From Bacteroidota bacterium (GTDB lineage: Bacteria; Bacteroidota; Bacteroidia; Bacteroidales; UBA12481), in contig JABHCC010000134.1 of the NCBI GenBank assembly GCA_018669475.1, positions 1 through 63,984 on the forward strand: a stretch of 63,984 bases of DNA. The letters run 5' to 3'. The position numbers and the translations under genes are program-made. How positions within the stretch are numbered: position 1 is the stretch's first letter; each line of letters starts with the position of its first letter. Positions 1-63,984 of the stretch are shown in pieces. The notes below the pieces were generated by a model. That model was given only the letters and a program-made list of their open reading frames with translations, was not told the DNA's origin and made no database searches.

Positions 1-1449
1 AAATACAATATCTATACTGACGGACTCAGGATAACAACGAGTATTGATTCAACTTTGCAGGAATATGCCAATAGGGCTGTAGCTGTTCATCTGAAGCAGC
101 TGCAGAATGAATTTACTATTCACTGGTCGGGTAGGGATGCCTGGGAAGGAGACCCTGAAATACTGAACTCAGCTATCCGATCATCTGTCCGCTACAAAAG
201 TCTCGTGCAATCCGGCATGAAGCACAGCGAAGCAATAGCTGAGATGAAGAAGTGGCGTGAGACCACAGTGTTTGATTGGGAAACAGGGAAAGGCATATTG
301 AGAAAGATCTCATCTCTCGATTCCATCCAGCAAACTCTCACCACTCTACAGGCTGGTTTTTTTGCCATGGACCCATCTAACGGACATGTGAAGGCCTGGG
401 TTGGCGGACGAAATTTCCAGTTCTTCAAATATGATCATGTGAAATCAGCGCGACAGGTAGGTTCTACTTTCAAGCCCATCCTATACGCCACAGCATTATC
501 CGGAGGAATTGATCCTTGTGAATTTATCTCAAATGAATTAGCAACATACGAAGATTATCAAGATTGGACACCCGAGAATTCAGATGGTGAACATGAAGGA
601 TTCTATTCGCTAAAGGGAGGTCTGGTCAATTCGGTAAATACAATATCAGCAAAGTTAATTGATGAGATTGGTACTCAGCCGGTTATTGATTTAGCCTACC
701 GGATGGGTATTACTTCGAAAATCCCAGGGGTTCCATCGATTTCTCTTGGCACAGCAGATTTATCTCTTTACGAGATGGTAAGTTCATACACCTCATTCGC
801 GAATCTCGGACAGCCAGTACGGCCAGTTGTTATATTGAAAATTGAAGACTGGCAAGGTAATTTATTATGGGAGCGAGAGATGCCTGAGCCAATGGATTCA
901 GTTTTCGATCGTGAAACCGCACAGGCCATGGTTCATCTTATGAGTGGCGTGGTTGAGCGTGGTACCGGTAAATCCCTGCGTACTCTATTTGGCCTTAAGG
1001 CTGATCTGGCAGGCAAAACAGGAACAACCCAGGATAATGCTGATGGCTGGTTCATTGGCTACAATCCCTCTCTGGTAGCAGGTGCCTGGGTTGGGGCAGA
1101 TAATCCGGGTATTCATTTCAGAACCACAACATTAGGGCAAGGATCCCATACAGGTTTACCCATGTTTGCCCGCTTCATGCAAAAAGTAGAACGTGATCCG
1201 GCCTTTAATTCTATTGCTACGATTAAATTTCCTCCCCTACCGGATGATTTATTAGCCAGAATGAGTTGCCCTGATTATTCTCTTGAAGATCCCGACATGA
1301 CGATGCTGGAAAAACTCTTCGATGGATTTATCAAATCAGATACCACGAAAACCCGCCAACTAAAGGATCCGGCAGTTAGAAAACAGCAAGAAGAGAAAAA
1401 GAAAAAGTTCTTCGAAAGACTAAGATCTGTATTCAAGCGAAAGCGATAA
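1..1449 (+). CDS. class A penicillin-binding protein, 3' part (transpeptidase domain)
   Basis: Bifunctional peptidoglycan synthase of the PBP1A type; only the C-terminal part is inside the window. The frame is open from base 1, so the gene starts upstream and its transglycosylase domain is outside. The transpeptidase motifs are all present: the SxxK nucleophile as STFK at nt 463-474, SVN as the second motif near nt 631, and KTG at nt 1015-1023 followed by the usual GTTQDNADGW region. The C-terminal tail is rich in Lys and Arg (KKKKFFERLRSVFKRKR), as is common in Bacteroidota PBP1A. It would act in the periplasm, cross-linking stem peptides. A TTG at nt 55 is sometimes picked as a start but lies inside the conserved domain, so it is not the real one. 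Confidence 0.9.
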   Translation, partial: KYNIYTDGLRITTSIDSTLQEYANRAVAVHLKQLQNEFTIHWSGRDAWEGDPEILNSAIRSSVRYKSLVQSGMKHSEAIAEMKKWRETTVFDWETGKGILRKISSLDSIQQTLTTLQAGFFAMDPSNGHVKAWVGGRNFQFFKYDHVKSARQVGSTFKPILYATALSGGIDPCEFISNELATYEDYQDWTPENSDGEHEGFYSLKGGLVNSVNTISAKLIDEIGTQPVIDLAYRMGITSKIPGVPSISLGTADLSLYEMVSSYTSFANLGQPVRPVVILKIEDWQGNLLWEREMPEPMDSVFDRETAQAMVHLMSGVVERGTGKSLRTLFGLKADLAGKTGTTQDNADGWFIGYNPSLVAGAWVGADNPGIHFRTTTLGQGSHTGLPMFARFMQKVERDPAFNSIATIKFPPLPDDLLARMSCPDYSLEDPDMTMLEKLFDGFIKSDTTKTRQLKDPAVRKQQEEKKKKFFERLRSVFKRKR

Positions 1450-1576
1450 GATTAAGAAAATTGGGTGATACCAGGAGTGGATTTTATTATGAAATGAACA
1501 GGGAACTTAATTTGCAAAAAATGGAAACCCGAAAAATGATGAAGTGATGAGTGATAGCAATAATAGAAATATCATT

Positions 1577-2038
1577 ATGAGACAATTATTATTCGTACTT
1601 ATCTTGATTCTCATTGTAGCTGGTTGCCACAAAGAATCCACACCAGAAACAGGATTGACTGGATCTTGGCGTATCGTTAAGATCGATAGCGTGTTTATGC
1701 AAGGCCCTTGGCGGGAAACCCTACATATTAGGCAAGAATTTTCAGAAACTGGAGAAATCACTTTTAATGAAGACAGTACTGGTTTCTTTAAGAATTCAAT
1801 TCGATATATCACTTGCGGAGAACTAGACTTTACATGGAGTATAGTAACATACGAAACTCCACCAATTTTGGATAGAATACTCGTGGATTTGAGTCTACCA
1901 AATGGAGATCCAGAGCTTTCATTTTATACTCAATCCAACAAGGATTCAATCGAATTCCTATTTGGCGCATATTGTGCAGGAGCATATGGAGGCGATGGTC
2001 CGATGAAATATTACAAATTCTCATTAGTAAGAAAATAA
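1577..2038 (+). CDS. small lipoprotein, lipocalin-like
   Basis: A 153-residue predicted lipoprotein of unknown function. The start at 1577 is chosen because MRQLLFVLILILIVAGC is a clean SPII signal with the lipid-modified Cys at residue 17; the longer frame from 1544 only adds polar residues ahead of it. After the lipobox comes a segment resembling the opening of lipocalin-like domains (TGLTGSWRIVKIDSV), with alternating short strands and two Cys residues that could pair (positions near 'ITCGEL' and 'AYCAGA'). It stands alone downstream of the PBP gene with about 125 bases between them. The lipocalin-like fold is a guess from the GSWR opening and strand pattern; no ligand can be inferred. Confidence 0.7.
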   Translation: MRQLLFVLILILIVAGCHKESTPETGLTGSWRIVKIDSVFMQGPWRETLHIRQEFSETGEITFNEDSTGFFKNSIRYITCGELDFTWSIVTYETPPILDRILVDLSLPNGDPELSFYTQSNKDSIEFLFGAYCAGAYGGDGPMKYYKFSLVRK

Positions 2039-2764
2039 ACAATTCAAGGAATATTTTCTGCAATCATAATTTCATGTTTTCCTTGATTGCTATTAACACA
2101 TATGGAGACGATTGGGGTTGCGTTAGTATTGATCCCAAAGGGAAATAACTAGAAATCTTATTTCATCATAGTAGATAAATGTAGCTGAATACATTAGATC
2201 TGCTGGTACTTAGATAGGTCCACCCAACAATCTCCCGGAGTCTGATGTCTTTGAGAGATTACAAACCTGCTGCAATTAAGAATGTGGCTGCAAAGGCGAT
2301 GATTGCATACAATTCTGGAAAGACAGCAAGTACCATTGTTTTACCAAAAATGTTGTGACCTGCACCGATACCGGCAATACCTGAGGCACAAACACTCCCT
2401 TGTTTAATGCCAGACATAAGTCCAACAAAACCAAGTGCCAGTCCGGCAGCTGTTAAGTAAATCACCTTAGTACATGTTAAGATATTAGATTGAATCGTCT
2501 TTTTATCAAATATTTTGGTATAGTGGTACTGACACTGATAAGTATCTCTATCTTGCATAAGGTGAAAAGCGGAACAAATATTAATTCAATGTCTTTTGGG
2601 CATGCCCTCGTAAGAATACTTTTTTAATAATAGCTTAGTAATACATCTTCCAGAAAAATATCAGACACAAGAAAACAGGCTATGTGATTATGCATGGGTT
2701 TTTCAAATAAATTTTCTTGAGCGTGCCCGATCTCTCATAGCTCCACAAACCATATAAAATAAAG
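2039..2764. other. gene-poor stretch
   Basis: About 725 bases with no intact gene. It holds the subunit K remnant at 2259-2459. The remainder is AT-rich and has stops in all frames. I see no convincing hairpin terminator, promoter or repeat. It may be the scar of a rearrangement, since a gene fragment sits inside it. Confidence 0.5.
2259..2459 (-). pseudogene. fragment of V-type ATPase proteolipid subunit K
   Basis: The last 65 or so codons of this minus-strand frame match the second membrane hairpin of V/A-type ATPase subunit K: two hydrophobic helices, the polar loop IKQGSVCASGIAGIGAGHN, and the ion-binding glutamate in VFPELYAIIAF. The first hairpin (about 70-80 residues) is absent. The 34 residues upstream in the same frame do not look like a proteolipid, and no other frame to 2760 does either. 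A full-length subunit would need two hairpins, and no other ATPase subunit lies nearby, so this is best read as a decayed or transposed gene fragment. The open frame ends in a normal stop at 2259. An intact copy probably sits in an ATPase operon elsewhere; that is inference. Confidence 0.65.
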
Positions 2765-3973
2765 ATGAAACCTGTATCCATACCCTATTTCACCATCACA
2801 TGCATTCTAATACTGCTATTTTCCTGCTCTATTCAGAAGCCACTTGATTTCGATAAAGGATCTTCAATATATGAAAACGGATATGTTGATCAGCCCTATG
2901 TGGTAATTCTTCAAGATGGCAGTTGGTTATGCACATTTACCACTTCTGCAAAAATCGAAGGAAGTTCAGGGCAGCATATTGTGTCAATGACAAGTAGGGA
3001 TAAAGGAAAATCTTGGATAAATCCAATAGAAATCGAGTCCCCAACAGGACCGACTGCTTCTTGGGCCATGCCCTATATTACACCTTATGGGCGGGTCTAT
3101 GTTTTCTATTCATTCAATGGGGGCAATGTTAAAACTCTGAATGGCAATTCAATACGAAATGATATGCTGGGTTGGTACTGCTATAAATTTAGTGATGATA
3201 ATGGTTTGACTTGGTCTGATCGCTATAGAATTCCCATGAGGAAGACAAATGCCGACTTAAAGAATGATTGGAATGGAGATGTGCAGATTTTTTGGGGAAT
3301 CGGTAAACCGATTGATCATGGCAACTACATGACATTAGGATTTACAAAACTTGGGAAATACATGCTTGACCTCGGAGAAGGTTGGTTTTTCCAATCCGAT
3401 AATATCCAGACAGAAAGGAATCCAGATAATATTAACTGGGTTTTACTACCGGATGGAATGGATGGAGTCAGACATCCAGCTTATGGATCTGTGCAGGAAG
3501 AATTCAATTTGGTCTCCATTACCGAAGATACACTTTACTCAGTTTATAGAACAGATCTTGGATTTATTGCTGAATCAAGCTCATACAATCGCGGAAAATC
3601 CTGGACTTTGCCAGACTCAGCTCATTACCTGAGCGGTAATCCCCTGCTTAATCCCAGAGCATGTCCAAGAATATGGAAAATTGATGATAACAAATACTTA
3701 ATCTGGTACCACAATCATGGAGGTACAGGTTTTGCAGATCGTAACCCTGGATGGATCGCAGGAGGCAGGTGGATCGATGGAGAGATGAAATGGTCCCAGC
3801 CGATCCCAATAATTTATCGCCAGGATAAATCTTACGAAAGAGGCAGACTTTCCTATCCAGACTTAGTTAAACAGGATGGGAAATTCTGGATAACAGTTAC
3901 CAATAAAGAACAAGGAATAGTTATTAAGTTGCCGAAGAGAAAAATATACCGCCAGGCCTTCAAATCGTTTTAA
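2765..3973 (+). CDS. sialidase-superfamily (BNR repeat) lipoprotein
   Basis: A 402-residue predicted lipoprotein with a six-bladed sialidase-type beta-propeller. The lipobox is LLFSC with Cys near residue 21. At least three Asp-box (S-x-D/N-x-G-x-x-W) motifs are visible: SRDKGKSW, SDDNGLTW and SYNRGKSW. The spacing and length fit the catalytic-domain family of exo-sialidase-like proteins. I cannot confirm the Arg triad of true sialidases, so the substrate is open; related lipoproteins in Bacteroidota act on host or plant glycans or are uncharacterised. It is monocistronic, with long spacers on both sides, and probably faces outward from the outer membrane or sits in the periplasm. Confidence 0.75.
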   Translation: MKPVSIPYFTITCILILLFSCSIQKPLDFDKGSSIYENGYVDQPYVVILQDGSWLCTFTTSAKIEGSSGQHIVSMTSRDKGKSWINPIEIESPTGPTASWAMPYITPYGRVYVFYSFNGGNVKTLNGNSIRNDMLGWYCYKFSDDNGLTWSDRYRIPMRKTNADLKNDWNGDVQIFWGIGKPIDHGNYMTLGFTKLGKYMLDLGEGWFFQSDNIQTERNPDNINWVLLPDGMDGVRHPAYGSVQEEFNLVSITEDTLYSVYRTDLGFIAESSSYNRGKSWTLPDSAHYLSGNPLLNPRACPRIWKIDDNKYLIWYHNHGGTGFADRNPGWIAGGRWIDGEMKWSQPIPIIYRQDKSYERGRLSYPDLVKQDGKFWITVTNKEQGIVIKLPKRKIYRQAFKSF

Positions 3974-4380
3974 TTGGCTGCATTCCAACAACACAATAAT
4001 CTAAATATGGCTGATTTGCTTGTTCATGAAAACAAGTCGGATCTGAAAAAGATAGGTTTTAGTTATCGTCATCTGGGGGAGCTTTCAATTCATTCTTATA
4101 ACATAATAGGTTGATGAAATGCCTCAATGTGAAGATTGTTACTTGAGACAGAGCTAGTTCATATTCTTCTGCAATTAGTGAAGTCTGTCTTAATGCGGTT
4201 TAAGTCGCTGATCACTTCCAATTATAAGTGAATCATTCTGAAGCATTATAATCAAGATAATACGAGAATAGCAATACTTGAATTAGTAAAGTGAGATATT
4301 TTGCAAAAGTTTTTAAGAAAGCCAGAAATGGTTTAAGAAAATAACCATAAGGGTTAGTAAAGGAGACATGGAAGAAATAT

Positions 4381-4403
4381 GCTGCTAGCTGCGCTACACC
4401 CCG
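4381..4403 (-). other. tRNA 5'-end-like fragment
   Basis: Read on the minus strand this begins CGGGGTGTAGCGCAG, which matches the acceptor strand, the TA at positions 8-9 and the first D-stem strand of tRNAs such as tRNA-Pro. After about 23 bases the match stops: no matching D-stem partner, anticodon arm or T-arm follows. It is not a functional tRNA. It may be a relic or chance. Confidence 0.3.
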
Positions 4404-4436
4404 AAGTGGGTGTGGGTGTCTTGTGCAAGAAGGATT

Positions 4437-4444
4437 TATCTTTG
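4437..4444 (+). promoter_or_regulatory. candidate -7 box TATCTTTG for the acetyltransferase
   Basis: TATCTTTG fits the Bacteroidota -7 consensus TAnnTTTG and lies 19 bases before the chosen ATG at 4464. The -33 TTG is weak. A transcript starting here would begin after the longer frame's start at 4410, which supports the shorter protein. Confidence 0.45.
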
Positions 4445-4463
4445 CATATATATGGATGCTCTT

Positions 4464-5006
4464 ATGGAAATTAATATAATAAATGGCCGGTTTATTATCC
4501 GGCAGGTGAAGCCCGGTGATAATGCGGCTCTGAAAGAGATTATTGTTAATAGCTTGCTTGAATTTGGAGCTTCTGGTGATGGATTTGCCTGTAATGATTC
4601 TGAAACTCAGAGTATGTACGAGGCTTATCAATCGCCCGGACGAATCTATTTTACTTTGTTGTACGCTTGTTCTGAAGAATGCAGTTCATGTGATAATTGC
4701 AAAATTGTTGGAGGTGCCGGAGTGGCTCCCCTGCCTGATGAAGAGAGTACTTGTGAGTTTGTAAAGATGTATTACCTGCCCGAAATGAGAGGACTGGGCC
4801 TGGGGAAAATAATGCTTGAATTATGTATTGAGGAGGCAAAAAAACTGGGCTATAAAAAGATGTATCTCGAGACTTTAACAAATATGCATGCAGCTAGAGG
4901 TTTGTATGAGAAATTCGGGTTCAAACAGATCGAATCTCCGAAAGGATGCACAGGTCATGATGGTTGTGATGCATTTTATATGAGGTCGTTAGTCGCTAGT
5001 CGTTAG
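4464..5006 (+). CDS. GNAT-family N-acetyltransferase
   Basis: A roughly 180-residue acetyl-CoA-dependent N-acetyltransferase. The acetyl-CoA binding motif A is clear: MYYLPEMRGLGLGKIMLE, with the R-G-x-G-x-G/A loop, followed by the helix and the YLETLTNMHAARGLYEKFGF segment typical of motif B. The start at 4464 (MEINIINGRFIIRQVKP) is preferred over 4410 because the fold begins there and a -7 box lies between the two. Unusual for the family is a cysteine-rich loop (CSEECSSCDNC) ahead of the strand that leads to motif A, plus two Cys near the C-terminus; a metal site is possible but unproven. The stop codon lies inside the heptanucleotide repeat at 4989-5016. The acceptor substrate is unknown. 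Confidence 0.85.
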   Translation: MEINIINGRFIIRQVKPGDNAALKEIIVNSLLEFGASGDGFACNDSETQSMYEAYQSPGRIYFTLLYACSEECSSCDNCKIVGGAGVAPLPDEESTCEFVKMYYLPEMRGLGLGKIMLELCIEEAKKLGYKKMYLETLTNMHAARGLYEKFGFKQIESPKGCTGHDGCDAFYMRSLVASR

Positions 5007-5016
5007 TCCTTGGTCT
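4989..5016. repeat. 7-nt tandem repeat (TTRGTCN family), 4 units
   Basis: Four tandem copies of a degenerate heptamer: TTAGTCG, CTAGTCG, TTAGTCC, TTGGTCT, with a weaker fifth unit (GAGGTCG) just before. It is the whole spacer between two convergent genes. The acetyltransferase stop (TAG, 5004-5006) and the histidine kinase stop (minus TAG, 5015-5017) both use repeat bases. Confidence 0.85.
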
Positions 5017-6334
5017 ATAGTTCGATTGTGAAGGTACTGCCTTTTTCTTGTTTGGATTGGACTGTTAGTTCTCCTCCGTGTTTTCTTATGATTTGCTTTG
5101 AGAGGCTTAATCCTACTCCTGTTCCTGTGGGTTTTGTGGTGAAGAAGGGGATGAATATTTCTTCGAGCTGGTCGCTTGGAATACCGGGACCATTGTCAAT
5201 AATGCGTATAGTTATTGTGCCCTTATTTTGCTCAAGTTTTATAGATAGTTCAGGAGATGCCTGGCTTTGTAGTGCCTCGTATGCATTGCGAAGCAGGTTA
5301 ATCAATACCTGAGTGAGCTGGTTGGGATCAGCATTACAATAAATTGAGGCATCTCCTGATACCTGTTTGAATTTTACATCCTTGAAATTTGGCTGATCAC
5401 TTAAGAGGATTCTTACACGGTCGATTAGTTCAGAAATATTGATTCTGGACTTTTCAGGATCAGGTAAATGGGTGAGCTGACGATATGAATCTACAAATTT
5501 GGTCAAATGGCGACTCCTGTCGAGAATAATATTCAAACCTTCTTTTACCGTGTCATTTTTTGATGTGGAAATAAGTGATTCTGTGATGGCTGCTATCGGA
5601 GCCATGGAATTTCGAATCTCATGAGCCTGCACACGGATAAGACGAATCCAGGAATCTAACTCTTTCTCATCCAGTTCAGTTCTTATATCTTGAAGTATTA
5701 CCAATAACAGGGCTTCATCTCTGACAGTAAGCCTTTGGGTAATAATTGAAATATCTTTTGATCCTTTTGTGTCAGACTTTGACAAAACTATTCGTTCTTT
5801 CGGTTGCTTGTTTTTCAGATGATTGAACAAACGTATATCTATACGTTCAATATGATCGAGATGGCTTAGAACAGAACAGTTGAGAATACGATGTGCGGCC
5901 TGATTTGCAAGCTTGATGAAGCCTTGTGAATCGATAGTCATAATTCCGCTTGATACACGTTCTAACAAAACCTGGTAGTATCTTTCCTGAGTCACCAGGT
6001 CACGCTTCAGATCCCTTACTAATACATTGATACGCTCCATCTCGGCATGGATGTCACGAATTGACTGATTTTCAGAGTTGAAAGTAAAAACAAAACCATG
6101 ATCAGAATTGCGAACCGAACGAAAAAACTGAGCTATCTGACGATTCAAGATATTTTGAACTGACAATATCCAGATAATCTGCAAAATCAGAGTAAGAAAA
6201 ACCAACAAGGGCCAATAGAATACAAAACCATTAAACAATAAGTACGAAAATAAAATCGTAGTTATAACTAAAAAAACAAGACGAAATATGAGGTTATATT
6301 TTTTCATGAAAAGATGTCCTTGGTCATTGGTCAT
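5015..6334 (-). CDS. sensor histidine kinase, NtrB/AtoS-like
   Basis: Membrane sensor kinase, partner of the adjacent sigma-54 response regulator. From the N-terminus: two close membrane helices (about residues 15-58), a short linker with coiled-coil character, a PAS-like domain (about 115-220), and the HisKA and HATPase_c modules. The phosphoacceptor is His238 in VQAHEIRNSMAP; the N box (LINLLRNAYEAL), G1 (DNGPGIP), F box (FIPFFTTKPTGTG) and G2 (GVGLSLSKQI) are all intact. The start at 6334 overlaps the regulator's stop as ATGA, and its first five codons come from the heptamer repeat. A second start, MKKYNL at 6307, lies downstream and has AAGGA ten bases ahead, so translation may begin there. 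No extracytoplasmic sensor domain is present, so the signal is probably membrane-borne or cytoplasmic. Confidence 0.9.
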   Translation of the reverse strand: MTNDQGHLFMKKYNLIFRLVFLVITTILFSYLLFNGFVFYWPLLVFLTLILQIIWILSVQNILNRQIAQFFRSVRNSDHGFVFTFNSENQSIRDIHAEMERINVLVRDLKRDLVTQERYYQVLLERVSSGIMTIDSQGFIKLANQAAHRILNCSVLSHLDHIERIDIRLFNHLKNKQPKERIVLSKSDTKGSKDISIITQRLTVRDEALLLVILQDIRTELDEKELDSWIRLIRVQAHEIRNSMAPIAAITESLISTSKNDTVKEGLNIILDRSRHLTKFVDSYRQLTHLPDPEKSRINISELIDRVRILLSDQPNFKDVKFKQVSGDASIYCNADPNQLTQVLINLLRNAYEALQSQASPELSIKLEQNKGTITIRIIDNGPGIPSDQLEEIFIPFFTTKPTGTGVGLSLSKQIIRKHGGELTVQSKQEKGSTFTIEL

Positions 6335-6377
6335 TGGTCGTTGGTCCCCGAATCCCGATTCCCGACTCCCGATTCCC
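6320..6377. repeat. fused 7-nt tandem repeats (TTGGTCN x4 and GAWTCCC x4)
   Basis: Four TTGGTCN units (6320-6347) run into four GAWTCCC-like units (6350-6377). On the minus strand this tract encodes the last 14 residues of the response regulator (ESGVGNRDSGTNDQ), its stop, and the overlapping ATG and first codons of the sensor kinase. A copy-number change of one unit would shift frame and alter both. Confidence 0.85.
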
Positions 6378-7728
6378 GCTTTTTATTATAAAGCGTCTGC
6401 CTTGATATCCCCAGTAGTTCTGCTGCAGCCGACATGTTTCCGTTGCAGCGTTCAATTGCCTGAGTAATCATAGTAGCTTCCATTTCTTCAAGAGACAGAT
6501 TTTGTAGGTCTTGCCGGGGCTGCATACCGGATCTGAAAGAGAAATTGTTAGGCCCTAATATTTTCTCGTCGCATAAAATCACTGCTTTTTCTATGCTGTG
6601 CTGTAACTCTCTAACATTCCCCGGCCAATTGTGCTTTAATAGTTTTTCCTCTGCCTCTTTGCTAATTGAGAGCTCGGTTTTCTCATACTTCTTGGAATAG
6701 ATCTTTAAAAAGTGAGAAGCCAGCAGGATAATGTCTCTGCCTCTTTGCCTCAAAGGAGGGATGTCAATTATTATGGTATTGAGTCGGTACAGAAGATCTT
6801 CTCTGAATAATCCTTCTTGTACCATTTTTTCAGGATTCTTATTTGTTGCTGATATTAAACGAATATCAACAGGGATGATTTTGTTGGAACCTAAGCGGGT
6901 AACTTCTCTGTTTTGCAAAGCTGCCAGTAATTTTGCCTGGGCCTCCAGTGGAACATTACCAATTTCATCGAGAAAAAGCGTTCCTCCTGATGCTGCCTCA
7001 AATTTTCCTGCTCTGTCTGTTCGCGCATCAGTAAAAGCTCCTTTACTGTGTCCGAATAATTCACTTTCAAATAATCCGGGAGGTAAGGCTCCCAAATCAA
7101 CACTAAGTAATAGCTCTTTACATCGTTTTGATAAAGCATGAATCTGACGGGCTACCAATTCTTTTCCGGTTCCATTAGCTCCAAGAATCAGAACATTGGC
7201 ATCAGTAATTGCCACTTTTGAGATGAGCTTTCTTACCTCTTTCATTGCAGCTGAGCTTCCGATTAAATCAGGGGCCTCCTTTATCAGGCTGGCTTTAAGA
7301 ATCTCCTCACGTTTCTTCAACCTTAGAATTTCTTTCTTTGATCGAGAAAGCTTGTAGGCTGAATGTACTGTAGCCAGCAATTTGTCATTCGTCCATGGTT
7401 TTACAACGAAATCAACAGCTCCTCTCTTGAGAGTATCGACAGCCAGGTCAACATCTCCATATGCTGTTATTATCACAATACTTGTTTCAGGACATGCATC
7501 CTGAATACGATTCAGCCAGTAGAGCCCTTCTTGTCCACTTTGTTTGCCAGTACTGTAATTCATATCGAGAAGTACAACATCTACGTCCTTTTCAATACAG
7601 AGGGATGGCAAGCGGTCGGGAGAGAGCAATGTGTGGATTGAAGTGAAATCATTCTTCAAAATGAACCGGAGGGAGTCTAAAACCGGACGATTATCATCAA
7701 CTATAACTATTGTTCCTTTCATTCTCAT
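6331..7728 (-). CDS. sigma-54-dependent response regulator, NtrC family
   Basis: Activator of sigma-54 RNA polymerase, 465 residues. An N-terminal receiver domain carries the phospho-Asp at about residue 55 (VVLLDMNYS), with the acidic pair DD11-12 and Lys110. The AAA+ domain has Walker A GANGTGKE (183-190), the sigma-54 contact loop as GAFTDA (230-235; the common form is GAFTGA), and Walker B GGTLFLDEIG (248-257). A Fis-type helix-turn-helix lies near the C-terminus (MSAAAELLGISRQTLYNKKR). The final 14 residues are repeat-encoded and probably not functional. It is divergent from the ABC exporter operon, whose upstream region has candidate enhancer dyads and a GG-N10-GC promoter, so that operon is the likely target. 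The gene overlaps the kinase start by ATGA. Confidence 0.92.
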   Translation of the reverse strand: MRMKGTIVIVDDNRPVLDSLRFILKNDFTSIHTLLSPDRLPSLCIEKDVDVVLLDMNYSTGKQSGQEGLYWLNRIQDACPETSIVIITAYGDVDLAVDTLKRGAVDFVVKPWTNDKLLATVHSAYKLSRSKKEILRLKKREEILKASLIKEAPDLIGSSAAMKEVRKLISKVAITDANVLILGANGTGKELVARQIHALSKRCKELLLSVDLGALPPGLFESELFGHSKGAFTDARTDRAGKFEAASGGTLFLDEIGNVPLEAQAKLLAALQNREVTRLGSNKIIPVDIRLISATNKNPEKMVQEGLFREDLLYRLNTIIIDIPPLRQRGRDIILLASHFLKIYSKKYEKTELSISKEAEEKLLKHNWPGNVRELQHSIEKAVILCDEKILGPNNFSFRSGMQPRQDLQNLSLEEMEATMITQAIERCNGNMSAAAELLGISRQTLYNKKRESGVGNRDSGTNDQ

Positions 7729-7779
7729 TTTTAATAAGACATGATAAAGTTAAGCTACAAAGTGTATAGATTCAAAAAG

Positions 7780-7831
7780 ACTGTCAAATTATTTTACAGT
7801 ATATCGTCAAATTCATTGACTTAGTCAAAAT
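7780..7831 (+). promoter_or_regulatory. candidate enhancer sites for the NtrC-type regulator
   Basis: Two dyads lie here: ACTGT-N11-ACAGT (7780-7800) and TTGAC-TTA-GTCAA (7816-7828). GTCAAAWT also recurs at 7783, 7806 and 7824. The second dyad is about 90 bases before the predicted start of the ABC operon transcript, a usual distance for sigma-54 activators. Assignment to the adjacent regulator is inference. Confidence 0.45.
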
Positions 7832-7883
7832 ATGAAGAGTATATAAATAAATGAAACAGTCAGTGTATTAGGTGTTTGCGGGT

Positions 7884-7901
7884 TTTGGTACCGTATTGGC
7901 A
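7884..7901 (+). promoter_or_regulatory. candidate sigma-54 promoter
   Basis: TTTGGTACCGTATTGGCA has GG at 7887-7888 and GC at 7899-7900 with exactly 10 bases between, the invariant -24/-12 spacing. The flanks fit TGGYAC and TGGCA moderately. It would start a transcript near 7912, ahead of the ATG at 7928. Confidence 0.5.
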
Positions 7902-7927
7902 CTGGTGGATCAAATAAATTCAAGAAT

Positions 7928-8593
7928 ATGCATCTGGTAGATATTAAGAATGTGACAAGAATATTCAAATCATTTGAAGTTGAAACAAGAGCCTTAAATG
8001 ATGTTACATTACGCGTAGATGAAGGTGATTTTATTGCAATTATGGGGCCATCAGGCTGTGGGAAATCTACATTGCTGCATATTTTGGGCTTGCTGGATGA
8101 ACCTGATCATGGGCAATATATATTTAATGGTATGTCTGCTTTCCCAGCTAGCATTCATCAACGTAATCTTTTGTTAAAGAGTGGACTGGGATTTGTTTTT
8201 CAGAAGTTCAATCTGATTGACGATCTCACGATTTTCGATAATGTACAACTCCCATTATTTTACAAGAAGTGGTCGGCCAAAAAGCGAAAAGACCGTGTAA
8301 ATGAGGTATTAGACAGAATGGGAATTGGACACAGGAGCATGCATCGTCCGCAACAGCTATCGGGTGGACAACAACAACGTGCTGCTGTAGCTCGTGCGAT
8401 AGTAGGGGATCCCTTGCTTATACTGGCTGATGAACCTACAGGAAATCTTGATTCAAAGAACGGTGAGCAGGTGATGGAATTGTTGGCCGAGTTGAATCAG
8501 GAAGGTAAGACAATTATTATGGTTACTCATTCACAAATTGATGCAGCTTATGCCCATAGAATTGTGGGGATGAGGGATGGAGGCTTGAGTTGA
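7928..8593 (+). CDS. ABC transporter ATPase, LolD/MacB type
   Basis: ATP-binding subunit (221 residues) of a mechanotransmission-type ABC transporter. Walker A is GPSGCGKST (40-48), the signature is LSGGQQQR (144-151), Walker B is LLILADEP (163-170) followed by TGNLDSKNG, and the switch His is in MVTHS. The length and the TGNLDS motif fit the LolD/MacB/FtsE group. It is followed after 28 bases by its permease. The position next to a divergent two-component sigma-54 system suggests it is induced by envelope or peptide stress; related Bacteroidota loci of this layout are mostly uncharacterised, so the substrate is unknown. Confidence 0.93.
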
Positions 8594-8621
8594 ATTTTAT
8601 GTTCTTGTAATACTATTTATT

Positions 8622-10982
8622 ATGTTTTTATTGAATCTTCGTTTGAGTATAAGTCTTTTGTTAAAACGTCCTGTTGTTACCGGGATTAAGCTTCTTGGTT
8701 TGACTATTGGAGTGGCTGTTGCTACTTTATTGATGGTATATGCTGATCAGGAGTTTAGCTACGATTCACATTTTAAGAACTCTGATCGTATATATCGTTC
8801 CCTGACTACCTGGAAAGAGGGCAGTTCAATTGGAATTAATCCGATTTGTTTACGGTCGTTGTATGAAGGATCTACAGAGGCTCTCCCTGAAGTAGAGTCT
8901 GTTGTTCAAATATATAGAGGTGGCCGTCCGGATATCAGAATAGGAGACCAGTTATTTAAGTCAAAGCGTATGTTATATGCTGATCCGGAATTTGTTGATG
9001 TCTTTACGCCAAAGCAAATTGCTGGTGACATAAGATCGGCTCTTTCATCACCTGGCACTCTTGTGATCACCGACCGTTTAGCCAGAATACTGTTTGGGAC
9101 TGACAATCCGATTGGAAAAAATCTGGTAGTAAATGAAATGGAATACTCTGTAGAGGCGGTAATGGAGGAATTTCCTTACAACACTCATTTCAAATTTGAT
9201 TTTCTGGCTGCGATGGTTGATGTTGATTATTTATCAAGGATGGGCGGTCTCGAGTTTTTTACTTACACCTTATTCAGGGAGGGTGTTGATTTGGAAAGGG
9301 CGGTCGAAAAAGCATCTGACTTTTATGAGGGGCTGGTGAAGCAACAGTTTCAACAAATAAAGGCTGAGCTGGGAGCTGATATGGAGCCTCTCACGAGAAT
9401 TCATTTATTTACCACAGCTGGCTATGATTTATCACCAAACGGAGATGTAACGATAATTTTGTCACTCACTCTGTTAGCTATATTAATACTGATACTTGCC
9501 CTATCTAACTATATAAATCTTTTTCTCGTACATAGTGAAAACCGGTCGCTTGAGATCGGTATCAGAAAAGCATCGGGTAGTGGACAAAAGCGCCTTTTGG
9601 GACTTTTCTTTGGAGAATCACTGGGGATCACCCTAATATCTTTTATCCTCGCTCTGATTCTGCTACACTCCACAGCAAACTGGATCAGGACAACCTTTTT
9701 GCTCTCTCTTGATCCTGAAATTTGGTCTGACCCCGGATTCTATTTAAAAGTTTGTCTTCTGATGCTGATCACGGCAGCTCTTGCGGGTCTGTATCCGGCA
9801 TTCTATCTCTCGCGACTTAATCCGGTTCGAGCGATTTTTTCATCCGGTCAGGGTGGTTCAAGGAAGAATCGTCTAATGCGCATTGCTGTGGTATTTCAGT
9901 TTTCTATAACAGTTTTTCTTATTACAGGTATTGGATTTTTATATAAGCAGATGAATTATATCAGCACTGTACCTCTCGGCTTTGATGCCAAAGGAGTGTT
10001 GATGATATCAAACCTGAATTCCACCCTTGTCAATAACCAGGATGCAATTAAAGAAGCACTTGTGGCAATCCCGGACGTGGAGTATGCAGGAGCCTCTCAG
10101 GGAAGTCCGGCATCAGGGAAAAGCGGACAGTTGATATATAAATTTGGAGAAACTCCGGAAACAGCGATATCCATTGCGGAGGAGCGTGTTCGATCAGGTT
10201 ATTTTGAAACCCTCGGAATCGAACTGCTTGCCGGACGATTTTTCAGAGAGGGATCAGAATATGATAGCAAATGTGTTATTCTTAATGAGACAGCAGTTCA
10301 ACGGCTTGGTTTAGACAACCCAATTGGAAGCAGAGTGGCCATGTTTGCTGATCCGGTCGAAGTTATCGGAGTGGTTAAAGATTTCCATTTCAGGAGCCTG
10401 AAGTCGAATATTGGGCCTTTGGTTTTTACTTTTTATAATCCAGCCATTTATATTTTCATGGTTAAGGCATTGCCTGGAAATGAGGCTGTTGTGATGAAGA
10501 AGGTGAGGGAAGTGTTGGCTGGGTTTGACTCCCAGCAAGAGGTCAGTATAAGTTTTCTTGACAATCAGATACGAAACAGATATAATCAGGAGCAGCAATT
10601 ATCCAGAATTCTGCTGGCAGGCGCTCTATTAGCAATTATACTGTCAGTTATGGGCCTGTTTGCCTTAAGCCTTTTTTCAATTCAAGATCGTACCAAAGAA
10701 ATTGGTGTGCGAAAAGTTTTGGGCGGAAGTATATCGGCCGTGACAGGTACACTGGTGTGGTCAATAACAAAATGGACTTTGATAGCAATACCGATCGGGG
10801 CAATACCTGCTTATTGGGTTATGGCAAAATGGCTGGCAAATTTCGCCTATAAAACAAATCTGAGCTGGTGGATGTTTATCCCTGCCGGATGTATCGCTGT
10901 TTCAATCGCTCTGCTTACAGTAATATTCCAGGTAATACGAGTAGCAAACAAAAATCCAGTAGAATCCCTAAGATACGAATGA
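8622..10982 (+). CDS. ABC transporter permease, MacB/FtsX family
   Basis: A 786-residue permease with the duplicated layout common in Bacteroidota: a first membrane helix (about 18-40), a MacB-type periplasmic core domain, three helices of an FtsX domain (about 280-400), a further helix near 425, a second periplasmic domain, and a C-terminal FtsX domain with three helices. Motifs include EIGIRKASGS in the first half and EIGVRKVLGGS in the second, the usual cytoplasmic coupling segments. It forms the membrane part with the ATPase at 7928. It does not transport across the outer membrane by itself; MacB relatives drive a periplasmic partner, none of which is encoded nearby. The TGA stop (10980-10982) is the first base set of the following heptamer tract. 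Confidence 0.9.
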   Translation: MFLLNLRLSISLLLKRPVVTGIKLLGLTIGVAVATLLMVYADQEFSYDSHFKNSDRIYRSLTTWKEGSSIGINPICLRSLYEGSTEALPEVESVVQIYRGGRPDIRIGDQLFKSKRMLYADPEFVDVFTPKQIAGDIRSALSSPGTLVITDRLARILFGTDNPIGKNLVVNEMEYSVEAVMEEFPYNTHFKFDFLAAMVDVDYLSRMGGLEFFTYTLFREGVDLERAVEKASDFYEGLVKQQFQQIKAELGADMEPLTRIHLFTTAGYDLSPNGDVTIILSLTLLAILILILALSNYINLFLVHSENRSLEIGIRKASGSGQKRLLGLFFGESLGITLISFILALILLHSTANWIRTTFLLSLDPEIWSDPGFYLKVCLLMLITAALAGLYPAFYLSRLNPVRAIFSSGQGGSRKNRLMRIAVVFQFSITVFLITGIGFLYKQMNYISTVPLGFDAKGVLMISNLNSTLVNNQDAIKEALVAIPDVEYAGASQGSPASGKSGQLIYKFGETPETAISIAEERVRSGYFETLGIELLAGRFFREGSEYDSKCVILNETAVQRLGLDNPIGSRVAMFADPVEVIGVVKDFHFRSLKSNIGPLVFTFYNPAIYIFMVKALPGNEAVVMKKVREVLAGFDSQQEVSISFLDNQIRNRYNQEQQLSRILLAGALLAIILSVMGLFALSLFSIQDRTKEIGVRKVLGGSISAVTGTLVWSITKWTLIAIPIGAIPAYWVMAKWLANFAYKTNLSWWMFIPAGCIAVSIALLTVIFQVIRVANKNPVESLRYE

Positions 10983-11045
10983 CTCCCGCCTGCCCCGATT
11001 CCCGATTCCCGAATCCCGAATCCCGAATCCCGAATCCCGATTCCC
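10981..11045. repeat. 7-nt tandem repeat (GAWTCCC family)
   Basis: GACTCCC, a short irregular break, then seven units: GATTCCC x2, GAATCCC x4, GATTCCC (10997-11045). The tract fills the whole gap between the convergent permease and sulfatase genes, and both stop codons (10980-10982 and minus 11047-11045) overlap it. Confidence 0.9.
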
Positions 11046-12568
11046 TATTTATTGTCCCCGAGAGCTTCCATTCTGAATCGTTCTAGTTCAGCTTGCTCGT
11101 GCTCGGTTTCCATAATTTCAGCAATCTTTTCAACGATATCCGGGTGTTTATCTGCAATATTATTCTCCTCCCGGATGTCATTTTCAAGATTGTAAAGTTC
11201 AATCTCCATATTTCCTTTGAGGATGTTTTTACGAATACCTTTCCACGATCCCATACGAACAGCCTGCTGGCCGGCATAAGAAGGGAATTCCCAAAAGAGA
11301 AAATCTGCAACATCCTGATTCTTACCCAACATAGTTGGAAGGAAACTGAGTCCGTCAGTTTCAGTACCAGCATCTACTCCGGCAATTTCACATAGAGTGG
11401 GGAAGACATCATAAAAAACAGATGGATGATCATTCGTTGAGCCGGCTTCGATTTTACCTGGCCATGAAACTACCATGGGAACACGAATACCACCTTCATG
11501 AAGGTATCCTTTTCCCCATCCTTGTGATTCATTGAAGGGACCACCACTATTGAACCAGGGTGAATCGGTACCACCGTTATATGTGGGACCATTATCACTT
11601 GTGAACATTATGATAGTATTCTCATATTTCTCTAATTCTTTAAGCAGGTCAACCATTTCTCCTACCTGATGGTCAAGATAAGCTACCATTGCAGCATAGC
11701 CAGCATGTGGATTGCGATGTGGAAAATAGCCACGATTACCCAGGTAAGGTTCCTCATCACCAAATTTGTCGATATACCTCTGAACCCATTCTTCAGGAGC
11801 TTGAATTGCAGCGTGAGGAATTGGAGTTGCATAATAGAGAAAGAAAGGCTGTTCACCCGATTCCCGGATAAATTTCATCGCCTCCCGATGCATGATGTCA
11901 GGCGCATATTCCTCCAGAGTATAATCAGCATAACTGGCCGGGTCCAGAATGTCAGCATCTTTCGCCAGCTTAGTGCCTGGTATGACTAACTTATTATTCA
12001 TTTTAAGCTTTTCCTCATTCAGCCAAAGATGTTTAGGATAATAAGTATGAGCCTGACGCTGACAATTAAATCCGCAGAAAAAATCAAAGCCCTGTGTGTT
12101 GGGAACGCTCTCACTCAATGGGCCACCAAGACCCCATTTGCCAATCATTCCAGTGGTATATCCGGCTTCCTGAAGCTTTTCTCCTATAGTAACTTCCTCA
12201 GGGTTCATTGGGTATTGTCCTTCAAGATTTGGATCATCCACTGATTTGGTCATATCCCAAACCGGACCTCTTTCTCCCCATTCATGATTTCCCCGTATGT
12301 GTGCATGACCGCCATGTTTGCCAGTTAAAAGGATACAACGTGAAGGTGCACATACAGCTGAACCAGCATAATGATCGGTGAACCGCATGCCAGTTTCAGC
12401 GAGCAGATCAATATGAGGGGTTTCAATCTTCTCTTGTCCGTATGAACCCAGTTCGCCATAGCCAAGATCATCAGCCAGAATGTAGATTATGTTGGGTTGT
12501 TTGTCCGCTGTACATGAGCTTAACAAAGCGATAATAATAATAGCGGAGGCAGTTAGGAGTTTTTTCAT
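11045..12568 (-). CDS. sulfatase lipoprotein (formylglycine-dependent)
   Basis: A 507-residue arylsulfatase-type hydrolase, predicted lipoprotein with Cys19 in LLSSC. The catalytic signature is C-A-P-S-R at residues 73-77, so Cys73 would be converted to formylglycine by an anaerobic or aerobic sulfatase-maturing enzyme, not found in this window. The metal-binding Asp pair lies in ILADDLGYGELG, and the second signature region contains GKWGLGG. The C-terminal part has the EVTIGE and TSDNGP segments of S1 sulfatases. It would remove sulfate esters from glycans or other sulfated substrates in the periplasm or on the surface. It is alone; no polysaccharide-utilisation genes flank it, so the substrate is unknown. 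The TAG stop overlaps the heptamer tract. Confidence 0.92.
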   Translation of the reverse strand: MKKLLTASAIIIIALLSSCTADKQPNIIYILADDLGYGELGSYGQEKIETPHIDLLAETGMRFTDHYAGSAVCAPSRCILLTGKHGGHAHIRGNHEWGERGPVWDMTKSVDDPNLEGQYPMNPEEVTIGEKLQEAGYTTGMIGKWGLGGPLSESVPNTQGFDFFCGFNCQRQAHTYYPKHLWLNEEKLKMNNKLVIPGTKLAKDADILDPASYADYTLEEYAPDIMHREAMKFIRESGEQPFFLYYATPIPHAAIQAPEEWVQRYIDKFGDEEPYLGNRGYFPHRNPHAGYAAMVAYLDHQVGEMVDLLKELEKYENTIIMFTSDNGPTYNGGTDSPWFNSGGPFNESQGWGKGYLHEGGIRVPMVVSWPGKIEAGSTNDHPSVFYDVFPTLCEIAGVDAGTETDGLSFLPTMLGKNQDVADFLFWEFPSYAGQQAVRMGSWKGIRKNILKGNMEIELYNLENDIREENNIADKHPDIVEKIAEIMETEHEQAELERFRMEALGDNK

Positions 12569-12665
12569 TTGATGGTTTTTTACTTTACGTTGTACTGTTG
12601 GGTGTTACAGTTTAGCTTTGTTGTTTATTTATGCTTGACGAGCTGTAGCATGCAACAGCTTTCGT

Positions 12666-13400
12666 TTATCCGTTTTCCTTGTTTTCGAGCAGGTCGTTTA
12701 TAACTATTGATGCAAGAAAGCAGCCAAAAGCCGGAGGCATGTAGCTGATAGTTCCGACATTTGATTTTTTGTTTTGTTCTCCTTCAGTGAGGATCACAGC
12801 TTCTTTATTTATTTTCTCAGGCGAAAATACAACTTTTACTCCTGAATATACCCCCAAACGATGTAGTCGTTTTCTGAGAATGGCGGCTAGTTTGCAATTG
12901 TAGGATTTTGATATATCAGTAATCTGTATTTGAGTTGGGTCATGTTTTCCACCTGAACCCATTGAGCTGGCAATCTTTAATCCCTTGGTGACTGAATGAT
13001 AAATCAGGAATATTTTGGGAACCAAAGTGTCAATGGCATCGACAACATAGTCAAATTCACCATCCAGAACTTCAGTTATAGTATCGCCATGAATGTATTT
13101 GTCAATGACTATTAGTTCGATATCCGGATTAATATCCCTGAGGCGATCAGCCATTAAGTGAGCTTTTGATTTACCTTCTGTTGAACGCAAGGCAATTAAC
13201 TGACGGTTTATATTACTTGTCTCAATGCAGTCTCCATCAATAATGCTTAGTTTTCCGACTCCGGCCCGACAAAGCATTTCTGCAGCATAGGCACCAACAC
13301 CACCCAAACCTACCACCAACACATGTGACTTCTGCAAGATTGACAATTTGCTCTCTCCAAGAAGTAATTCAGTTCTTGACAACCATTCAGGAGTACTCAT
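12666..13400 (-). CDS. tcdA: tRNA threonylcarbamoyladenosine dehydratase TcdA
   Basis: E1-like enzyme of the ThiF superfamily that cyclises t6A at position 37 of ANN-decoding tRNAs to ct6A, using ATP. The nucleotide-binding loop is GLGGVGA (31-37), followed by the IDGDCIETSNINRQ segment that is characteristic of the TcdA/YgdL branch. The usual Cys-containing late region is present (FSPEKI, then PPAFGCFLASIVI). Length 244 is typical. The start overlaps the TatD gene's stop by four bases (13397-13400), so the two are translationally coupled. TsaD, which makes the t6A substrate, is encoded at 54237-55262 in this window. Confidence 0.93.
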   Translation of the reverse strand: MSTPEWLSRTELLLGESKLSILQKSHVLVVGLGGVGAYAAEMLCRAGVGKLSIIDGDCIETSNINRQLIALRSTEGKSKAHLMADRLRDINPDIELIVIDKYIHGDTITEVLDGEFDYVVDAIDTLVPKIFLIYHSVTKGLKIASSMGSGGKHDPTQIQITDISKSYNCKLAAILRKRLHRLGVYSGVKVVFSPEKINKEAVILTEGEQNKKSNVGTISYMPPAFGCFLASIVINDLLENKENG

Positions 13401-14074
13401 TTGGAAAAGTATTTTTGGAAATTTTGGTTTATTCTTTTCTTTAGCTCATGTATTGACAGGCATTTCAGTTGAGCAGCTTTCTCATATATTGCTTCAATTC
13501 CAATCTGGCTTTCATCTGTCTCAAGAAATAAATGCTCAATCGGAGTAGCCTTAAAAGCTTCCTGATGCTTGTAAGAAGCGGATAATAAAGATTCTCCAAA
13601 AGATAAAATAAAGCCAGCCTGAATCAGTTGATTGGCCAATCCGGCTTTTCCACTGAAACCATGAATAATCCATGTCTGTTTTGAGTTGGAATTCTTTTTA
13701 ATGGCTAATAATTCTGCAAAGGCTTTAACGCAATGAATTATTAATGGCTTGTTTGTAAATTCCTGAGCCAAACGAATTTGTTGCAAAAGAACCTCAACTT
13801 GCCTGTCGAAACGTACATTTCTGATTTTGTCAAGCCCAATTTCACCGATTGCCACTATACGAGGATGCGTAATATATTTAATGAATTCCTGATCATTAAT
13901 TGAATGATCAGCAGTATGCCATGGATGCAATCCCACCGATGCATAAAACTGCTCATCCCTGGTTTTTGAGAAATCCTGGTAGAAGATATTTTGAATCCTT
14001 ATCAGATCTGTACTCTGAGTATTCAAACCATGAGAATGGATATCAATGTATTTGAATAAGAGCTCAGGGTGCAT
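13397..14074 (-). CDS. TatD-family metal-dependent hydrolase
   Basis: TIM-barrel metallohydrolase of the TatD deoxyribonuclease group. The first metal motif is DIHSHG near the N-terminus, followed by SVGLHPWH, AIGEIGLD, the PLIIHCVKA strand and IHGFSG, all recognisable active-site strands; the late LETDE motif is also present. At about 225 residues it is slightly shorter than typical TatD (about 255). The start at 14074 (MHPELLFKYIDIHSHG) is preferred to 14113 because the longer form adds a hydrophobic, non-conserved leader. A TATTTTTG box (minus, 14086-14079) sits right before that ATG, so the transcript could be nearly leaderless; this is uncertain. It is coupled to tcdA. Confidence 0.85.
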   Translation of the reverse strand: MHPELLFKYIDIHSHGLNTQSTDLIRIQNIFYQDFSKTRDEQFYASVGLHPWHTADHSINDQEFIKYITHPRIVAIGEIGLDKIRNVRFDRQVEVLLQQIRLAQEFTNKPLIIHCVKAFAELLAIKKNSNSKQTWIIHGFSGKAGLANQLIQAGFILSFGESLLSASYKHQEAFKATPIEHLFLETDESQIGIEAIYEKAAQLKCLSIHELKKRINQNFQKYFSK

Positions 14075-14265
14075 CTTGCAAAAATATGAATTTGTAATTA
14101 TATGGAAAACCACTTATGCTCAGAATAATTCCAGCAAATGGGTGATATTCCTGAAAGCGGAACAATAATTAATCGACTCAATCTTTGTAAGTATCAAGAG
14201 ATCAAAATATAAGCTTCTTTGGCATGTTGTTGGTATAAAAAAGGTGATTATAAATACCAAGAGCC

Positions 14266-16824
14266 ATGAAAAATAAAATTTCATCATTACTACAGATTTT
14301 CCTGATCGGAGTTATTCTTTCACTAATTCCAATGCAGGGTGTAAGTCAAACTTTTCTAGACCTTATTGTCGAGAAATCAGCTAGCAATATGGAACCTGCG
14401 ATTGGATCGTATGTGACATTTACAATAAGCGTAACAAATCTTTCAGATACGCATGATGCCAGCGGAGTTGAAGTGGAGGATATATTAGAATCGGGTTTAG
14501 TGTATCAATCCTCTGATCCTTCAGTTGGATCATACGATGCGAATTCGGGAGTTTGGAATGTAGGTACTGTTTTGGCCAATCAAACCGAAACCCTGGAAAT
14601 GCTTGTTAAAGTGACGACTCTCGATAGAGTTTGCAACGCTGCAACTTTGATTGCAGTGAATCAGTCTGATACAAACGGTAAGAATAATAAGTTTACTATT
14701 TGTCTGAATCCCAGGGAAGCAGATGAACTCGACCTGGCCGTATCAAAGGATGTATATAATGCTGTACCCCAGGTGGGAGGGCAAAGCGTGTTTACAATTA
14801 CTGTAAGCAACCTTAGTGCAACAATCTCAGCTACTAATGTAGAAATAGAGGATATACTCGATGCAAATCTGCTTTATAAATATTCCAGTGAATCGCATGG
14901 ATCTTATGATGCGAATACAGGTATTTGGAGCATTCCGATAATTTATCCGGGACAAACAGTTACTATGGATATGTCGGTTACAGTTAATGGTTCGGCTGAT
15001 AATATTGCCAGTCTGATCAACCTTGATCAGGTAGATAATAATCCTAATAACGACGATGATATTGCTTCTGTTACAGTTTCTGGCTCATCAGGAGGTAATA
15101 ATGGTGGTTTGGAAAGTGAAGGCAGTATGGCTGAAAAAATAGCTGTCAGGAATTACAACAGATCAAAAACTGATATAAAGAACCTCTTTTCTGAAGCAAC
15201 AAGTATGATTAGCTTTTCTGAAGAGAAGGCTATGAACAGAACGATCACTTCAGCCAGTATGCTGAAGGGAAGCAGTTCTCTGATTGAACTATTTCCAGAA
15301 TTAGGTCCTTTCGGCTCCCAGGCATTTGTAAGTACTCCGGATGATTTACTTGGTATCACCAATGCATTAGAGGTATTCTCAGTTGATTACTTTGATAATT
15401 ATCAAAAGAGAATGGGAGCAATTCTGGCTCTGACTACCCAAAATGGAGATGTATACAGTCATACTAAATTGGTTTGCGACAGGATGAACGGTGCATCTCT
15501 TGATTTGGCAAGAGTTGAACAGATTAACGGAAAAGACTTTGTAATGAGTAAGCTGGTTCAGCCAAATGGTGATGTGGATTACTCTCTTAGCTTTATTGTT
15601 TGGGAAGAAGACGGAAAGATGATGATTGATAACAGGTGGAATATTGAGGAATACAATCCTGCAAATGATGCAACAGTTTTTAATTTCCAGGTATGGTCAG
15701 TAACTGCTCAATCAACAATTGCACTCACCGAAGAAGTAATATCCCGATTAAGTGATGAAAATGAATTGGAATTCATTGACTCTGATAATAGTTTACCAGG
15801 TACATACCTTGTGAATGGCTACTATGAGAATGGCGTAATTAAAGCTAATCTCAAAACCAATGGACAGACTGATATGCTGCACATTAAGGGTAACCTTACC
15901 CGTTATGAAGGAGCTGTCAGAGAATCATTCAGCCATGATATTGAAATAAATGCCACTGATGAAGAATACATACAGGTTGAATTTCCTGTCGGATACATAT
16001 TTGATATTGGTTTCGGACTGACAAGCAACCAGTCAGATGTGTCTGATGCATTGTATTTCGCGGATGGTCCATGGGGCAAATCATTTGAAGATGAAGGTGC
16101 CTGGATTAGTGAATTTACCACGCAGGAATACTCAGGAGAACAATTTGCAGATGCTATGGTTTTGGAGAGAAATGTATATATGACTGGTCAGGTTCGCACT
16201 TATGCAAGCTTATTCAGGGCATTGAAAGCAGGTAACAGATCTGTAGACCTTACTGGCTATAATCGCCTGGAATTTGAAGCAAGTGGCAATGGCCAGGTTG
16301 AACTTATTGTGGCGAAAGAATCTATCGATACATGGAGTGGACAGTTCAGAACCAGTTTCAATCTCACAGCAAATGAGCAAACTCTAAGTATTGACTTAAC
16401 TCACATGAAGGCAGCAATGGCAAGCGGTACTTTTTCAGCAGAAGATGTACTATCAGTTGTGTTTAATGTGATTGGAGATGGTCAGAACTGGCAGGAATTT
16501 TCTATAGACATTAAAAACCTGCGTTTTGCTAAAGGAAGTAGTGATCAAAGTACTATTGATCAAAATGAAATTCAAGTTAATACATATCCGAATCCGGTTT
16601 TCGATATGGCTACTGTTGAATTCAGTATCCCCGACACGGATTATGTACAAATTGCGATATATGATATGACAGGAAAACAAGTACAGCTTGTTGCTGATCA
16701 GGAATTTAGCGAAGGTACTCACCGTTTGCAATTCTCTGCTGAAGATCTGTCAAGTGGTATGTATTTTATGAAATTAATGTATAATCATCAGGTTGAATCA
16801 AAAAGGATCAGCGTATTAAGATGA
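14266..16824 (+). CDS. T9SS-sorted surface protein with two DUF11 domains
   Basis: An 852-residue exported protein. A signal peptide ends near VSQTF. Two DUF11 beta-sandwich repeats follow (about 30-145 and 155-270), each with the pattern 'vtftisVtNlsdt...vediL...GsYDan.GvW.vg'. Then come a Gly/Asn linker, a region without a recognisable family, a jelly-roll-like segment (about 600-755), and a type IX secretion C-terminal sorting domain from about residue 772 (NTYPNPVFDMATVEFS ... SSGMYFMKL). It would be secreted across the outer membrane and anchored to the surface. Function is unknown; DUF11 repeats are usually stalks or adhesin parts. It is monocistronic and ends in a strong hairpin terminator. 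Confidence 0.85.
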   Translation: MKNKISSLLQIFLIGVILSLIPMQGVSQTFLDLIVEKSASNMEPAIGSYVTFTISVTNLSDTHDASGVEVEDILESGLVYQSSDPSVGSYDANSGVWNVGTVLANQTETLEMLVKVTTLDRVCNAATLIAVNQSDTNGKNNKFTICLNPREADELDLAVSKDVYNAVPQVGGQSVFTITVSNLSATISATNVEIEDILDANLLYKYSSESHGSYDANTGIWSIPIIYPGQTVTMDMSVTVNGSADNIASLINLDQVDNNPNNDDDIASVTVSGSSGGNNGGLESEGSMAEKIAVRNYNRSKTDIKNLFSEATSMISFSEEKAMNRTITSASMLKGSSSLIELFPELGPFGSQAFVSTPDDLLGITNALEVFSVDYFDNYQKRMGAILALTTQNGDVYSHTKLVCDRMNGASLDLARVEQINGKDFVMSKLVQPNGDVDYSLSFIVWEEDGKMMIDNRWNIEEYNPANDATVFNFQVWSVTAQSTIALTEEVISRLSDENELEFIDSDNSLPGTYLVNGYYENGVIKANLKTNGQTDMLHIKGNLTRYEGAVRESFSHDIEINATDEEYIQVEFPVGYIFDIGFGLTSNQSDVSDALYFADGPWGKSFEDEGAWISEFTTQEYSGEQFADAMVLERNVYMTGQVRTYASLFRALKAGNRSVDLTGYNRLEFEASGNGQVELIVAKESIDTWSGQFRTSFNLTANEQTLSIDLTHMKAAMASGTFSAEDVLSVVFNVIGDGQNWQEFSIDIKNLRFAKGSSDQSTIDQNEIQVNTYPNPVFDMATVEFSIPDTDYVQIAIYDMTGKQVQLVADQEFSEGTHRLQFSAEDLSSGMYFMKLMYNHQVESKRISVLR

Positions 16825-16848
16825 TTGTGTTATGGCTCGGAAAGTTAA

Positions 16849-16881
16849 GGGGGCAAGTAATTTTGTCCCCTCTTTCTTTTT
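16849..16881. terminator. bidirectional hairpin terminator
   Basis: GGGGGCAA (16849-16856) pairs with TTGTCCCC (16863-16870), an 8-bp stem with one G-U and a 6-nt loop, followed by TCTTTCTTTTT. It ends the DUF11 gene and lies between convergent genes. Confidence 0.85.
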
Positions 16882-16900
16882 AGACCCTTGATTAATCCCA

Positions 16901-18721
16901 TTAATCCTTTACGCAGCGCACTGGTACATACATCCGGGGACTGCGATAACCTTTCCATAGTTCGCCCGATTCCTTTGTAACTCCCATCATCCATATGCCT
17001 GTACGGATATCATTGATATCGTAGGGAATTGATGATGAAGGATAGTAAAATGACTTAAAACTCTCCTTGAAACGATATACAGTATCTTTTACGGTGAACA
17101 TGTTCTCCATAATAAAATAGTAATCAGCATATCCCAAATATTTGGCATTGAAGTCAAAAGCTCCACCAAGAGCAAGTTCCTTTACCTGATCATCCCCTCC
17201 AATGGAGGAGAATAGTTCTTCAAATTCGTTTTCATCTGGTAAATGCCAACCCGGTGGGCATACAGTAAGGAATTCATAGTCGTTTCTGTTTTCCGTAATT
17301 GCTGAAACATGATACATCCGTCCAACTTCCTTGCACCAGTGATCCTGCTCAAATAAACATAACCAGGTATACAAGCCTGTAGTTAGTTTTTGGGGTACAA
17401 AGTAATTCAGATTCTCAGCCATCCACCATTGATTACCGATTTTAACGGTTCCATATATCTGCAAATCCCTTCCATCAACAAAAAAGCTTGTTTCGTTGGA
17501 ATAAGGGGAAACCAGGATTTTCTCACTAACACGATTTTTTTCTCCTCCCGGATCAGCCGCCTCCAGAATGACTGAATACTCACCGGCCAGTATATATTGA
17601 TGGTGAACCTCCATGTCATTGCTAAATTGGGTGTCCCAGTATCCATCTCCATCAAAGTCCCACCTGTAAAGCAACTCAGAGGCGCCAACGTGATCATCTT
17701 TTGACCCCCAGGTATTGAAATAAAACTGAGTATGAATATTTCCGTGTGGAATACTGATTCTGATATGAGGTTCTGGTGGTCGATTTTCCTCACCAACAAA
17801 TATAACTTTCCTCACTGTATTGAAAAGATCATGATTAAGTGAACTAACTTTCAACTCAACGACATTCCCACCAACTTTTGAAAAAATATGCTCAGCAAAA
17901 GGATCTTCACTGGGTTCAGTCCAGGCCAGATAGCTAAATTTCCAGGAGTAATTAAAGCTTTGAGTACTGTTATCTATGTGAAAACTTGGTGAAGCATCGA
18001 AAATGAAGGGATCACCTACACGACCCAACTCTGACTCCCATGAGAAATCAGCTATAATTCCCGGATCAATCTTATTAACAGTTATCCATCGGCTTGCAGT
18101 CGCAATTTTATTGGAAGGATCTTTTACCTGAAGACGCACTTCGTAATTTCTAACACCCATGAACTGATGACTAATCACCGGATCAGAATTAAAGGGGGTG
18201 TCAAAATAACCATCGTTTCCAAAATCCCATCTGAACTGCAGTTGTTCAATAGAGTCTTCATCATCGTAAGTATCAGATGCATCAAAATAGAATTGCGTGA
18301 ATCGATTCCCGGTATCCGGGAGGGCAGTGAAAAAAACTTTGGGCATAGAATAGCCTTGTTCAACATCCATATTTAGCTTGAATTGTCGGGTAGGACCTTT
18401 GCCCATGGCAACCTGAACCCTCACTGGATAATTGCCAGCCTGGTAAAATCTGTGCTGAACTGATGCTGCATTTGAAAAGGGTGTATCCCAGAGAGAATCT
18501 CCATCCCAATCCCATCTGAAGTAAAGGTCTTTATCTTGTTTTGATGATGTTGGATTTGTTAGTGAAATGTTGAAATATGTAGTTGTCTTACCTGAGGCAG
18601 GTTCAATTTCAATCAGCATATCAGGAATGGCATCCTGATCCACTTTTTCGCAATTTGCTATTCCTAAACTTAAGACTGTAAGGATGAAAGCAATTAATAA
18701 TATGTATCTCCTGCTCTTCAT
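16901..18721 (-). CDS. lipoprotein with tandem PKD domains and C-terminal FISUMP domain
   Basis: A 606-residue predicted lipoprotein (lipobox ...LGIANC, Cys24). Four PKD-like Ig-fold repeats are seen, each with the marker RWDW/F-x-G/N-D-G/S...DT.FS/N; the third is the most divergent. A FISUMP domain (Fibrobacter succinogenes major paralogous domain) follows from about residue 415, with GTVKIGNQWWMAENLNYF, the CPPGWHLPDENEFEEL motif, and the usual C-terminal VPVRCVKD. The likely role is surface display, binding or adhesion. It abuts the upstream small lipoprotein with no spacing (TAA then ATG), so it is the last gene of the lipoprotein run. Confidence 0.85.
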   Translation of the reverse strand: MKSRRYILLIAFILTVLSLGIANCEKVDQDAIPDMLIEIEPASGKTTTYFNISLTNPTSSKQDKDLYFRWDWDGDSLWDTPFSNAASVQHRFYQAGNYPVRVQVAMGKGPTRQFKLNMDVEQGYSMPKVFFTALPDTGNRFTQFYFDASDTYDDEDSIEQLQFRWDFGNDGYFDTPFNSDPVISHQFMGVRNYEVRLQVKDPSNKIATASRWITVNKIDPGIIADFSWESELGRVGDPFIFDASPSFHIDNSTQSFNYSWKFSYLAWTEPSEDPFAEHIFSKVGGNVVELKVSSLNHDLFNTVRKVIFVGEENRPPEPHIRISIPHGNIHTQFYFNTWGSKDDHVGASELLYRWDFDGDGYWDTQFSNDMEVHHQYILAGEYSVILEAADPGGEKNRVSEKILVSPYSNETSFFVDGRDLQIYGTVKIGNQWWMAENLNYFVPQKLTTGLYTWLCLFEQDHWCKEVGRMYHVSAITENRNDYEFLTVCPPGWHLPDENEFEELFSSIGGDDQVKELALGGAFDFNAKYLGYADYYFIMENMFTVKDTVYRFKESFKSFYYPSSSIPYDINDIRTGIWMMGVTKESGELWKGYRSPRMYVPVRCVKD

Positions 18722-19162
18722 TTACTGAAAATTGATTTTCTTGCTCGTAGTTTCACCTTTGATTATTTCAATCTTTCCCATAGTCCATTTGGCTCCATAT
18801 CTGCCTCCTGGGAAACCACCCCAAAGGCATGTATCTCCCTTGCTGGAGCAGGTGATGCCAGCCTGCCAATAGTAATCTCCGGGAGGTAATTTAATTATGT
18901 ATATATTTTTAACATCTGAAACATTAGCTGCAGCAAGAAATTCACCACGATACAAACTTATTGCATCTTTTGACAAACTTAAATCAATCCGGTGCAAGCC
19001 TGAAGCTGGCACCCTGAAATCCTGAAAAGTGAAATCAAATTCAGCACGACCAGTTGTCAAATCAATATTTTCGCCTCCACCTCCTCCAGGGATTTCCTCT
19101 GGCTCACAAGCAGAGAGTCCTGAAATCAAAAGAAGAATGAGTATTATTTCGATTTGCTTCAT
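18722..19162 (-). CDS. small lipoprotein
   Basis: A 146-residue predicted lipoprotein: SPII signal with lipobox SGLSAC (Cys19), a Gly-rich hinge (IPGGGGGEN), and a small beta-rich domain with two Cys (ITCSSKGDTC) that probably form a disulfide. I do not recognise a family. It lies directly upstream of the PKD/FISUMP gene with zero spacing, and its ATG is two bases downstream of a 16-unit heptamer repeat, so expression may depend on that tract. It is probably a partner of the neighbouring surface lipoproteins. Confidence 0.7.
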   Translation of the reverse strand: MKQIEIILILLLISGLSACEPEEIPGGGGGENIDLTTGRAEFDFTFQDFRVPASGLHRIDLSLSKDAISLYRGEFLAAANVSDVKNIYIIKLPPGDYYWQAGITCSSKGDTCLWGGFPGGRYGAKWTMGKIEIIKGETTSKKINFQ

Positions 19163-19164
19163 TT

Positions 19165-19276
19165 TTGGTTGTTGGTCATTGGTTGTTGGTCATTGGTCGT
19201 TGGTCATTAGTCATTAGTCATTGGTCATTAGTCTTTAGTCCTTTGTCATTGGTCTTCGGTCTTTGGTCTTTGGTCT
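19165..19276. repeat. 7-nt tandem repeat (TTRGTCN family), 16 units
   Basis: Sixteen consecutive heptamers, mostly TTGGTCA, TTAGTCA and TTGGTCT, fill nearly the whole 118-base spacer between the DUF4249 gene stop (19281) and the small lipoprotein start (19162). On the minus strand each NTGACCAA-type unit holds overlapping start and stop codons (ATGA) in rotating frames. Confidence 0.92.
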
Positions 19277-19280
19277 TCCT

Positions 19281-20312
19281 TTATTCCCCCTTGTGGTCAA
19301 CAAATCCTAAGTGTTTTGTTAGTTCATGATGTGCCAGTGTGTCAAGGGTAATATTCGAAAATTCGAGATTTGGTACTACATCGATAAGTATACTTGAGAA
19401 TACTCCAACCCCATTATTTATATTGCTATATTCCTGGATGCTGGCAAAGCTTTCAGAATCTCCGCTCTGACCCATAACATAAAATGCCAGCTCTGTGCCC
19501 CCGGTATAAAAACGATAATCGACCGAGAAAATTCGTCTTGTAACATCAGGATCAGTTTCTAGCTGATCTATGAAAGAATCATAAAATCTTCTGCCGTTCA
19601 GTGAGTTACTTACCAAATTCATCGGATTCATTTCAATGAAGAGCTTAGTTGGCACTTTGATCATTTGGGTCGTCCAGCCTTCTTGCAGTTCCTGCCGGAT
19701 ATAAACAGAAAATTCTCCCTGATACAAATTTCCATTTTTTGCGGGTTTCCACCTCAGTGTATAACTGCGGTCGGGAAGTATTGTCATTTTTCTGCCCGGT
19801 ACCTCTTTCGGATCTTCAATATCGGGTCGCCCCGGGACAATCGTCCATCCTGATGCTATGCGTTCAGTATCAGGAAAATAAACATACAAGTAATATTTTG
19901 TTTCTAGTTTTACCTGATAGTTAGCCTGATATACTCGCAGGTTTTCAGTCGGAAAGAATCCAGTATCTTTTTTTACTCCTGTGAAGGGATTAAAATAAAT
20001 AATTTTCGACGGATAGCCATCAGTCCATTCCTCCATGTATACTTCAATAGGAAGATTCCATACAGTTGAATCAGTAAGGTCTTGTTGATTCATTTGTGAT
20101 CTGCCGGATTGGTAGCTTCTCCCGATTCTGACCTGCTGAAAGGGTTTATCAGGACTCAACAATCCGTAAACAATTGGTGTAGCTTCGCCAGGGGCATGAA
20201 TATGAAGAGTATTTTCACAACTGATACAAATAATTATAATAAACAGAAATAGAAAATATCTGAAATTCCATTCGGGCTTGTTAAATCTAAGACCCCCAGT
20301 ATTGTTATTCAT
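19281..20312 (-). CDS. DUF4249-like lipoprotein
   Basis: A 343-residue predicted lipoprotein; the hydrophobic signal ends in ICISC (Cys near residue 32). The features fit the DUF4249 family of Bacteroidota: the opening PIVYGLLSPDKPFQQVRIGRSY pattern, then VEVYMEEW-type strands and late FASIQEY/NNGVGVFSS motifs. DUF4249 proteins usually sit next to a TonB-dependent receptor; none is here, which is unusual. The start region is preceded by a TGTTT run and a 15-nt tandem repeat. A similar but diverged DUF4249 protein is encoded just upstream. The role is presumably accessory to a surface receptor or structure. Confidence 0.75.
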   Translation of the reverse strand: MNNNTGGLRFNKPEWNFRYFLFLFIIIICISCENTLHIHAPGEATPIVYGLLSPDKPFQQVRIGRSYQSGRSQMNQQDLTDSTVWNLPIEVYMEEWTDGYPSKIIYFNPFTGVKKDTGFFPTENLRVYQANYQVKLETKYYLYVYFPDTERIASGWTIVPGRPDIEDPKEVPGRKMTILPDRSYTLRWKPAKNGNLYQGEFSVYIRQELQEGWTTQMIKVPTKLFIEMNPMNLVSNSLNGRRFYDSFIDQLETDPDVTRRIFSVDYRFYTGGTELAFYVMGQSGDSESFASIQEYSNINNGVGVFSSILIDVVPNLEFSNITLDTLAHHELTKHLGFVDHKGE

Positions 20313-20327
20313 GTTTTGTTTTGTTTT

Positions 20328-20387
20328 GTCAATAAAGGTTCAGTCAATAAAAGTTAAGTCAACAAAGGTTTAGTAAAAAAAGACTCA
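20328..20387. repeat. 15-nt tandem repeat, 4 units
   Basis: Four tandem copies of a degenerate 15-mer: GTCAATAAAGGTTCA, GTCAATAAAAGTTAA, GTCAACAAAGGTTTA and a weaker GTAAAAAAAGACTCA. The array lies just upstream of the DUF4249-like gene at 19281-20312, in its leader or promoter region. Confidence 0.75.
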
Positions 20388-20486
20388 GTTAAATATAACC
20401 ATTGTATTTAGCCCTGGGAATAATCACCTGTCAATATTTTGTAAGTGCAAGAAAAAACAATATAAATTCAAAATTCTGCCTTGACT

Positions 20487-20534
20487 CGTCCCCAGTCCCA
20501 GTCCCCAGTCCCTTGTCCCCAGTCCCCGTCCCCC
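20487..20534. repeat. 7-nt tandem repeat (AGTCCCC family), about 7 units
   Basis: Units CGTCCCC, AGTCCC, AGTCCCC, AGTCCCT, TGTCCCC, AGTCCCC, GTCCCCC end three bases from the DUF4249 gene stop at 20537. One unit is six bases long. Confidence 0.8.
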
Positions 20535-20536
20535 TT

Positions 20537-21517
20537 CTACCATGGTGTGAATTTTAAATGTCGGGTATATTGGCTATAGCACAGTGAGTCTTTCATGAAG
20601 TAGTTAAGAACACCCCATTTTTTGGTTGAACTCGTAGCAGCAAAAAGTCCAATTGCATTAACCAGGTTAGAATAGGGGAGACCAGACTGGTCAATAGGGG
20701 AGACCTGAGCTCTTAAATTGTATTCGTAGTAATTCCGATCGGCCCCAAATATTTTGATCCATACTTTATGGAAAGTACGGTAGCGTACAGCATCGTCATC
20801 CGGGATAAAGATCCCTGCTTTCATTAGAAACTCTTCTGATGTTACTTTGAAAGGAGGAGGATTAAACATGCTTGAGTCAGAATGATATTCCCGCCACCAT
20901 GCAGTTCTCAGAATATCAGAATCTGCATAATGATCGGTGTATTCAATTCCAATCCAACCTTCCTGGTAATAGCTATAAACTTTACATTTAGGCATAAAAC
21001 CTTCAATACTATAAAATGTAATTCTTTCTCCATTTTTTCTTGGAAAACTTATTGATGCCGGACGAAGTGGAGAAAGCTGAGAGTAAACCAGTGGATATCC
21101 GGGTATATCAATAATTAGTTTGATCAAATCTTTTTGATTCGGCGGATCAAAGATGCGGGCAGTATTCTCATCTTTAGGTAGGATGAAAATAGGGTTTGGA
21201 GAGCTTGGAAATAGTCCGGGCTCTCTGGCCTGGTAAGATTGCATTAGCTCGGCTCTGAGATAGAGATAATCTCCATTCCATCTTTCGAGCCAAACTCTGG
21301 CATCAGGAAATTCAAGAGAATCAGAAGGTATGTTATCTTGTTTAAATGCATCCTCCAGAATAAATGTTTTTGATAATCGAACCCGTGCTATGCTATCTTC
21401 CGCATCAAGGAATGCGTAACAGACAGGTATTGGTGCGGATCGATAAATTGGATCGAAATCTGTTTCACAAGAAATGAATAAGCCCAGAAAAGAAAATAAA
21501 AGAAGATAGCTTTTCAT
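20537..21517 (-). CDS. DUF4249-like lipoprotein
   Basis: A 326-residue predicted lipoprotein with signal MKSYLLLFSFLGLFISC (Cys17). It shares the DUF4249 layout with its downstream neighbour: an N-terminal PIPVCYAFLDAEDSIARVRLSKTF pattern, a middle region with paired Trp/Tyr strands, and a C-terminal NLVNAIGLFAATSS segment that is the family's usual 'GvFgs.s' strand. Its start overlaps the stop of the upstream PKD/FISUMP gene by one base (21517), so the pair is coupled. The binding partner is unknown, and no SusC/TonB receptor is adjacent. Confidence 0.75.
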   Translation of the reverse strand: MKSYLLLFSFLGLFISCETDFDPIYRSAPIPVCYAFLDAEDSIARVRLSKTFILEDAFKQDNIPSDSLEFPDARVWLERWNGDYLYLRAELMQSYQAREPGLFPSSPNPIFILPKDENTARIFDPPNQKDLIKLIIDIPGYPLVYSQLSPLRPASISFPRKNGERITFYSIEGFMPKCKVYSYYQEGWIGIEYTDHYADSDILRTAWWREYHSDSSMFNPPPFKVTSEEFLMKAGIFIPDDDAVRYRTFHKVWIKIFGADRNYYEYNLRAQVSPIDQSGLPYSNLVNAIGLFAATSSTKKWGVLNYFMKDSLCYSQYTRHLKFTPW

Positions 21518-22506
21518 TAGTCCATGTCTTTAAAACAGCGTAAGTAGCATGCAAACTTTAATAAACTGCGCTCATCCCAAAAATAATCAAAGCGATAAAT
21601 CATTCTTCTCATTTCCCACCTACTCATAAAAAATCGTATGGAATAAACAAAGTCATCCGGATCTTGAAGATAATCGGCTGGTTCATCAGAACACCACCAG
21701 GCAACCGTGTTTTTCGGATACCAGGATAACAAGGAGTCAGGAGGCAGGGTGTAATACATGAATCCAAGTAATTCAAGATTAAATCCGCTAGGCGATTCCT
21801 TTCCCCAATAATAATTCATATCTGCCCCTTTGGATGGAAATATTCCAAGCATATCTTTCCACTCAGTAAGTTTAGGAACATGCCAGCCAGGTGGGCAAAT
21901 TCCCTGATTCCCTTCTTCAGCCTTGTAATTCATTGTTTCATCCCAATTATACAAGCCCCCATAATGAGCATATTCCGGATTATTCTGATAGTTGTAGAAC
22001 TCAGTTATTCCATTGTTCTCTGGTTGAACAGAGATGTCGAGGGCTGTGCCAAAACGAAGATTTTCAGTCATAACCCACTGATAATTAATTCGGGCAATTG
22101 AATATACCTGTCCATCCCGGGGATCAATTATAGAGTCGACGAATCCATTTCCTTCAAAGATTAAGAGGGAGTCGGAATAGAGAGAAACCAGTCCATCCTG
22201 ATCAGTGGCTTCCATTATCACCTGATGCCAGCTCCCTGTCTTAAAGCGACGCACATATTCTTTTTCTTTGATGTAATCAGTATCCCAAATTGAATCTCCA
22301 TTCCAGTCCCAACGCAAACGCATGCCAAAGCCTGGAGTTTCAGGATCATAACTTTCACGGGCGTCAAAATAGAAAACAGTAAGGCTATCGCCCTGATCCG
22401 GAGATAAAGAAAAGCATGCAACAGGAGGAAGGTTCTCAGCTTCACATGAAAACAGCAGACCCATTATAGTCAGAATAAACAAATTCCGGTAAGAAAAATG
22501 AGACAT
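21517..22506 (-). CDS. lipoprotein with PKD and FISUMP domains
   Basis: About 329 residues. The start at 22506 (MSHFSYRNLFILTIMGLLFSC) is chosen because it begins the SPII signal; the frame extends ten codons further to 22536. One PKD-like domain follows (RWDWNGDSIWDTDY marker), then a FISUMP domain (YQWVMTENLRFG, ICPPGWHVPKLTEWKDML, ending YLRCFKD). It is a shorter paralogue of the protein at 16901-18721, which has more PKD repeats. It is translationally coupled to the DUF4249 gene downstream. It is probably displayed on the cell surface. Confidence 0.8.
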   Translation of the reverse strand: MSHFSYRNLFILTIMGLLFSCEAENLPPVACFSLSPDQGDSLTVFYFDARESYDPETPGFGMRLRWDWNGDSIWDTDYIKEKEYVRRFKTGSWHQVIMEATDQDGLVSLYSDSLLIFEGNGFVDSIIDPRDGQVYSIARINYQWVMTENLRFGTALDISVQPENNGITEFYNYQNNPEYAHYGGLYNWDETMNYKAEEGNQGICPPGWHVPKLTEWKDMLGIFPSKGADMNYYWGKESPSGFNLELLGFMYYTLPPDSLLSWYPKNTVAWWCSDEPADYLQDPDDFVYSIRFFMSRWEMRRMIYRFDYFWDERSLLKFACYLRCFKDMD

Positions 22507-22578
22507 TATAATATTCTGGTTCAGTAAAGGGGACAAGCAAATATACTAAATATCAACAAACATCAACAAACATTATGT

Positions 22579-23580
22579 TCATTGAATCACTCTTATTCTC
22601 CAGATCATGCCTTTTGCGTGCGCACGATAATAATCAATATCATAGGCTTTTAAATCTTTGAGAAGTTTGCGCGACATCAGAAAGGATTCCTTTTTAACAT
22701 TCAGCAGGCCTTCAAGCCACTGCTTATATGAGGGGAATTCATCTGCGAAAAGTTTCTCATCTTCGAAAAACTCTAATAGCAAGTCAATTTGCTCAAATGA
22801 CAGACCAGCTATTGCATCATCACGCAATAATATCGAGTCAGCATATAATTGCTCAAAAGTTTCAGGATCAAAGTATTGGTTGAATAATTTCTCCCCATCC
22901 GGAGGTATAATAAATGTACCCAGAAAGATATAGGTGGTGAGAATTATCACGAAGGAGATTCCTGCAATTAGCTTCCAGGAGGTTTTACCGGATTGTCTTT
23001 CTGTACATTCATCTACAAGATCGGATGTCTCCATATAACTCTCAGAAAGCTCAGATAAATATTCGTGCAGCTTGTTGATCAGACTGTCCACGGGATCTTT
23101 TTCGAGTTTCTTAGCCAACTCCTCATGGGCAGTTTCCTTAATCTGCCAGAATTGGTTTGGCTTACTATATCCCAATGATTCACAGATTATTTTTGGATCA
23201 TGTCCGGCAGCCGAATAAAATAACACTTTTCTGAATTCAGCACTAAGCTCCATTATGCATTTATGTAATTCTTTCAATTCATCAGAACATTCAGAAAATT
23301 GCACCAATGTGGCCGGTATATCTGTAACATCAGCTTGCCCGGGGCCTGAAACAAACATTCTAATAGATTCCTGATCCGTAGAATACATTTTCATAGCTCT
23401 CTCTGCTAAACTCGTCAGATAAGCTTCGTCGCTTTGCTTTTGATTCTTCGATAGTGTGAGGTAACTCGCTGTTATCAAATAATGAACAACTAAATCAGAA
23501 AGTTGTGACTCTTTACTAAATTCATGTCTGAATTGTTTTTTCAGATAGGAAATTGTCTTTTTCAGTTGATTCTTGTCCAT
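22579..23580 (-). CDS. membrane protein with sigma-region-4-like N-terminal half
   Basis: About 333 residues, starting at MDKNQLKK (23580); the frame is open to 23601. Residues about 104-160 resemble ECF sigma region 4: ELHKCIMELSAEFRKVLFY, then a helix-turn-helix-like IICESLGYSKPNQFWQIK, then a basic helix. There is no clear region 2. One membrane helix follows (about 202-225, LIAGISFVIILTTYIFLGTF) and then an acidic helical domain (GEKLFNQYF...) outside the cytoplasm, if the N-terminus is inside. The domain order resembles a sigma/anti-sigma hybrid. It is the first gene of the lipoprotein run and may regulate or sense it. I know of no named family for the whole protein; the sigma similarity is my reading of the pattern. 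Confidence 0.6.
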   Translation of the reverse strand: MDKNQLKKTISYLKKQFRHEFSKESQLSDLVVHYLITASYLTLSKNQKQSDEAYLTSLAERAMKMYSTDQESIRMFVSGPGQADVTDIPATLVQFSECSDELKELHKCIMELSAEFRKVLFYSAAGHDPKIICESLGYSKPNQFWQIKETAHEELAKKLEKDPVDSLINKLHEYLSELSESYMETSDLVDECTERQSGKTSWKLIAGISFVIILTTYIFLGTFIIPPDGEKLFNQYFDPETFEQLYADSILLRDDAIAGLSFEQIDLLLEFFEDEKLFADEFPSYKQWLEGLLNVKKESFLMSRKLLKDLKAYDIDYYRAHAKGMIWRIRVIQ

Positions 23581-23690
23581 CAAATGTGGTTTGAGGAACA
23601 AATATAGTGAATCAAGCCTCTACAATATTCGCTAACAAACATAATTCTAAAACTTGTTTTATAATGCCTGATTATTTGAGGCCAATTTAT

Positions 23691-23698
23691 TACATTTG
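23691..23698 (+). promoter_or_regulatory. candidate -7 box TACATTTG
   Basis: Fits TAnnTTTG, with CTG 20 bases upstream as a partial -33. It lies 30 bases before the ATG at 23729 and overlaps the alternative start at 23696, which argues for the later start. Confidence 0.4.
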
Positions 23699-23728
23699 TT
23701 TGTCCTCCCTCATTTATTACTAATTGTC

Positions 23729-24589
23729 ATGAGAATTTTATACTTATTTGTCATTTTATTGATTGTGGCTTCATGCGGTCCTGAAGTGATTGAAAACACC
23801 CATCCCAGTGCGCAATTCAAAATAGCGCCTGTTGATGGTACCATAGAAACCAGTTTCACAATGGATGCTTCTGAATCTTCGGATGCAGAAGATTTGCAGG
23901 CCTTGCTGAATTACAGATGGGACTGGGAGTCAGATGGTAGTTGGGATACTGATTGGCTATCTGACCCTGTCAAAAGAAAGCGTTATTTGAATGCAGGTGT
24001 TTACCCGATCACTCTTGAAGTAAAGGATTCAGAAGGATTAAGTGCTAAAGCTATTGAATTTGTGAATGTGAGTGATTTGATTCTGTTTGATCAAAGAGAT
24101 GAGCAGAGCTACAATACAGTTAAAATCGGAGACCAGTTGTGGATGGCAGAGAATTTGAATTATGAATCATTAGATGGTTCATGGTGCCATTCCAATTTGG
24201 ATGAGAACTGCGAAACTTACGGAAAATTATATAATTGGCATACAGCAGGAAATATCTGTCCTGCCGGATGGAAACTCCCATCATCTGATGATTGGGATCA
24301 ATTAATAAGCTTTGTAGGTGCTAATCCAAATGATCAGCTTCGATCAGATTATGGGTGGACCGCAGACCACAATGGCAATAATTCCAGTGGTTTTAATGCA
24401 TTACCAGCAAGTTTCAGAACCGCGTTTGCTTCCTTTTCTAAAATTGGGAGTTTCGCCTATTTTTGGGAAGCTGATGATTATTCTGCAACCAAAGCATGGT
24501 CAAGATTGTTCTTTTATAATCGCAGCGATATTGAGCGAAACTATCAGGATAAAGAGAATGGATTCTCGGTGCGATGTATTAAGTATTAA
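23729..24589 (+). CDS. lipoprotein with PKD and FISUMP domains
   Basis: A 286-residue predicted lipoprotein; the chosen start gives the clean signal MRILYLFVILLIVASC (Cys16). One PKD-like domain (NYRWDWESDGSWDTDW) precedes a well-conserved FISUMP domain: YNTVKIGDQLWMAENLNY, YGKLYNWHTA, ICPAGWKLPSSDDWDQL, SSGFNALPA and the terminal GFSVRCIKY. It is the most canonical FISUMP copy in the window. It diverges from the sigma-like membrane protein and is followed after 13 bases by ispH, with which it may share a transcript. A surface role is inferred from the lipobox. Confidence 0.85.
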   Translation: MRILYLFVILLIVASCGPEVIENTHPSAQFKIAPVDGTIETSFTMDASESSDAEDLQALLNYRWDWESDGSWDTDWLSDPVKRKRYLNAGVYPITLEVKDSEGLSAKAIEFVNVSDLILFDQRDEQSYNTVKIGDQLWMAENLNYESLDGSWCHSNLDENCETYGKLYNWHTAGNICPAGWKLPSSDDWDQLISFVGANPNDQLRSDYGWTADHNGNNSSGFNALPASFRTAFASFSKIGSFAYFWEADDYSATKAWSRLFFYNRSDIERNYQDKENGFSVRCIKY

Positions 24590-24602
24590 TTAACAATCTC
24601 AT

Positions 24603-25451
24603 ATGCCATTAAACCTTATAGTCACGATAGATCCGGATTCAGGCTTCTGTTTTGGCGTAAAAAAAGCTGTTCAGAAGGTCGAAAAAGCACTAAGTCAGGT
24701 TGACCAGGTATATTGTCTTGGCCATATTGTGCACAATCACATGGAGGTGAACCGACTGGAGGGTATGGGTATGAAAACTATAAATCATGATGATTTGCAG
24801 GATTTACATGGAAAAACCATTCTGATACGAGCTCATGGAGAGCCTCCCTCAACCTATGATCTTATAGAAAAGAATAATAACATCCTTATTGAAGCCAGTT
24901 GTCCGGTAGTTCTGAAACTACAAGATCGTATTCGACAAACTCATACTGATGGTGACTATATTCTGATATTTGGAAAAAAAAGTCATCCTGAGGTGAAGGG
25001 TTTGCTCGGGCAAATCTTTGAGAATGTTCAGGCTTTTGAGAATGTACAGGATCTGGATTTTGATAAACTGCCAAATAGGGTGGTATTGTACAGCCAAACA
25101 ACAAAGGATACTGAGGAATTGTATGCTAAGGAAGATGAGCTGGTGAAGCTGGGTTATGAGGTTGTTCTTAAGGATACAGTTTGCCGTCAGGTATCCGGGA
25201 GGAAAAAGAAGTTACAGGAATTTGCGATGCAGAGTGATGTCCTGATTATGGTTGCCGGATCAGAAAGTTCAAATGGTAAGGTATTGCATGCTCAATGTAA
25301 GTTGGTAAACCATAATAGTTACAAGCTAAATGCTGTTGAGGAAATATTGCCTGAATGGTTTACCGCAGGCCAGAGCGTTGGAATAAGCGGAGCTACATCT
25401 ACTCCCCAGTGGCTAATGGAAGAGGTGGCAGAATATATTCGTGCACTTTGA
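24603..25451 (+). CDS. ispH: 4-hydroxy-3-methylbut-2-enyl diphosphate reductase
   Basis: Last enzyme of the MEP isoprenoid pathway; reduces HMBPP to IPP and DMAPP with an iron-sulfur cluster. The three cluster cysteines are Cys16 (SGFCFGV), Cys100 (EASCPVV) and Cys194 (KDTVCRQV), and the proton-donor Glu130 is in GKKSHPE. His41 and the RAHGEPP segment are also in place. Length 282 matches the family. The gene follows a lipoprotein gene by 13 bases and ends exactly where the convergent S41 gene ends (no gap between the two stops). Confidence 0.95.
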   Translation: MPLNLIVTIDPDSGFCFGVKKAVQKVEKALSQVDQVYCLGHIVHNHMEVNRLEGMGMKTINHDDLQDLHGKTILIRAHGEPPSTYDLIEKNNNILIEASCPVVLKLQDRIRQTHTDGDYILIFGKKSHPEVKGLLGQIFENVQAFENVQDLDFDKLPNRVVLYSQTTKDTEELYAKEDELVKLGYEVVLKDTVCRQVSGRKKKLQEFAMQSDVLIMVAGSESSNGKVLHAQCKLVNHNSYKLNAVEEILPEWFTAGQSVGISGATSTPQWLMEEVAEYIRAL

Positions 25452-26804
25452 TTATCTACCCAAATGCATAATGGCTTCATCAAGCAAGAGGTCATATCCA
25501 GCTGATAATGCAATTAATAGATCAGAGCTTACAGGTATTCTGATATCAGGATAAATACCTCCACCATAGTCTCCGGGTGACTCAATCAGGATAACTTCAT
25601 TTTCATCTAATGACATTCCAATAGGATAATGAATGCTGAAATAGCCAGGGATTTTTATTTCCCCTCCCGGATAGCTGAATGAGCCATAGGTGCTCCAGAG
25701 GCCTAGAGTTTGAATATTCTCTTCATCTGCGATTACTCGCGCAAAACCTTCACCAGCCCCTGAACACAATGGTCCAATCAGAATGATAATTGACTTTTCG
25801 TATATTAGTTCCTTAGGTTCAGCATGGATATGACCCAGCTTATTCCAGGTATTTGTATCTGCCAGACGTACCAGCGTTTCTTCATATAATCTCTCTTCTG
25901 AAATGAAATATCCGGCCAGATCTGCTGCGATGGCATCATTTCCACCCTGATTTTCCCTCAAATCAATGATCAGGTTTTGACACTGAGATAATTTGGGTAG
26001 GATCTCATTTTTGAATTCATATAAGCTTGATGGACTGAAAGCAGATATTGTCCATATTCCAGTACGCTCATTAATTATTTTGAAATTCTTGTCAGGTATG
26101 CCAGTGGGAATGCCGATATGTTGAGGTCTGAATATTATTTCCTTTGGTACAAAGTCAAGTCTCAAACCACGATTGTTACCTGTTTCAGTTTCATAGAATA
26201 ACTCTACACTTGAACCAACAGGTCCCCTCGTGAGATAGTAATCCTGAAGAATATGTCTGAATTCTTTATCTGCCGGATGGTAACCCCAGATTAAGCATTT
26301 ATTTTGAAGAACTTCTTGTACAGGTGTCCCGTTCCAGCCAAGGATTTTATTGCCGGGTCGCAAACCTCTGGACCAGGCATCCGACATGCTGTCAACCTTA
26401 ATAATGATACATTGATCTGACTCATCACGTGAAACTTCAAAACCACAATATCCGCCTGTCGTTTCTTTCATCAACTTCTGATCCTTGCCAGAGATGATGT
26501 TTATTCTTGCATCCGGCAGTTTAAAAAATAACTCCCTGATATTCAAATATGCACTATCGTTATATGAAGCATAGTTAAGCTGTTTGTGCAGATCTGTTTC
26601 AAATGATACCCAGTCAATTGCTTTATGGCCAGTGAATGGATAATTGGCTTCAAATTCTTTGATTATCTGGATACTGATGTCATTATTCCCGGAGTGATGC
26701 AATGTTCTTTGGTATGGATTGCATCCGGATATGAGGACAAGAATCAGAATCAGAGTCAGGGTTAGAAATCCTCCTGTTTTTACCAATGAACTATTATTTA
26801 ACAA
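25452..26804 (-). CDS. S41-family protease-like lipoprotein with PDZ domain
   Basis: A 450-residue predicted lipoprotein (lipobox LISGC, Cys28). A PDZ-like domain lies at about 110-210 (GFEVSRDESD...SRGLRPGNKILGWNG). The C-terminal processing-peptidase fold follows with IIDLRENQGGND (279-290) and the nucleophile Ser348 in CSGAGEG. It would cleave proteins in the periplasm. Its start overlaps the stop region of the isochorismatase-family gene (26794-26804), so they are probably co-transcribed. The substrate is not evident. Confidence 0.85.
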   Translation of the reverse strand: MLNNSSLVKTGGFLTLTLILILVLISGCNPYQRTLHHSGNNDISIQIIKEFEANYPFTGHKAIDWVSFETDLHKQLNYASYNDSAYLNIRELFFKLPDARINIISGKDQKLMKETTGGYCGFEVSRDESDQCIIIKVDSMSDAWSRGLRPGNKILGWNGTPVQEVLQNKCLIWGYHPADKEFRHILQDYYLTRGPVGSSVELFYETETGNNRGLRLDFVPKEIIFRPQHIGIPTGIPDKNFKIINERTGIWTISAFSPSSLYEFKNEILPKLSQCQNLIIDLRENQGGNDAIAADLAGYFISEERLYEETLVRLADTNTWNKLGHIHAEPKELIYEKSIIILIGPLCSGAGEGFARVIADEENIQTLGLWSTYGSFSYPGGEIKIPGYFSIHYPIGMSLDENEVILIESPGDYGGGIYPDIRIPVSSDLLIALSAGYDLLLDEAIMHLGR

Positions 26805-27351
26805 GTTTACTTATCTGTTTAAACTCATCCGTTCCAGCTTCTTCAAGCAACTCAAACAGGGTCATTTCTACAGTGGTAAGTTTTGCTCCAAGAGATTCCA
26901 TGACTCTCAAACCCATCTCATAATTCTTTTCAGTTCTGGATGATACTGCATCAGCGATAACCTCAACATGATATCCCTGTTCCAACAACCCGCTCACGGT
27001 TTGATACACACAAACATGTGCTTCAATACCCATAATCAGAATCTGATTTCGACCTTCTTGTTTTAAGCGAGTGTTAAAATCAGATTGCCCGCATGAGCTG
27101 AAACACATCTTTTCCATTGGTTTCTGAGGACTGAGTATTTCATTTAATTCAGGGATTGTAGATCCCAGTCCTTTAGGATATTGTTCCATCCAGATGATTG
27201 GGATATTAAAAATATGGGCAGCTTTTGTCATTCGAACCATATTCTCACGGATGAAATCAGGATTATGCATCACATTAAATATCCGTTCCTGAATGTCAAT
27301 TATATGCAGGACTGTATTTTCTTTTTTTAGCATAGAAGTTTTATTTATCAC
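26794..27351 (-). CDS. isochorismatase-family cysteine hydrolase
   Basis: A 185-residue hydrolase of the isochorismatase-like superfamily. The catalytic triad is visible: Asp19 (HIIDIQ), Lys81 (MEKMCF) and Cys114 (GIEAHVCVYQT), with the usual cis-peptide before the nucleophile strand. It lacks the aryl-carrier domain of siderophore enzymes, so it is more like the YcaC/nicotinamidase-type branch; the substrate is open. The start could be 27351 or MLKKEN at 27333; the second avoids overlap with the upstream gene, whose stop is at 27341. It is in a run with the propeller protein upstream and the S41 protein downstream. Confidence 0.85.
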   Translation of the reverse strand: MINKTSMLKKENTVLHIIDIQERIFNVMHNPDFIRENMVRMTKAAHIFNIPIIWMEQYPKGLGSTIPELNEILSPQKPMEKMCFSSCGQSDFNTRLKQEGRNQILIMGIEAHVCVYQTVSGLLEQGYHVEVIADAVSSRTEKNYEMGLRVMESLGAKLTTVEMTLFELLEEAGTDEFKQISKLVK

Positions 27352-29995
27352 TTACTCTTCCTACCGGCCATATTGGTGATTCCAGTACACGGACAGATTG
27401 TTCAAGAACTTGTTCTCCGGTTTTCAATTGAATAGTATAAGGATTTGGAATCATCCGGGAGGTATTAACATATATTTTGTGTAAACCCTTATCAGCATTT
27501 ACTTTTCTGTTAAAGATTGCTTGTCCGGAGAAATCAACTACAGAAATTTCCACATCGGTTTCAGCATCTTCTTTCAGATAATAATAGATTTCGAAGCCAT
27601 TCGGTTCATTTGCTGTTCGGAGATGGTTGTCACCCTTCATTTGCTGATTGCCCCAGCCACTTCTATCGGAGTAGTTCTTTGCAGGTTTATCCAGAACTCT
27701 GAAAAGATGAATGTCATTGTCAAGCAGTTCAGGAGATATTTCAGACAAAGGGGAAACATCCATAATAAATGCGCCTCTGCCATAAGTGCCAACAACCAGG
27801 TCTTTTTCCCTTGGATGAACCAGTAGATCACGAACTGGTACGGGTGGCATATTTTGATTAAGGCTTATCCATGATTTTCCCCGGTTGAAACTAACATAAA
27901 CTCCCATATCTGTTCCGGCATACAGTAAATCAGGATTCTCATCATCTTCAAATAAAACACTTACAGGGGCAGGGGGGAGTCCCTCTGAAATATCAGTCCA
28001 TGATTGTCCGTCATCATCGGACCGGTAAACAAATGCTTTAAAGATGTCTTCGCGATAGCCTGATTTAGTGATATAGCTCCGATGAACATTGTGTTTTGAG
28101 CTAAGCACACGACTAAGCCAGGTGTCACGTGGGGCACCAGCTTTTACAAGAGCATCAGTTAAGTCGATCCATTCATCTCCGTGGTTTTTAGTGAAGTGTA
28201 CCTGACCATCATCAGTGCCAATCCAGATCAGGCCTGCCTGAAGAACAGATTCAGAAATAGTTGTTATTGTACAGAACATAATATGTCCTTCTCCTGCAAT
28301 TTTGATTGGATCATTATTAGTCAGGTCTGGGCTGATTTCCTCCCAGCTACTACCACGGTCAACGGATCTTAAAAGGTATTGAGCCCCTGTATAGATAATC
28401 GCTGAGTTATGGGGTGAAATAATCAAAGGTGTTGTCCAGGTATACCGGTACGACGGAGCATCAGCAGCAGGTTTTGGTGTAATCTCCCATCTTTGTCCGG
28501 TCAATTGATCCTCTCGATGATGTTTTCCAAACTGGGTGGTGAAGTATAGCCATCGATTGTCTTCACGGTCGACTTGAGTATACATTCCATCCCACATTCC
28601 TGTTATTACCCAATCTTCAAGACCAATAGATCCATTCCAATTATTAACCGGAGCTTTCCACGTTTCATGATCCTGCAGTCCGATATACAAATTATATGGT
28701 TGATTGTTATCTACTTCAACGTGATATACTTCACCTGCAGGGATATGGTAGTAATGGTTCATATGTTCACCTCCATCCCATGACTCGTATATACCTCCGT
28801 CACTACCAAGCATTATGTGTCGTGAATCAGTTGGGTCGATCCAGAAGCTCCTGTTATCACCGAAATTGCTTCGGAACAGGTTCTTCTCTCTCCAGCCTCG
28901 TGGCCATGTTTTGCCTCCGTCAAGAGTGTAGTTCATTGAGGCACCTATAATATATACTTTGTCCGCATCCTGGGGATCTACGTATATCATATTGAAGGAA
29001 TAGGCTGCCTTTCCACTTACATCGATACCATCAGGACTAATGTTTTTCCAGTTTCTCCCGCCATTGGTGCTTTTATAAACTTCCCCGCCAATAAGGGCAT
29101 CGTAAGAATCATCAGTAAAGGCATCGAAGCCTTTATTTACTCTCGGTTTGTAATCAGGGTCAGGGTTCAGGTTTTGTATGACTGTATACAGAATGTCGGG
29201 ATTGTTTTGATGAATATCGATACCAATACGTCCGAGATTGCCTTCAGGAAGTCCTCCTCCAACCACTGTCCAATTTTCTCCTGCATCCGAGCTCTGATAA
29301 ATTCGCGATTTGGGTCCTCCGGCTTCAAAGTGCCAGGGTGTTCGTTTCATATCATAAGATGATGCAAAAAGAATATCAGGATTTTTCTTGTTCATGACAA
29401 GGTCAATAACACCAATGTTTTCATTGATATACAGAACTTTATCCCAGCTTCTCCCTCCATTAGTGGTTTTGAAAACTCCTCGTTGCTCATTGGAGGAAAA
29501 CAGATGTCCCATTACTGCAACATATACAATATCGGGATTTGTGGGGTGTATGATTATGCGGTTAATATGATGTGAATCGTGCAGACCCAGGTCTTCCCAG
29601 GTATCTCCGCCATCCATTGATCTGTATATTCCATTACCGGCATAACTTGACCTGGCACTGTATGCTTCCCCGGTTCCGATCCATACCTGGTTGGGATCAC
29701 TTGGTGCAACTTTTACACAACCGATTGAGGTAACTCCCAAATCATCAGATATACAGGTAAAAGTATTTCCATTGTTCACTGTTTTCCAAACTCCGCCAGC
29801 TCGTTCAGCCACATACCATGTATATTTATTTTTTTTATCCGGATTTTCGGGAACGGCCATGTCTGATACCCAGGCACCGATTCTGAATGCACCGAGATTT
29901 CGATAATGCATTTCATTGAACAATTCAGTTGTGATTTGTGAAAAAACCAGGCTGGGTAATAATAACAGTAAGAATAGGGAGAATTTAAATTTCAT
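27341..29995 (-). CDS. large sortilin/BNR-type beta-propeller exported protein
   Basis: About 884 residues. The start at 29995 (MKFKFSLFLLLLLPSLVFSQ) gives a clean SPI signal; the frame upstream to 30112 encodes no signal. Many Asp-box blades are seen, such as SMDGGDTW, TTNGGRSW, SSDAGENW, STNGGRNW, SVDRGSSW, SDDDGQSW and SFNRGKSW, giving two propellers as in VPS10/sortilin-like proteins. The C-terminal region has a small Ig-like domain but no T9SS sorting signal, so it is probably periplasmic or released, unlike its relatives at 51424 and 62880. Bacterial relatives are often named glycosyl hydrolase without proof. A TATTTTTG box at minus 30041-30034 could drive it. Confidence 0.8.
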   Translation of the reverse strand: MKFKFSLFLLLLLPSLVFSQITTELFNEMHYRNLGAFRIGAWVSDMAVPENPDKKNKYTWYVAERAGGVWKTVNNGNTFTCISDDLGVTSIGCVKVAPSDPNQVWIGTGEAYSARSSYAGNGIYRSMDGGDTWEDLGLHDSHHINRIIIHPTNPDIVYVAVMGHLFSSNEQRGVFKTTNGGRSWDKVLYINENIGVIDLVMNKKNPDILFASSYDMKRTPWHFEAGGPKSRIYQSSDAGENWTVVGGGLPEGNLGRIGIDIHQNNPDILYTVIQNLNPDPDYKPRVNKGFDAFTDDSYDALIGGEVYKSTNGGRNWKNISPDGIDVSGKAAYSFNMIYVDPQDADKVYIIGASMNYTLDGGKTWPRGWREKNLFRSNFGDNRSFWIDPTDSRHIMLGSDGGIYESWDGGEHMNHYYHIPAGEVYHVEVDNNQPYNLYIGLQDHETWKAPVNNWNGSIGLEDWVITGMWDGMYTQVDREDNRWLYFTTQFGKHHREDQLTGQRWEITPKPAADAPSYRYTWTTPLIISPHNSAIIYTGAQYLLRSVDRGSSWEEISPDLTNNDPIKIAGEGHIMFCTITTISESVLQAGLIWIGTDDGQVHFTKNHGDEWIDLTDALVKAGAPRDTWLSRVLSSKHNVHRSYITKSGYREDIFKAFVYRSDDDGQSWTDISEGLPPAPVSVLFEDDENPDLLYAGTDMGVYVSFNRGKSWISLNQNMPPVPVRDLLVHPREKDLVVGTYGRGAFIMDVSPLSEISPELLDNDIHLFRVLDKPAKNYSDRSGWGNQQMKGDNHLRTANEPNGFEIYYYLKEDAETDVEISVVDFSGQAIFNRKVNADKGLHKIYVNTSRMIPNPYTIQLKTGEQVLEQSVRVLESPIWPVGRVSDK

Positions 29996-30059
29996 CTGAC
30001 AAGTATTTTTTGGTTTAGCAAAAAACGTAAGATCAAAAATAATTATTTGAATTGAGAAA

Positions 30060-30586
30060 AGGGTATAAAACACAAACGGGAAACCACCTTGACGATGATT
30101 TCCCGTTCCCACCTTTCGGTCGCCGTAGCTTCCGGGGTGTCCAAGTTACTGTTTGACTGGTTTTGGGCGCAATTCCGTAGAACCACTCCTGCCACCCGAA
30201 TTTCCAACCTGGCCTTGCAGCCTGATCTTCTTCTCCGTTTTTCGATCCCTTTCCTGTTCTCCCGAAAGAGTTCATTCAAGGTGAACTTTTATCCTGGTGG
30301 GATGTGCTTTCGCCCTTTTTGGATTAACCAGATGCTTCGTCCTCCCTTCTGTGTTGACTTGCGCCAATTTCCAGAATCGGGGGGGATCTGATAATTCCCC
30401 TGGCAGCTTGTTCTCGTGTTTCCGTCCTCGCTGTCTATCACCCGTCAGGGTTGCCCCTTTCGACTTCTGTTCATCGCGAATTTCCGCACTCGCTTCCGCT
30501 GTAGGTTAGTCTGGACTTGCGTCCTTTCTTGTTCATCCCTTTCAAAGAACCTGACCGCTCGACGGCCGTTTTCACTCACTTGGTAC
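30060..30586 (-). ncRNA. candidate large structured RNA, about 520 nt
   Basis: No credible gene lies here, but the minus strand reads like a structured RNA. Base composition jumps (33 of 60 bases are G or C at 30121-30180). Hairpins on the minus strand with GNRA loops: 30524-30521/30516-30513 (GCAA), 30458-30455/30450-30447 (GCAA), 30367-30363/30358-30354 (GCAA) and 30120-30118/30113-30111 (GAAA). Others: a 9-bp stem 30290-30282/30274-30266, a 5-bp stem 30400-30396/30386-30382, and a perfect 9-bp stem 30107-30099/30083-30075 followed by TGTGTTTT, a possible terminator. A promoter (TTG, 20 bases, TATCTTTG) lies just upstream. I do not find the hallmarks of RNase P RNA, tmRNA, 6S or a group II intron domain V. 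Five short frames overlap each other on both strands here; I regard them as chance. Confidence 0.6.
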
Positions 30587-30589
30587 TAC

Positions 30590-30620
30590 CAAAGATAGTA
30601 TACAAAGTGTCTCATGTCAA
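30590..30620 (-). promoter_or_regulatory. promoter for the structured RNA
   Basis: Minus strand: -33 core TTG (30620-30618), 20 bases, then TATCTTTG (30597-30590), a full match to the Bacteroidota TAnnTTTG box with the expected spacing. The predicted start near 30584 coincides with the edge of the GC-richer block. Confidence 0.6.
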
Positions 30621-30739
30621 GGATTTTGGGTTGTTTTCAATTAACGCATTACTAACAGGACTTATTAACATTTGTTCATAACAATAAGCGAATAGATCAT
30701 AATGAATTAGAATCGATAATTACTGATATTAACAATTGG

Positions 30740-30789
30740 CTTATAAAAAGAGGGCTTGCAAATTATTATGCAAGCCCTCTTTTTATAAG
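30740..30789 (-). terminator. strong hairpin terminator, 21-bp perfect stem
   Basis: CTTATAAAAAGAGGGCTTGCA (30740-30760) and its exact complement (30769-30789) flank an 8-nt loop. U-runs lie on both sides, so it can work in either direction; it follows the POT transporter stop by 12 bases. Confidence 0.9.
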
Positions 30790-30801
30790 ATATTTTTGTA
30801 C

Positions 30802-32631
30802 TTAACTATCTTTCGTAGATCGTTCAAGTTTCTTCATTATAGAGAAAATAAACGCCGCAGATAACATGCAGAATACGATAAAAATCAACCATAATTGCCA
30901 TAATTGAATCCGATCCCACATTTTTGATCCAACAAATAGCAGTTTATTACCCACAGCAGTTGCAGCTAACCAACCTCCCTGCATTAATCCCTGGAACCTT
31001 ACGGGAGATACTTTTGATACGAATGACAAACCCATCGGACTCAGGAAGAGTTCAGCGATTGTGATAATAAAATATGTACTGATCAACCACCAATGCGATA
31101 TACGTGCTTCATCGCTTATTGTTGAACCTGTAAGATTCAGATCTTTCGGTGCAGCCAGGTCAAGCGATCCTATCAGCAATAAGGCAAAAGCCACAGCTGC
31201 CAGGATCATTCCAATTCCAATTTTTCTCGGAGTTGATGGTTCTTTCTTACGTCTATTTAACCAGGCAAAGAATCCAATAACAAGTGGTGTTAAGAAAACT
31301 ATATAGAATGGATTAAAATGCTGGAAGATTTCTGGCTGAATCCTGTTTGTTGGGTCAAATGAATTATACATTAAATAGACTGCAACAGCACCACCAAGGG
31401 CCGCAATGGCTCCAATTCCTCTTTCTTTTGCTGAGGATTTATTTCTTAGAGCATATCCCAGACCGGTCATAGCAATACCAAATGCAAGCAAGGACCAGAC
31501 ATTAAAAAATATCATAGAGAAGTTGCTTACCGATTTAACCGTGAAATCTCTGGCAAAGAGAGTCATGGTCAGGCCGTTTTGGTGGAAGGCCATCCAAAAG
31601 AAGATGACCACAGTAAATACAAGTAATAGTGCTGAAATCCTTGGTTTCTCTTCTTTAGTTGATATTTGCAATATCCACACGACAAATATGATGAACAAGC
31701 CTGCAGCAAAGGCAAGGCTAAAACCATCTTCGCCAAATAATTTCATGCCAAAATAAATTCCCAATGCAGCTCCCACACCAACAATCAGTGCCCAAACAAT
31801 TGCCAAAGGCTTCTTTGGTGGCTGTTCCTTAGCTCCTTCACCAGTGACTTCTTCAACAACAGCCTGTGAACGATCGGGTAGAAGTTTTTTCCAGAAGATA
31901 TATACGACTAAGCTAATAACCATAGAAATAGCTGCTACACCAAAAGCATAGTTATAGCCCTGGGAGAAAACATCTATGTATCTTTCTGCGAAGGCATGCA
32001 TGTCAGAGCCTACTGCTCCTGTGCTTGCAGCATTTGCGAGATCTTGTAATTTGGTCATGTCAACCGACTCGTTAGCCAGTAAACGATTACTCAAGGAAGC
32101 CAAATCCTGATCGTAAATAAAACCTTGTGATTTCAGGTACCAGTTTCTGATTCCATTAGCAGCATGCGGAGCAAAAAGTGCACCAACATTTATACCCATA
32201 TAAAACCAGCTATAAGCCCTGTCGCGTAAATGAGCATATTTTGGAGCGTCATACATCTGACCAACCAGGGCCTGCAAGTTACCTTTGAATAAACCATTAC
32301 CAAATGCAATGATGAAAAGACCACCAACGGTCGCCCATAAAGTAAGCTTTGGAATAGCCATAACAATATAACCCACAAACATTAAGGCAATACCGACAAG
32401 AATTACAGTCTTGTATTTCTTAGTTTTATCAGCCAGAAATCCACCTAATAGCGCTAAAGCATATATGGCAAAATAGAACCAGCTATAATACTCGCCGGCG
32501 CCATCAGCTGAAAGGTTGTATCTGGCTTGCAAGAAGAAAACGAGACAAGCCATCATAGTGTAAAAGCCAAATCGTTCACCCATGTTGGCGAAGAAGGCAA
32601 CAATTAGTCCTTTTGGATGTCCTTTAAACAT
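30802..32631 (-). CDS. POT/PTR-family peptide transporter
   Basis: A 609-residue major-facilitator peptide symporter with about 14 membrane segments, within the proton-dependent oligopeptide transporter family. The N-terminal motif is NMGERFGFYTM (16-26), equivalent to ExxERFxYY of helix 1 but with Asn16 in place of the first Glu, a residue tied to proton coupling in studied members. The FxxFYxxINxG-like segment is also present (SWFYMGINVGALFAP). It would import di- and tripeptides across the inner membrane. It has its own promoter and terminator and is divergent from the nnr-pepD run, which also handles peptides. Confidence 0.9.
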   Translation of the reverse strand: MFKGHPKGLIVAFFANMGERFGFYTMMACLVFFLQARYNLSADGAGEYYSWFYFAIYALALLGGFLADKTKKYKTVILVGIALMFVGYIVMAIPKLTLWATVGGLFIIAFGNGLFKGNLQALVGQMYDAPKYAHLRDRAYSWFYMGINVGALFAPHAANGIRNWYLKSQGFIYDQDLASLSNRLLANESVDMTKLQDLANAASTGAVGSDMHAFAERYIDVFSQGYNYAFGVAAISMVISLVVYIFWKKLLPDRSQAVVEEVTGEGAKEQPPKKPLAIVWALIVGVGAALGIYFGMKLFGEDGFSLAFAAGLFIIFVVWILQISTKEEKPRISALLLVFTVVIFFWMAFHQNGLTMTLFARDFTVKSVSNFSMIFFNVWSLLAFGIAMTGLGYALRNKSSAKERGIGAIAALGGAVAVYLMYNSFDPTNRIQPEIFQHFNPFYIVFLTPLVIGFFAWLNRRKKEPSTPRKIGIGMILAAVAFALLLIGSLDLAAPKDLNLTGSTISDEARISHWWLISTYFIITIAELFLSPMGLSFVSKVSPVRFQGLMQGGWLAATAVGNKLLFVGSKMWDRIQLWQLWLIFIVFCMLSAAFIFSIMKKLERSTKDS

Positions 32632-32675
32632 ATTTTATTTGTTAAAATTAAAGTCGCGTTTTATATGGAGAGGGA

Positions 32676-32706
32676 CAAATATACAATTTCTTTTAAAAGG
32701 CTTCAA
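32676..32706 (-). promoter_or_regulatory. promoter for the POT transporter
   Basis: Minus strand: TTG (32706-32704), 20 bases, then TATATTTG (32683-32676), matching the Bacteroidota -33/-7 pattern. The transcript would start near 32669 with a leader of about 38 bases before the ATG at 32631. Confidence 0.6.
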
Positions 32707-32758
32707 TATTTAACAATTTTGCTTTAGTTTTATTCATTTTAGACCAGTTTATACATCT

Positions 32759-34261
32759 ATGAAAATCCTCACAAGTGAGCAAATCAGAGCTACCGATGGA
32801 TTTACCATCCGGGAGGAGCCAATTCTTTCTATCGACTTAATGGAGAGGGCTGCAATGCAATTATTTTATGCCCTGGTCAGGTTTTGGCCTCAGAAGTCAA
32901 AAATGTCAATATTTGCCGGACCGGGAAATAACGGAGGTGATGGTATCGCACTTGCGCGAATGCTTGCTGAAGCCAATTATCCCGTTGATTTATTTCTCCT
33001 GAAAGCATCTTCTGGTCTGAGCCACGATGCAGAAGTAAATCTGAAACGAATTCCTGAATTACCATGGCTGAAAGTGAATGAGCTCAAAGAAGAGAATCCC
33101 CTGCCGGATATTGAAGGAGGAAGTTTGGTGATTGATGCACTTTTCGGATCAGGACTTACGAGAGCCTTGAAAGGATTTCCTGTCCGTATTGTTCATTGGC
33201 TTAATGAATCAGGCTGTGAAATTATGTCAATCGATATACCTTCTGGTTTGTTTGGTGAAGATCCGGGACCTGCTGTGACCAATGCAGTAATCAGGGCAGA
33301 TAAGACCTTAACGCTACAATTGCCCAAGCTTTCATTTTTCTTTCCTGAGAATGAAGAATATGTTGGTGATTGGGAGGTTCTTGACATTGGACTTCATCCT
33401 GATTTCATCCGGGAGGTGAAAACAAATTGGCATTATTTTGATGTGCATAATCAAGATCGGGCATGGATGAAACGCAAGAAATTCGATCATAAAGGTTGTT
33501 TCGGACATGCTTTACTGGCTGCTGGTTCAAAAGGGAAAATGGGAGCTGTAGTTTTGAGTGCACGGGCAGCTCTGAGATCTGGATTAGGACTACTCACTTG
33601 TCATGTGCCAGGGATCGGGTATAATATTCTACAAACGACTGTTCCTGAGGCAATGATCTCTTGTGATACTGACCCTGATTATTTATCATTTTATACCGGA
33701 GATGAAGTCTATTCGGCAATAGGGCTTGGTCCGGGCATTGGCACAGGATCGAAACAGACAAAATTCTTGTTTGACCTGATTACAAAATCCAGGAAGCCCC
33801 TTGTTCTTGATGCAGATGCTTTAAATATTTTAGCTGTAAATAAAGACTGGCTTGATAAACTGCCTCCGAAGACAATATTGAGTCCTCATCCCGGGGAGTA
33901 CAAGAGGCTTTTTGGTGCAGATGAAAACCACTTCGAGCGCTTGATTCGCCTTAGGGAAATATGTAATAAATATAATATTATAGTTGTCTTAAAGGGAGCT
34001 CATACGGTTGTATGTAATCCTGAGGGGCAAATATGGTTTAATTGTTCAGGAAATCCAGGAATGGCTACTGCGGGTTCAGGTGATGCTTTAACTGGAATAA
34101 TTCTATCTTTGCTTGCCCGTGGTCTTGAGCCTGAAACGGCCGCTTTATGGGGTGTTTATCTTCATGGACGGGCGGGAGATTTGGCCGCTGATGAAAAAGG
34201 ACAGGATTCTTTAATTGCCAGCGATATAATTGAACAGCTTACTAATGCGTTCATACTTTGA
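32759..34261 (+). CDS. nnr: bifunctional NAD(P)H-hydrate epimerase/dehydratase
   Basis: Metabolite-repair enzyme: the N-terminal YjeF_N domain (about 1-210) epimerises damaged NAD(P)HX, and the C-terminal ribokinase-like domain (about 225-500) dehydrates the S form with ADP. Markers are GPGNNGGDG near residue 50 and DIPSG near 160 for the epimerase, and LDADALNI, SPHPGE, KGAHTVV and AGSGDALTG for the dehydratase. Length 500 is typical of the fused form. It is first in a run with a DUF4831 lipoprotein gene 13 bases on. Two exact ATCCGGGAGG motifs lie within it (32807 and 33407). Confidence 0.95.
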   Translation: MKILTSEQIRATDGFTIREEPILSIDLMERAAMQLFYALVRFWPQKSKMSIFAGPGNNGGDGIALARMLAEANYPVDLFLLKASSGLSHDAEVNLKRIPELPWLKVNELKEENPLPDIEGGSLVIDALFGSGLTRALKGFPVRIVHWLNESGCEIMSIDIPSGLFGEDPGPAVTNAVIRADKTLTLQLPKLSFFFPENEEYVGDWEVLDIGLHPDFIREVKTNWHYFDVHNQDRAWMKRKKFDHKGCFGHALLAAGSKGKMGAVVLSARAALRSGLGLLTCHVPGIGYNILQTTVPEAMISCDTDPDYLSFYTGDEVYSAIGLGPGIGTGSKQTKFLFDLITKSRKPLVLDADALNILAVNKDWLDKLPPKTILSPHPGEYKRLFGADENHFERLIRLREICNKYNIIVVLKGAHTVVCNPEGQIWFNCSGNPGMATAGSGDALTGIILSLLARGLEPETAALWGVYLHGRAGDLAADEKGQDSLIASDIIEQLTNAFIL

Positions 34262-34274
34262 AACAACTCATATC

Positions 34275-35501
34275 ATGAAAAAATATTCCTATCTATTGAT
34301 TCTGGTTATGCTGCTTGGTATTGGCTGCACTACTCAGGAAACTTTTGTTAACAATACACGAGTAAGTAAACTTGTACCGGGTATTGCTCCTAATCCAATT
34401 GCGGTTGACTATGCTCTGCCAAGAACAGTTGTGACCATTGAGGTTATTACAGAAAAGCGACTTACAAAACCCGGACCTTTCGCACAATATGCTGAGAGAT
34501 ATCTTGGTGTGACAGATGTGCCTACCCGCGATATGACCGAGTGGACCATCCGGGAGGTTAAACTATCAACCAAAGCCGAGAAAGATCCGGATCAGGTGTA
34601 TCGAATTGAAAGGGAAGGTATTTCCAGAGCCGGGTATGTGTCATTAAATGATCAGGGAGTTATTTGCGGAGTAAATGTACCTGTAGTTTTCTCTATGAAT
34701 GCAGGAAGCCAAAGCTCAGCACATCAATGGCAAAAGGATGTTGCGCTTCCCGGGTATTCTGATCTGACTCTTCGAAAATATACAGAGCCAATGTTAGATA
34801 CTGTGTACAGGATTGTCAGAACCGATACTTCTTTTATGCGCTTACCTTTACTTCAATCACTGGTGAGTCAAAAAACTCTTATGAATCAGGCTGAAGAAGC
34901 CGCAAATCTTATCATGGAGTTACGTGAAAGACGCTTTGGATTATTGACCGGGGAGTACGCTTATGATGATATAATAAGAACTCCAATGCCTGAGGGCTAT
35001 ACGATGGAGGTTCTTCTAAGAGAATTAGCTCAGTTAGAATATGATTACGTTTCTTTATTTGTAGGACGAGTGACCACTGAAACACACAGGGATATGTATA
35101 AATATCTTCCGAAAGGTCAGGGATTGACCGAGTCGGAGGATTTGTTCACATTCAGCCGTTTCAGAGGAGTCTTACCAGCAGGAAGTTCAAATGGCGACCC
35201 TGTTAAGATAAAATTTGAACGGAGTTATGACCCTGCTTCAATTTATACTAATCTTGAATATGATAATCTGAATGGAAAAAAAGAGGTAGTCAGAGGTTTG
35301 GCGTACAGAGTTCCTGGTAAAGCCTTGGCGGATATTTCTCTGAATAATGAAGTTCTTGTTAGAAATGAAATTTTAGTAGCTCAGTATGGCGTTGTGCAAT
35401 TTCTGCCAGCTGATATTTTTAATGATACAAAACTGTCAGTGGAATACCATTCTGAAACAGGCTTGGTGAAGCGGATTTTTATACCTTTAGCAAGCAAATA
35501 A
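34275..35501 (+). CDS. DUF4831-family lipoprotein
   Basis: A 408-residue predicted lipoprotein; the start at 34275 (MKKYSYLLILVMLLGIGC) gives the SPII signal with Cys18, whereas the frame from 34230 overlaps nnr and has no signal. The body has the features of the Bacteroidota DUF4831 family, including an early 'YaLPrTvv.iev..ek....pGPfaqyAerYLG' pattern and a late 'G..YRvPg.a...i' segment (GLAYRVPGKALADI). Function is unknown; the family is widespread and usually single-copy. It lies between nnr and the MFS carrier, 14 bases from the latter, in what looks like one transcript. Confidence 0.85.
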   Translation: MKKYSYLLILVMLLGIGCTTQETFVNNTRVSKLVPGIAPNPIAVDYALPRTVVTIEVITEKRLTKPGPFAQYAERYLGVTDVPTRDMTEWTIREVKLSTKAEKDPDQVYRIEREGISRAGYVSLNDQGVICGVNVPVVFSMNAGSQSSAHQWQKDVALPGYSDLTLRKYTEPMLDTVYRIVRTDTSFMRLPLLQSLVSQKTLMNQAEEAANLIMELRERRFGLLTGEYAYDDIIRTPMPEGYTMEVLLRELAQLEYDYVSLFVGRVTTETHRDMYKYLPKGQGLTESEDLFTFSRFRGVLPAGSSNGDPVKIKFERSYDPASIYTNLEYDNLNGKKEVVRGLAYRVPGKALADISLNNEVLVRNEILVAQYGVVQFLPADIFNDTKLSVEYHSETGLVKRIFIPLASK

Positions 35502-35515
35502 AAAAAACTTAGATA

Positions 35516-37090
35516 ATGGAAAAAGTTAAGCAAACCATGAGGGATAATGCTGCAATGAGATGGCTGGTTCTGATTCTTATTAGTGGATTAATGTTTAGTA
35601 CATATTGGTTCCAGGATTTCTATGGAGGATTGAAGGGAATGATGGAAACCACAATGGGCTTCACAAGTGAAGAATTTGGCCGTATGATCGGTTTGACCAC
35701 TATCGCCAACATGTTTGGGATGATTATAGTGGGTGGTATTATTCTGGATAAATGGGGGATTCGCATTGCAGGTACCGCTTTTGCTGTTTTAGCTGTTGTT
35801 GGAGCAGCGATTGCAGCGGCAGGCGCCTCCGGATTTTTTGGTGAAGAACATGGTACAAAGTTGACCTTTATGATTATTGGTCGCATCATGTTTGGATCAG
35901 GCCTTGAGGTTATTTGTGTGGTGGTTACCCGAACCGTTGTTAAATGGTTTAAAGGAAAGGAACTGGCACTTGCACTGGCTATTAATATGGGTTTTGGCCG
36001 TCTTGGTTCTGCGCTGGGAATAGCTGTTTCTCCTGATATTGCTGGTAATCATATGCCAACGGCCGTTGTATTTGCTGCAACCTTAATTGGTATTGCCCTG
36101 TTATTATTCCTTATATACCTTATATTTGATATTCGTCTTGATCGTCAGGATAAAGCTAATCAAGCAAAAAATGTGGCTGAGGACGAGGATTTCAAATTCT
36201 CAGACCTTGTTAAGTTAGCTACAGATTCATCATTTGTATATATAGCATTATTGTGTGTGGCCTTCTATGCCGCAGTGTTCCCCTTTATTCAATATGCACC
36301 TGATTTGCTGGTGAATAAATTTGGATTTACGTACGATTTACCTGAAACTGCCAATATTGTTCTTTTTGGAAGTACTGCTCTTGGTAATGCAGCTGTGTAT
36401 GTCGCGCTGTTTATTTTTGGAATTAGTTTCTCACTGATCCCAAGTCGGATAAAAAATAAAATGGGCAAGCTCGCTGCCATCTTAGTGATTCTTATTCTGT
36501 TTGTGTTATTTGTGAACTCCTTATGGGATTACTTGAGTGTTTGGTTCAAGAACGGACCTAAAACTGCTTCGTTAATTCCTTTGGGTACTATATTGTTTAC
36601 ACCGATTTTCGGAAATTATGTAGATAAGAAGGGGAAAGCTGCAAGTCTGATGATTCTGGGATCATTGTTACTCATTTTTGCTCATCTGTCACTGTCAATA
36701 TTCAATAGTGTAGGCCTGGCTTATATGGGCTTGATGTTTCTTGGTGTTGCTTTCTCACTTGTGCCGGCGGCAATGTGGCCATCTGTTGCTAAAATTGTAG
36801 CTGAGAATCGTTTGGGTACAGCATATGCATCAATGTTTACTGTTCAGAACTGGGGACTTGGTCTTTTCTTATGGGGAATTGGAGCATTGTTAGACTTAGT
36901 AAATAAGAGTAATCTTGATGCTATTCGTGCTGGAGAAATGACCTACGATTATACTATCCCAATTTTTATTCTCGTGGGTTGTGGTGTTATTTCAATATTC
37001 CTTGCATTTAAATTGAAACAATCAGACCGGAGACAAGGGTACGGACTTGAACTACCTTCAGGTATGACTCCAGAAAATAGTGATAAATAG
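35516..37090 (+). CDS. MFS transporter, MFSD1-like
   Basis: A 524-residue major-facilitator protein with about 12 membrane segments and a long cytoplasmic loop (about 205-235). It has the helix 2-3 motif GGIILDKWGIR, typical of the superfamily. The overall layout and the SGLMFSTYWFQDFYGGL opening recall the MFSD1 group, whose lysosomal member exports dipeptides. A dipeptidase gene follows after 24 bases, which supports a dipeptide role. The match to MFSD1 is from memory of the family and the context; it should be treated as a prediction. It carries no signal for secretion and acts in the inner membrane. Confidence 0.8.
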   Translation: MEKVKQTMRDNAAMRWLVLILISGLMFSTYWFQDFYGGLKGMMETTMGFTSEEFGRMIGLTTIANMFGMIIVGGIILDKWGIRIAGTAFAVLAVVGAAIAAAGASGFFGEEHGTKLTFMIIGRIMFGSGLEVICVVVTRTVVKWFKGKELALALAINMGFGRLGSALGIAVSPDIAGNHMPTAVVFAATLIGIALLLFLIYLIFDIRLDRQDKANQAKNVAEDEDFKFSDLVKLATDSSFVYIALLCVAFYAAVFPFIQYAPDLLVNKFGFTYDLPETANIVLFGSTALGNAAVYVALFIFGISFSLIPSRIKNKMGKLAAILVILILFVLFVNSLWDYLSVWFKNGPKTASLIPLGTILFTPIFGNYVDKKGKAASLMILGSLLLIFAHLSLSIFNSVGLAYMGLMFLGVAFSLVPAAMWPSVAKIVAENRLGTAYASMFTVQNWGLGLFLWGIGALLDLVNKSNLDAIRAGEMTYDYTIPIFILVGCGVISIFLAFKLKQSDRRQGYGLELPSGMTPENSDK

Positions 37091-37114
37091 AACAATTATT
37101 AATTAGGAATAATT

Positions 37115-38566
37115 ATGATAGAGAATCTAAATCCGAAATTACTCTGGAAGAGCTTTTACGATCTTACCAGAATACCGAGGCCTTCAAAAAAAGAGGCTGA
37201 GGTCATTAAATTCGTCAAGGATTTTGGAATCAGACTTGGACTTGAGACAATTGAAGACGAGGTTGGCAATATTATTATTAAGAAGCCTGCCACACCCGGA
37301 ATGGAAAACAGGAAGGGCATAATTTTTCAGGGGCATCTTGACATGGTTCCTCAGGCTAATTCAGACTCAAACCATAATTTTGAAACTGATCCCATTGAGG
37401 CTTATATAGATGGTGATTGGGTGACAGCGAAAGGGACTACTCTTGGAGCTGATAACGGTATTGGCGTGGCTGCTGCAATGGCAGTTTTCGAATCGACCGA
37501 TCTGGAACATGGGCCTGTGGAGGCTCTGTTTACTGTTGACGAAGAAGCTGGCATGGGTGGAGCTTTTGGAATAAAAGCTGGATTACTCGACGGTGATATC
37601 CTGTTAAATCTTGATTCTGAAGATGAAGGTGAACTATATGTTGGCTGTGCAGGTGGTACTAATGGTAATGTTACTTTTGAATATATTTCAGAGTCAGTTC
37701 CTGAAGGCTATAATGCTTTCTCAATTTCTGTCAAAGGCTTGAAAGGTGGACATTCAGGAATTGATATTCCTTTGGAAAGAGCTAATTCAAATAAAATTCT
37801 TTTTAGGTTTTTATATGAAACTTTGAAGAAGCGAACCTTAAGAATTGCTGCGATAGATGGTGGAAGTCTTAGAAATGCAATTCCCAGGGAATCTTTTGCT
37901 ACAATTCTGGTTGATAGTAATGAAGCAGAAGCATTGATGGCCGAACTGGTGGATTATACAAAGGTTGTACAGGCTGAGTTTGCTTCGGCTGATCCGGGAT
38001 TGGATATCAGCATGGAAGCTGCTGAAACTCCTGATTCAGTGATGGATCAGCCTACATCTGAAAACCTGATCAAAGCAATATATGCCTGTCCTAATGGCGT
38101 TATCAGAATGAGTACAGACATGGAGGGCTTAGTTGAAACATCTTCAAACCTGGCTATTGTGAAAGCAGATGGTAAGAAAGTAACAATTCTATGCTTACTT
38201 AGAAGTTCAGTTGATACTGCCAGAGAAGATCTTAAAAACAGATTTGAATGCGTATTTGGTTTGGCCGGGGCTGATGTGAGTTTTGATGGAGAATATCCAG
38301 GGTGGAAACCCAATATGAACTCTCCTATTCTGAAAGCTTCTCAGGATGTTTATCAAAACTTATATGGGAAGATTCCTGAGATAAAAGCAATACATGCAGG
38401 ATTGGAATGTGGACTTCTCGGAGGTGTTTATCCTCATTGGGATATGCTTTCATTTGGTCCCACTATCCGATTTCCACATTCGCCGGATGAGAAGGTCAAC
38501 ATTGAAACTGTTCAACTTTTCTGGGATTTCCTGGTGGAGCTATTGAAAAATGCACCTCCCAAATAA
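37115..38566 (+). CDS. pepD: aminoacyl-histidine dipeptidase, M20 family
   Basis: Cytosolic nonspecific dipeptidase (PepD), 483 residues, a dinuclear zinc enzyme that hydrolyses unblocked dipeptides. Metal and catalytic motifs are visible: QGHLDMV (first His and Asp), TTLGADNGIG (bridging Asp), VDEEAGM (catalytic Glu pair), and a late HAGLECG. The lid domain includes GLKGGHSGIDI. It follows the MFSD1-like carrier by 24 bases, suggesting that imported dipeptides are handed to it. The gene ends before a two-hairpin region shared with the convergent purA. Confidence 0.95.
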   Translation: MIENLNPKLLWKSFYDLTRIPRPSKKEAEVIKFVKDFGIRLGLETIEDEVGNIIIKKPATPGMENRKGIIFQGHLDMVPQANSDSNHNFETDPIEAYIDGDWVTAKGTTLGADNGIGVAAAMAVFESTDLEHGPVEALFTVDEEAGMGGAFGIKAGLLDGDILLNLDSEDEGELYVGCAGGTNGNVTFEYISESVPEGYNAFSISVKGLKGGHSGIDIPLERANSNKILFRFLYETLKKRTLRIAAIDGGSLRNAIPRESFATILVDSNEAEALMAELVDYTKVVQAEFASADPGLDISMEAAETPDSVMDQPTSENLIKAIYACPNGVIRMSTDMEGLVETSSNLAIVKADGKKVTILCLLRSSVDTAREDLKNRFECVFGLAGADVSFDGEYPGWKPNMNSPILKASQDVYQNLYGKIPEIKAIHAGLECGLLGGVYPHWDMLSFGPTIRFPHSPDEKVNIETVQLFWDFLVELLKNAPPK

Positions 38567-38629
38567 TCTCTGAAATAATAAGTGGCAATAAAGGCTTGTC
38601 ATACAAAGCCTGGATAATATAGATATGAT

Positions 38630-38672
38630 ACAATCGCTGTTGAGTAAGTTTTACTTATTTGACAGCGATTGT
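38630..38672. terminator. bidirectional terminator between pepD and purA
   Basis: ACAATCGCTGT (38630-38640) and its exact complement (38662-38672) form an 11-bp stem with a partly paired 21-base loop. A weaker hairpin (AGGCTT/AAGCCT) lies just before, at about 38592-38611. Confidence 0.7.
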
Positions 38673-38714
38673 TATTATGTGGCTTAGTAATGTTGCGCTT
38701 TACAAATCCTCAGA

Positions 38715-40049
<1,335 letters not shown>

Positions 40050-40075
40050 TTAGACTTAGGGATGTTAAAAACCGC

Positions 40076-40255
40076 TTATATTTCCTTCAGGTAATTCGTT
40101 GCATAATCTGAATCAATATCATAAACTTGATTATCAAGTTCAGATTGCACAGTGATCTTAACAGAAAAGTCGTCTTCACTAATTTTCACCAATTTAACTT
40201 TGAGAATTTGAAGCGAAGCTCCTTTCATGCTGTCTAGCAAATACTCATTCTTCAT
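40076..40255 (-). CDS. small hypothetical protein
   Basis: A 59-residue protein starting at MKNEYLLDSMKG; the frame extends to 40300, but the extra 15 residues look like leader sequence. It has a predicted helix followed by two or three beta strands (LQILKVKLVKI, DFSVKITVQSE), charged and soluble, with no signal or membrane segment. I do not recognise it. Its place between purA and fur, on the same strand, suggests it is expressed as part of, or near, that group. It could be a conserved small protein; a family search would settle that. Confidence 0.5.
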   Translation of the reverse strand: MKNEYLLDSMKGASLQILKVKLVKISEDDFSVKITVQSELDNQVYDIDSDYATNYLKEI

Positions 40256-40381
40256 GGTTTTAAACTTGTTAAAATGAAGAAGAGCTCTTTCCTGAATCAT
40301 TACGGTAAATGTTAATAAAACAAAATGTAAAATCGTAGTACAAATTAGTAATTATTTCGCTACAATACAAGAGCTTACCAA

Positions 40382-40825
40382 CTAACGACATTCTTTACAT
40401 AAACCGTAGAAATATACAGAATGATGAGTGATCTTAAACTCCAGTACTTCTCCTGCAGTCTTGCTAATTTCTTGTATACGGGGATCGCAAAACTCAAAAA
40501 CCTTACCACATTCAACACAAATCATATGGTCATGCTGCTTACAGGCGTAAGCTTTTTCAAATTGAGCAATGTTTTTGCCAAATTGGTGTTTAATCACAAG
40601 GCCACAATCAAGCAGCAGCTCAATTGTATTATATAAAGTAGCTCTACTGACCCTGTAGTTTTTATTTTTCATGTAGATATACAAGGTCTCAATGTCAAAA
40701 TGTCCCTCTCTTGAATAAATTTCCTCCAGAATGGCAAATCGTTCAGGAGTCTTTCTATGCCCCTTACGCTCAATGTAATCAGTAAAGATCTGCTTTACTG
40801 TGGACGTGATATCACTACAATCCAT
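40382..40825 (-). CDS. Fur-family transcriptional repressor
   Basis: A 147-residue metal-dependent repressor. The N-terminal winged helix is seen in [17 protein letters not shown] and [18 protein letters not shown]. The regulatory part contains the [15 protein letters not shown] motif, with a CxxC zinc pair, and a second CxxC at the end (GLCKECR), as in Fur and PerR proteins with a structural zinc. I cannot tell Fur from PerR or Zur by sequence alone. It is encoded upstream of the small protein and purA and downstream of spoT, all on the minus strand. The spacers suggest separate control. Confidence 0.9.
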
Positions 40826-40904
40826 TATTAACTAGACTAATTAAAAATAATCCTCTAATGTAGTAATTTATTACAAAGTAGTGCAGAATATTAAAGGAAT
40901 AGCT

Positions 40905-43121
40905 TTAGGATTTTTCAATTCGTTTTACATTATCCATTCCTTTGATCTTACTCAAACTTAGCAGGAGGTTATTCAGGTCTTCAGTGTTATGGACATATAG
41001 GTCAAGTTCGGATTCGAATATTCCATCTCTGGATTCAATATGCATTGACCTGATGTTAACATTAAGTTGTTTAGAAATCACGTTAGTAATCTCATTTATA
41101 ATGCCAATCTTATCTATTCCGTTAGCTCTAATACGTGCAAGGTGAGCAATAACCTTATGGGAAGTCCAATTAGCTTCCAGAATATTTTCTGCCTGACTGG
41201 ATATAAGTTTCAGAGCAATGGGGCAATTAGATTTATGAATCACTATGTCGTCAGATATTTCGGGATTTGTATATCCAATAACATCATCTCCGGGTATTGG
41301 GGCACAGCATTTTGCCAATCTATAATCAGGGTCTTCCTGATTCTCTCGTAATAGAAAGGTTCCTTGTGCTGGTGTCTCACTTTCTGAATCGGGAACTTCA
41401 CTGCGTCTGCTAAACATTTCTAATCCCCAGATCTTTACTCTCTTATTTTTAGATCTTTTCTTAAGAATTCTTTTAATGTTTTCAAGGCTTACTACTTCGC
41501 GGCCCAGTTTTAGATATAGTTCTTCCTTACTTTGAACGTCAAATGATTCAAAGAGTTTTCGAAAAACACTCGTGTTTGGTCTGTAATTTAAATCAAGAAG
41601 TTTGTCTTCCAGGATTTTTTGTCCTCTGGTGATATCATTTCTTCTCTGTTCTTTGAAAACAGATTTAATAGCTGACTTTGCTTTGGCTGTTTTTACCATT
41701 TCCAGCCAATCATACTGAGGAGTCTGGATGTCGGAGGTCAGAACCTCAACCTGATCACCTGTCGATAATTTATGACTTAGAGGAACCAGTTTGTGATTTA
41801 CTTTTGCTCCAATTGCTTTATGTCCAATTTCAGTGTGTATGTCATAAGCAAAATCCAGAGCCGTTGATCCCTGAGGTAGTATTTTCTCCAAACCGTTTGG
41901 AGTGAAGGTGACAATTTCTGATTCAAAAAGGTTAAGCTTAAAGTCTTCAAGAAATTCGATATCCGAAACTTCCTGGCTCTGTAACATATCAGAAACTTTC
42001 TTAATCCATTTATCGAGCTCCCCTTCAGCTGACTCACCACCTTTGTACTTCCAATGTGCAGCAAAGCCCTTTTCTGCAATCTCATTCATTCTCTCAGATC
42101 TTATCTGTACCTCTATCCACTTTCCATGTGGTCCCATTACAGTCATATGAAGGGCCTCGTAACCATTAGCTTTAGGATGTGAAACCCAATCCCGGATCCG
42201 GTCGGGTTTAACATTATATAGATCTGTTATCAGAGAATAAATAAACCAACACTGTGTTTTTTCAGCAATATTAGGTTTCGGAGTGAAAATAATTCTTACC
42301 GCCAGAATATCAAAAATCTGCTCAAAAGGAAGACTCTTTATCTGCATCTTATGCCAGACAGAATAAATTGGCTTTGGACGTCCATTAATTGTGTACTCAA
42401 ATTCTTGCTCATCAAGCTTTGTTTCTATTGGATCAATGAATTTTTTTATAAAATGAGAAGAAATCTTTTCTGAATGTGAAATCTTGTTGGATAATTCTTT
42501 GTAAACCTCAGGTTCTTTGTACTTTAGACTAATATTTTCCAATTCCGACTTTATGGCATATAGTCCGAGGCGGTGGGCCAGTGGAGCATATAAATAAAGT
42601 GTTTCACTTGAAATCTTTATTTGCTTTTTTCTGAGCAAAGCAGATAAAGTTCGCATATTATGCAAGCGGTCAGCCAATTTAATCAGGATAACCCGTACGT
42701 CTTCGGATAGGGTCAGAATTATCTTCCTGAAAGTTGAAACTTGTAAACTCGAATCAGAATCGAAAGCCCCGGTTATTTTTGTTAAACCATCAATTATCAG
42801 TCTTATATTAGGACCAAATTCTTGCTGAATGTCATCAAGTGTATACTCAGTATCCTCCACCACATCATGCAGAAGAGCAGATACAATACTTTTTGTACCC
42901 ATCCCAATCTCTTCTGTTACAATTTTAGCAACTGCAATTGGATGTAAAATATATGGTTCGCCACTCTTTCTGCGTTCATTACCATGAGCTTTAAGAGCAA
43001 AATTATAAGCTTTCCAAATTTTTATCTTATTCTCTTTACTTATCCTATCCGGCAGGCAGTCAACCAGCTCCTGATATGCTTCAGCAACCTTACTTTTTTC
43101 TTCAACACTTAAATCAAACAT
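40905..43121 (-). CDS. RelA/SpoT-family (p)ppGpp synthetase/hydrolase
   Basis: A 738-residue Rel-type enzyme of the stringent response. Domains in order: HD hydrolase with the key residues intact (ALLHDVVEDTEY, His85-Asp86; ADRLHNMRTL), the synthetase domain with YSVWHKMQIK, HPKANGYEALHMTV and WIEVQIRSERM, then TGS (about 400-460, EIVTFTPNGLEKILPQGST), a helical region, a zinc-finger-like stretch with YRLAKCCAPIPGDDVIGY, and a C-terminal ACT domain. Both the hydrolase and synthetase motifs look usable, so a bifunctional enzyme is likely. It is preceded by the M16 peptidase pair on the same strand. Confidence 0.94.
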   Translation of the reverse strand: MFDLSVEEKSKVAEAYQELVDCLPDRISKENKIKIWKAYNFALKAHGNERRKSGEPYILHPIAVAKIVTEEIGMGTKSIVSALLHDVVEDTEYTLDDIQQEFGPNIRLIIDGLTKITGAFDSDSSLQVSTFRKIILTLSEDVRVILIKLADRLHNMRTLSALLRKKQIKISSETLYLYAPLAHRLGLYAIKSELENISLKYKEPEVYKELSNKISHSEKISSHFIKKFIDPIETKLDEQEFEYTINGRPKPIYSVWHKMQIKSLPFEQIFDILAVRIIFTPKPNIAEKTQCWFIYSLITDLYNVKPDRIRDWVSHPKANGYEALHMTVMGPHGKWIEVQIRSERMNEIAEKGFAAHWKYKGGESAEGELDKWIKKVSDMLQSQEVSDIEFLEDFKLNLFESEIVTFTPNGLEKILPQGSTALDFAYDIHTEIGHKAIGAKVNHKLVPLSHKLSTGDQVEVLTSDIQTPQYDWLEMVKTAKAKSAIKSVFKEQRRNDITRGQKILEDKLLDLNYRPNTSVFRKLFESFDVQSKEELYLKLGREVVSLENIKRILKKRSKNKRVKIWGLEMFSRRSEVPDSESETPAQGTFLLRENQEDPDYRLAKCCAPIPGDDVIGYTNPEISDDIVIHKSNCPIALKLISSQAENILEANWTSHKVIAHLARIRANGIDKIGIINEITNVISKQLNVNIRSMHIESRDGIFESELDLYVHNTEDLNNLLLSLSKIKGMDNVKRIEKS

Positions 43122-43187
43122 CCTCGAACGAATTTATCTGTGAAAATAGTAATTAGAAAGCTTAATCGGAATAGCTAGCACAGCTCT

Positions 43188-44477
43188 TTACTGTTTTTTC
43201 GGTCCGGCAATTGATACTTTGAAGTCTTTTGGATTTAGATATTGCTGCGCTAAAAGGCGAATTTCTTCAGAAGAGCAGTTCCTGATTACTGTCAATAGCT
43301 GGTTAATAAATGAGATGTCAATATTGTTAAAGATCAGAGATTTATATACATCAGCAACTCCGAACGGACCATCTAACTGACGTTGAAGATCTCCAATCAT
43401 GTAATTTTTTACTCTGGCTAATTCTGCTTCAGAAACAAGTTCATTTTGAAGAAACTCCATCTCTTTATAACACTCAGAAATAGTTTGTTCGAAAACATCA
43501 GGTCCTACATTAGACGCGATTGACAAATAAGATAGTTCTTTCAGAGAGATTAGAGCGGATCCTATTCCATAAGTATAACCTTTCTTCTCCCGGATGTTTT
43601 GCATTAAACGGCTTCCAAAGTATCCACCAAAGATTGTGTTCAGTACCGCCAATAGCAGATGGTCAGGATGTGATCGGTTCGGAATGATTCTGCCCATCCG
43701 AATGGCTGCTTGTGTTGCGTTCTCAACCGTTTGATAGATTTGGCTCCCCGGTTCTTGAGTAGGTTTTGGGAATAAGCTGGTCTTTTGAGGATCATTTAGT
43801 ATTTCAAGTTTGCTCAGCCCATTCTCTAAAATTGGTAAAAAATTATCGCACTCAGGACCCGTAATGATAATTGTAAGATTATCTTTTCTGTAAAATTTCT
43901 CATGAAAACTTACCAGATCTTTTCTGGTAATTTTACTAATATCTTCTATTTCACCAAATACCCCATAAGGATGTTGTTCTCCGAAGAGCTTTTTGTTAAA
44001 TCCTTTGCTCGCAACACGCTCAGCTCGCTGTTGGTCAATTAGTAAGGATTGAATCTTCCTGTTTTTGTGCACTTCTATTTCACTTTCAGGAAAAATGGAG
44101 TTTTGAATCATATCCAATACCAGATCCAGAGTTGACTCCAGCTGTTTGTCAAGACTATAAATGGAAATACCTGCTTCATCTCTGTCGAAAAACGGATATA
44201 CATAACTTCCATTGTAATCAATTTTCTCAGCTATTCGGGCTCCTGATAAAGTGCTGGTGCCTTCAGATAACAGAGTGTTTGTAGTACCTGCAACAAACAA
44301 TGCATCCTGATGACGTGTGCCAGCCTGAAAGATAAAATCTATACGGGTAATAAGCTCTGTTCCGGTTTTAATGAGATAAACAGGAATACCATCCGACTGT
44401 ATTACCCTTTTTGAACTTACCAGTTCTAGCTTTTTCGGAATGTGAAATTCAGGATTATTCTTTCTATTTATCGCCAT
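43188..44477 (-). CDS. M16 peptidase-like subunit without the zinc motif
   Basis: A 429-residue member of the pitrilysin/M16B fold. It lacks HxxEH: the corresponding place near residues 65-71 reads TTNTLLSEGTST, so it cannot hold zinc there. The C-terminal lobe contains the R/Y substrate-binding motif region (IREKKGYTYGIGSAL), which in M16B heterodimers is supplied by the non-catalytic partner. It is therefore the structural and substrate-binding half of the pair. Its start overlaps the catalytic gene's stop by 14 bases (44464-44477). It has no signal peptide, so it is probably cytosolic or periplasmic by another route. Confidence 0.9.
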   Translation of the reverse strand: MAINRKNNPEFHIPKKLELVSSKRVIQSDGIPVYLIKTGTELITRIDFIFQAGTRHQDALFVAGTTNTLLSEGTSTLSGARIAEKIDYNGSYVYPFFDRDEAGISIYSLDKQLESTLDLVLDMIQNSIFPESEIEVHKNRKIQSLLIDQQRAERVASKGFNKKLFGEQHPYGVFGEIEDISKITRKDLVSFHEKFYRKDNLTIIITGPECDNFLPILENGLSKLEILNDPQKTSLFPKPTQEPGSQIYQTVENATQAAIRMGRIIPNRSHPDHLLLAVLNTIFGGYFGSRLMQNIREKKGYTYGIGSALISLKELSYLSIASNVGPDVFEQTISECYKEMEFLQNELVSEAELARVKNYMIGDLQRQLDGPFGVADVYKSLIFNNIDISFINQLLTVIRNCSSEEIRLLAQQYLNPKDFKVSIAGPKKQ

Positions 44478-45714
44478 TGTTCAATGATCGGTAATAAAGG
44501 ATTGATGAATTATTTTCTGTGAAAGTATTTTGAGCAAATTCCATTAGTTCTTCAGCCTCAATACTTCTGTACTTATCAACCTCAGTATTAACCATATTTG
44601 GATCTCCTAACAGAGTAAACAAGCCAAGATTCATTGCTTTATTGAGAATACTTGTCTGGCCATAGCTAAAATTAGCTTCAACCTTATTCTTTACTTTATT
44701 CAGCTCTTCTTTACCAATAATAGTCTTTGTCAGCTTGTTTAACTCATGCAAGAGTAAATCACGGGCTTCTTCAATTGGCACTTCTGGTCGAGGCTTTCCG
44801 GTCACCACAAATAATCCAGGATCATGGTCTCCAGTAATAAAGGCATTAACATCAGTAAATTTTTGCTCCTCCTTCACTAATTTTCTCAATAATCTTGAGC
44901 TGTTTCCATTTGAAAGGATATCTGAAATCAGATCTCCCTGATAGAAATCAGATGAGCATCTTTTACCCATATGGAAAGCTACATATATAGCGTCATTCGG
45001 CACTGGTCGGTGAACTTCAAGTTTCCTGGGAGTTTTTTGTGGAGCTTCCTGGATGATTTGTCGCTCAGACAGGCTACTCTGAGGTATATCATCAAACCAT
45101 TTTTCTGCAAGTTTGAAAATATTGTCGGGATCAACTTTTCCGGCTACAGTCAGAATGGCATTATTCGGAGTGTAAAACCGATTAAAGAATTCTTTGACAG
45201 ATTTAAGTTCAGCATTTTCAATATGCGCCACTTCTTTACCAATTGTTGGCCACCGGTACGGATGCTGATTATAAACCAGAGGTCTCAGAAGTAACCATAC
45301 ATCTCCGTATGGTTGATTGAAATAGCTTTGATTGAATTCTTCAATCACAACTTTCTTCTGAGTGTCAAGATTCTTCTGGGAGAAATCTAATTCCAGCATC
45401 CTGTCAGATTCCAACCAAAATGCTGTTTCGACATTTTGGTGAGGCAATGTGATATAATAATTTGTAATATCATTATTAGTGAATGCATTGTTTTCGCCAC
45501 CAGCTTGTTGCAATGGCTTGTCGAAATCAGGTATATTGGCTGATCCTCCAAACATCAAATGTTCAAATAAATGTGCAAATCCTGTACGCTCAGGGTTCTC
45601 ATCACGAGAGCCAACATCGTAAATCAGATTAACAGCAGCTAATTCGGTGGAGTTATCAGGATGAACCAGGATTTTTAATCCATTTGCCAGCCTATGTGAT
45701 TCAAAATTTATCAT
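44464..45714 (-). CDS. M16 zinc peptidase, catalytic subunit
   Basis: A 416-residue M16B peptidase with the inverted zinc motif HLFEH (48-52) in GFAHLFEHLMFGG, and the downstream Glu region VVIEEFNQ. The fold repeats with IENAELKSVKEFFNRFYTPNNAILTVAG. It would pair with the gene immediately downstream, whose product lacks the zinc motif but has the substrate-binding lobe. Such heterodimers degrade peptides of moderate size. No signal sequence is present. It is divergent from rseC-rnf, and no hairpin terminator is seen between it and its partner, as expected from the 14-base overlap. Confidence 0.93.
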   Translation of the reverse strand: MINFESHRLANGLKILVHPDNSTELAAVNLIYDVGSRDENPERTGFAHLFEHLMFGGSANIPDFDKPLQQAGGENNAFTNNDITNYYITLPHQNVETAFWLESDRMLELDFSQKNLDTQKKVVIEEFNQSYFNQPYGDVWLLLRPLVYNQHPYRWPTIGKEVAHIENAELKSVKEFFNRFYTPNNAILTVAGKVDPDNIFKLAEKWFDDIPQSSLSERQIIQEAPQKTPRKLEVHRPVPNDAIYVAFHMGKRCSSDFYQGDLISDILSNGNSSRLLRKLVKEEQKFTDVNAFITGDHDPGLFVVTGKPRPEVPIEEARDLLLHELNKLTKTIIGKEELNKVKNKVEANFSYGQTSILNKAMNLGLFTLLGDPNMVNTEVDKYRSIEAEELMEFAQNTFTENNSSILYYRSLNNGDK

Positions 45715-45815
45715 AATTTAGGTGGGTCAAAAGTAGGCTTATTTAAAATCAAAACAAATTATTATAATGCTTGATAAACATGATAATATAATATGCAATA
45801 TTCGGCAAAGTCCTA

Positions 45816-45823
45816 TACTTTTG
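45816..45823 (+). promoter_or_regulatory. candidate -7 box for rseC-rnf
   Basis: TACTTTTG matches TAnnTTTG and lies 26 bases before the rseC ATG at 45849. TATG lies 20 bases upstream as a partial -33 element. Confidence 0.5.
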
Positions 45824-45848
45824 TGCCTCAAATTATTTTGATACTACT

Positions 45849-46271
45849 ATGAGAGCAAGAGCCTCCATTGAGCATCTGGGAAGAGTTGAATCTATTTGCG
45901 ACAATTTGATCCGGGTTGGGTTTGTATCTCATTCATCCTGTTCATCTTGTCATGCAAAAGGGGTGTGTGCTGTTTCTGATGTAGATAGTAAATATATTGA
46001 GGTTGAAGATATTGGAAGGAGATGGGACCTTGGTGAAACAGTTAAAATTGTTTTTGCGCAAAAGGAAGGTTTCAAGGCCTTATGGTATGGTTACGTACTT
46101 CCACTTTTAGTTCTCCTGGCAGCAATGATTATTACTTTTGCTTTGACAGGTAAAGATGGATTATCGGGGCTGGTAGCTATAGGTATCTTAATTCCTTATT
46201 ATTTATGTTTGTATTTCTTTAGGGATAAGCTGAAGAATAAGTTTACTTTTATTATCAAGAAAATCGATTAA
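45849..46271 (+). CDS. rseC: RseC/MucC-family protein
   Basis: A 140-residue inner-membrane protein of the RseC family. The N-terminal domain has the four-Cys-type pattern (CDN..., SCSSCHAKGVC), two membrane helices follow (about 78-98 and 104-122), and the tail is basic. In Proteobacteria, RseC is linked to sigma-E signalling and to SoxR reduction with Rnf-like genes. In Bacteroidota it is normally the first gene of the rnf operon, as here, with rnfB starting 10 bases later. A redox role with the Rnf complex is the plausible reading. Confidence 0.9.
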   Translation: MRARASIEHLGRVESICDNLIRVGFVSHSSCSSCHAKGVCAVSDVDSKYIEVEDIGRRWDLGETVKIVFAQKEGFKALWYGYVLPLLVLLAAMIITFALTGKDGLSGLVAIGILIPYYLCLYFFRDKLKNKFTFIIKKID

Positions 46272-46281
46272 TTCATAAGCA

Positions 46282-47154
46282 ATGAACACGATCGTCATTA
46301 CGATTTTAAGTTTAAGTTTAATAGGCTCTTTAGCGGCTATTATACTATATTTTGTTGCACAGAAGTTCAAGGTTATTGAAGATCCACGAATTGATCAGGT
46401 TGATGAAGTATTGCCTGGTGCTAATTGTGGTGGTTGTGGATTTCCAGGTTGTCGGGGATTTGCTGAAGCATGTGTGAATTCAGAAGAATTAGCTGACTTG
46501 TTTTGTCCGGTTGGAGGTAATGATTGTATGTCAGATGTGGCATCCGTTCTTGGCAAGGATGCAGTTTCAAAAGATCCGGAAGTGGCTGTGATTCGCTGTT
46601 CTGGCTCACCTGAGCACCGTTCACAGACAAATTTTTATGATGGAGCGGTTTCATGTACTGTAGCACATAATCTTTATGCCGGGGATACTGGCTGTCAATA
46701 TGGTTGTTTTGGATGTGGTGATTGTGTGGTGGTGTGTGATTTTGATGCCATATACATGAATGAAGAGACCAAACTGCCTGTGGTAATTGATGATGCTTGT
46801 ACTGCTTGTAATGCGTGTGTTGAAGAGTGTCCAAGAGATATTATTGAACTCAGGAGGAAAAATAAAAAGGATCGAAAAATATTTGTCTCATGCGTTAGCA
46901 TGGATAAAGGAGGTATTGCTAAGAAAGCATGTTCTGTTGCATGTATTGGATGCAAAGCATGTTTAAAGGTTTGTCCGCATGATGCTATTACCGTGGAAAA
47001 CTTTCTGGCATACATCGACCCCGTAGCATGCAAACTATGTAGAAAATGTGTAGTTGTTTGTCCGACTGATTCCATACTTGAAATCAATTTTCCAGCGCGG
47101 AAAATAAAAGTTGAGAAAGAAAATTCAGCTGAGGAAGCTGTAATTAAGAAATAA
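46282..47154 (+). CDS. rnfB: Rnf complex subunit RnfB (iron-sulfur)
   Basis: Electron-input subunit of the ferredoxin:NAD oxidoreductase that pumps Na+ or H+. One N-terminal membrane helix (about 4-25) is followed by the 4Fe-4S domain GANCGGCGFPGC...C (about 47-80) and then ferredoxin-type clusters: CFGCGDCVVVC, CTACNACVEEC, CIGCKACLKVC and CKLCRKCVVVC. The 290-residue form with several ferredoxin clusters is the Bacteroidota/Clostridia type, longer than the proteobacterial one. It is second in the operon and lies 33 bases ahead of rnfC. Confidence 0.95.
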   Translation: MNTIVITILSLSLIGSLAAIILYFVAQKFKVIEDPRIDQVDEVLPGANCGGCGFPGCRGFAEACVNSEELADLFCPVGGNDCMSDVASVLGKDAVSKDPEVAVIRCSGSPEHRSQTNFYDGAVSCTVAHNLYAGDTGCQYGCFGCGDCVVVCDFDAIYMNEETKLPVVIDDACTACNACVEECPRDIIELRRKNKKDRKIFVSCVSMDKGGIAKKACSVACIGCKACLKVCPHDAITVENFLAYIDPVACKLCRKCVVVCPTDSILEINFPARKIKVEKENSAEEAVIKK

Positions 47155-47173
47155 GAGTTAAACTAAAATTAAT

Positions 47174-47190
47174 AGGAGGAGCGCATCTTG
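47174..47190 (+). promoter_or_regulatory. strong ribosome binding site and TTG start of rnfC
   Basis: AGGAGGAG at 47174-47181 precedes a TTG start at 47188 by six bases. It is unusually strong for Bacteroidota and fixes the start: the product then begins MKTFPKGGVHPPENK, the conserved RnfC opening. Confidence 0.8.
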
Positions 47191-48519
47191 AAAACCTTTC
47201 CTAAAGGTGGTGTTCACCCCCCGGAGAATAAAATTGCATCTGGTGCAGGAATTGAGACTTTTGCTTTGCCAAAGTCGGTTGTAATTCCTGTAGCTCAGCA
47301 TATTGGGGCTCCGGCTACAGTAATTGTTCAAAAGAACGACTTGGTAAAAGTCGGGCAGATTATTGCACAAAGCTCTGGCTTCGTATCAGCTAATATCCAC
47401 TCACCAGTTTCTGGAAAAGTAACTAAGGTGGATAATTTTCTGGATACATCTGGATACAAGAGAAAAGCAATTGCAATTGAAGTAGAGGGTGATGAATGGA
47501 TCGATAGTATTGACCAGTCTGAACAGTTAGTTACAGATATTTCTCTATCTGCTGATGAGATTGTTGCCCGTACACTTGAAATGGGCATTGTTGGCCTGGG
47601 TGGTGCTACTTTCCCATCACATGTAAAATTATCAATTCCAAAGGGGAAAAAAGCAGAAGTATTACTGATTAATGGCATTGAATGTGAACCATATCTGACC
47701 TCTGACCATCGGATGATGCTGGAGAAAGGTGAACAAGTCATGGTTGGTGTCCAGATTCTTATGAAAGCACTTGGTGTTGACCATGCTTTCATTGGTATTG
47801 AGAAGAATAAACCTGATGCTATTATACACCTCACGAAACTTACAGCTGATTTCCCGGGTATTAAAGTAATCTCTTTGAAGGTCAAATATCCTCAGGGGGG
47901 TGAAAAACAATTGATCAAAGCAATTGTCGATCGAGAAGTACCATCAGGAGGCCTGCCTATTGATGTTGGTGCTGTCGTACACAATGTAGGTACAGCATTT
48001 GCCGTTTATGAAGCCGTTCAAAAGAACAAACCTTTGATTGAACGTATTGTGACCATTACTGGCAAGAATGTTAAGAAACCAGCCAATTTCAGAGTTAGAT
48101 TAGGAACCCCTGTTGCAGATCTCGTTGAAGCTTGCGGAGGAGTACCTGATAATACCGGTAAAATAATTAATGGAGGCCCGATGATGGGTAAGGCCCTGGC
48201 TAACCTGGATGTGCCTGTCACGAAAGGAACATCTGGCCTTGTGCTTGTTCCTGAACCAGAATCAAGAAGAAAGCCCGTGATGAATTGCATTCGTTGTGGG
48301 AAATGTACACAGGTATGCCCAATGGGGCTGGAACCTTATCTGCTAATGACCTATGCTGAATTGAAGCGATTTGATGATCTGGAGAGAGATCAGGTTTTAG
48401 ATTGTATAGAATGTGGTTCATGCAGTTATACCTGTCCGGCAAACCGTCCATTGCTTGATTATATCAGACTGGGTAAGAACAATGTAAGTCAAATAATACG
48501 ATCAAGGAATAAGAAATGA
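47188..48519 (+). CDS. rnfC: Rnf complex subunit RnfC
   Basis: NADH-facing subunit, 443 residues, with FMN/NADH-binding Complex-I 51K-like domain and an SLBB domain in the middle. The N-terminal GGVHPPE motif and barrel-sandwich domain (NIHSPVSGKV) are followed by GLGGATFPSH and NGIECEPYLTSDHR. Two C-terminal 4Fe-4S motifs are CIRCGKCTQVCP and CIECGSCSYTCP. It starts with TTG behind a strong SD. It overlaps rnfD by four bases (48516-48519). Confidence 0.96.
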   Translation: MKTFPKGGVHPPENKIASGAGIETFALPKSVVIPVAQHIGAPATVIVQKNDLVKVGQIIAQSSGFVSANIHSPVSGKVTKVDNFLDTSGYKRKAIAIEVEGDEWIDSIDQSEQLVTDISLSADEIVARTLEMGIVGLGGATFPSHVKLSIPKGKKAEVLLINGIECEPYLTSDHRMMLEKGEQVMVGVQILMKALGVDHAFIGIEKNKPDAIIHLTKLTADFPGIKVISLKVKYPQGGEKQLIKAIVDREVPSGGLPIDVGAVVHNVGTAFAVYEAVQKNKPLIERIVTITGKNVKKPANFRVRLGTPVADLVEACGGVPDNTGKIINGGPMMGKALANLDVPVTKGTSGLVLVPEPESRRKPVMNCIRCGKCTQVCPMGLEPYLLMTYAELKRFDDLERDQVLDCIECGSCSYTCPANRPLLDYIRLGKNNVSQIIRSRNKK

Positions 48520-49517
48520 GTGCTACAAAATTGATAACCGTTTCCCCTTCACCGCATAACTATGGTGATGAATCGGTGAGCAAAATTATGTATCGGGTTA
48601 TTTGGGCTTTGGTACCCGCTTTTGCTGTTTCACTGGTTTTCTTCGGAGTAGGGGCCTTGATTGTAACCGCCATTGCGATTACTTCTTGTGTTGCTTTTGA
48701 ATATCTGATAGCCAAATATATTATCAAAAGTAAACCCACTGTTTGGGATGGTTCAGCTATTCTGACAGGCTTATTACTGGCTTTTAATGTGCCCAGTAAC
48801 CTACCCATATGGATAATAATACTGGGCTCTTTAGTTGCTATCGGAATTGGCAAAATGTCTTTTGGTGGCTTGGGTAAGAATCCTTTTAACCCGGCTCTCG
48901 TCGGACGTGTTTTTCTGCTGATTTCTTTCCCGGTTCAAATGACTTCGTGGCCAAAAGCTGTTGAGGCAAGATGGGCCTACCTGGATGCTACAACCGGTGC
49001 AACCCCCCTTGGATTATTGAAAGAGGGTTTGATGAACGGAAAACCACTATCCGAGCTGATGGATCAAATTCCGGAGTACAGTCAACTATTCCTGGGTAAT
49101 ATGGGAGGATCCCTTGGTGAGATTTCTGCCCTTGCCCTGATTTTGGGAGGTGCATATCTTCTCTGGAAGAAAATTATTACATGGCATATTCCAGTAAGCG
49201 TACTTGGAACAGTAGTGGCTTTTACCGGTATCATGTGGCTTGTTAATCCTGACCAATATATTGATCCTGCTTTTCATTTACTTTCAGGAGGGATGTTGTT
49301 GGGAGCAATATACATGGCAACTGATATGGTGAGTTCACCTATGACTCCCAAAGGACAGATTATTTTCGGAGTGGGTATCGGAGTGCTCACCTGCGTAATC
49401 AGACTATTCGGGGCTTATCCGGAAGGAGTATCATTTGCTATCCTGATAATGAATGCCTTTGTACCATTACTTGACAAGTATATTAAACCTAAACGATTCG
49501 GGGAGGTGAAAAAATAA
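48516..49517 (+). CDS. rnfD: Rnf complex subunit RnfD
   Basis: Integral-membrane subunit, 333 residues with about nine to ten helices. It carries the covalent-FMN motif T-G-A-T at residues 160-163 (DATTGATPLG), where Thr163 would be flavinylated by an ApbE-type transferase not found in this window. The conserved KNPFNPALVGRVFL segment is present. It forms the membrane core with RnfG, RnfE and RnfA and is probably involved in ion translocation. It shares one base with the start of rnfG. Confidence 0.95.
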   Translation: MSATKLITVSPSPHNYGDESVSKIMYRVIWALVPAFAVSLVFFGVGALIVTAIAITSCVAFEYLIAKYIIKSKPTVWDGSAILTGLLLAFNVPSNLPIWIIILGSLVAIGIGKMSFGGLGKNPFNPALVGRVFLLISFPVQMTSWPKAVEARWAYLDATTGATPLGLLKEGLMNGKPLSELMDQIPEYSQLFLGNMGGSLGEISALALILGGAYLLWKKIITWHIPVSVLGTVVAFTGIMWLVNPDQYIDPAFHLLSGGMLLGAIYMATDMVSSPMTPKGQIIFGVGIGVLTCVIRLFGAYPEGVSFAILIMNAFVPLLDKYIKPKRFGEVKK

Positions 49518-50089
49518 TGGCTAAGAAAGAATCTAGTTTTCTGAATATGGTGATTACCTTATTTCTGGTAACAGGATTAGCTGCAACTGCCCTGGGATTT
49601 GTGTACGAGTATACAAAAGAGCCTATCGCTGCTGCTAAACTGAAGGCCAAATTGGATGCAGTTTCAGTTGTGGTTCCGGAATTTGACAATAATCCCAGTG
49701 AGGAAATGTATACGCTTGAGTCAGATCTTGGCGTACTCGAATGTTATCCTGCTAAAATGGGTGGTGAACTGGTTGGAACGGCTATCAGCACTCTCACAAA
49801 AATGGGATTTAGCGGAGAGATAACTTTGATGGTTGGTTTTACAACAGATGGTACAATTATTAATTCAGCTCCCCTCGACCATTTAGAAACACCTGGTCTG
49901 GGAACTAAAATGGACAAGCCAAAGTTTAAGGATCAGTTTATCGATAAAAACCCTGGAACTGTAAATGTTAAAGTAACGAAAGATGGAGGTGTGATTGATG
50001 CAATCACCGCTTCTACTATTACTTCCAGAGCCTATTGCGATGCTATTCAAAGAGCCTTTGATGCTTATCAGAAAGGAGGCCAGAAATGA
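49517..50089 (+). CDS. rnfG: Rnf complex subunit RnfG
   Basis: A 190-residue periplasmic FMN subunit anchored by one N-terminal helix (about 11-31). The FMN-binding domain is clear, with TPGLGTKM (about 125-132). The flavinylation site is atypical: the S/T-G-A-T motif reads T-A-S-T (164-167) in [12 protein letters not shown], so Gly is replaced by Ala and Ala by Ser. Thr167 is the expected acceptor. Related Bacteroidota proteins may share this form; I cannot check. It overlaps rnfE by four bases. Confidence 0.93.
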
Positions 50090-50679
50090 ACCAGTGGAAA
50101 AATTTTAGTAAGGGATTCTTCAAGGAAAATGCTGTCTTTGTGCTGCTCCTTGGGATGTGTCCTGCTCTTGGTGTAACTACTTCGGCAATTAACGGTTTAG
50201 GAATGGGTTTGGCCACAACCTTTGTATTAGTTATGTCAAATCTGGTTATATCATTAATAAAAAGTCAGATACCCGACAAGGTCAGAATACCTGTTTTCAT
50301 TGTGGTAATTGCCTCTTTTGTTACGATAGTGCAATTGACAATGGAAGCATTTGTTCCAAGTCTTTATAAGGCTCTGGGTTTGTTTATTCCTTTAATTGTT
50401 GTTAACTGCTTGATTCTTGGACGTGCAGAAGCCTTTGCATCTAAGAATACTATAGGATCCTCACTTATTGATGGACTCGGTATGGGACTTGGTTTTTCCA
50501 TGGCACTTACTATGTTGGGAGGGATCAGAGAGATATTGGGTAGTGGAAGCTTATTCGATATCAGATTTGTACCAGAGGATGCCAGTACAATGCTTCTTTT
50601 TGTACTCTCTCCAGGTGCATTTATTGCACTAGGATATTTGATTGCAGTAATCAACAGGTTGAACAGATCTAAGAAATAA
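50086..50679 (+). CDS. rnfE: Rnf complex subunit RnfE
   Basis: A 197-residue integral-membrane subunit with six helices, inverted-topology partner of RnfA. Family motifs are [25 protein letters not shown] near the N-terminus and the central [20 protein letters not shown], whose Cys helps hold the membrane 2Fe-2S site in the NqrD/RnfE group. The first Cys of that pair is Cys25 or so in GMCPALG. It overlaps rnfG by four bases and is followed by rnfA after 19 bases. Confidence 0.95.
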
Positions 50680-50698
50680 CGGCTAATATCACAGACTC

Positions 50699-51271
50699 AT
50701 GAATTATCTGATAATAATAATAGGAGCCATTTTTGTTAACAACATTGTTCTTAACAAATTTCTTGGTGTATGTCCATTTTTAGGCGTCTCAAATAAAGTC
50801 TCAACCTCTGTTGGTATGACCGGAGCTGTTACCTTTGTTATGGTACTGGCCACTATAGTGACATGGCTTCTTCAAAAATATGTTCTCGACCAATTCAATA
50901 TTGGATTCATGCAGACAGTAACATTTATTCTGGTTATTGCAGCCTTGGTTCAAATGGTTGAGATTATTCTAAAGAAAATATCACCGCCATTATTTCAGGC
51001 ATTGGGTGTTTTTCTTCCTTTGATTACTACAAATTGTGCAGTTTTGGGTGTGGCAATGCTTGCTGTTCAAAAAGACTTTAACCTGATGGAAGGCGTTGTG
51101 TATGCAATTGCAAATGCCATCGGTTTTGGATTAGCATTGATCGTATTTGCCGGTTTGAGAGAACAACTTGATCTGGCTAATGTACCAAAAGGAATGCGGG
51201 GTATGCCTATCGCTCTTGTTGTTGCAGGATTACTTGCAATGGCATTTATGGGCTTCTCAGGAATAGTTTAA
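50699..51271 (+). CDS. rnfA: Rnf complex subunit RnfA
   Basis: A 190-residue membrane subunit with six helices, homologous to RnfE and NqrE. Conserved segments are FVNNIVLNKFLGVCPFLGVSNK and FLPLITTNCAVLGVAML, each with the Cys that would ligate the shared iron-sulfur centre. It is the last gene of the rnf operon, in the order B-C-D-G-E-A, the usual Bacteroidota order. A hairpin follows the gene. Confidence 0.96.
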   Translation: MNYLIIIIGAIFVNNIVLNKFLGVCPFLGVSNKVSTSVGMTGAVTFVMVLATIVTWLLQKYVLDQFNIGFMQTVTFILVIAALVQMVEIILKKISPPLFQALGVFLPLITTNCAVLGVAMLAVQKDFNLMEGVVYAIANAIGFGLALIVFAGLREQLDLANVPKGMRGMPIALVVAGLLAMAFMGFSGIV

Positions 51272-51296
51272 TAAGATCTTCCATACAATACTTTTA

Positions 51297-51333
51297 CAGC
51301 TGTGTTGGTTCATTTCATGACCGACACAAGCTG
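51297..51333 (+). terminator. hairpin downstream of rnfA
   Basis: CAGCTGTGTTGGT (51297-51309) pairs with ACCGACAC plus AGCTG (51320-51333), a 13-bp stem with one bulge and one G-U, and a 10-base loop. There is no proper U-run, so it may be an RNA-stability or attenuation structure rather than an intrinsic terminator. Confidence 0.45.
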
Positions 51334-51423
51334 GTAAAATTAGTCTGCCTATTTTCATAGTGTTGATTTTGCCGGTCAACATGCCTGCCGAACCTATAGT
51401 GTAAACTATAAAATGAGAATCAA

Positions 51424-54198
51424 ATGAAAAAAAACAGACTTTTGTTTAGTGGGCTGGTCCTATGCGCCAGTTTGATCCTGGTAGGAACGATTATTCTTAC
51501 TTCAACAAACAGCAAAGAGCGGGATCAGTTTGAAGATTTCCTTATCCAATCTGCACAAGATTATCCCGGTAATCTGGATGGTGAGGAGGGGAAAAAAGTT
51601 GGCTTTGATAGTCCTGATATTGCTGCTTATGCTGATTTCAGGAAGACGGTTGATCCTGTTTTAAAAAGGGTTCCTGCCGAAAGACTTCGCACTGCCTACT
51701 TTGAAAGCAATGCTTTACAAAGAATGAAATCTTCAAATGGCCTTGATTGGGACAGTCATCCAAGTGATATGGGCGGCAGAACGAGAACTGTTTTCTTTGA
51801 TCCTAATGATGGGGAAGGGAAACGTGTTTTTGCTGGTGCAGTCACAGGAGGCCTGTGGATTAATAATGACCCCTTTTCAGATCAGGCATGGGAACCCGTA
51901 AATGATTTCTGGCCGAATTTGTCAGTTAGCTGCATGACAGCTGATCCAATCAATCCTCAGAGTATGTATATAGGTACAGGTGAAAGCCAGACTGCTCTGA
52001 TCATTTATCGGGAGTCGTCAACTGTAGGGATGGGAATTATGCATTCTGCAGACGGTGGAACAACTTGGGAGGTACTTCCCTCAACAAGTGATTGGGCTTA
52101 TGTAACGGATATTGTTATCAGAAATGAAGGTGGCCAAAGTGTTATTTATGCCGGAGTTGTCTCCGGTTTGTATAAAGGAACTCTGCACGAAAGTAAGCCG
52201 GAAGATGGTTTATACAGGTCAAGTGATATGGGAGAATCCTGGACTCAGGTTTTACCTCTCCTGCCGGATGGTGACAGAGCATACTCTCCTGCAGATATCG
52301 AAGTATCAGCAGATGGCGAAAGATTATTTGTAGGTACTACCTATCATGGAGAGGACAGACGTGGAGCAGCTTGTTTGCTATATTCTGATAATGGGCTTGA
52401 CTGGACTGTAAATACAGATTATTATGATGCCTTTACAAGTGGATTAGATATTCAGAATAGTCAGCGCACATTTACTTATCCGGGGCGGGTGGTATTAGCT
52501 ACTGCTCCCGGAAACTCAGATGTTGTGTATGCACTTATCGCTGGTGGGTATATGCGTGGTGATGCCTTTGTTGGCTACGATTGCGCCCTTATCCTCAAAT
52601 CAGAAGATAAAGGCCAGACATGGATTGATCATCCTAATGTGCCAATGCGTGACCAGGTGAATACCTTTGCCTACCTGGCATGGCACGCTTTGGCTGCTGA
52701 AGTTGACCCTACAGATTCCAATACTCTTTGGATCGGTGGTTTGGACGTGTGGCGTTCAAATGATTCGGGCGATACCTGGCAGCAAATGTCATATTGGGCT
52801 CCTGGTGGTGAGGAACAAGCTGCAAGATATGTACATGCCGATATTCATTCATTTGCTTTCAGACCAGATTCACCAACTGAGATGATGATAGGTACCGACG
52901 GTGGAGTTTTTTATTCTGGTTCTGCCAATGCGGCCAGCCCCACATTTCAGGAGAAGAATATTCAGTACAGTACCCTACAGTTTTATTCCTGTGCCCTGCA
53001 CCCTGAACCGGGTGAAAGATACTTCATGGGGGGCTTGCAGGATAATGGTACACTTCTGTACATAGGTGATCAGGTTCCAAATAATGGATTCAGGATTTCC
53101 GGAGGTGATGGTGCCTTTTGTTTTATCGATCAGAATGAGCCAAATATTCAGTATACAACTATATATTATACCTGGGTGAATGTATATGACATAGTTCCTG
53201 ATGATCATTTTAACGGTATTACTGCCAATAATTTCAATTTTGGCACATTCATTAATCCAATGGATTATGACTATCAGTACAATACCTTATATGCAAATGG
53301 TGTTCATTTCACTGGGTATAATGCGAATAAAATTGGGGTTGTCAGATTAGTGGGTTCACGATTATCAGGCGGTTTGAAGGATGTTCCTACAGATTCAGAT
53401 GTGCCTTTCTCTGCGATTAAATGGTTCGAAGAGTCTGGTGAGAATGCCAGTACAATATATATGGGTACAGAAAGTGGTCGATTATTCCGTTTAGAGGATG
53501 CTGTACTAATTGGTGACCTTACTGAATTAACAGGAGATGAATTTCCAGCCGGAAATATTAGCTCAATTGATATTGGTCATTCAGAGGATACTGTACTTGT
53601 ATCATTTTCAAATTATGGTATTCCATCAGTTTGGCTCACAACAGATCATGGAGATACCTGGACTGATATTGAGGCTAACCTGCCGGATATGCCCGTTCGC
53701 TGGGCAATTTTCCATCCTGAGAATAGTCGTCAAATTATGTTAGCGACTGAAACAGGTATCTGGACTTGCGAAAATGCAACCGCTCAGAATGTTGTCTGGT
53801 CACCAGATATCTCCGGTATGGCAAATGTAAGAACTGATATGCTGAAGGTGCGACCTGCAGATAATATGGTGTTGGCTGCTACCCATGGAAGAGGGATGTA
53901 TACTACTATATGGAATCCGATTCATACTTCAGGGATTTCAGATTTTGAATTAATTGAGAATCTTTCAGTGTACCCAAATCCCACAGATGGAAGGTTTGAT
54001 ATCGAAGTGTCTGTAAAACAGGAAACTGAGTTGAGGATTACGGATATGAGTGGTAAGCTTATAGTTGTAGAGTCAATAAGTCCGCAGAATGGACTGGTGA
54101 AAAGATCATTTGATTTACGTGATCAGGCAAAAGGAATCTATTTTGTTCAGGCAGGATCCGGATCTGATGTTCAGATCAGGCGTCTGATCATTCAATAG
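51424..54198 (+). CDS. T9SS-sorted beta-propeller protein (sortilin-like)
   Basis: A 924-residue exported protein with an N-terminal hydrophobic segment (RLLFSGLVLCASLILVGTII). It has repeated Asp-box blades, such as SADGGTTW, SSDMGESW, SEDKGQTW, SNDSGDTW and TTDHGDTW, as in VPS10/sortilin-type propellers. A T9SS type A sorting domain forms the end (LSVYPNPTDGRFDIEV ... AKGIYFVQAG). It would be secreted and attached to the surface. Its closest relative here is the truncated gene at 62880-63984. Activity is unknown; the propeller could be a binding scaffold or a hydrolase. It is monocistronic with a strong terminator. Confidence 0.85.
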   Translation: MKKNRLLFSGLVLCASLILVGTIILTSTNSKERDQFEDFLIQSAQDYPGNLDGEEGKKVGFDSPDIAAYADFRKTVDPVLKRVPAERLRTAYFESNALQRMKSSNGLDWDSHPSDMGGRTRTVFFDPNDGEGKRVFAGAVTGGLWINNDPFSDQAWEPVNDFWPNLSVSCMTADPINPQSMYIGTGESQTALIIYRESSTVGMGIMHSADGGTTWEVLPSTSDWAYVTDIVIRNEGGQSVIYAGVVSGLYKGTLHESKPEDGLYRSSDMGESWTQVLPLLPDGDRAYSPADIEVSADGERLFVGTTYHGEDRRGAACLLYSDNGLDWTVNTDYYDAFTSGLDIQNSQRTFTYPGRVVLATAPGNSDVVYALIAGGYMRGDAFVGYDCALILKSEDKGQTWIDHPNVPMRDQVNTFAYLAWHALAAEVDPTDSNTLWIGGLDVWRSNDSGDTWQQMSYWAPGGEEQAARYVHADIHSFAFRPDSPTEMMIGTDGGVFYSGSANAASPTFQEKNIQYSTLQFYSCALHPEPGERYFMGGLQDNGTLLYIGDQVPNNGFRISGGDGAFCFIDQNEPNIQYTTIYYTWVNVYDIVPDDHFNGITANNFNFGTFINPMDYDYQYNTLYANGVHFTGYNANKIGVVRLVGSRLSGGLKDVPTDSDVPFSAIKWFEESGENASTIYMGTESGRLFRLEDAVLIGDLTELTGDEFPAGNISSIDIGHSEDTVLVSFSNYGIPSVWLTTDHGDTWTDIEANLPDMPVRWAIFHPENSRQIMLATETGIWTCENATAQNVVWSPDISGMANVRTDMLKVRPADNMVLAATHGRGMYTTIWNPIHTSGISDFELIENLSVYPNPTDGRFDIEVSVKQETELRITDMSGKLIVVESISPQNGLVKRSFDLRDQAKGIYFVQAGSGSDVQIRRLIIQ

Positions 54199-54209
54199 TA
54201 GTTTTTCGT

Positions 54210-54238
54210 AACCCGGAGCCTGGCTCCGGGTTTTTTTT
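54210..54238 (+). terminator. intrinsic terminator
   Basis: AACCCGGAGC (54210-54219) pairs with GCTCCGGGTT (54223-54232), a 10-bp stem with a 3-base loop, followed by a run of T to 54238. It lies between convergent genes, directly before the TsaD stop. Confidence 0.95.
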
Positions 54239-55262
54239 ACATTCTTGCAACAGGTGCAATCCCCTGGTCAGAGAATAATCCTTTTTGGTATTTGTAATAT
54301 CCTGTAATTCCTATCATGGCAGCATTATCCATAGTATAGGCTAATTTTGGAATGTATATTTCCCATCCGGAGCGAACAACTTCTTCTTCGAGAGCATGTT
54401 TAAGGCCCGAGTTAGCCGATACCCCTCCTGCAATCCCAATTTGATTTATGCCAGTTTGCTGGCTGGCCAACCTAAGTTTATCAAGCAGAATGTCAACAAT
54501 AGTATTCTGTAAAGAGGCACAAAGATTGTTGAGATTATCCTTTATGAAATCAGGATTCTCTGCAAGCTCATCACGTATCTTGTACAAAAAAGATGTCTTT
54601 AATCCACTAAAAGAGTAATTTAAACCCTTAATACGCGGCTTAGAGAATTTAAAGGCCTTAGCATCACCATCTTTTGCCTTCTGGTCAACAATGGGTCCTG
54701 CCGGATAGGGGAGGCCAATAACTTTACCACATTTATCAAATGCTTCACCAGCAGCATCATCAATGGTTTGACCGATAATCTCCATTTCTAAATGACTCTT
54801 CACGACAAGGATTTGTGAATGTCCGCCAGATACCAACAGGCAAAGAAATGGAAATTTTGGAACCGGATTGCGGTTCTCTGGAGAATCCTGGATGAAAAGG
54901 GCTAGCACATGAGCTTGCAGGTGATTGATGTCAATTAAAGGGATACCTTGTGCAAGTGCAAATCCTTTGGCAAAGGAGGTACCTACAAGTAAGGAACCCA
55001 TTAGTCCGGGACCTCTGGTGAAAGCGATAGCATCAATATCCGCTGGTTTAACACCTGCCTGTTTAAGTGCCTGGTCAACAACCGGAATGATATTTTTTTG
55101 ATGAGCCCTGGAGGCCAGCTCTGGAACTACCCCCCCAAAGTTTATATGTACTTCCTGGTTGGCAACTTTGTTTGAAAGTAGCTTGTCATTAACCAGAACG
55201 GCAGCCGAAGTATCATCGCAAGATGACTCAATTGCAAGTATTACCGTATTTTTTTTATTCAT
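54237..55262 (-). CDS. tsaD: tRNA N6-adenosine threonylcarbamoyltransferase TsaD
   Basis: Catalytic subunit for the universal t6A modification at A37 of ANN-decoding tRNAs (Kae1/Qri7/YgjD family). The ASKHA fold is recognised in AIESSCDDTSAAV, GGVVPELASRAH, AFTRGPGLMGSLLVG and the metal motif HLQAH (the usual HxxxH). LVSGGHSQILVV, DDAAGEAFDKCGK and GGVSANSGLK are also typical. Length 341. TsaD would act with TsaB, TsaC and TsaE, which are outside this window; TcdA at 12666 further modifies its product. Divergent from the TamB-like gene. Confidence 0.96.
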   Translation of the reverse strand: MNKKNTVILAIESSCDDTSAAVLVNDKLLSNKVANQEVHINFGGVVPELASRAHQKNIIPVVDQALKQAGVKPADIDAIAFTRGPGLMGSLLVGTSFAKGFALAQGIPLIDINHLQAHVLALFIQDSPENRNPVPKFPFLCLLVSGGHSQILVVKSHLEMEIIGQTIDDAAGEAFDKCGKVIGLPYPAGPIVDQKAKDGDAKAFKFSKPRIKGLNYSFSGLKTSFLYKIRDELAENPDFIKDNLNNLCASLQNTIVDILLDKLRLASQQTGINQIGIAGGVSANSGLKHALEEEVVRSGWEIYIPKLAYTMDNAAMIGITGYYKYQKGLFSDQGIAPVARM

Positions 55263-55299
55263 TTATTTTGAAAGCAAGTATTCAATTCGCCGAACGTTC

Positions 55300-55307
55300 T
55301 ATCTTTG
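55300..55307 (+). promoter_or_regulatory. candidate -7 box upstream of the TamB-like gene
   Basis: TATCTTTG matches TAnnTTTG and would start a transcript near 55314, about 42 bases before the ATG at 55356. The -33 element is weak. Confidence 0.45.
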
Positions 55308-55355
55308 TGGCGAATCTGGTATATTGTGGCTGCAAATATAGGGTAAACTGATTAA

Positions 55356-58300
55356 ATGCTGAGGTAATCAGAAAAGGAATAAAAATATCTGCTTATATTC
55401 TTATTGGGCTAAGTGTAATTTGTTTAAGCACTTGGTTACTGATTAGAAGTGCCAGGGTACAAACATGGCTGGTTCGTCAATTTGTTGAAAAGATTGAAGA
55501 GAAAATCGGAGGAGCAATACAGGTTGATCAGATTAAGGTACGATTAAATAAACAGGTAGTACTTAAAAATGTAGTTGTATGGGATCAGCTGGGTGATACG
55601 GTATTCTTTCTGCCTGAAACAAAAATAAAGCTGGATTCCTATAATCTGAAGAATAAAGATTTTGTACTTAATCAGGTTCAGCTTACCGATCCTTTCATAT
55701 ATTTCCAGGAGGATCCGGGAGGAGGATTAAATATCTCATTTCTTCTTGAATCACTTGTTGCTGATACAACAAAACCTCCTTTAAAACTGAAAGTGAAGAA
55801 GATCAATATTGATGATGGTATTTTCAGATACCATACTTTCAGAGCTACTCCAAATATTGCTTGTTTTTCAAAAGATTATATTCAGGTGAATCAGTTTCAG
55901 ATCACAATTGATGATTTATATGTTGATTCAACAGGATTTGGTCTACAGATTCGAGAGATGGAAGGGGCTGATGTATGTGGTTTTCAATTGAAAAATTTAA
56001 ATGCAAAACTAAGCTATTCAGACTCAGGGCTACATGGGTCTGATATACAAATTGAAACACCCCAAAGTTTTTTAGCACTGAACAATCTGGATCTTAGCAC
56101 AAAGCCGGATCAGGAACAGACTTTTTTAGATCGCTTATCTATACGTACCACGATAGCTAATGAATCATATCTGTCAGAAAAGGATTTGGCATACTTTATA
56201 CCGAATATCTCTGGTAGCTCAGTTATCGAAATAGATGGAAAAGTGAGCATGAATCAAGGCAGGCTTTCTTGTGAGGATGTAGATATAGTGAATGGAGAAT
56301 TCTTTCAATTGCAGGGTGAATTAGATATTGGTAATCTTCAGGATATTCGTAACTCTGAATTCACTTTTAATCTGGATAGTCTCATCTATTATCCCCTATA
56401 CCATAAAAACAGTTTACTGAACTTGCTAATCGACCCTGATACATTGAAACTGCCATTTAATTGGGAGGAAATTGATCCAATACATTTTAGAGGAACTTTT
56501 GAGGGTAGCCTGAATAGTATCGTAACAAAAGGATCAATAAAGAGCAAGGCATTTGAGTTTAGTGGTAATTTGATTAGTGGCATTTCAGATAGCTTGCCAA
56601 TCCGGCTCTTGTCGGGAAATTTAACTGGTGCAATTTATAATTTTGATAGTTTGTTTGATAGCCGTACGGGCCTTAGGAACATAGAATTTAGTAGTGGTTT
56701 TGGTGGAACTGCAGTTAGTCTTACGGAGTATTCCATATTACTCAATCTTAATTTAAGACAGCTAAATTGGCGGGAATATAATTATGAGAATATCTATGTT
56801 CAGGGAAATGCCATTAATCAAACTTTTGATGGTGTACTAATTGTTGAGGATGAGAATGTTGATGTGGAACTTGAAGCCATGGTCGATTTTTCCGGATCCA
56901 TTCCAAGTTTTAATTTTGGTTTGGATTTGAGAGAAGCCCACCTGAATGCTATAAATGTAAGTAGTTTAGACTCGCTCGAAGTATTGGACCTACATCTTCG
57001 AGGCAATTTCTCAGGAATGGATCTGGATGATTTGGAAGGCAATATTTGGCTTACTAATTCTTACTATCAAAACTCCAGAGGGAAACTGCCATTTGAGCAG
57101 ATAGACCTTAGTATTGGACCTGAGCTTGGGCAGAGGAAAATAAGTCTGGTTTCTGACTATATAGATGCGCGTTTATTGGGAGAGATTCATCTAAACGAAC
57201 TCCTTAATCAGATGGAGTTAGTCGTTCGTCAATATCTGCCTGTACGTTTGGAGACTTCTGGGTTTAATGGTGAACATGTCAATGATTTTACTTTTAACTT
57301 ACAACTGAAAAATCCTCGTCCACTCACTGAAATCCTGACACCAAAAGTAATATTTAAAGATAATACTCAATTGAGCGGATTCTTTAAAGAGGGAGGACGC
57401 CAATGGGAAATCGAAGGTACATCACCGCAGTATGTTGTTTCAGGCCGTCAATTCACTAATTTGGTTTTCCGGGCCAGTTCATATCAGGACACCTTGTTAT
57501 TTAATTGTTCGCTCGGAAAACTTCAACTTGATGCAGAAACCGAGTTTGATAAGATAAGTGCTAGTTTTCAAATGGTTCCTGACAATATGGAAGCTGATAT
57601 AGCCTGGCAAAATCAGGATACAATAATTTCTAAAGGTCGATTCCAGCCAAGTATACGGTTTGAGCCTGGCCTATCTGTTTTTCCCAGAACTATTATTAAT
57701 ATGGCTCAATCTGAGCTCATTTACAAAGATACTATCTGGCAAATTAACCCGGCTCGATATGTGTTAGACCATCAGTATTTTCGAATCGATTCATTAATTA
57801 TGCAACATAATAATGAGACTTTATTGGTTGATGGCATAATATCAGATCTTCCTCATGATACACTTTATGTCGGATTCAATGAGTTGAATTTAAGGCATCT
57901 GAGTGCGATAAAAGAAAACAGGAAGTTTAATCTGGCCGGAATAGTAGATGGAGAGGCCAAGCTTTTTAACCTGCATGAAAAAGGTTTATTTCTCGCTAAT
58001 CTGAATATTAATGATTTCACTATTAACGGAGAATTACTGGGACTTACTCATCTGAACAGTCAGCGAAAATCAGGCAGTGACGAGGTATTTATGGAGGTTG
58101 TTACCCAAAGAGGTGATATCTCAACTATAAATATGAGTGGTACATTCAATCCGGTTACAGATAAGGTTGATTTTATTATTGATCTGGAGAAGCTCAGGAT
58201 GAATGTATTTAATGCTCTTCTGGATCCGGTTCTTCGTGATATTCGTGGAATAGCCAGTGGAGAAATTATTGTGAATGGTTATAGGTCCGATCCCAAGTTT

Positions 58301-59815
58301 TACGGTGAAATAATGATGCAGAAGGCTGGCCTTAATGTTGAGTATCTGAAAACGAGGTACACTTTTACTCATCCTCTTATTGTCACTCCTGAAGGCTTCC
58401 TTATCGAAGGCCTTATTGCAAGAGATCGTTTTGGAAATGAAGCGATTGTTAATGGTGGTGTTTATCATGACCGCTTTAAAAATATAACTTTGGATCTTAA
58501 TCTTGAAGTGAAGGATTTCCTGTGCCTTGAGACGACCGAGGCTAAGGGTGAAAGATATTGGGGAACAGCATTCGCAACAGGATTGGCAACATTAAAAGGA
58601 CCAGTTAAGCAAATTAAAATTGATATTTCAGCTGAAACAAAGGCAGGTACTAATTTCTCAGTTCCTGTTTCCAGAAGAGGTTCTGTAAGAGAAATAAATT
58701 TTATTACTTACGTCAAAAAAGACAGCCTGGATATTGACCCCGATTTATTCAATTATAATTATGAAGAGAAGGATCCCGGATATGATGTAGATCTTTCAGG
58801 GATTGAATTACAGATAGACCTTAATGTGACTCCTGAGGCGCAGGTTCAGATAATTATTAATTCTATTACAGGTGATGTGATTCGAGCCCGGGGAAGAGGC
58901 AATTTGATCCTGGATGTAAACAAAAGGGCTGCTTTTTCAATTAATGGAAGCTATATAATATCCGAAGGTGATTATCTTCTTACAATGCAGAATATGCCCA
59001 TTAAGCGATTCGATATTCAGCCTGGTGGGAGTGTGAATATGAATGGAGATATAAAAAATGCAAATCTTGATATCGTGGCGGTTTATAAGACAAAAGCTGC
59101 ATTGTACGATTTGGTTCTGGATGAAAGTGATCAGGATCTTAAGCAAAGAATTCCGGTAGAGTGCCACCTACTGAAGAGCGGTCTGCTTGAAGCGCCAGGG
59201 TTAGAGTTTGAAATTGTTTTACCCCCAAATAGTGATGATGTTGCAAGAAGTCAGTTGAGCAATTTAACAGAGGAAGAACTGAATAAGCAGATATTGACTT
59301 TATTGATATTAAATCGTTTCAGCCCATTGCCGGGATTAAGTTCTTCAACACCAAGGAGCTATGAAAGCGCAGGGATTAGCACAACAACCGAAGTGCTTTC
59401 AAATCAACTTAATTATCTTCTCTCTCAAATCAGCAATGATTTAGATATTGGTTTTAATTACCGACCAGGAGACGAATTAACAAGTGATGAAGTAGAAGTT
59501 GCTCTCTCAACCCAATTACTTGATGATAGAATGACGATTAATGTAAATGGAAATGTTGATGTTCGTCAGGTTGAGACAAATGATAATGCAAATCAGCTTG
59601 TTGGAGATGTTGAAATAGAATATAAAATTGTTCCATCAGGCAAATTAAGGGTGAAAGCTTTTACCAGGGCAAACGACCGATTACTTTATGAGTACTCTGA
59701 TTATACTCAGGGATTTGGAATATTCTTCAGAGAAGAATTTGATCGTTTTCCTGACTTATTGCGAAAGTACTGGAATAGTGTTTTTAAGAAGGATACTACC
59801 GGACAGATATACTAA
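55356..59815 (+). CDS. TamB/AsmA-like giant translocation protein, frameshifted at start
   Basis: A protein of about 1,486 residues that moves phospholipid or proteins between membranes. The C-terminal DUF490/TamB domain is clear (LSNLTEEELNKQILTLLILNRFSPLPG). The frame stays open upstream of the GTG at 55793 back to 55352 and there encodes an anchor helix (SAYILIGLSVICLSTWLLI) and an AsmA-like opening. No ATG, GTG or TTG exists in frame there. ATG at 55356 is in another frame and stops after three codons; one extra base after it would give MAEVIRKG and the full protein. So either a one-base deletion (real or an assembly error) or unusual initiation is present. Starting at 55793 removes the anchor. 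Divergent from tsaD; ExbB follows. Confidence 0.8.
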
Positions 59816-59872
59816 ACACAATTACAATCTCGTTTTTTTGATAACTTTATTCAATAACTAACAAAATTTCAA

Positions 59873-60574
59873 ATGAACCTGTTCTTAATGATACAGACTC
59901 AATTTATGGCCCAGGCAGACTCCATTGGAGCTGTAGATCAAGCAACTGAGCTTGCTATTCCCATCATTGAATTAACCCTTAAAGGTGGGTGGATAATGAT
60001 TCCTATTGCCCTTTTATCCATTTTGGCGATATACATTTTCGTCGAAAGATATTTTGCAATACGCAAAGCTGGGCAGGAAGACACACATTTTATGAACAGA
60101 ATTAAAGAATTTATCCACGAAGGGAAGATTGATGCAGCTATTCGCCTTGCTCAGGCTACAAACACACCAGTTTCCAGGATGATTGAAGCGGGTATAAGAC
60201 GAATTGGACGTCCGATGAATGATGTGAATGCAGCAATTGAAAATGTTGGTAAACTTGAAGTTTATCAGCTTGAGCGTGGTTTACCTACCTTAGCGACATC
60301 TGCCGGAGCAGCACCAATGATTGGTTTTTTGGGTACGGTGATAGGGATGATACGCGCTTTCTGGGATATGTCAAATGCAGGTAGTAATATTGATGTAGGA
60401 TTGCTCTCAAATGGAATTTATACCGCTATGGTAACAACAGCTGCAGGGCTTTTTGTAGGTATTATTGCCTATTTCTGTTACAATATTCTGGTGGCAAAAA
60501 TAGACAAGGTGGTTTTCTTATTAGAGGCCAGATCATCGGAGTTTATGGATCTTCTCAATGAACCTGTTAAGTAG
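59873..60574 (+). CDS. exbB: MotA/TolQ/ExbB-family proton channel protein
   Basis: Energiser subunit of the TonB system, 233 residues with three membrane helices (about 37-60, 145-168 and 178-200). The conserved segment GLPTLATSAGAAPMIGFLGTVIGMI is intact, as is GIYTAMVTTAAGLFVG. With ExbD it couples proton flow to TonB movement. It is first of three genes in the order exbB-exbD-tonB. TolQ is a possible alternative name, but the downstream TonB-like gene favours ExbB. It is about 57 bases after the TamB-like gene. Confidence 0.93.
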   Translation: MNLFLMIQTQFMAQADSIGAVDQATELAIPIIELTLKGGWIMIPIALLSILAIYIFVERYFAIRKAGQEDTHFMNRIKEFIHEGKIDAAIRLAQATNTPVSRMIEAGIRRIGRPMNDVNAAIENVGKLEVYQLERGLPTLATSAGAAPMIGFLGTVIGMIRAFWDMSNAGSNIDVGLLSNGIYTAMVTTAAGLFVGIIAYFCYNILVAKIDKVVFLLEARSSEFMDLLNEPVK

Positions 60575-60605
60575 TTTTAATAGTTAAGAATCTTCAATCA
60601 GAGAA

Positions 60606-61004
60606 ATGGCAATTAAATCCAGAAATAAGGTAAATGCACAGTTCAGTATGTCATCGATGACCGACATTGTATTCTTGTTGTTGATCTTTTTTATGATCAC
60701 CTCAACCATGGTCCATCCGAATGCTCTGAAACTTTTATTACCCCAAAGCAACAGCCAGGTTTCAGCGAAACCAATTACTACCGTTTCAATTAATCGGAAC
60801 CTGGATTTTTATATAGAAAATACCCCAATCGATTTTGGCAGGCTTGAAGCAGCGCTGAAAGTTAAATTCGATGGTGTTCCGGAAGAAGATCGTACAGTCG
60901 CCCTTCATGCTGAGAAATCAGTACCAATAGATGAGGTTGTAAAGGTCATGAATATTGCAAAAAATAACAGATATAAACTTATTCTTGCTACACAGTCGAG
61001 ATAA
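60606..61004 (+). CDS. exbD: ExbD/TolR-family biopolymer transport protein
   Basis: A 132-residue protein with one membrane helix (about 18-38) and a periplasmic domain. The functional Asp is in MSSMTDIVFLLLIFFM. The C-terminal domain has LHAEKSVPIDEVVKVMNIAKNN, typical of ExbD. It is second in the Ton operon, 31 bases after exbB and five bases before the tonB-like gene. Confidence 0.93.
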   Translation: MAIKSRNKVNAQFSMSSMTDIVFLLLIFFMITSTMVHPNALKLLLPQSNSQVSAKPITTVSINRNLDFYIENTPIDFGRLEAALKVKFDGVPEEDRTVALHAEKSVPIDEVVKVMNIAKNNRYKLILATQSR

Positions 61005-61009
61005 AAATA

Positions 61010-62053
61010 ATGGATCGATATAAAAATATACGAGGTTTAGCAGGTACCATAATTTTTCATGGAGTGATACTGGTGATCTTCTTGATTTTTAGTTTCTCGG
61101 CTCCATTTCCTCCTCCTGAAGAGGAAGGAATAATAGTTAATTTCGGTACTAATGAGCAAGGCTTTGGCAGTGTTGAACCACAGCGGCAACAATACACCCC
61201 TCCGATAGTTGAAGAAGAGCAGCAGGAAGAACAAGAAGCTGTTATTCCGCCTGTAATTCCTGAAATAGAAGCAGTTGAAATTCCGGATGAATCAGAATCT
61301 GAAGCTCAGGATCTATTGACTCAGGAATTGGAAGAAGCAGCCAGGATTAATGCTCAGAAGAACAAAGAGGAGGAGGCAGAGAAGAAAAGACTTGATGAAC
61401 TTGAACGTCAGCGTCTGGATGAAATAGAAAAGGCCAGGTTAGCCGAGGTAGAAAAGCAAAGGATTGAGGATGATAGAGTTCGTCAGGCGGAATTAGAACG
61501 CCAAAGAATCGAAACCGAACGCTTACGTCAGGAGGAATTAGAGCGCCAAAAGATTGCAGAAGAGGAAAGGCAGAGAAAGGCCGAGCAGCTGCGAAAGCAA
61601 CAGCAACGAAGTGATATTAGCAATCGCATGCAAAAGTCATTTGGAGGTGCTGGAGAATCAGACACGAATGCCAGTGAAGGGCTTAGAGAAGGTGTGGGTA
61701 ATCAGGGCATCAAAACCGGATCTGTGGAGTCTGATGACAGAACAATGATCCATAGTACAGGAAGTGGAATTTCGTACAGTCTTGAAGGTAGGAATGTTGT
61801 TGGTGCTCTTAAAAGACCACAATATCCAGGTCAGGAAAGTGGAACCGTGGTAGTGAGCATATCTGTAAACAAGGATGGACGTGTCGTATCTGCTGTACCC
61901 GGGGTACGAGGATCAACAACCATGGATTCCAAATTGCTTGAAGCAGCTAAAAAGGTTGCCATGTCAGCTCGTTTCAATAAGGTTACGGATCCTTCAGCTG
62001 CGATAACACAAAAAGGAACAATCAGTTATATTTTTAAACTGACAGGAGGATAA
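61010..62053 (+). CDS. tonB: TonB-like energy transducer
   Basis: A 347-residue protein with one membrane helix (about 11-30), a long charged linker rich in Glu, Arg, Lys and Gln (about 105-205), and a C-terminal TonB-like domain from about 255 (PGQESGTVVVSISVNKDGRVVSAVPGVRGS...). The linker is a coiled-coil-type KE/RE/RQ repeat rather than the Pro-Lys linker of enterobacterial TonB, and looks TolA-like. The C-terminal half resembles other Bacteroidota TonB. It would transmit energy from ExbBD to outer-membrane receptors. It ends in a strong terminator. Confidence 0.85.
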   Translation: MDRYKNIRGLAGTIIFHGVILVIFLIFSFSAPFPPPEEEGIIVNFGTNEQGFGSVEPQRQQYTPPIVEEEQQEEQEAVIPPVIPEIEAVEIPDESESEAQDLLTQELEEAARINAQKNKEEEAEKKRLDELERQRLDEIEKARLAEVEKQRIEDDRVRQAELERQRIETERLRQEELERQKIAEEERQRKAEQLRKQQQRSDISNRMQKSFGGAGESDTNASEGLREGVGNQGIKTGSVESDDRTMIHSTGSGISYSLEGRNVVGALKRPQYPGQESGTVVVSISVNKDGRVVSAVPGVRGSTTMDSKLLEAAKKVAMSARFNKVTDPSAAITQKGTISYIFKLTGG

Positions 62054-62077
62054 AAAGAATTGAATTATAAATGTTTG

Positions 62078-62106
62078 GGGGCGATTCTTGAATCGCCCCT
62101 ATTTTG
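62078..62106. terminator. hairpin terminator
   Basis: GGGGCGATT (62078-62086) pairs with AATCGCCCC (62091-62099) around a 4-base loop, followed by TATTTTGT. It lies between the convergent tonB-like and TauE/SafE genes. Confidence 0.9.
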
Positions 62107-62107
62107 T

Positions 62108-62857
62108 TTATGTGAGAAGTAACTTTAAAGAAGCTCCAAAAACAATTATCAGGAGAATTATTCTAACAGCTTTGGCGCCCCAGCTAACAGCAAAACGACT
62201 TGCGACAAAGGCACCAATCATATTTCCAACACCAAGTATTAAACCAGCTATCCAATAAACCTGATCGTTGTAAATAAATATTGCAAGAGCAAACGGTGTA
62301 TATAATAGAACGATTAATAATTTAATAGCATTGGCCTTTACGAGATCAAATCCGGTTCCAAGTACCAATCCTGCAAGCAAGAAGAAACCTACACCAGCCT
62401 GAATAAAACCGCCGTAAATCCCAATAAAAAAGAAAATTACTATTTGCAGTAAATTGGGCTTTGAACGAATTAAACCGGCCTGACCTTTGATCCATGCATC
62501 GGGTTTTAACAGAATAATAAAAAACATAAAAACCAATAAGCCGCCAATAACCTTAGTCATTATTTCCTCATTAAGACTTATGGCCATTGATGCTCCAAGC
62601 AAAGAGCCTAAAATAGCTGGTATCGCCAGCCAGATTCCTTCGCTGATCTTAAAAACCTTTTGTTTCTTGAAGCTGCTGACTCCAACAATATTCTGCAAGA
62701 GAATGGCTACTCTGTTGGTTCCATTGGCAACATTAGCAGGTAAACCCATAAACATCAGTAAGGGTAGGGAGATCAGGGATCCTGAACCTGCCAGTGTATT
62801 GATGAAGCCACATAAAATCCCTGCGCCGATAAGCGCAGGGATAAAATACCATTCCAT
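62108..62857 (-). CDS. TauE/SafE-family membrane transporter
   Basis: A 249-residue sulfite exporter-like protein with about seven to eight membrane helices and the internal duplication of the family. The GFINTLAGSGSLISLPLLMF motif near the N-terminus is characteristic (G-x-x-x-x-G-x-G-G/S), as is GIYGGFIQAGVGFFLLAGLV in the second half. Members move sulfite, sulfoacetate or other organosulfur anions, but most are of unknown substrate. It ends one base into the terminator region and starts 23 bases from the stop of the upstream T9SS gene. Confidence 0.88.
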   Translation of the reverse strand: MEWYFIPALIGAGILCGFINTLAGSGSLISLPLLMFMGLPANVANGTNRVAILLQNIVGVSSFKKQKVFKISEGIWLAIPAILGSLLGASMAISLNEEIMTKVIGGLLVFMFFIILLKPDAWIKGQAGLIRSKPNLLQIVIFFFIGIYGGFIQAGVGFFLLAGLVLGTGFDLVKANAIKLLIVLLYTPFALAIFIYNDQVYWIAGLILGVGNMIGAFVASRFAVSWGAKAVRIILLIIVFGASLKLLLT

Positions 62858-62879
62858 TATTGGGTGTGTGTTAGAGTAT

Positions 62880-63984
62880 TTACTGTATCAGGACTTTTGC
62901 CATTTGTTTCTTTGAACCTGAAGATACTGTGATAATGTATGTGCCTTTTGGCTCTTGCGATAGATCGAAAGTTTTGGTGATTGAATAATTCTGAGCTTCA
63001 AGAGCTTCATGAAGAACCACACGACCTGTAAGATCTGATATCACAAGTTCACTATCTTCTGCTGGCCGAAGTTCAAGCTTAAATTGTCCATTACTTGGAT
63101 TAGGATAAGCTAGCATCTGTGTTGACAGATTATAGTTATCAATACCTGATCCGGTGACCTTATTCCAAACAGCTGTGTACATTCCGCGTCCGTGAGTTGC
63201 TGCAAGAACAGTATTATCTGATTTTCTAACTTTAATCTGATCAATTCTTACATTCGCCAGTCCATTGATATTCTGAGTCCAGACAGCAGGATCAGCAGTA
63301 ATGTCATCACATGTCCAGCTACCTAATTCTGTGGCAAGCATAACCTGTTTATCGTTCTCAGGGTGGAATATTGACCATCTTACCGGGATATCCGGCAGGT
63401 TACCTTCTTTATTTGTCCAGTTTTGTCCTCCATCAAGGCTTAACCAAACAGATTCAACTCCGTAATTCGAAAAAGTAACCAGCAGAGTTTGCTCTGTTTC
63501 ACCCACTTCAATTGAGGAGATAAATCCTGAAGGAAAACTTGCTGAGGTAATCTCCTGTACATTTGTGTTTCTTGTGGCATCAGCCAGTTTGTATAAGCGG
63601 CCAGCCTCTGTTCCAATAAATATGTTACTTTCTCCTACCGGAGAACGCTCTGAAGATTTAATACATGAAAAAGGGACTGCGGTTTCAGTATTAAGATTGG
63701 CATACCTGAAATTCACATTTGATGCACTGATACCAGCTATTAAAAGCTTGTTAGCATCGTTACCTTCCCAGTCCTGCATATTGGCAAACAATGTGTTATC
63801 ACGAGAACTATAATCCATTGGATTAATAAAAGTTCCGGATCCATCATTTCTTCCTGCCATACTGGAGGGCTTTGTCTCGACGGCTCCATACCAGGTTCTT
63901 ATGCTGTTGTGGTATACAGTTGTGATTTGCAATTCGGGAGTATCTTCATCGATAAAACAGAGAGCGCCATCTCCTCCTGATAGC
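62880..63984 (-). CDS. T9SS-sorted beta-propeller protein, 3' part
   Basis: Minus-strand gene cut by the window end. The frame is open to base 63984 (reading LSGGDGALCFIDEDTPE before the TTG that could be mistaken for a start), and this aligns with ISGGDGAFCFIDQNEP in the gene at 51424, so the real start is beyond the window. The visible 367 residues hold the last blades (SLDGGQNW), the motif VRWSIFHPENDKQVMLATE, THGRGMYTAVW, and a T9SS sorting domain (LAYPNPSNGQFKLEL ... PKGTYIITVS). It is a paralogue of 51424-54198 in closely the same order. Confidence 0.85.
   Translation of the reverse strand, partial: LSGGDGALCFIDEDTPELQITTVYHNSIRTWYGAVETKPSSMAGRNDGSGTFINPMDYSSRDNTLFANMQDWEGNDANKLLIAGISASNVNFRYANLNTETAVPFSCIKSSERSPVGESNIFIGTEAGRLYKLADATRNTNVQEITSASFPSGFISSIEVGETEQTLLVTFSNYGVESVWLSLDGGQNWTNKEGNLPDIPVRWSIFHPENDKQVMLATELGSWTCDDITADPAVWTQNINGLANVRIDQIKVRKSDNTVLAATHGRGMYTAVWNKVTGSGIDNYNLSTQMLAYPNPSNGQFKLELRPAEDSELVISDLTGRVVLHEALEAQNYSITKTFDLSQEPKGTYIITVSSGSKKQMAKVLIQ

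Follow-up and report, generated by a model that had tools for sequence, protein, structure and literature searches.

We find that the stretch of Bacteroidota DNA analysed here (63,984 nucleotides, hereafter the window) codes for a structured noncoding RNA some 517 nt long in a free-standing gene, which lies at 30067-30583 on the minus strand and, to judge from its sequence, is presumably transcribed. The existence and structure of this RNA are argued from comparison with its relatives; its transcription and its function are what we infer from there. In the reading that we prefer, and to which we give a probability of roughly 0.55, the RNA belongs to an undescribed Bacteroidota class and acts as a ribonucleoprotein RNA whose transcription would be coupled to growth or DnaA and aided by boxA. 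As expected of a free-standing gene, it has its own promoter, its own terminator, a covarying structure and no conserved reading frame, all of which supports the original prediction of a large structured RNA gene of about 520 nt at this place.

The block differs sharply from its surroundings in composition, as had been claimed: G+C content is 51.5% within 30067-30583 against 41.8% and 37.6% in the flanking 500-base stretches, and the purine content of the minus strand is 62.7% against 53.2% and 49.4%. The folding that had been ascribed to the minus strand is also borne out, with a fold that beats shuffled sequences (z -2.13, 0 of 100 shuffles equal), as compared with a plus-strand fold that is no better than shuffles (z +0.65). 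A credible reading frame had been reported missing, and it is: every ORF inside the block is at most 100 amino acids long, and we find no frame conserved across the homologues (91 RNAs). We rejected a protein gene or pseudogene on these 91 RNAs, 86 of which contain ORFs of at least 30 amino acids (215 in all), none with BLAST relatives among more than 8 of the other RNAs. A phage or plasmid element was rejected as well, with 0 blastn matches in phage and plasmid collections, and the pattern of upstream element plus 5' end (see below) matched 0 viral contigs. Read from its first GTG (27341-30112, a mechanical call), the frame of the downstream gene overlaps the 3'-terminal 46 bases of the RNA; by eye, translation more likely starts from an ATG near 29993.

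The coordinates of the gene and its elements are collected in Table 1. The promoter, of Bacteroidetes type, sits exactly at the upstream edge where it had been predicted, and together with conservation it suggests that the 5' end of the RNA is at about 30583. In 81 of 91 copies TAnnTTTG stands directly 5' of the RNA, a count to be read knowing that, for the 57 copies which the model supplied, the choice of the 5' end included a scoring bonus for the promoter and some weight for the box array. At the other end, the predicted U-rich tail is present and the stem is longer than the predicted 9 bp: the terminator hairpin P4 has 13 pairs in the window fold and is followed by GUGUUUU. Promoter and terminator are also present in relatives. 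The downstream gene, a propeller gene for which a separate -7 box had been proposed, has a candidate for it in TATTTTTG.

Table 1. Positions in the window of the RNA gene, its control elements and its structural parts
Feature	Positions	Strand	Basis or remark
Noncoding RNA gene, ~517 nt	30067..30583	-	both ends conserved in relatives; covariation; without credible Rfam match
Array of boxes: the palindrome TTATGAACAAATGTTAATAA (30662-30681) and weaker ones	30640..30681	-	unique in genome; array conserved
Promoter TTG-N20-TATCTTTG, Bacteroidetes-type	30590..30620	-	sequence at exactly these positions
P1 5' strand CCAAGU	30578..30583	-	pairs with 30141-30146
Conserved internal-loop strand GAGUGAAAA (family GAGNGAUAAA)	30569..30577	-	alignments A2, A4
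boxA-like GUUCUUUGA	30542..30550	-	9-mer identical to 16S rRNA leaders
GCAA hairpin	30513..30524	-	tetraloop scan, stem >=4 bp
GCAA hairpin	30447..30458	-	tetraloop scan, stem >=4 bp
GCAA hairpin, 5 bp	30354..30367	-	tetraloop scan
UUCG hairpin	30259..30270	-	tetraloop scan, stem >=4 bp
GCAA hairpin	30211..30222	-	tetraloop scan, stem >=4 bp
UACG hairpin, 7 bp	30169..30186	-	tetraloop scan
Conserved internal-loop strand AACAGUA (family AACNGUA)	30147..30153	-	alignment A5
P1 3' strand ACUUGG	30141..30146	-	P1 pairing in 91 copies
P3 hairpin, cUACGg tetraloop	30110..30139	-	helices 1 and 2; 8/8 pairs with changes on both sides
P4 terminator hairpin	30075..30107	-	helix 3; 13/14 pairs with two-sided changes
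Terminator tail GUGUUUU	30067..30073	-	present in 9/9 sequences of first alignment

Relatives of the RNA are found in its order and beyond. A blastn search of 295 genomes of the order gives matches in 10, among them the window's own genome and one chance match of 25 bases (G109); in the 8 other relatives both ends are conserved and the middle is divergent. The conserved 5' end reads CCAAGYGAGNGATAAAAGG and the conserved 3' end AATAACNGTARCTTGG, the latter followed by a hairpin, the terminator and GTGTTTT. A DNA pattern that combines the upstream element with the 5' end finds 34 loci over 84,980 species, and 31 of them have the 3' half 242-487 nt downstream; of the remainder, L039 and L045 were taken as cut by contig ends and L032 (labelled Marinimicrobia, without the 3' half) as chance. 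The labels of the pattern loci are those of Bacteroidales, Bacteroidetes/Bacteroidota, Lentimicrobiaceae and Porphyromonadaceae metagenome bins, with two bins labelled Chlorobiota. Covariance model R1, which describes the 3' domain, has matches at E<=0.01 in 113 of 393 genomes from the order and at E<=1e-6 in 85 (own genome included), and among these 85 clear genomes 74 have the RNA in one place and 11 in two. Because 308 of the 393 genomes have no R1 match at E<=1e-6, in a search whose stricter filters lose weak matches, we do not call the RNA universal in the order. Tandem second copies of the gene were seen in four loci (L108, L109, L110 and L111), at a spacing of about 480 to 1520 bases.

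At the level of the phylum, R1 matches 21 of 395 sampled genomes at E<=0.01; beyond the own genome the match is clear only in G586, G503 and G468 (E<=3.2e-12), and 7 matches outside the class (E 0.0016-0.0094) were treated as chance. A further model (R2), built from 82 sequences and run on 395 genomes of the class, has matches in 38 at E<=1e-4 and in 28 at E<=1e-7 (own genome included), and its matches extend to other orders of the class; the E-values of the models are rough, and the large searches were run with stricter filters. The model hits used numbered 85, of which 11 yielded no 5' end and 74 gave picks; three picks were set aside. Removal of 14 near-duplicates from 105 copies leaves 91 that are distinct and full-length, with a median of 495 nt and a range of 283-651 nt. 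They include thirty found with the pattern, itself containing part of the box array, and 57 that only the model found; 89 of the 91 are aligned in A4 and 82 in A5. Three loci (L201, L202 and L203) look by eye like very distant relatives: they start with ATCAAGAACGA and have a UACG hairpin and a terminator, their P1' is ACTTGATG, ACTTGGTG or ACTTGATA, and upstream of them stands TGTTAATAA in all three and TGTGGATAA in one.

Comparison of these copies reveals how the RNA is built. Conservation is concentrated at both ends, and the interiors diverge quickly between clades. Helix P1 joins the first six bases to RCUUGG close to the 3' end, and 96.7% of its cells are paired over the 91 distinct full-length copies, against 90.4% in shuffles (maximum 91.9%) and at most 47.8% in slid registers. 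Complementarity was not used in choosing the ends for this test, the 5' ends being picked by consensus likeness and the 3' ends by the model. The helix is kept through compensatory pairs (CCAAG/CUUGG, UCAAG/CUUGA, CCAGG/CCUGG, UCAGG/CCUGA, CCAGA/UCUGG, CCGAG/CUCGG and CCUGA/UCGGG). After P1 comes a two-stranded internal loop, GAGNGAUAAA opposite AACNGUA, and then a weaker second helix, P2, which is 84.3% paired compared with 76.7% in shuffles (maximum 80.2%), with 81 of 91 rows in register. By its sequence the window's copy is among the 10 outside this register; its P2 is weak, and GATAAA there reads GAAAAC.

The 3' hairpins P3 and P4, which close the transcript, have two-sided changes at 21 of 22 pairs in 82 copies. 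They are 91.6% paired against 71.2% when shuffled, with a covariation score of 0.621 against 0.227 that 0 of 500 shuffles reach. These figures come from a structure predicted from the very alignment in which the pairs were counted, and relatedness of the sequences can push them beyond such shuffles. Slid controls stay low (at most 52.3% paired, score 0.143), and for this reason an artefact of relatedness is disfavoured. By eye, P3 ends in a UNCG loop (UACG or a variant of it) in most rows of A5, which has 82. An early idea, also by eye, that CCGUA and UACGG form a pseudoknot was dropped: the pairing is not kept in homologues, and UACG is the tetraloop. Covariation, which the original prediction had named as the support to look for in homologues, is thus strong in P1 and in P3/P4.

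The variable interior, rich in GNRA and UNCG loops, sits on P2. Over the 91 RNAs we count 191 GNRA hairpins in the sense direction, 10 in antisense and 31 in shuffles, and for UNCG hairpins 88, 16 and 6. In the window itself the GNRA hairpins predicted for the minus strand are present in a different tally: counting stems of 4 bp or more, there are four GCAA hairpins, a UUCG hairpin and a UACG hairpin, in place of three GCAA and one GAAA. Small hairpin motifs (CCGAAAGG, CCGCAAGG and UCUUCGGA) recur across copies. Among seven loci that neighbour a POT transporter gene (the window, L015, L031, L036, L043, L048 and L049), two-sided changes fall at 37 of 106 predicted pairs, the structure having been predicted on that same plain MAFFT alignment.

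A closing helix, a conserved two-stranded loop and a variable periphery form the layout of ribonucleoprotein RNAs such as RNase P and SRP RNAs. Because the architecture of our RNA matches this layout, we regard ribonucleoprotein RNA as its most likely function, judged from the architecture alone. The conserved core of P1, loop and P2 would be the binding platform for a partner protein, and the RNA, with its conserved core and variable periphery, would act in trans. In a much bolder version, which we hold to be doubtful, it would be a class-wide Bacteroidota ribonucleoprotein RNA with a DnaA-bound promoter and rRNA-type antitermination, that is, a replication- or growth-coupled RNA machine new to bacteria.

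The same structural data bear on two other functions. The loop motifs of the interior might titrate an RNA-binding protein, in the way that CsrB titrates CsrA, whose motif is GGA; a total length that varies from 283 to 651 nt and the recurrence of CCGAAAGG, CCGCAAGG and UCUUCGGA among copies would fit such a protein-sequestering RNA. Yet the recurrent motifs are the stable tetraloop caps themselves, GGA is barely enriched (1083 against 916 in shuffles), and it is the ends that are conserved rather than the interior, so that we consider this function unlikely. Many free-standing bacterial RNAs are regulators that pair with mRNAs, and the transcript could instead be a precursor cut into small RNAs of this kind, as the fast divergence of its interior would allow; a covarying closing helix and a conserved internal loop favour an intact folded RNA, and we rate a precursor as less likely still.

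Upstream of the promoter lies an array of boxes, TTATNAACA facing TGTTNATAA, about 60-100 bases 5' of the RNA, with box starts that peak at -86, -73 and -62. These boxes are similar to DnaA boxes (consensus TTATNCACA), but mostly with A for C at the sixth base. The relaxed box TGTKNATAA occurs in 84 of 91 upstream regions against 2.8 in shuffles and 1 of 91 for a control motif, and it is present in 51 of the 57 copies found by the model alone. The strict box TTATNCACA is in only 6 of 91 upstream regions (0.9 in shuffles), and just one of four dnaA loci holds even one TTATNNACA site, the other 3 having none; because strict DnaA boxes are rare here and TTATNNACA is rare at dnaA loci, the array may be the target of a different protein. 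By eye, the palindrome is missing from several copies that belong to other orders of the class, and repeats such as TGTGGATAA or TGTGGGAAAA take its place. In the window's own genome of 5.56 Mb the palindrome TTATGAACAAATGTTAATAA is found nowhere else at up to 1 mismatch. Across 12 genomes, the palindrome TTATNNACANNTGTNNATAA occurs only at the RNA gene in 8, here and elsewhere in 1, only elsewhere in 1 and not at all in 2; as a control, the reversed pattern is present in 1 of these genomes. In the preferred reading, the array 5' of the promoter would couple transcription to DnaA activity or growth.

An array that is so often unique also raises the question of whether the DNA, and not the RNA, is the functional element: the locus might titrate DnaA, as datA does, or be origin-like, with the RNA as a by-product. 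The uniqueness of the palindrome at the RNA gene in 8 of 12 genomes speaks for it, as do the second array elsewhere in G782 and the palindrome of G283 that is found only elsewhere. We think this very unlikely, since the covarying structure indicates that the RNA is selected in its own right and the distance between RNA gene and dnaA varies (about 98 kb in G303, 555 kb in G283 and 1.1 Mb in G782). Strand skew, sampled at 61 places in one complete genome, stayed below the highest of 20 permutations (for GC3 44.0, permutation maximum 83.7; for TA3 23.5, permutation maximum 34.9) and located no origin, nor did a coarser sampling of two genomes.

The second array, with the same palindrome, was seen between LOG-family and OmpA-like genes at about 4800 in L197 (G782:2146799) and about 4925 in L196 (G283:C10:129424). 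It is a candidate for a replication origin or a second target. In 61 windows sampled from G782, three boxes within 80 bases occur only at this array and at the RNA promoter. A LOG-family gene is present in 10 of 12 genomes; among 9 loci examined, 8 have no palindrome behind the gene and the ninth ends there.

Inside the transcript, near its 5' end, is the 9-mer GUUCUUUGA. It stands 105-113 bases 5' of 16S in all four rRNA leader loci examined, from 3 genomes, and we take this leader element to be boxA. Ten of the 91 RNAs have the 9-mer within 110 nt of their 5' end, or 15 if boxA-like variants are included; GTTCTTT anywhere in the interior is found in 31 of 91 in the sense direction, but also in 15 in antisense, against 2 in shuffles. 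In some clades, boxA would recruit the rRNA antitermination complex and so let transcription of a long untranslated RNA run to its end. Both this step and DnaA control are read from likeness of sequence and could be wrong, with no consequence for the existence of the RNA.

The genomic neighbourhood suggests a unit of its own. Its upstream neighbour in the window is the gene of a PTR2/POT transporter (30802-32631); the downstream neighbour is sortilin-like and has BNR repeats. Both genes are on the strand of the RNA, and both were identified with Pfam. An inverted repeat, AAAAAGAGGGCTTGCA...TGCAAGCCCTCTTTTT at 30745-30784, is by eye likely the terminator of the transporter gene and would isolate the RNA gene upstream. 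When neighbours were clustered over 95 loci (some duplicates left out, many loci so short that a more distant partner would escape), no constant partner gene was found; the commonest labels, which come from reading translations, with Pfam run for the two window neighbours only, are DnaG-like (14), two carboxylase genes (13 and 12), HMCES-like (11), RelA/SpoT-like (9) and POT transporter (7). The dnaG-like primase gene is near the RNA gene in several clades (L044, L054, L060 and 11 other loci). Because neighbours differ between clades without a constant partner, the RNA looks like an independent unit, which together with its own promoter and terminator upholds the independence from the downstream gene that had been suggested for it. 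A cis-acting leader or riboswitch of the sortilin-like gene, to which the RNA is immediately 5' on the same strand, is in our view highly improbable, given that a terminator precedes that gene and that other clades have other neighbours (dnaG-like, carboxylase, HMCES-like, RelA/SpoT-like).

As far as Rfam 15 (4227 families) and the open-access literature go, the class is apparently undescribed. The block has 0 matches at gathering scores and, in a relaxed search, one chance snoRNA hit (E=2.7); the relatives' RNAs have 0 matches, the two that were returned (RNase P RNA and tRNA) lying elsewhere, and 10 relatives' loci have 0 matches at E<=1. Thus no credible match emerges from the Rfam search that the original prediction had put forward. 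Its failure to recognise RNase P RNA, tmRNA, 6S RNA or group II domain V agrees with the lack of Rfam matches to them, and ARAGORN finds neither tRNA nor tmRNA in the window; by eye, no reverse transcriptase was recognised among 25 neighbour clusters. Two of its suggestions find no support: kinship to OLE, GOLLD or ROOL, for which there is no Rfam hit, and a mobile RNA, as 74 of the 85 clear genomes have the RNA in a single place, and its neighbours there change from clade to clade.

Bacteria have few large structured RNAs, and those known include ribozymes and scaffolds of essential machines. A conserved RNA that is absent from Rfam 15, with a promoter box array that is often unique in its genome (8 of 12), is a concrete target: with gene, ends, core and covariance model now defined, its expression, partner protein and link to replication become testable.

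As a kind of molecule, a large structured RNA is known; as a class, this one appears from its sequence to stand apart from the families searched. 6S RNAs have an internal loop within their closing helix and are much shorter than the window RNA. OLE, GOLLD and ROOL occur mainly in other phyla or phages. All three are large structured bacterial RNAs (PMC12286853), and the window RNA is also large and structured but has no match to their covariance models (Rfam). The model of 6S-flavo (RF01685), a Bacteroidetes RNA in Table 1 of PMC2864571, is unmatched by the window RNA and its relatives. Structured Flavobacterium sRNAs (Rfp11, Rfp13, Rfp15 and Rfp18) are reported in PMC9723704. A separate RNase P RNA gene is present in 10 of 12 genomes searched, the own genome's on contig C148. 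RNase P RNA of class A has a similar size to the window RNA, and a conserved core with a variable periphery, but the window RNA has no match to its model (RF00010). With the leaders of rRNA the likeness is one of sequence: the RNA is not itself rRNA and boxA-like sites occur only in some of its clades, but the window RNA carries the very 9-mer of the four leader loci examined.
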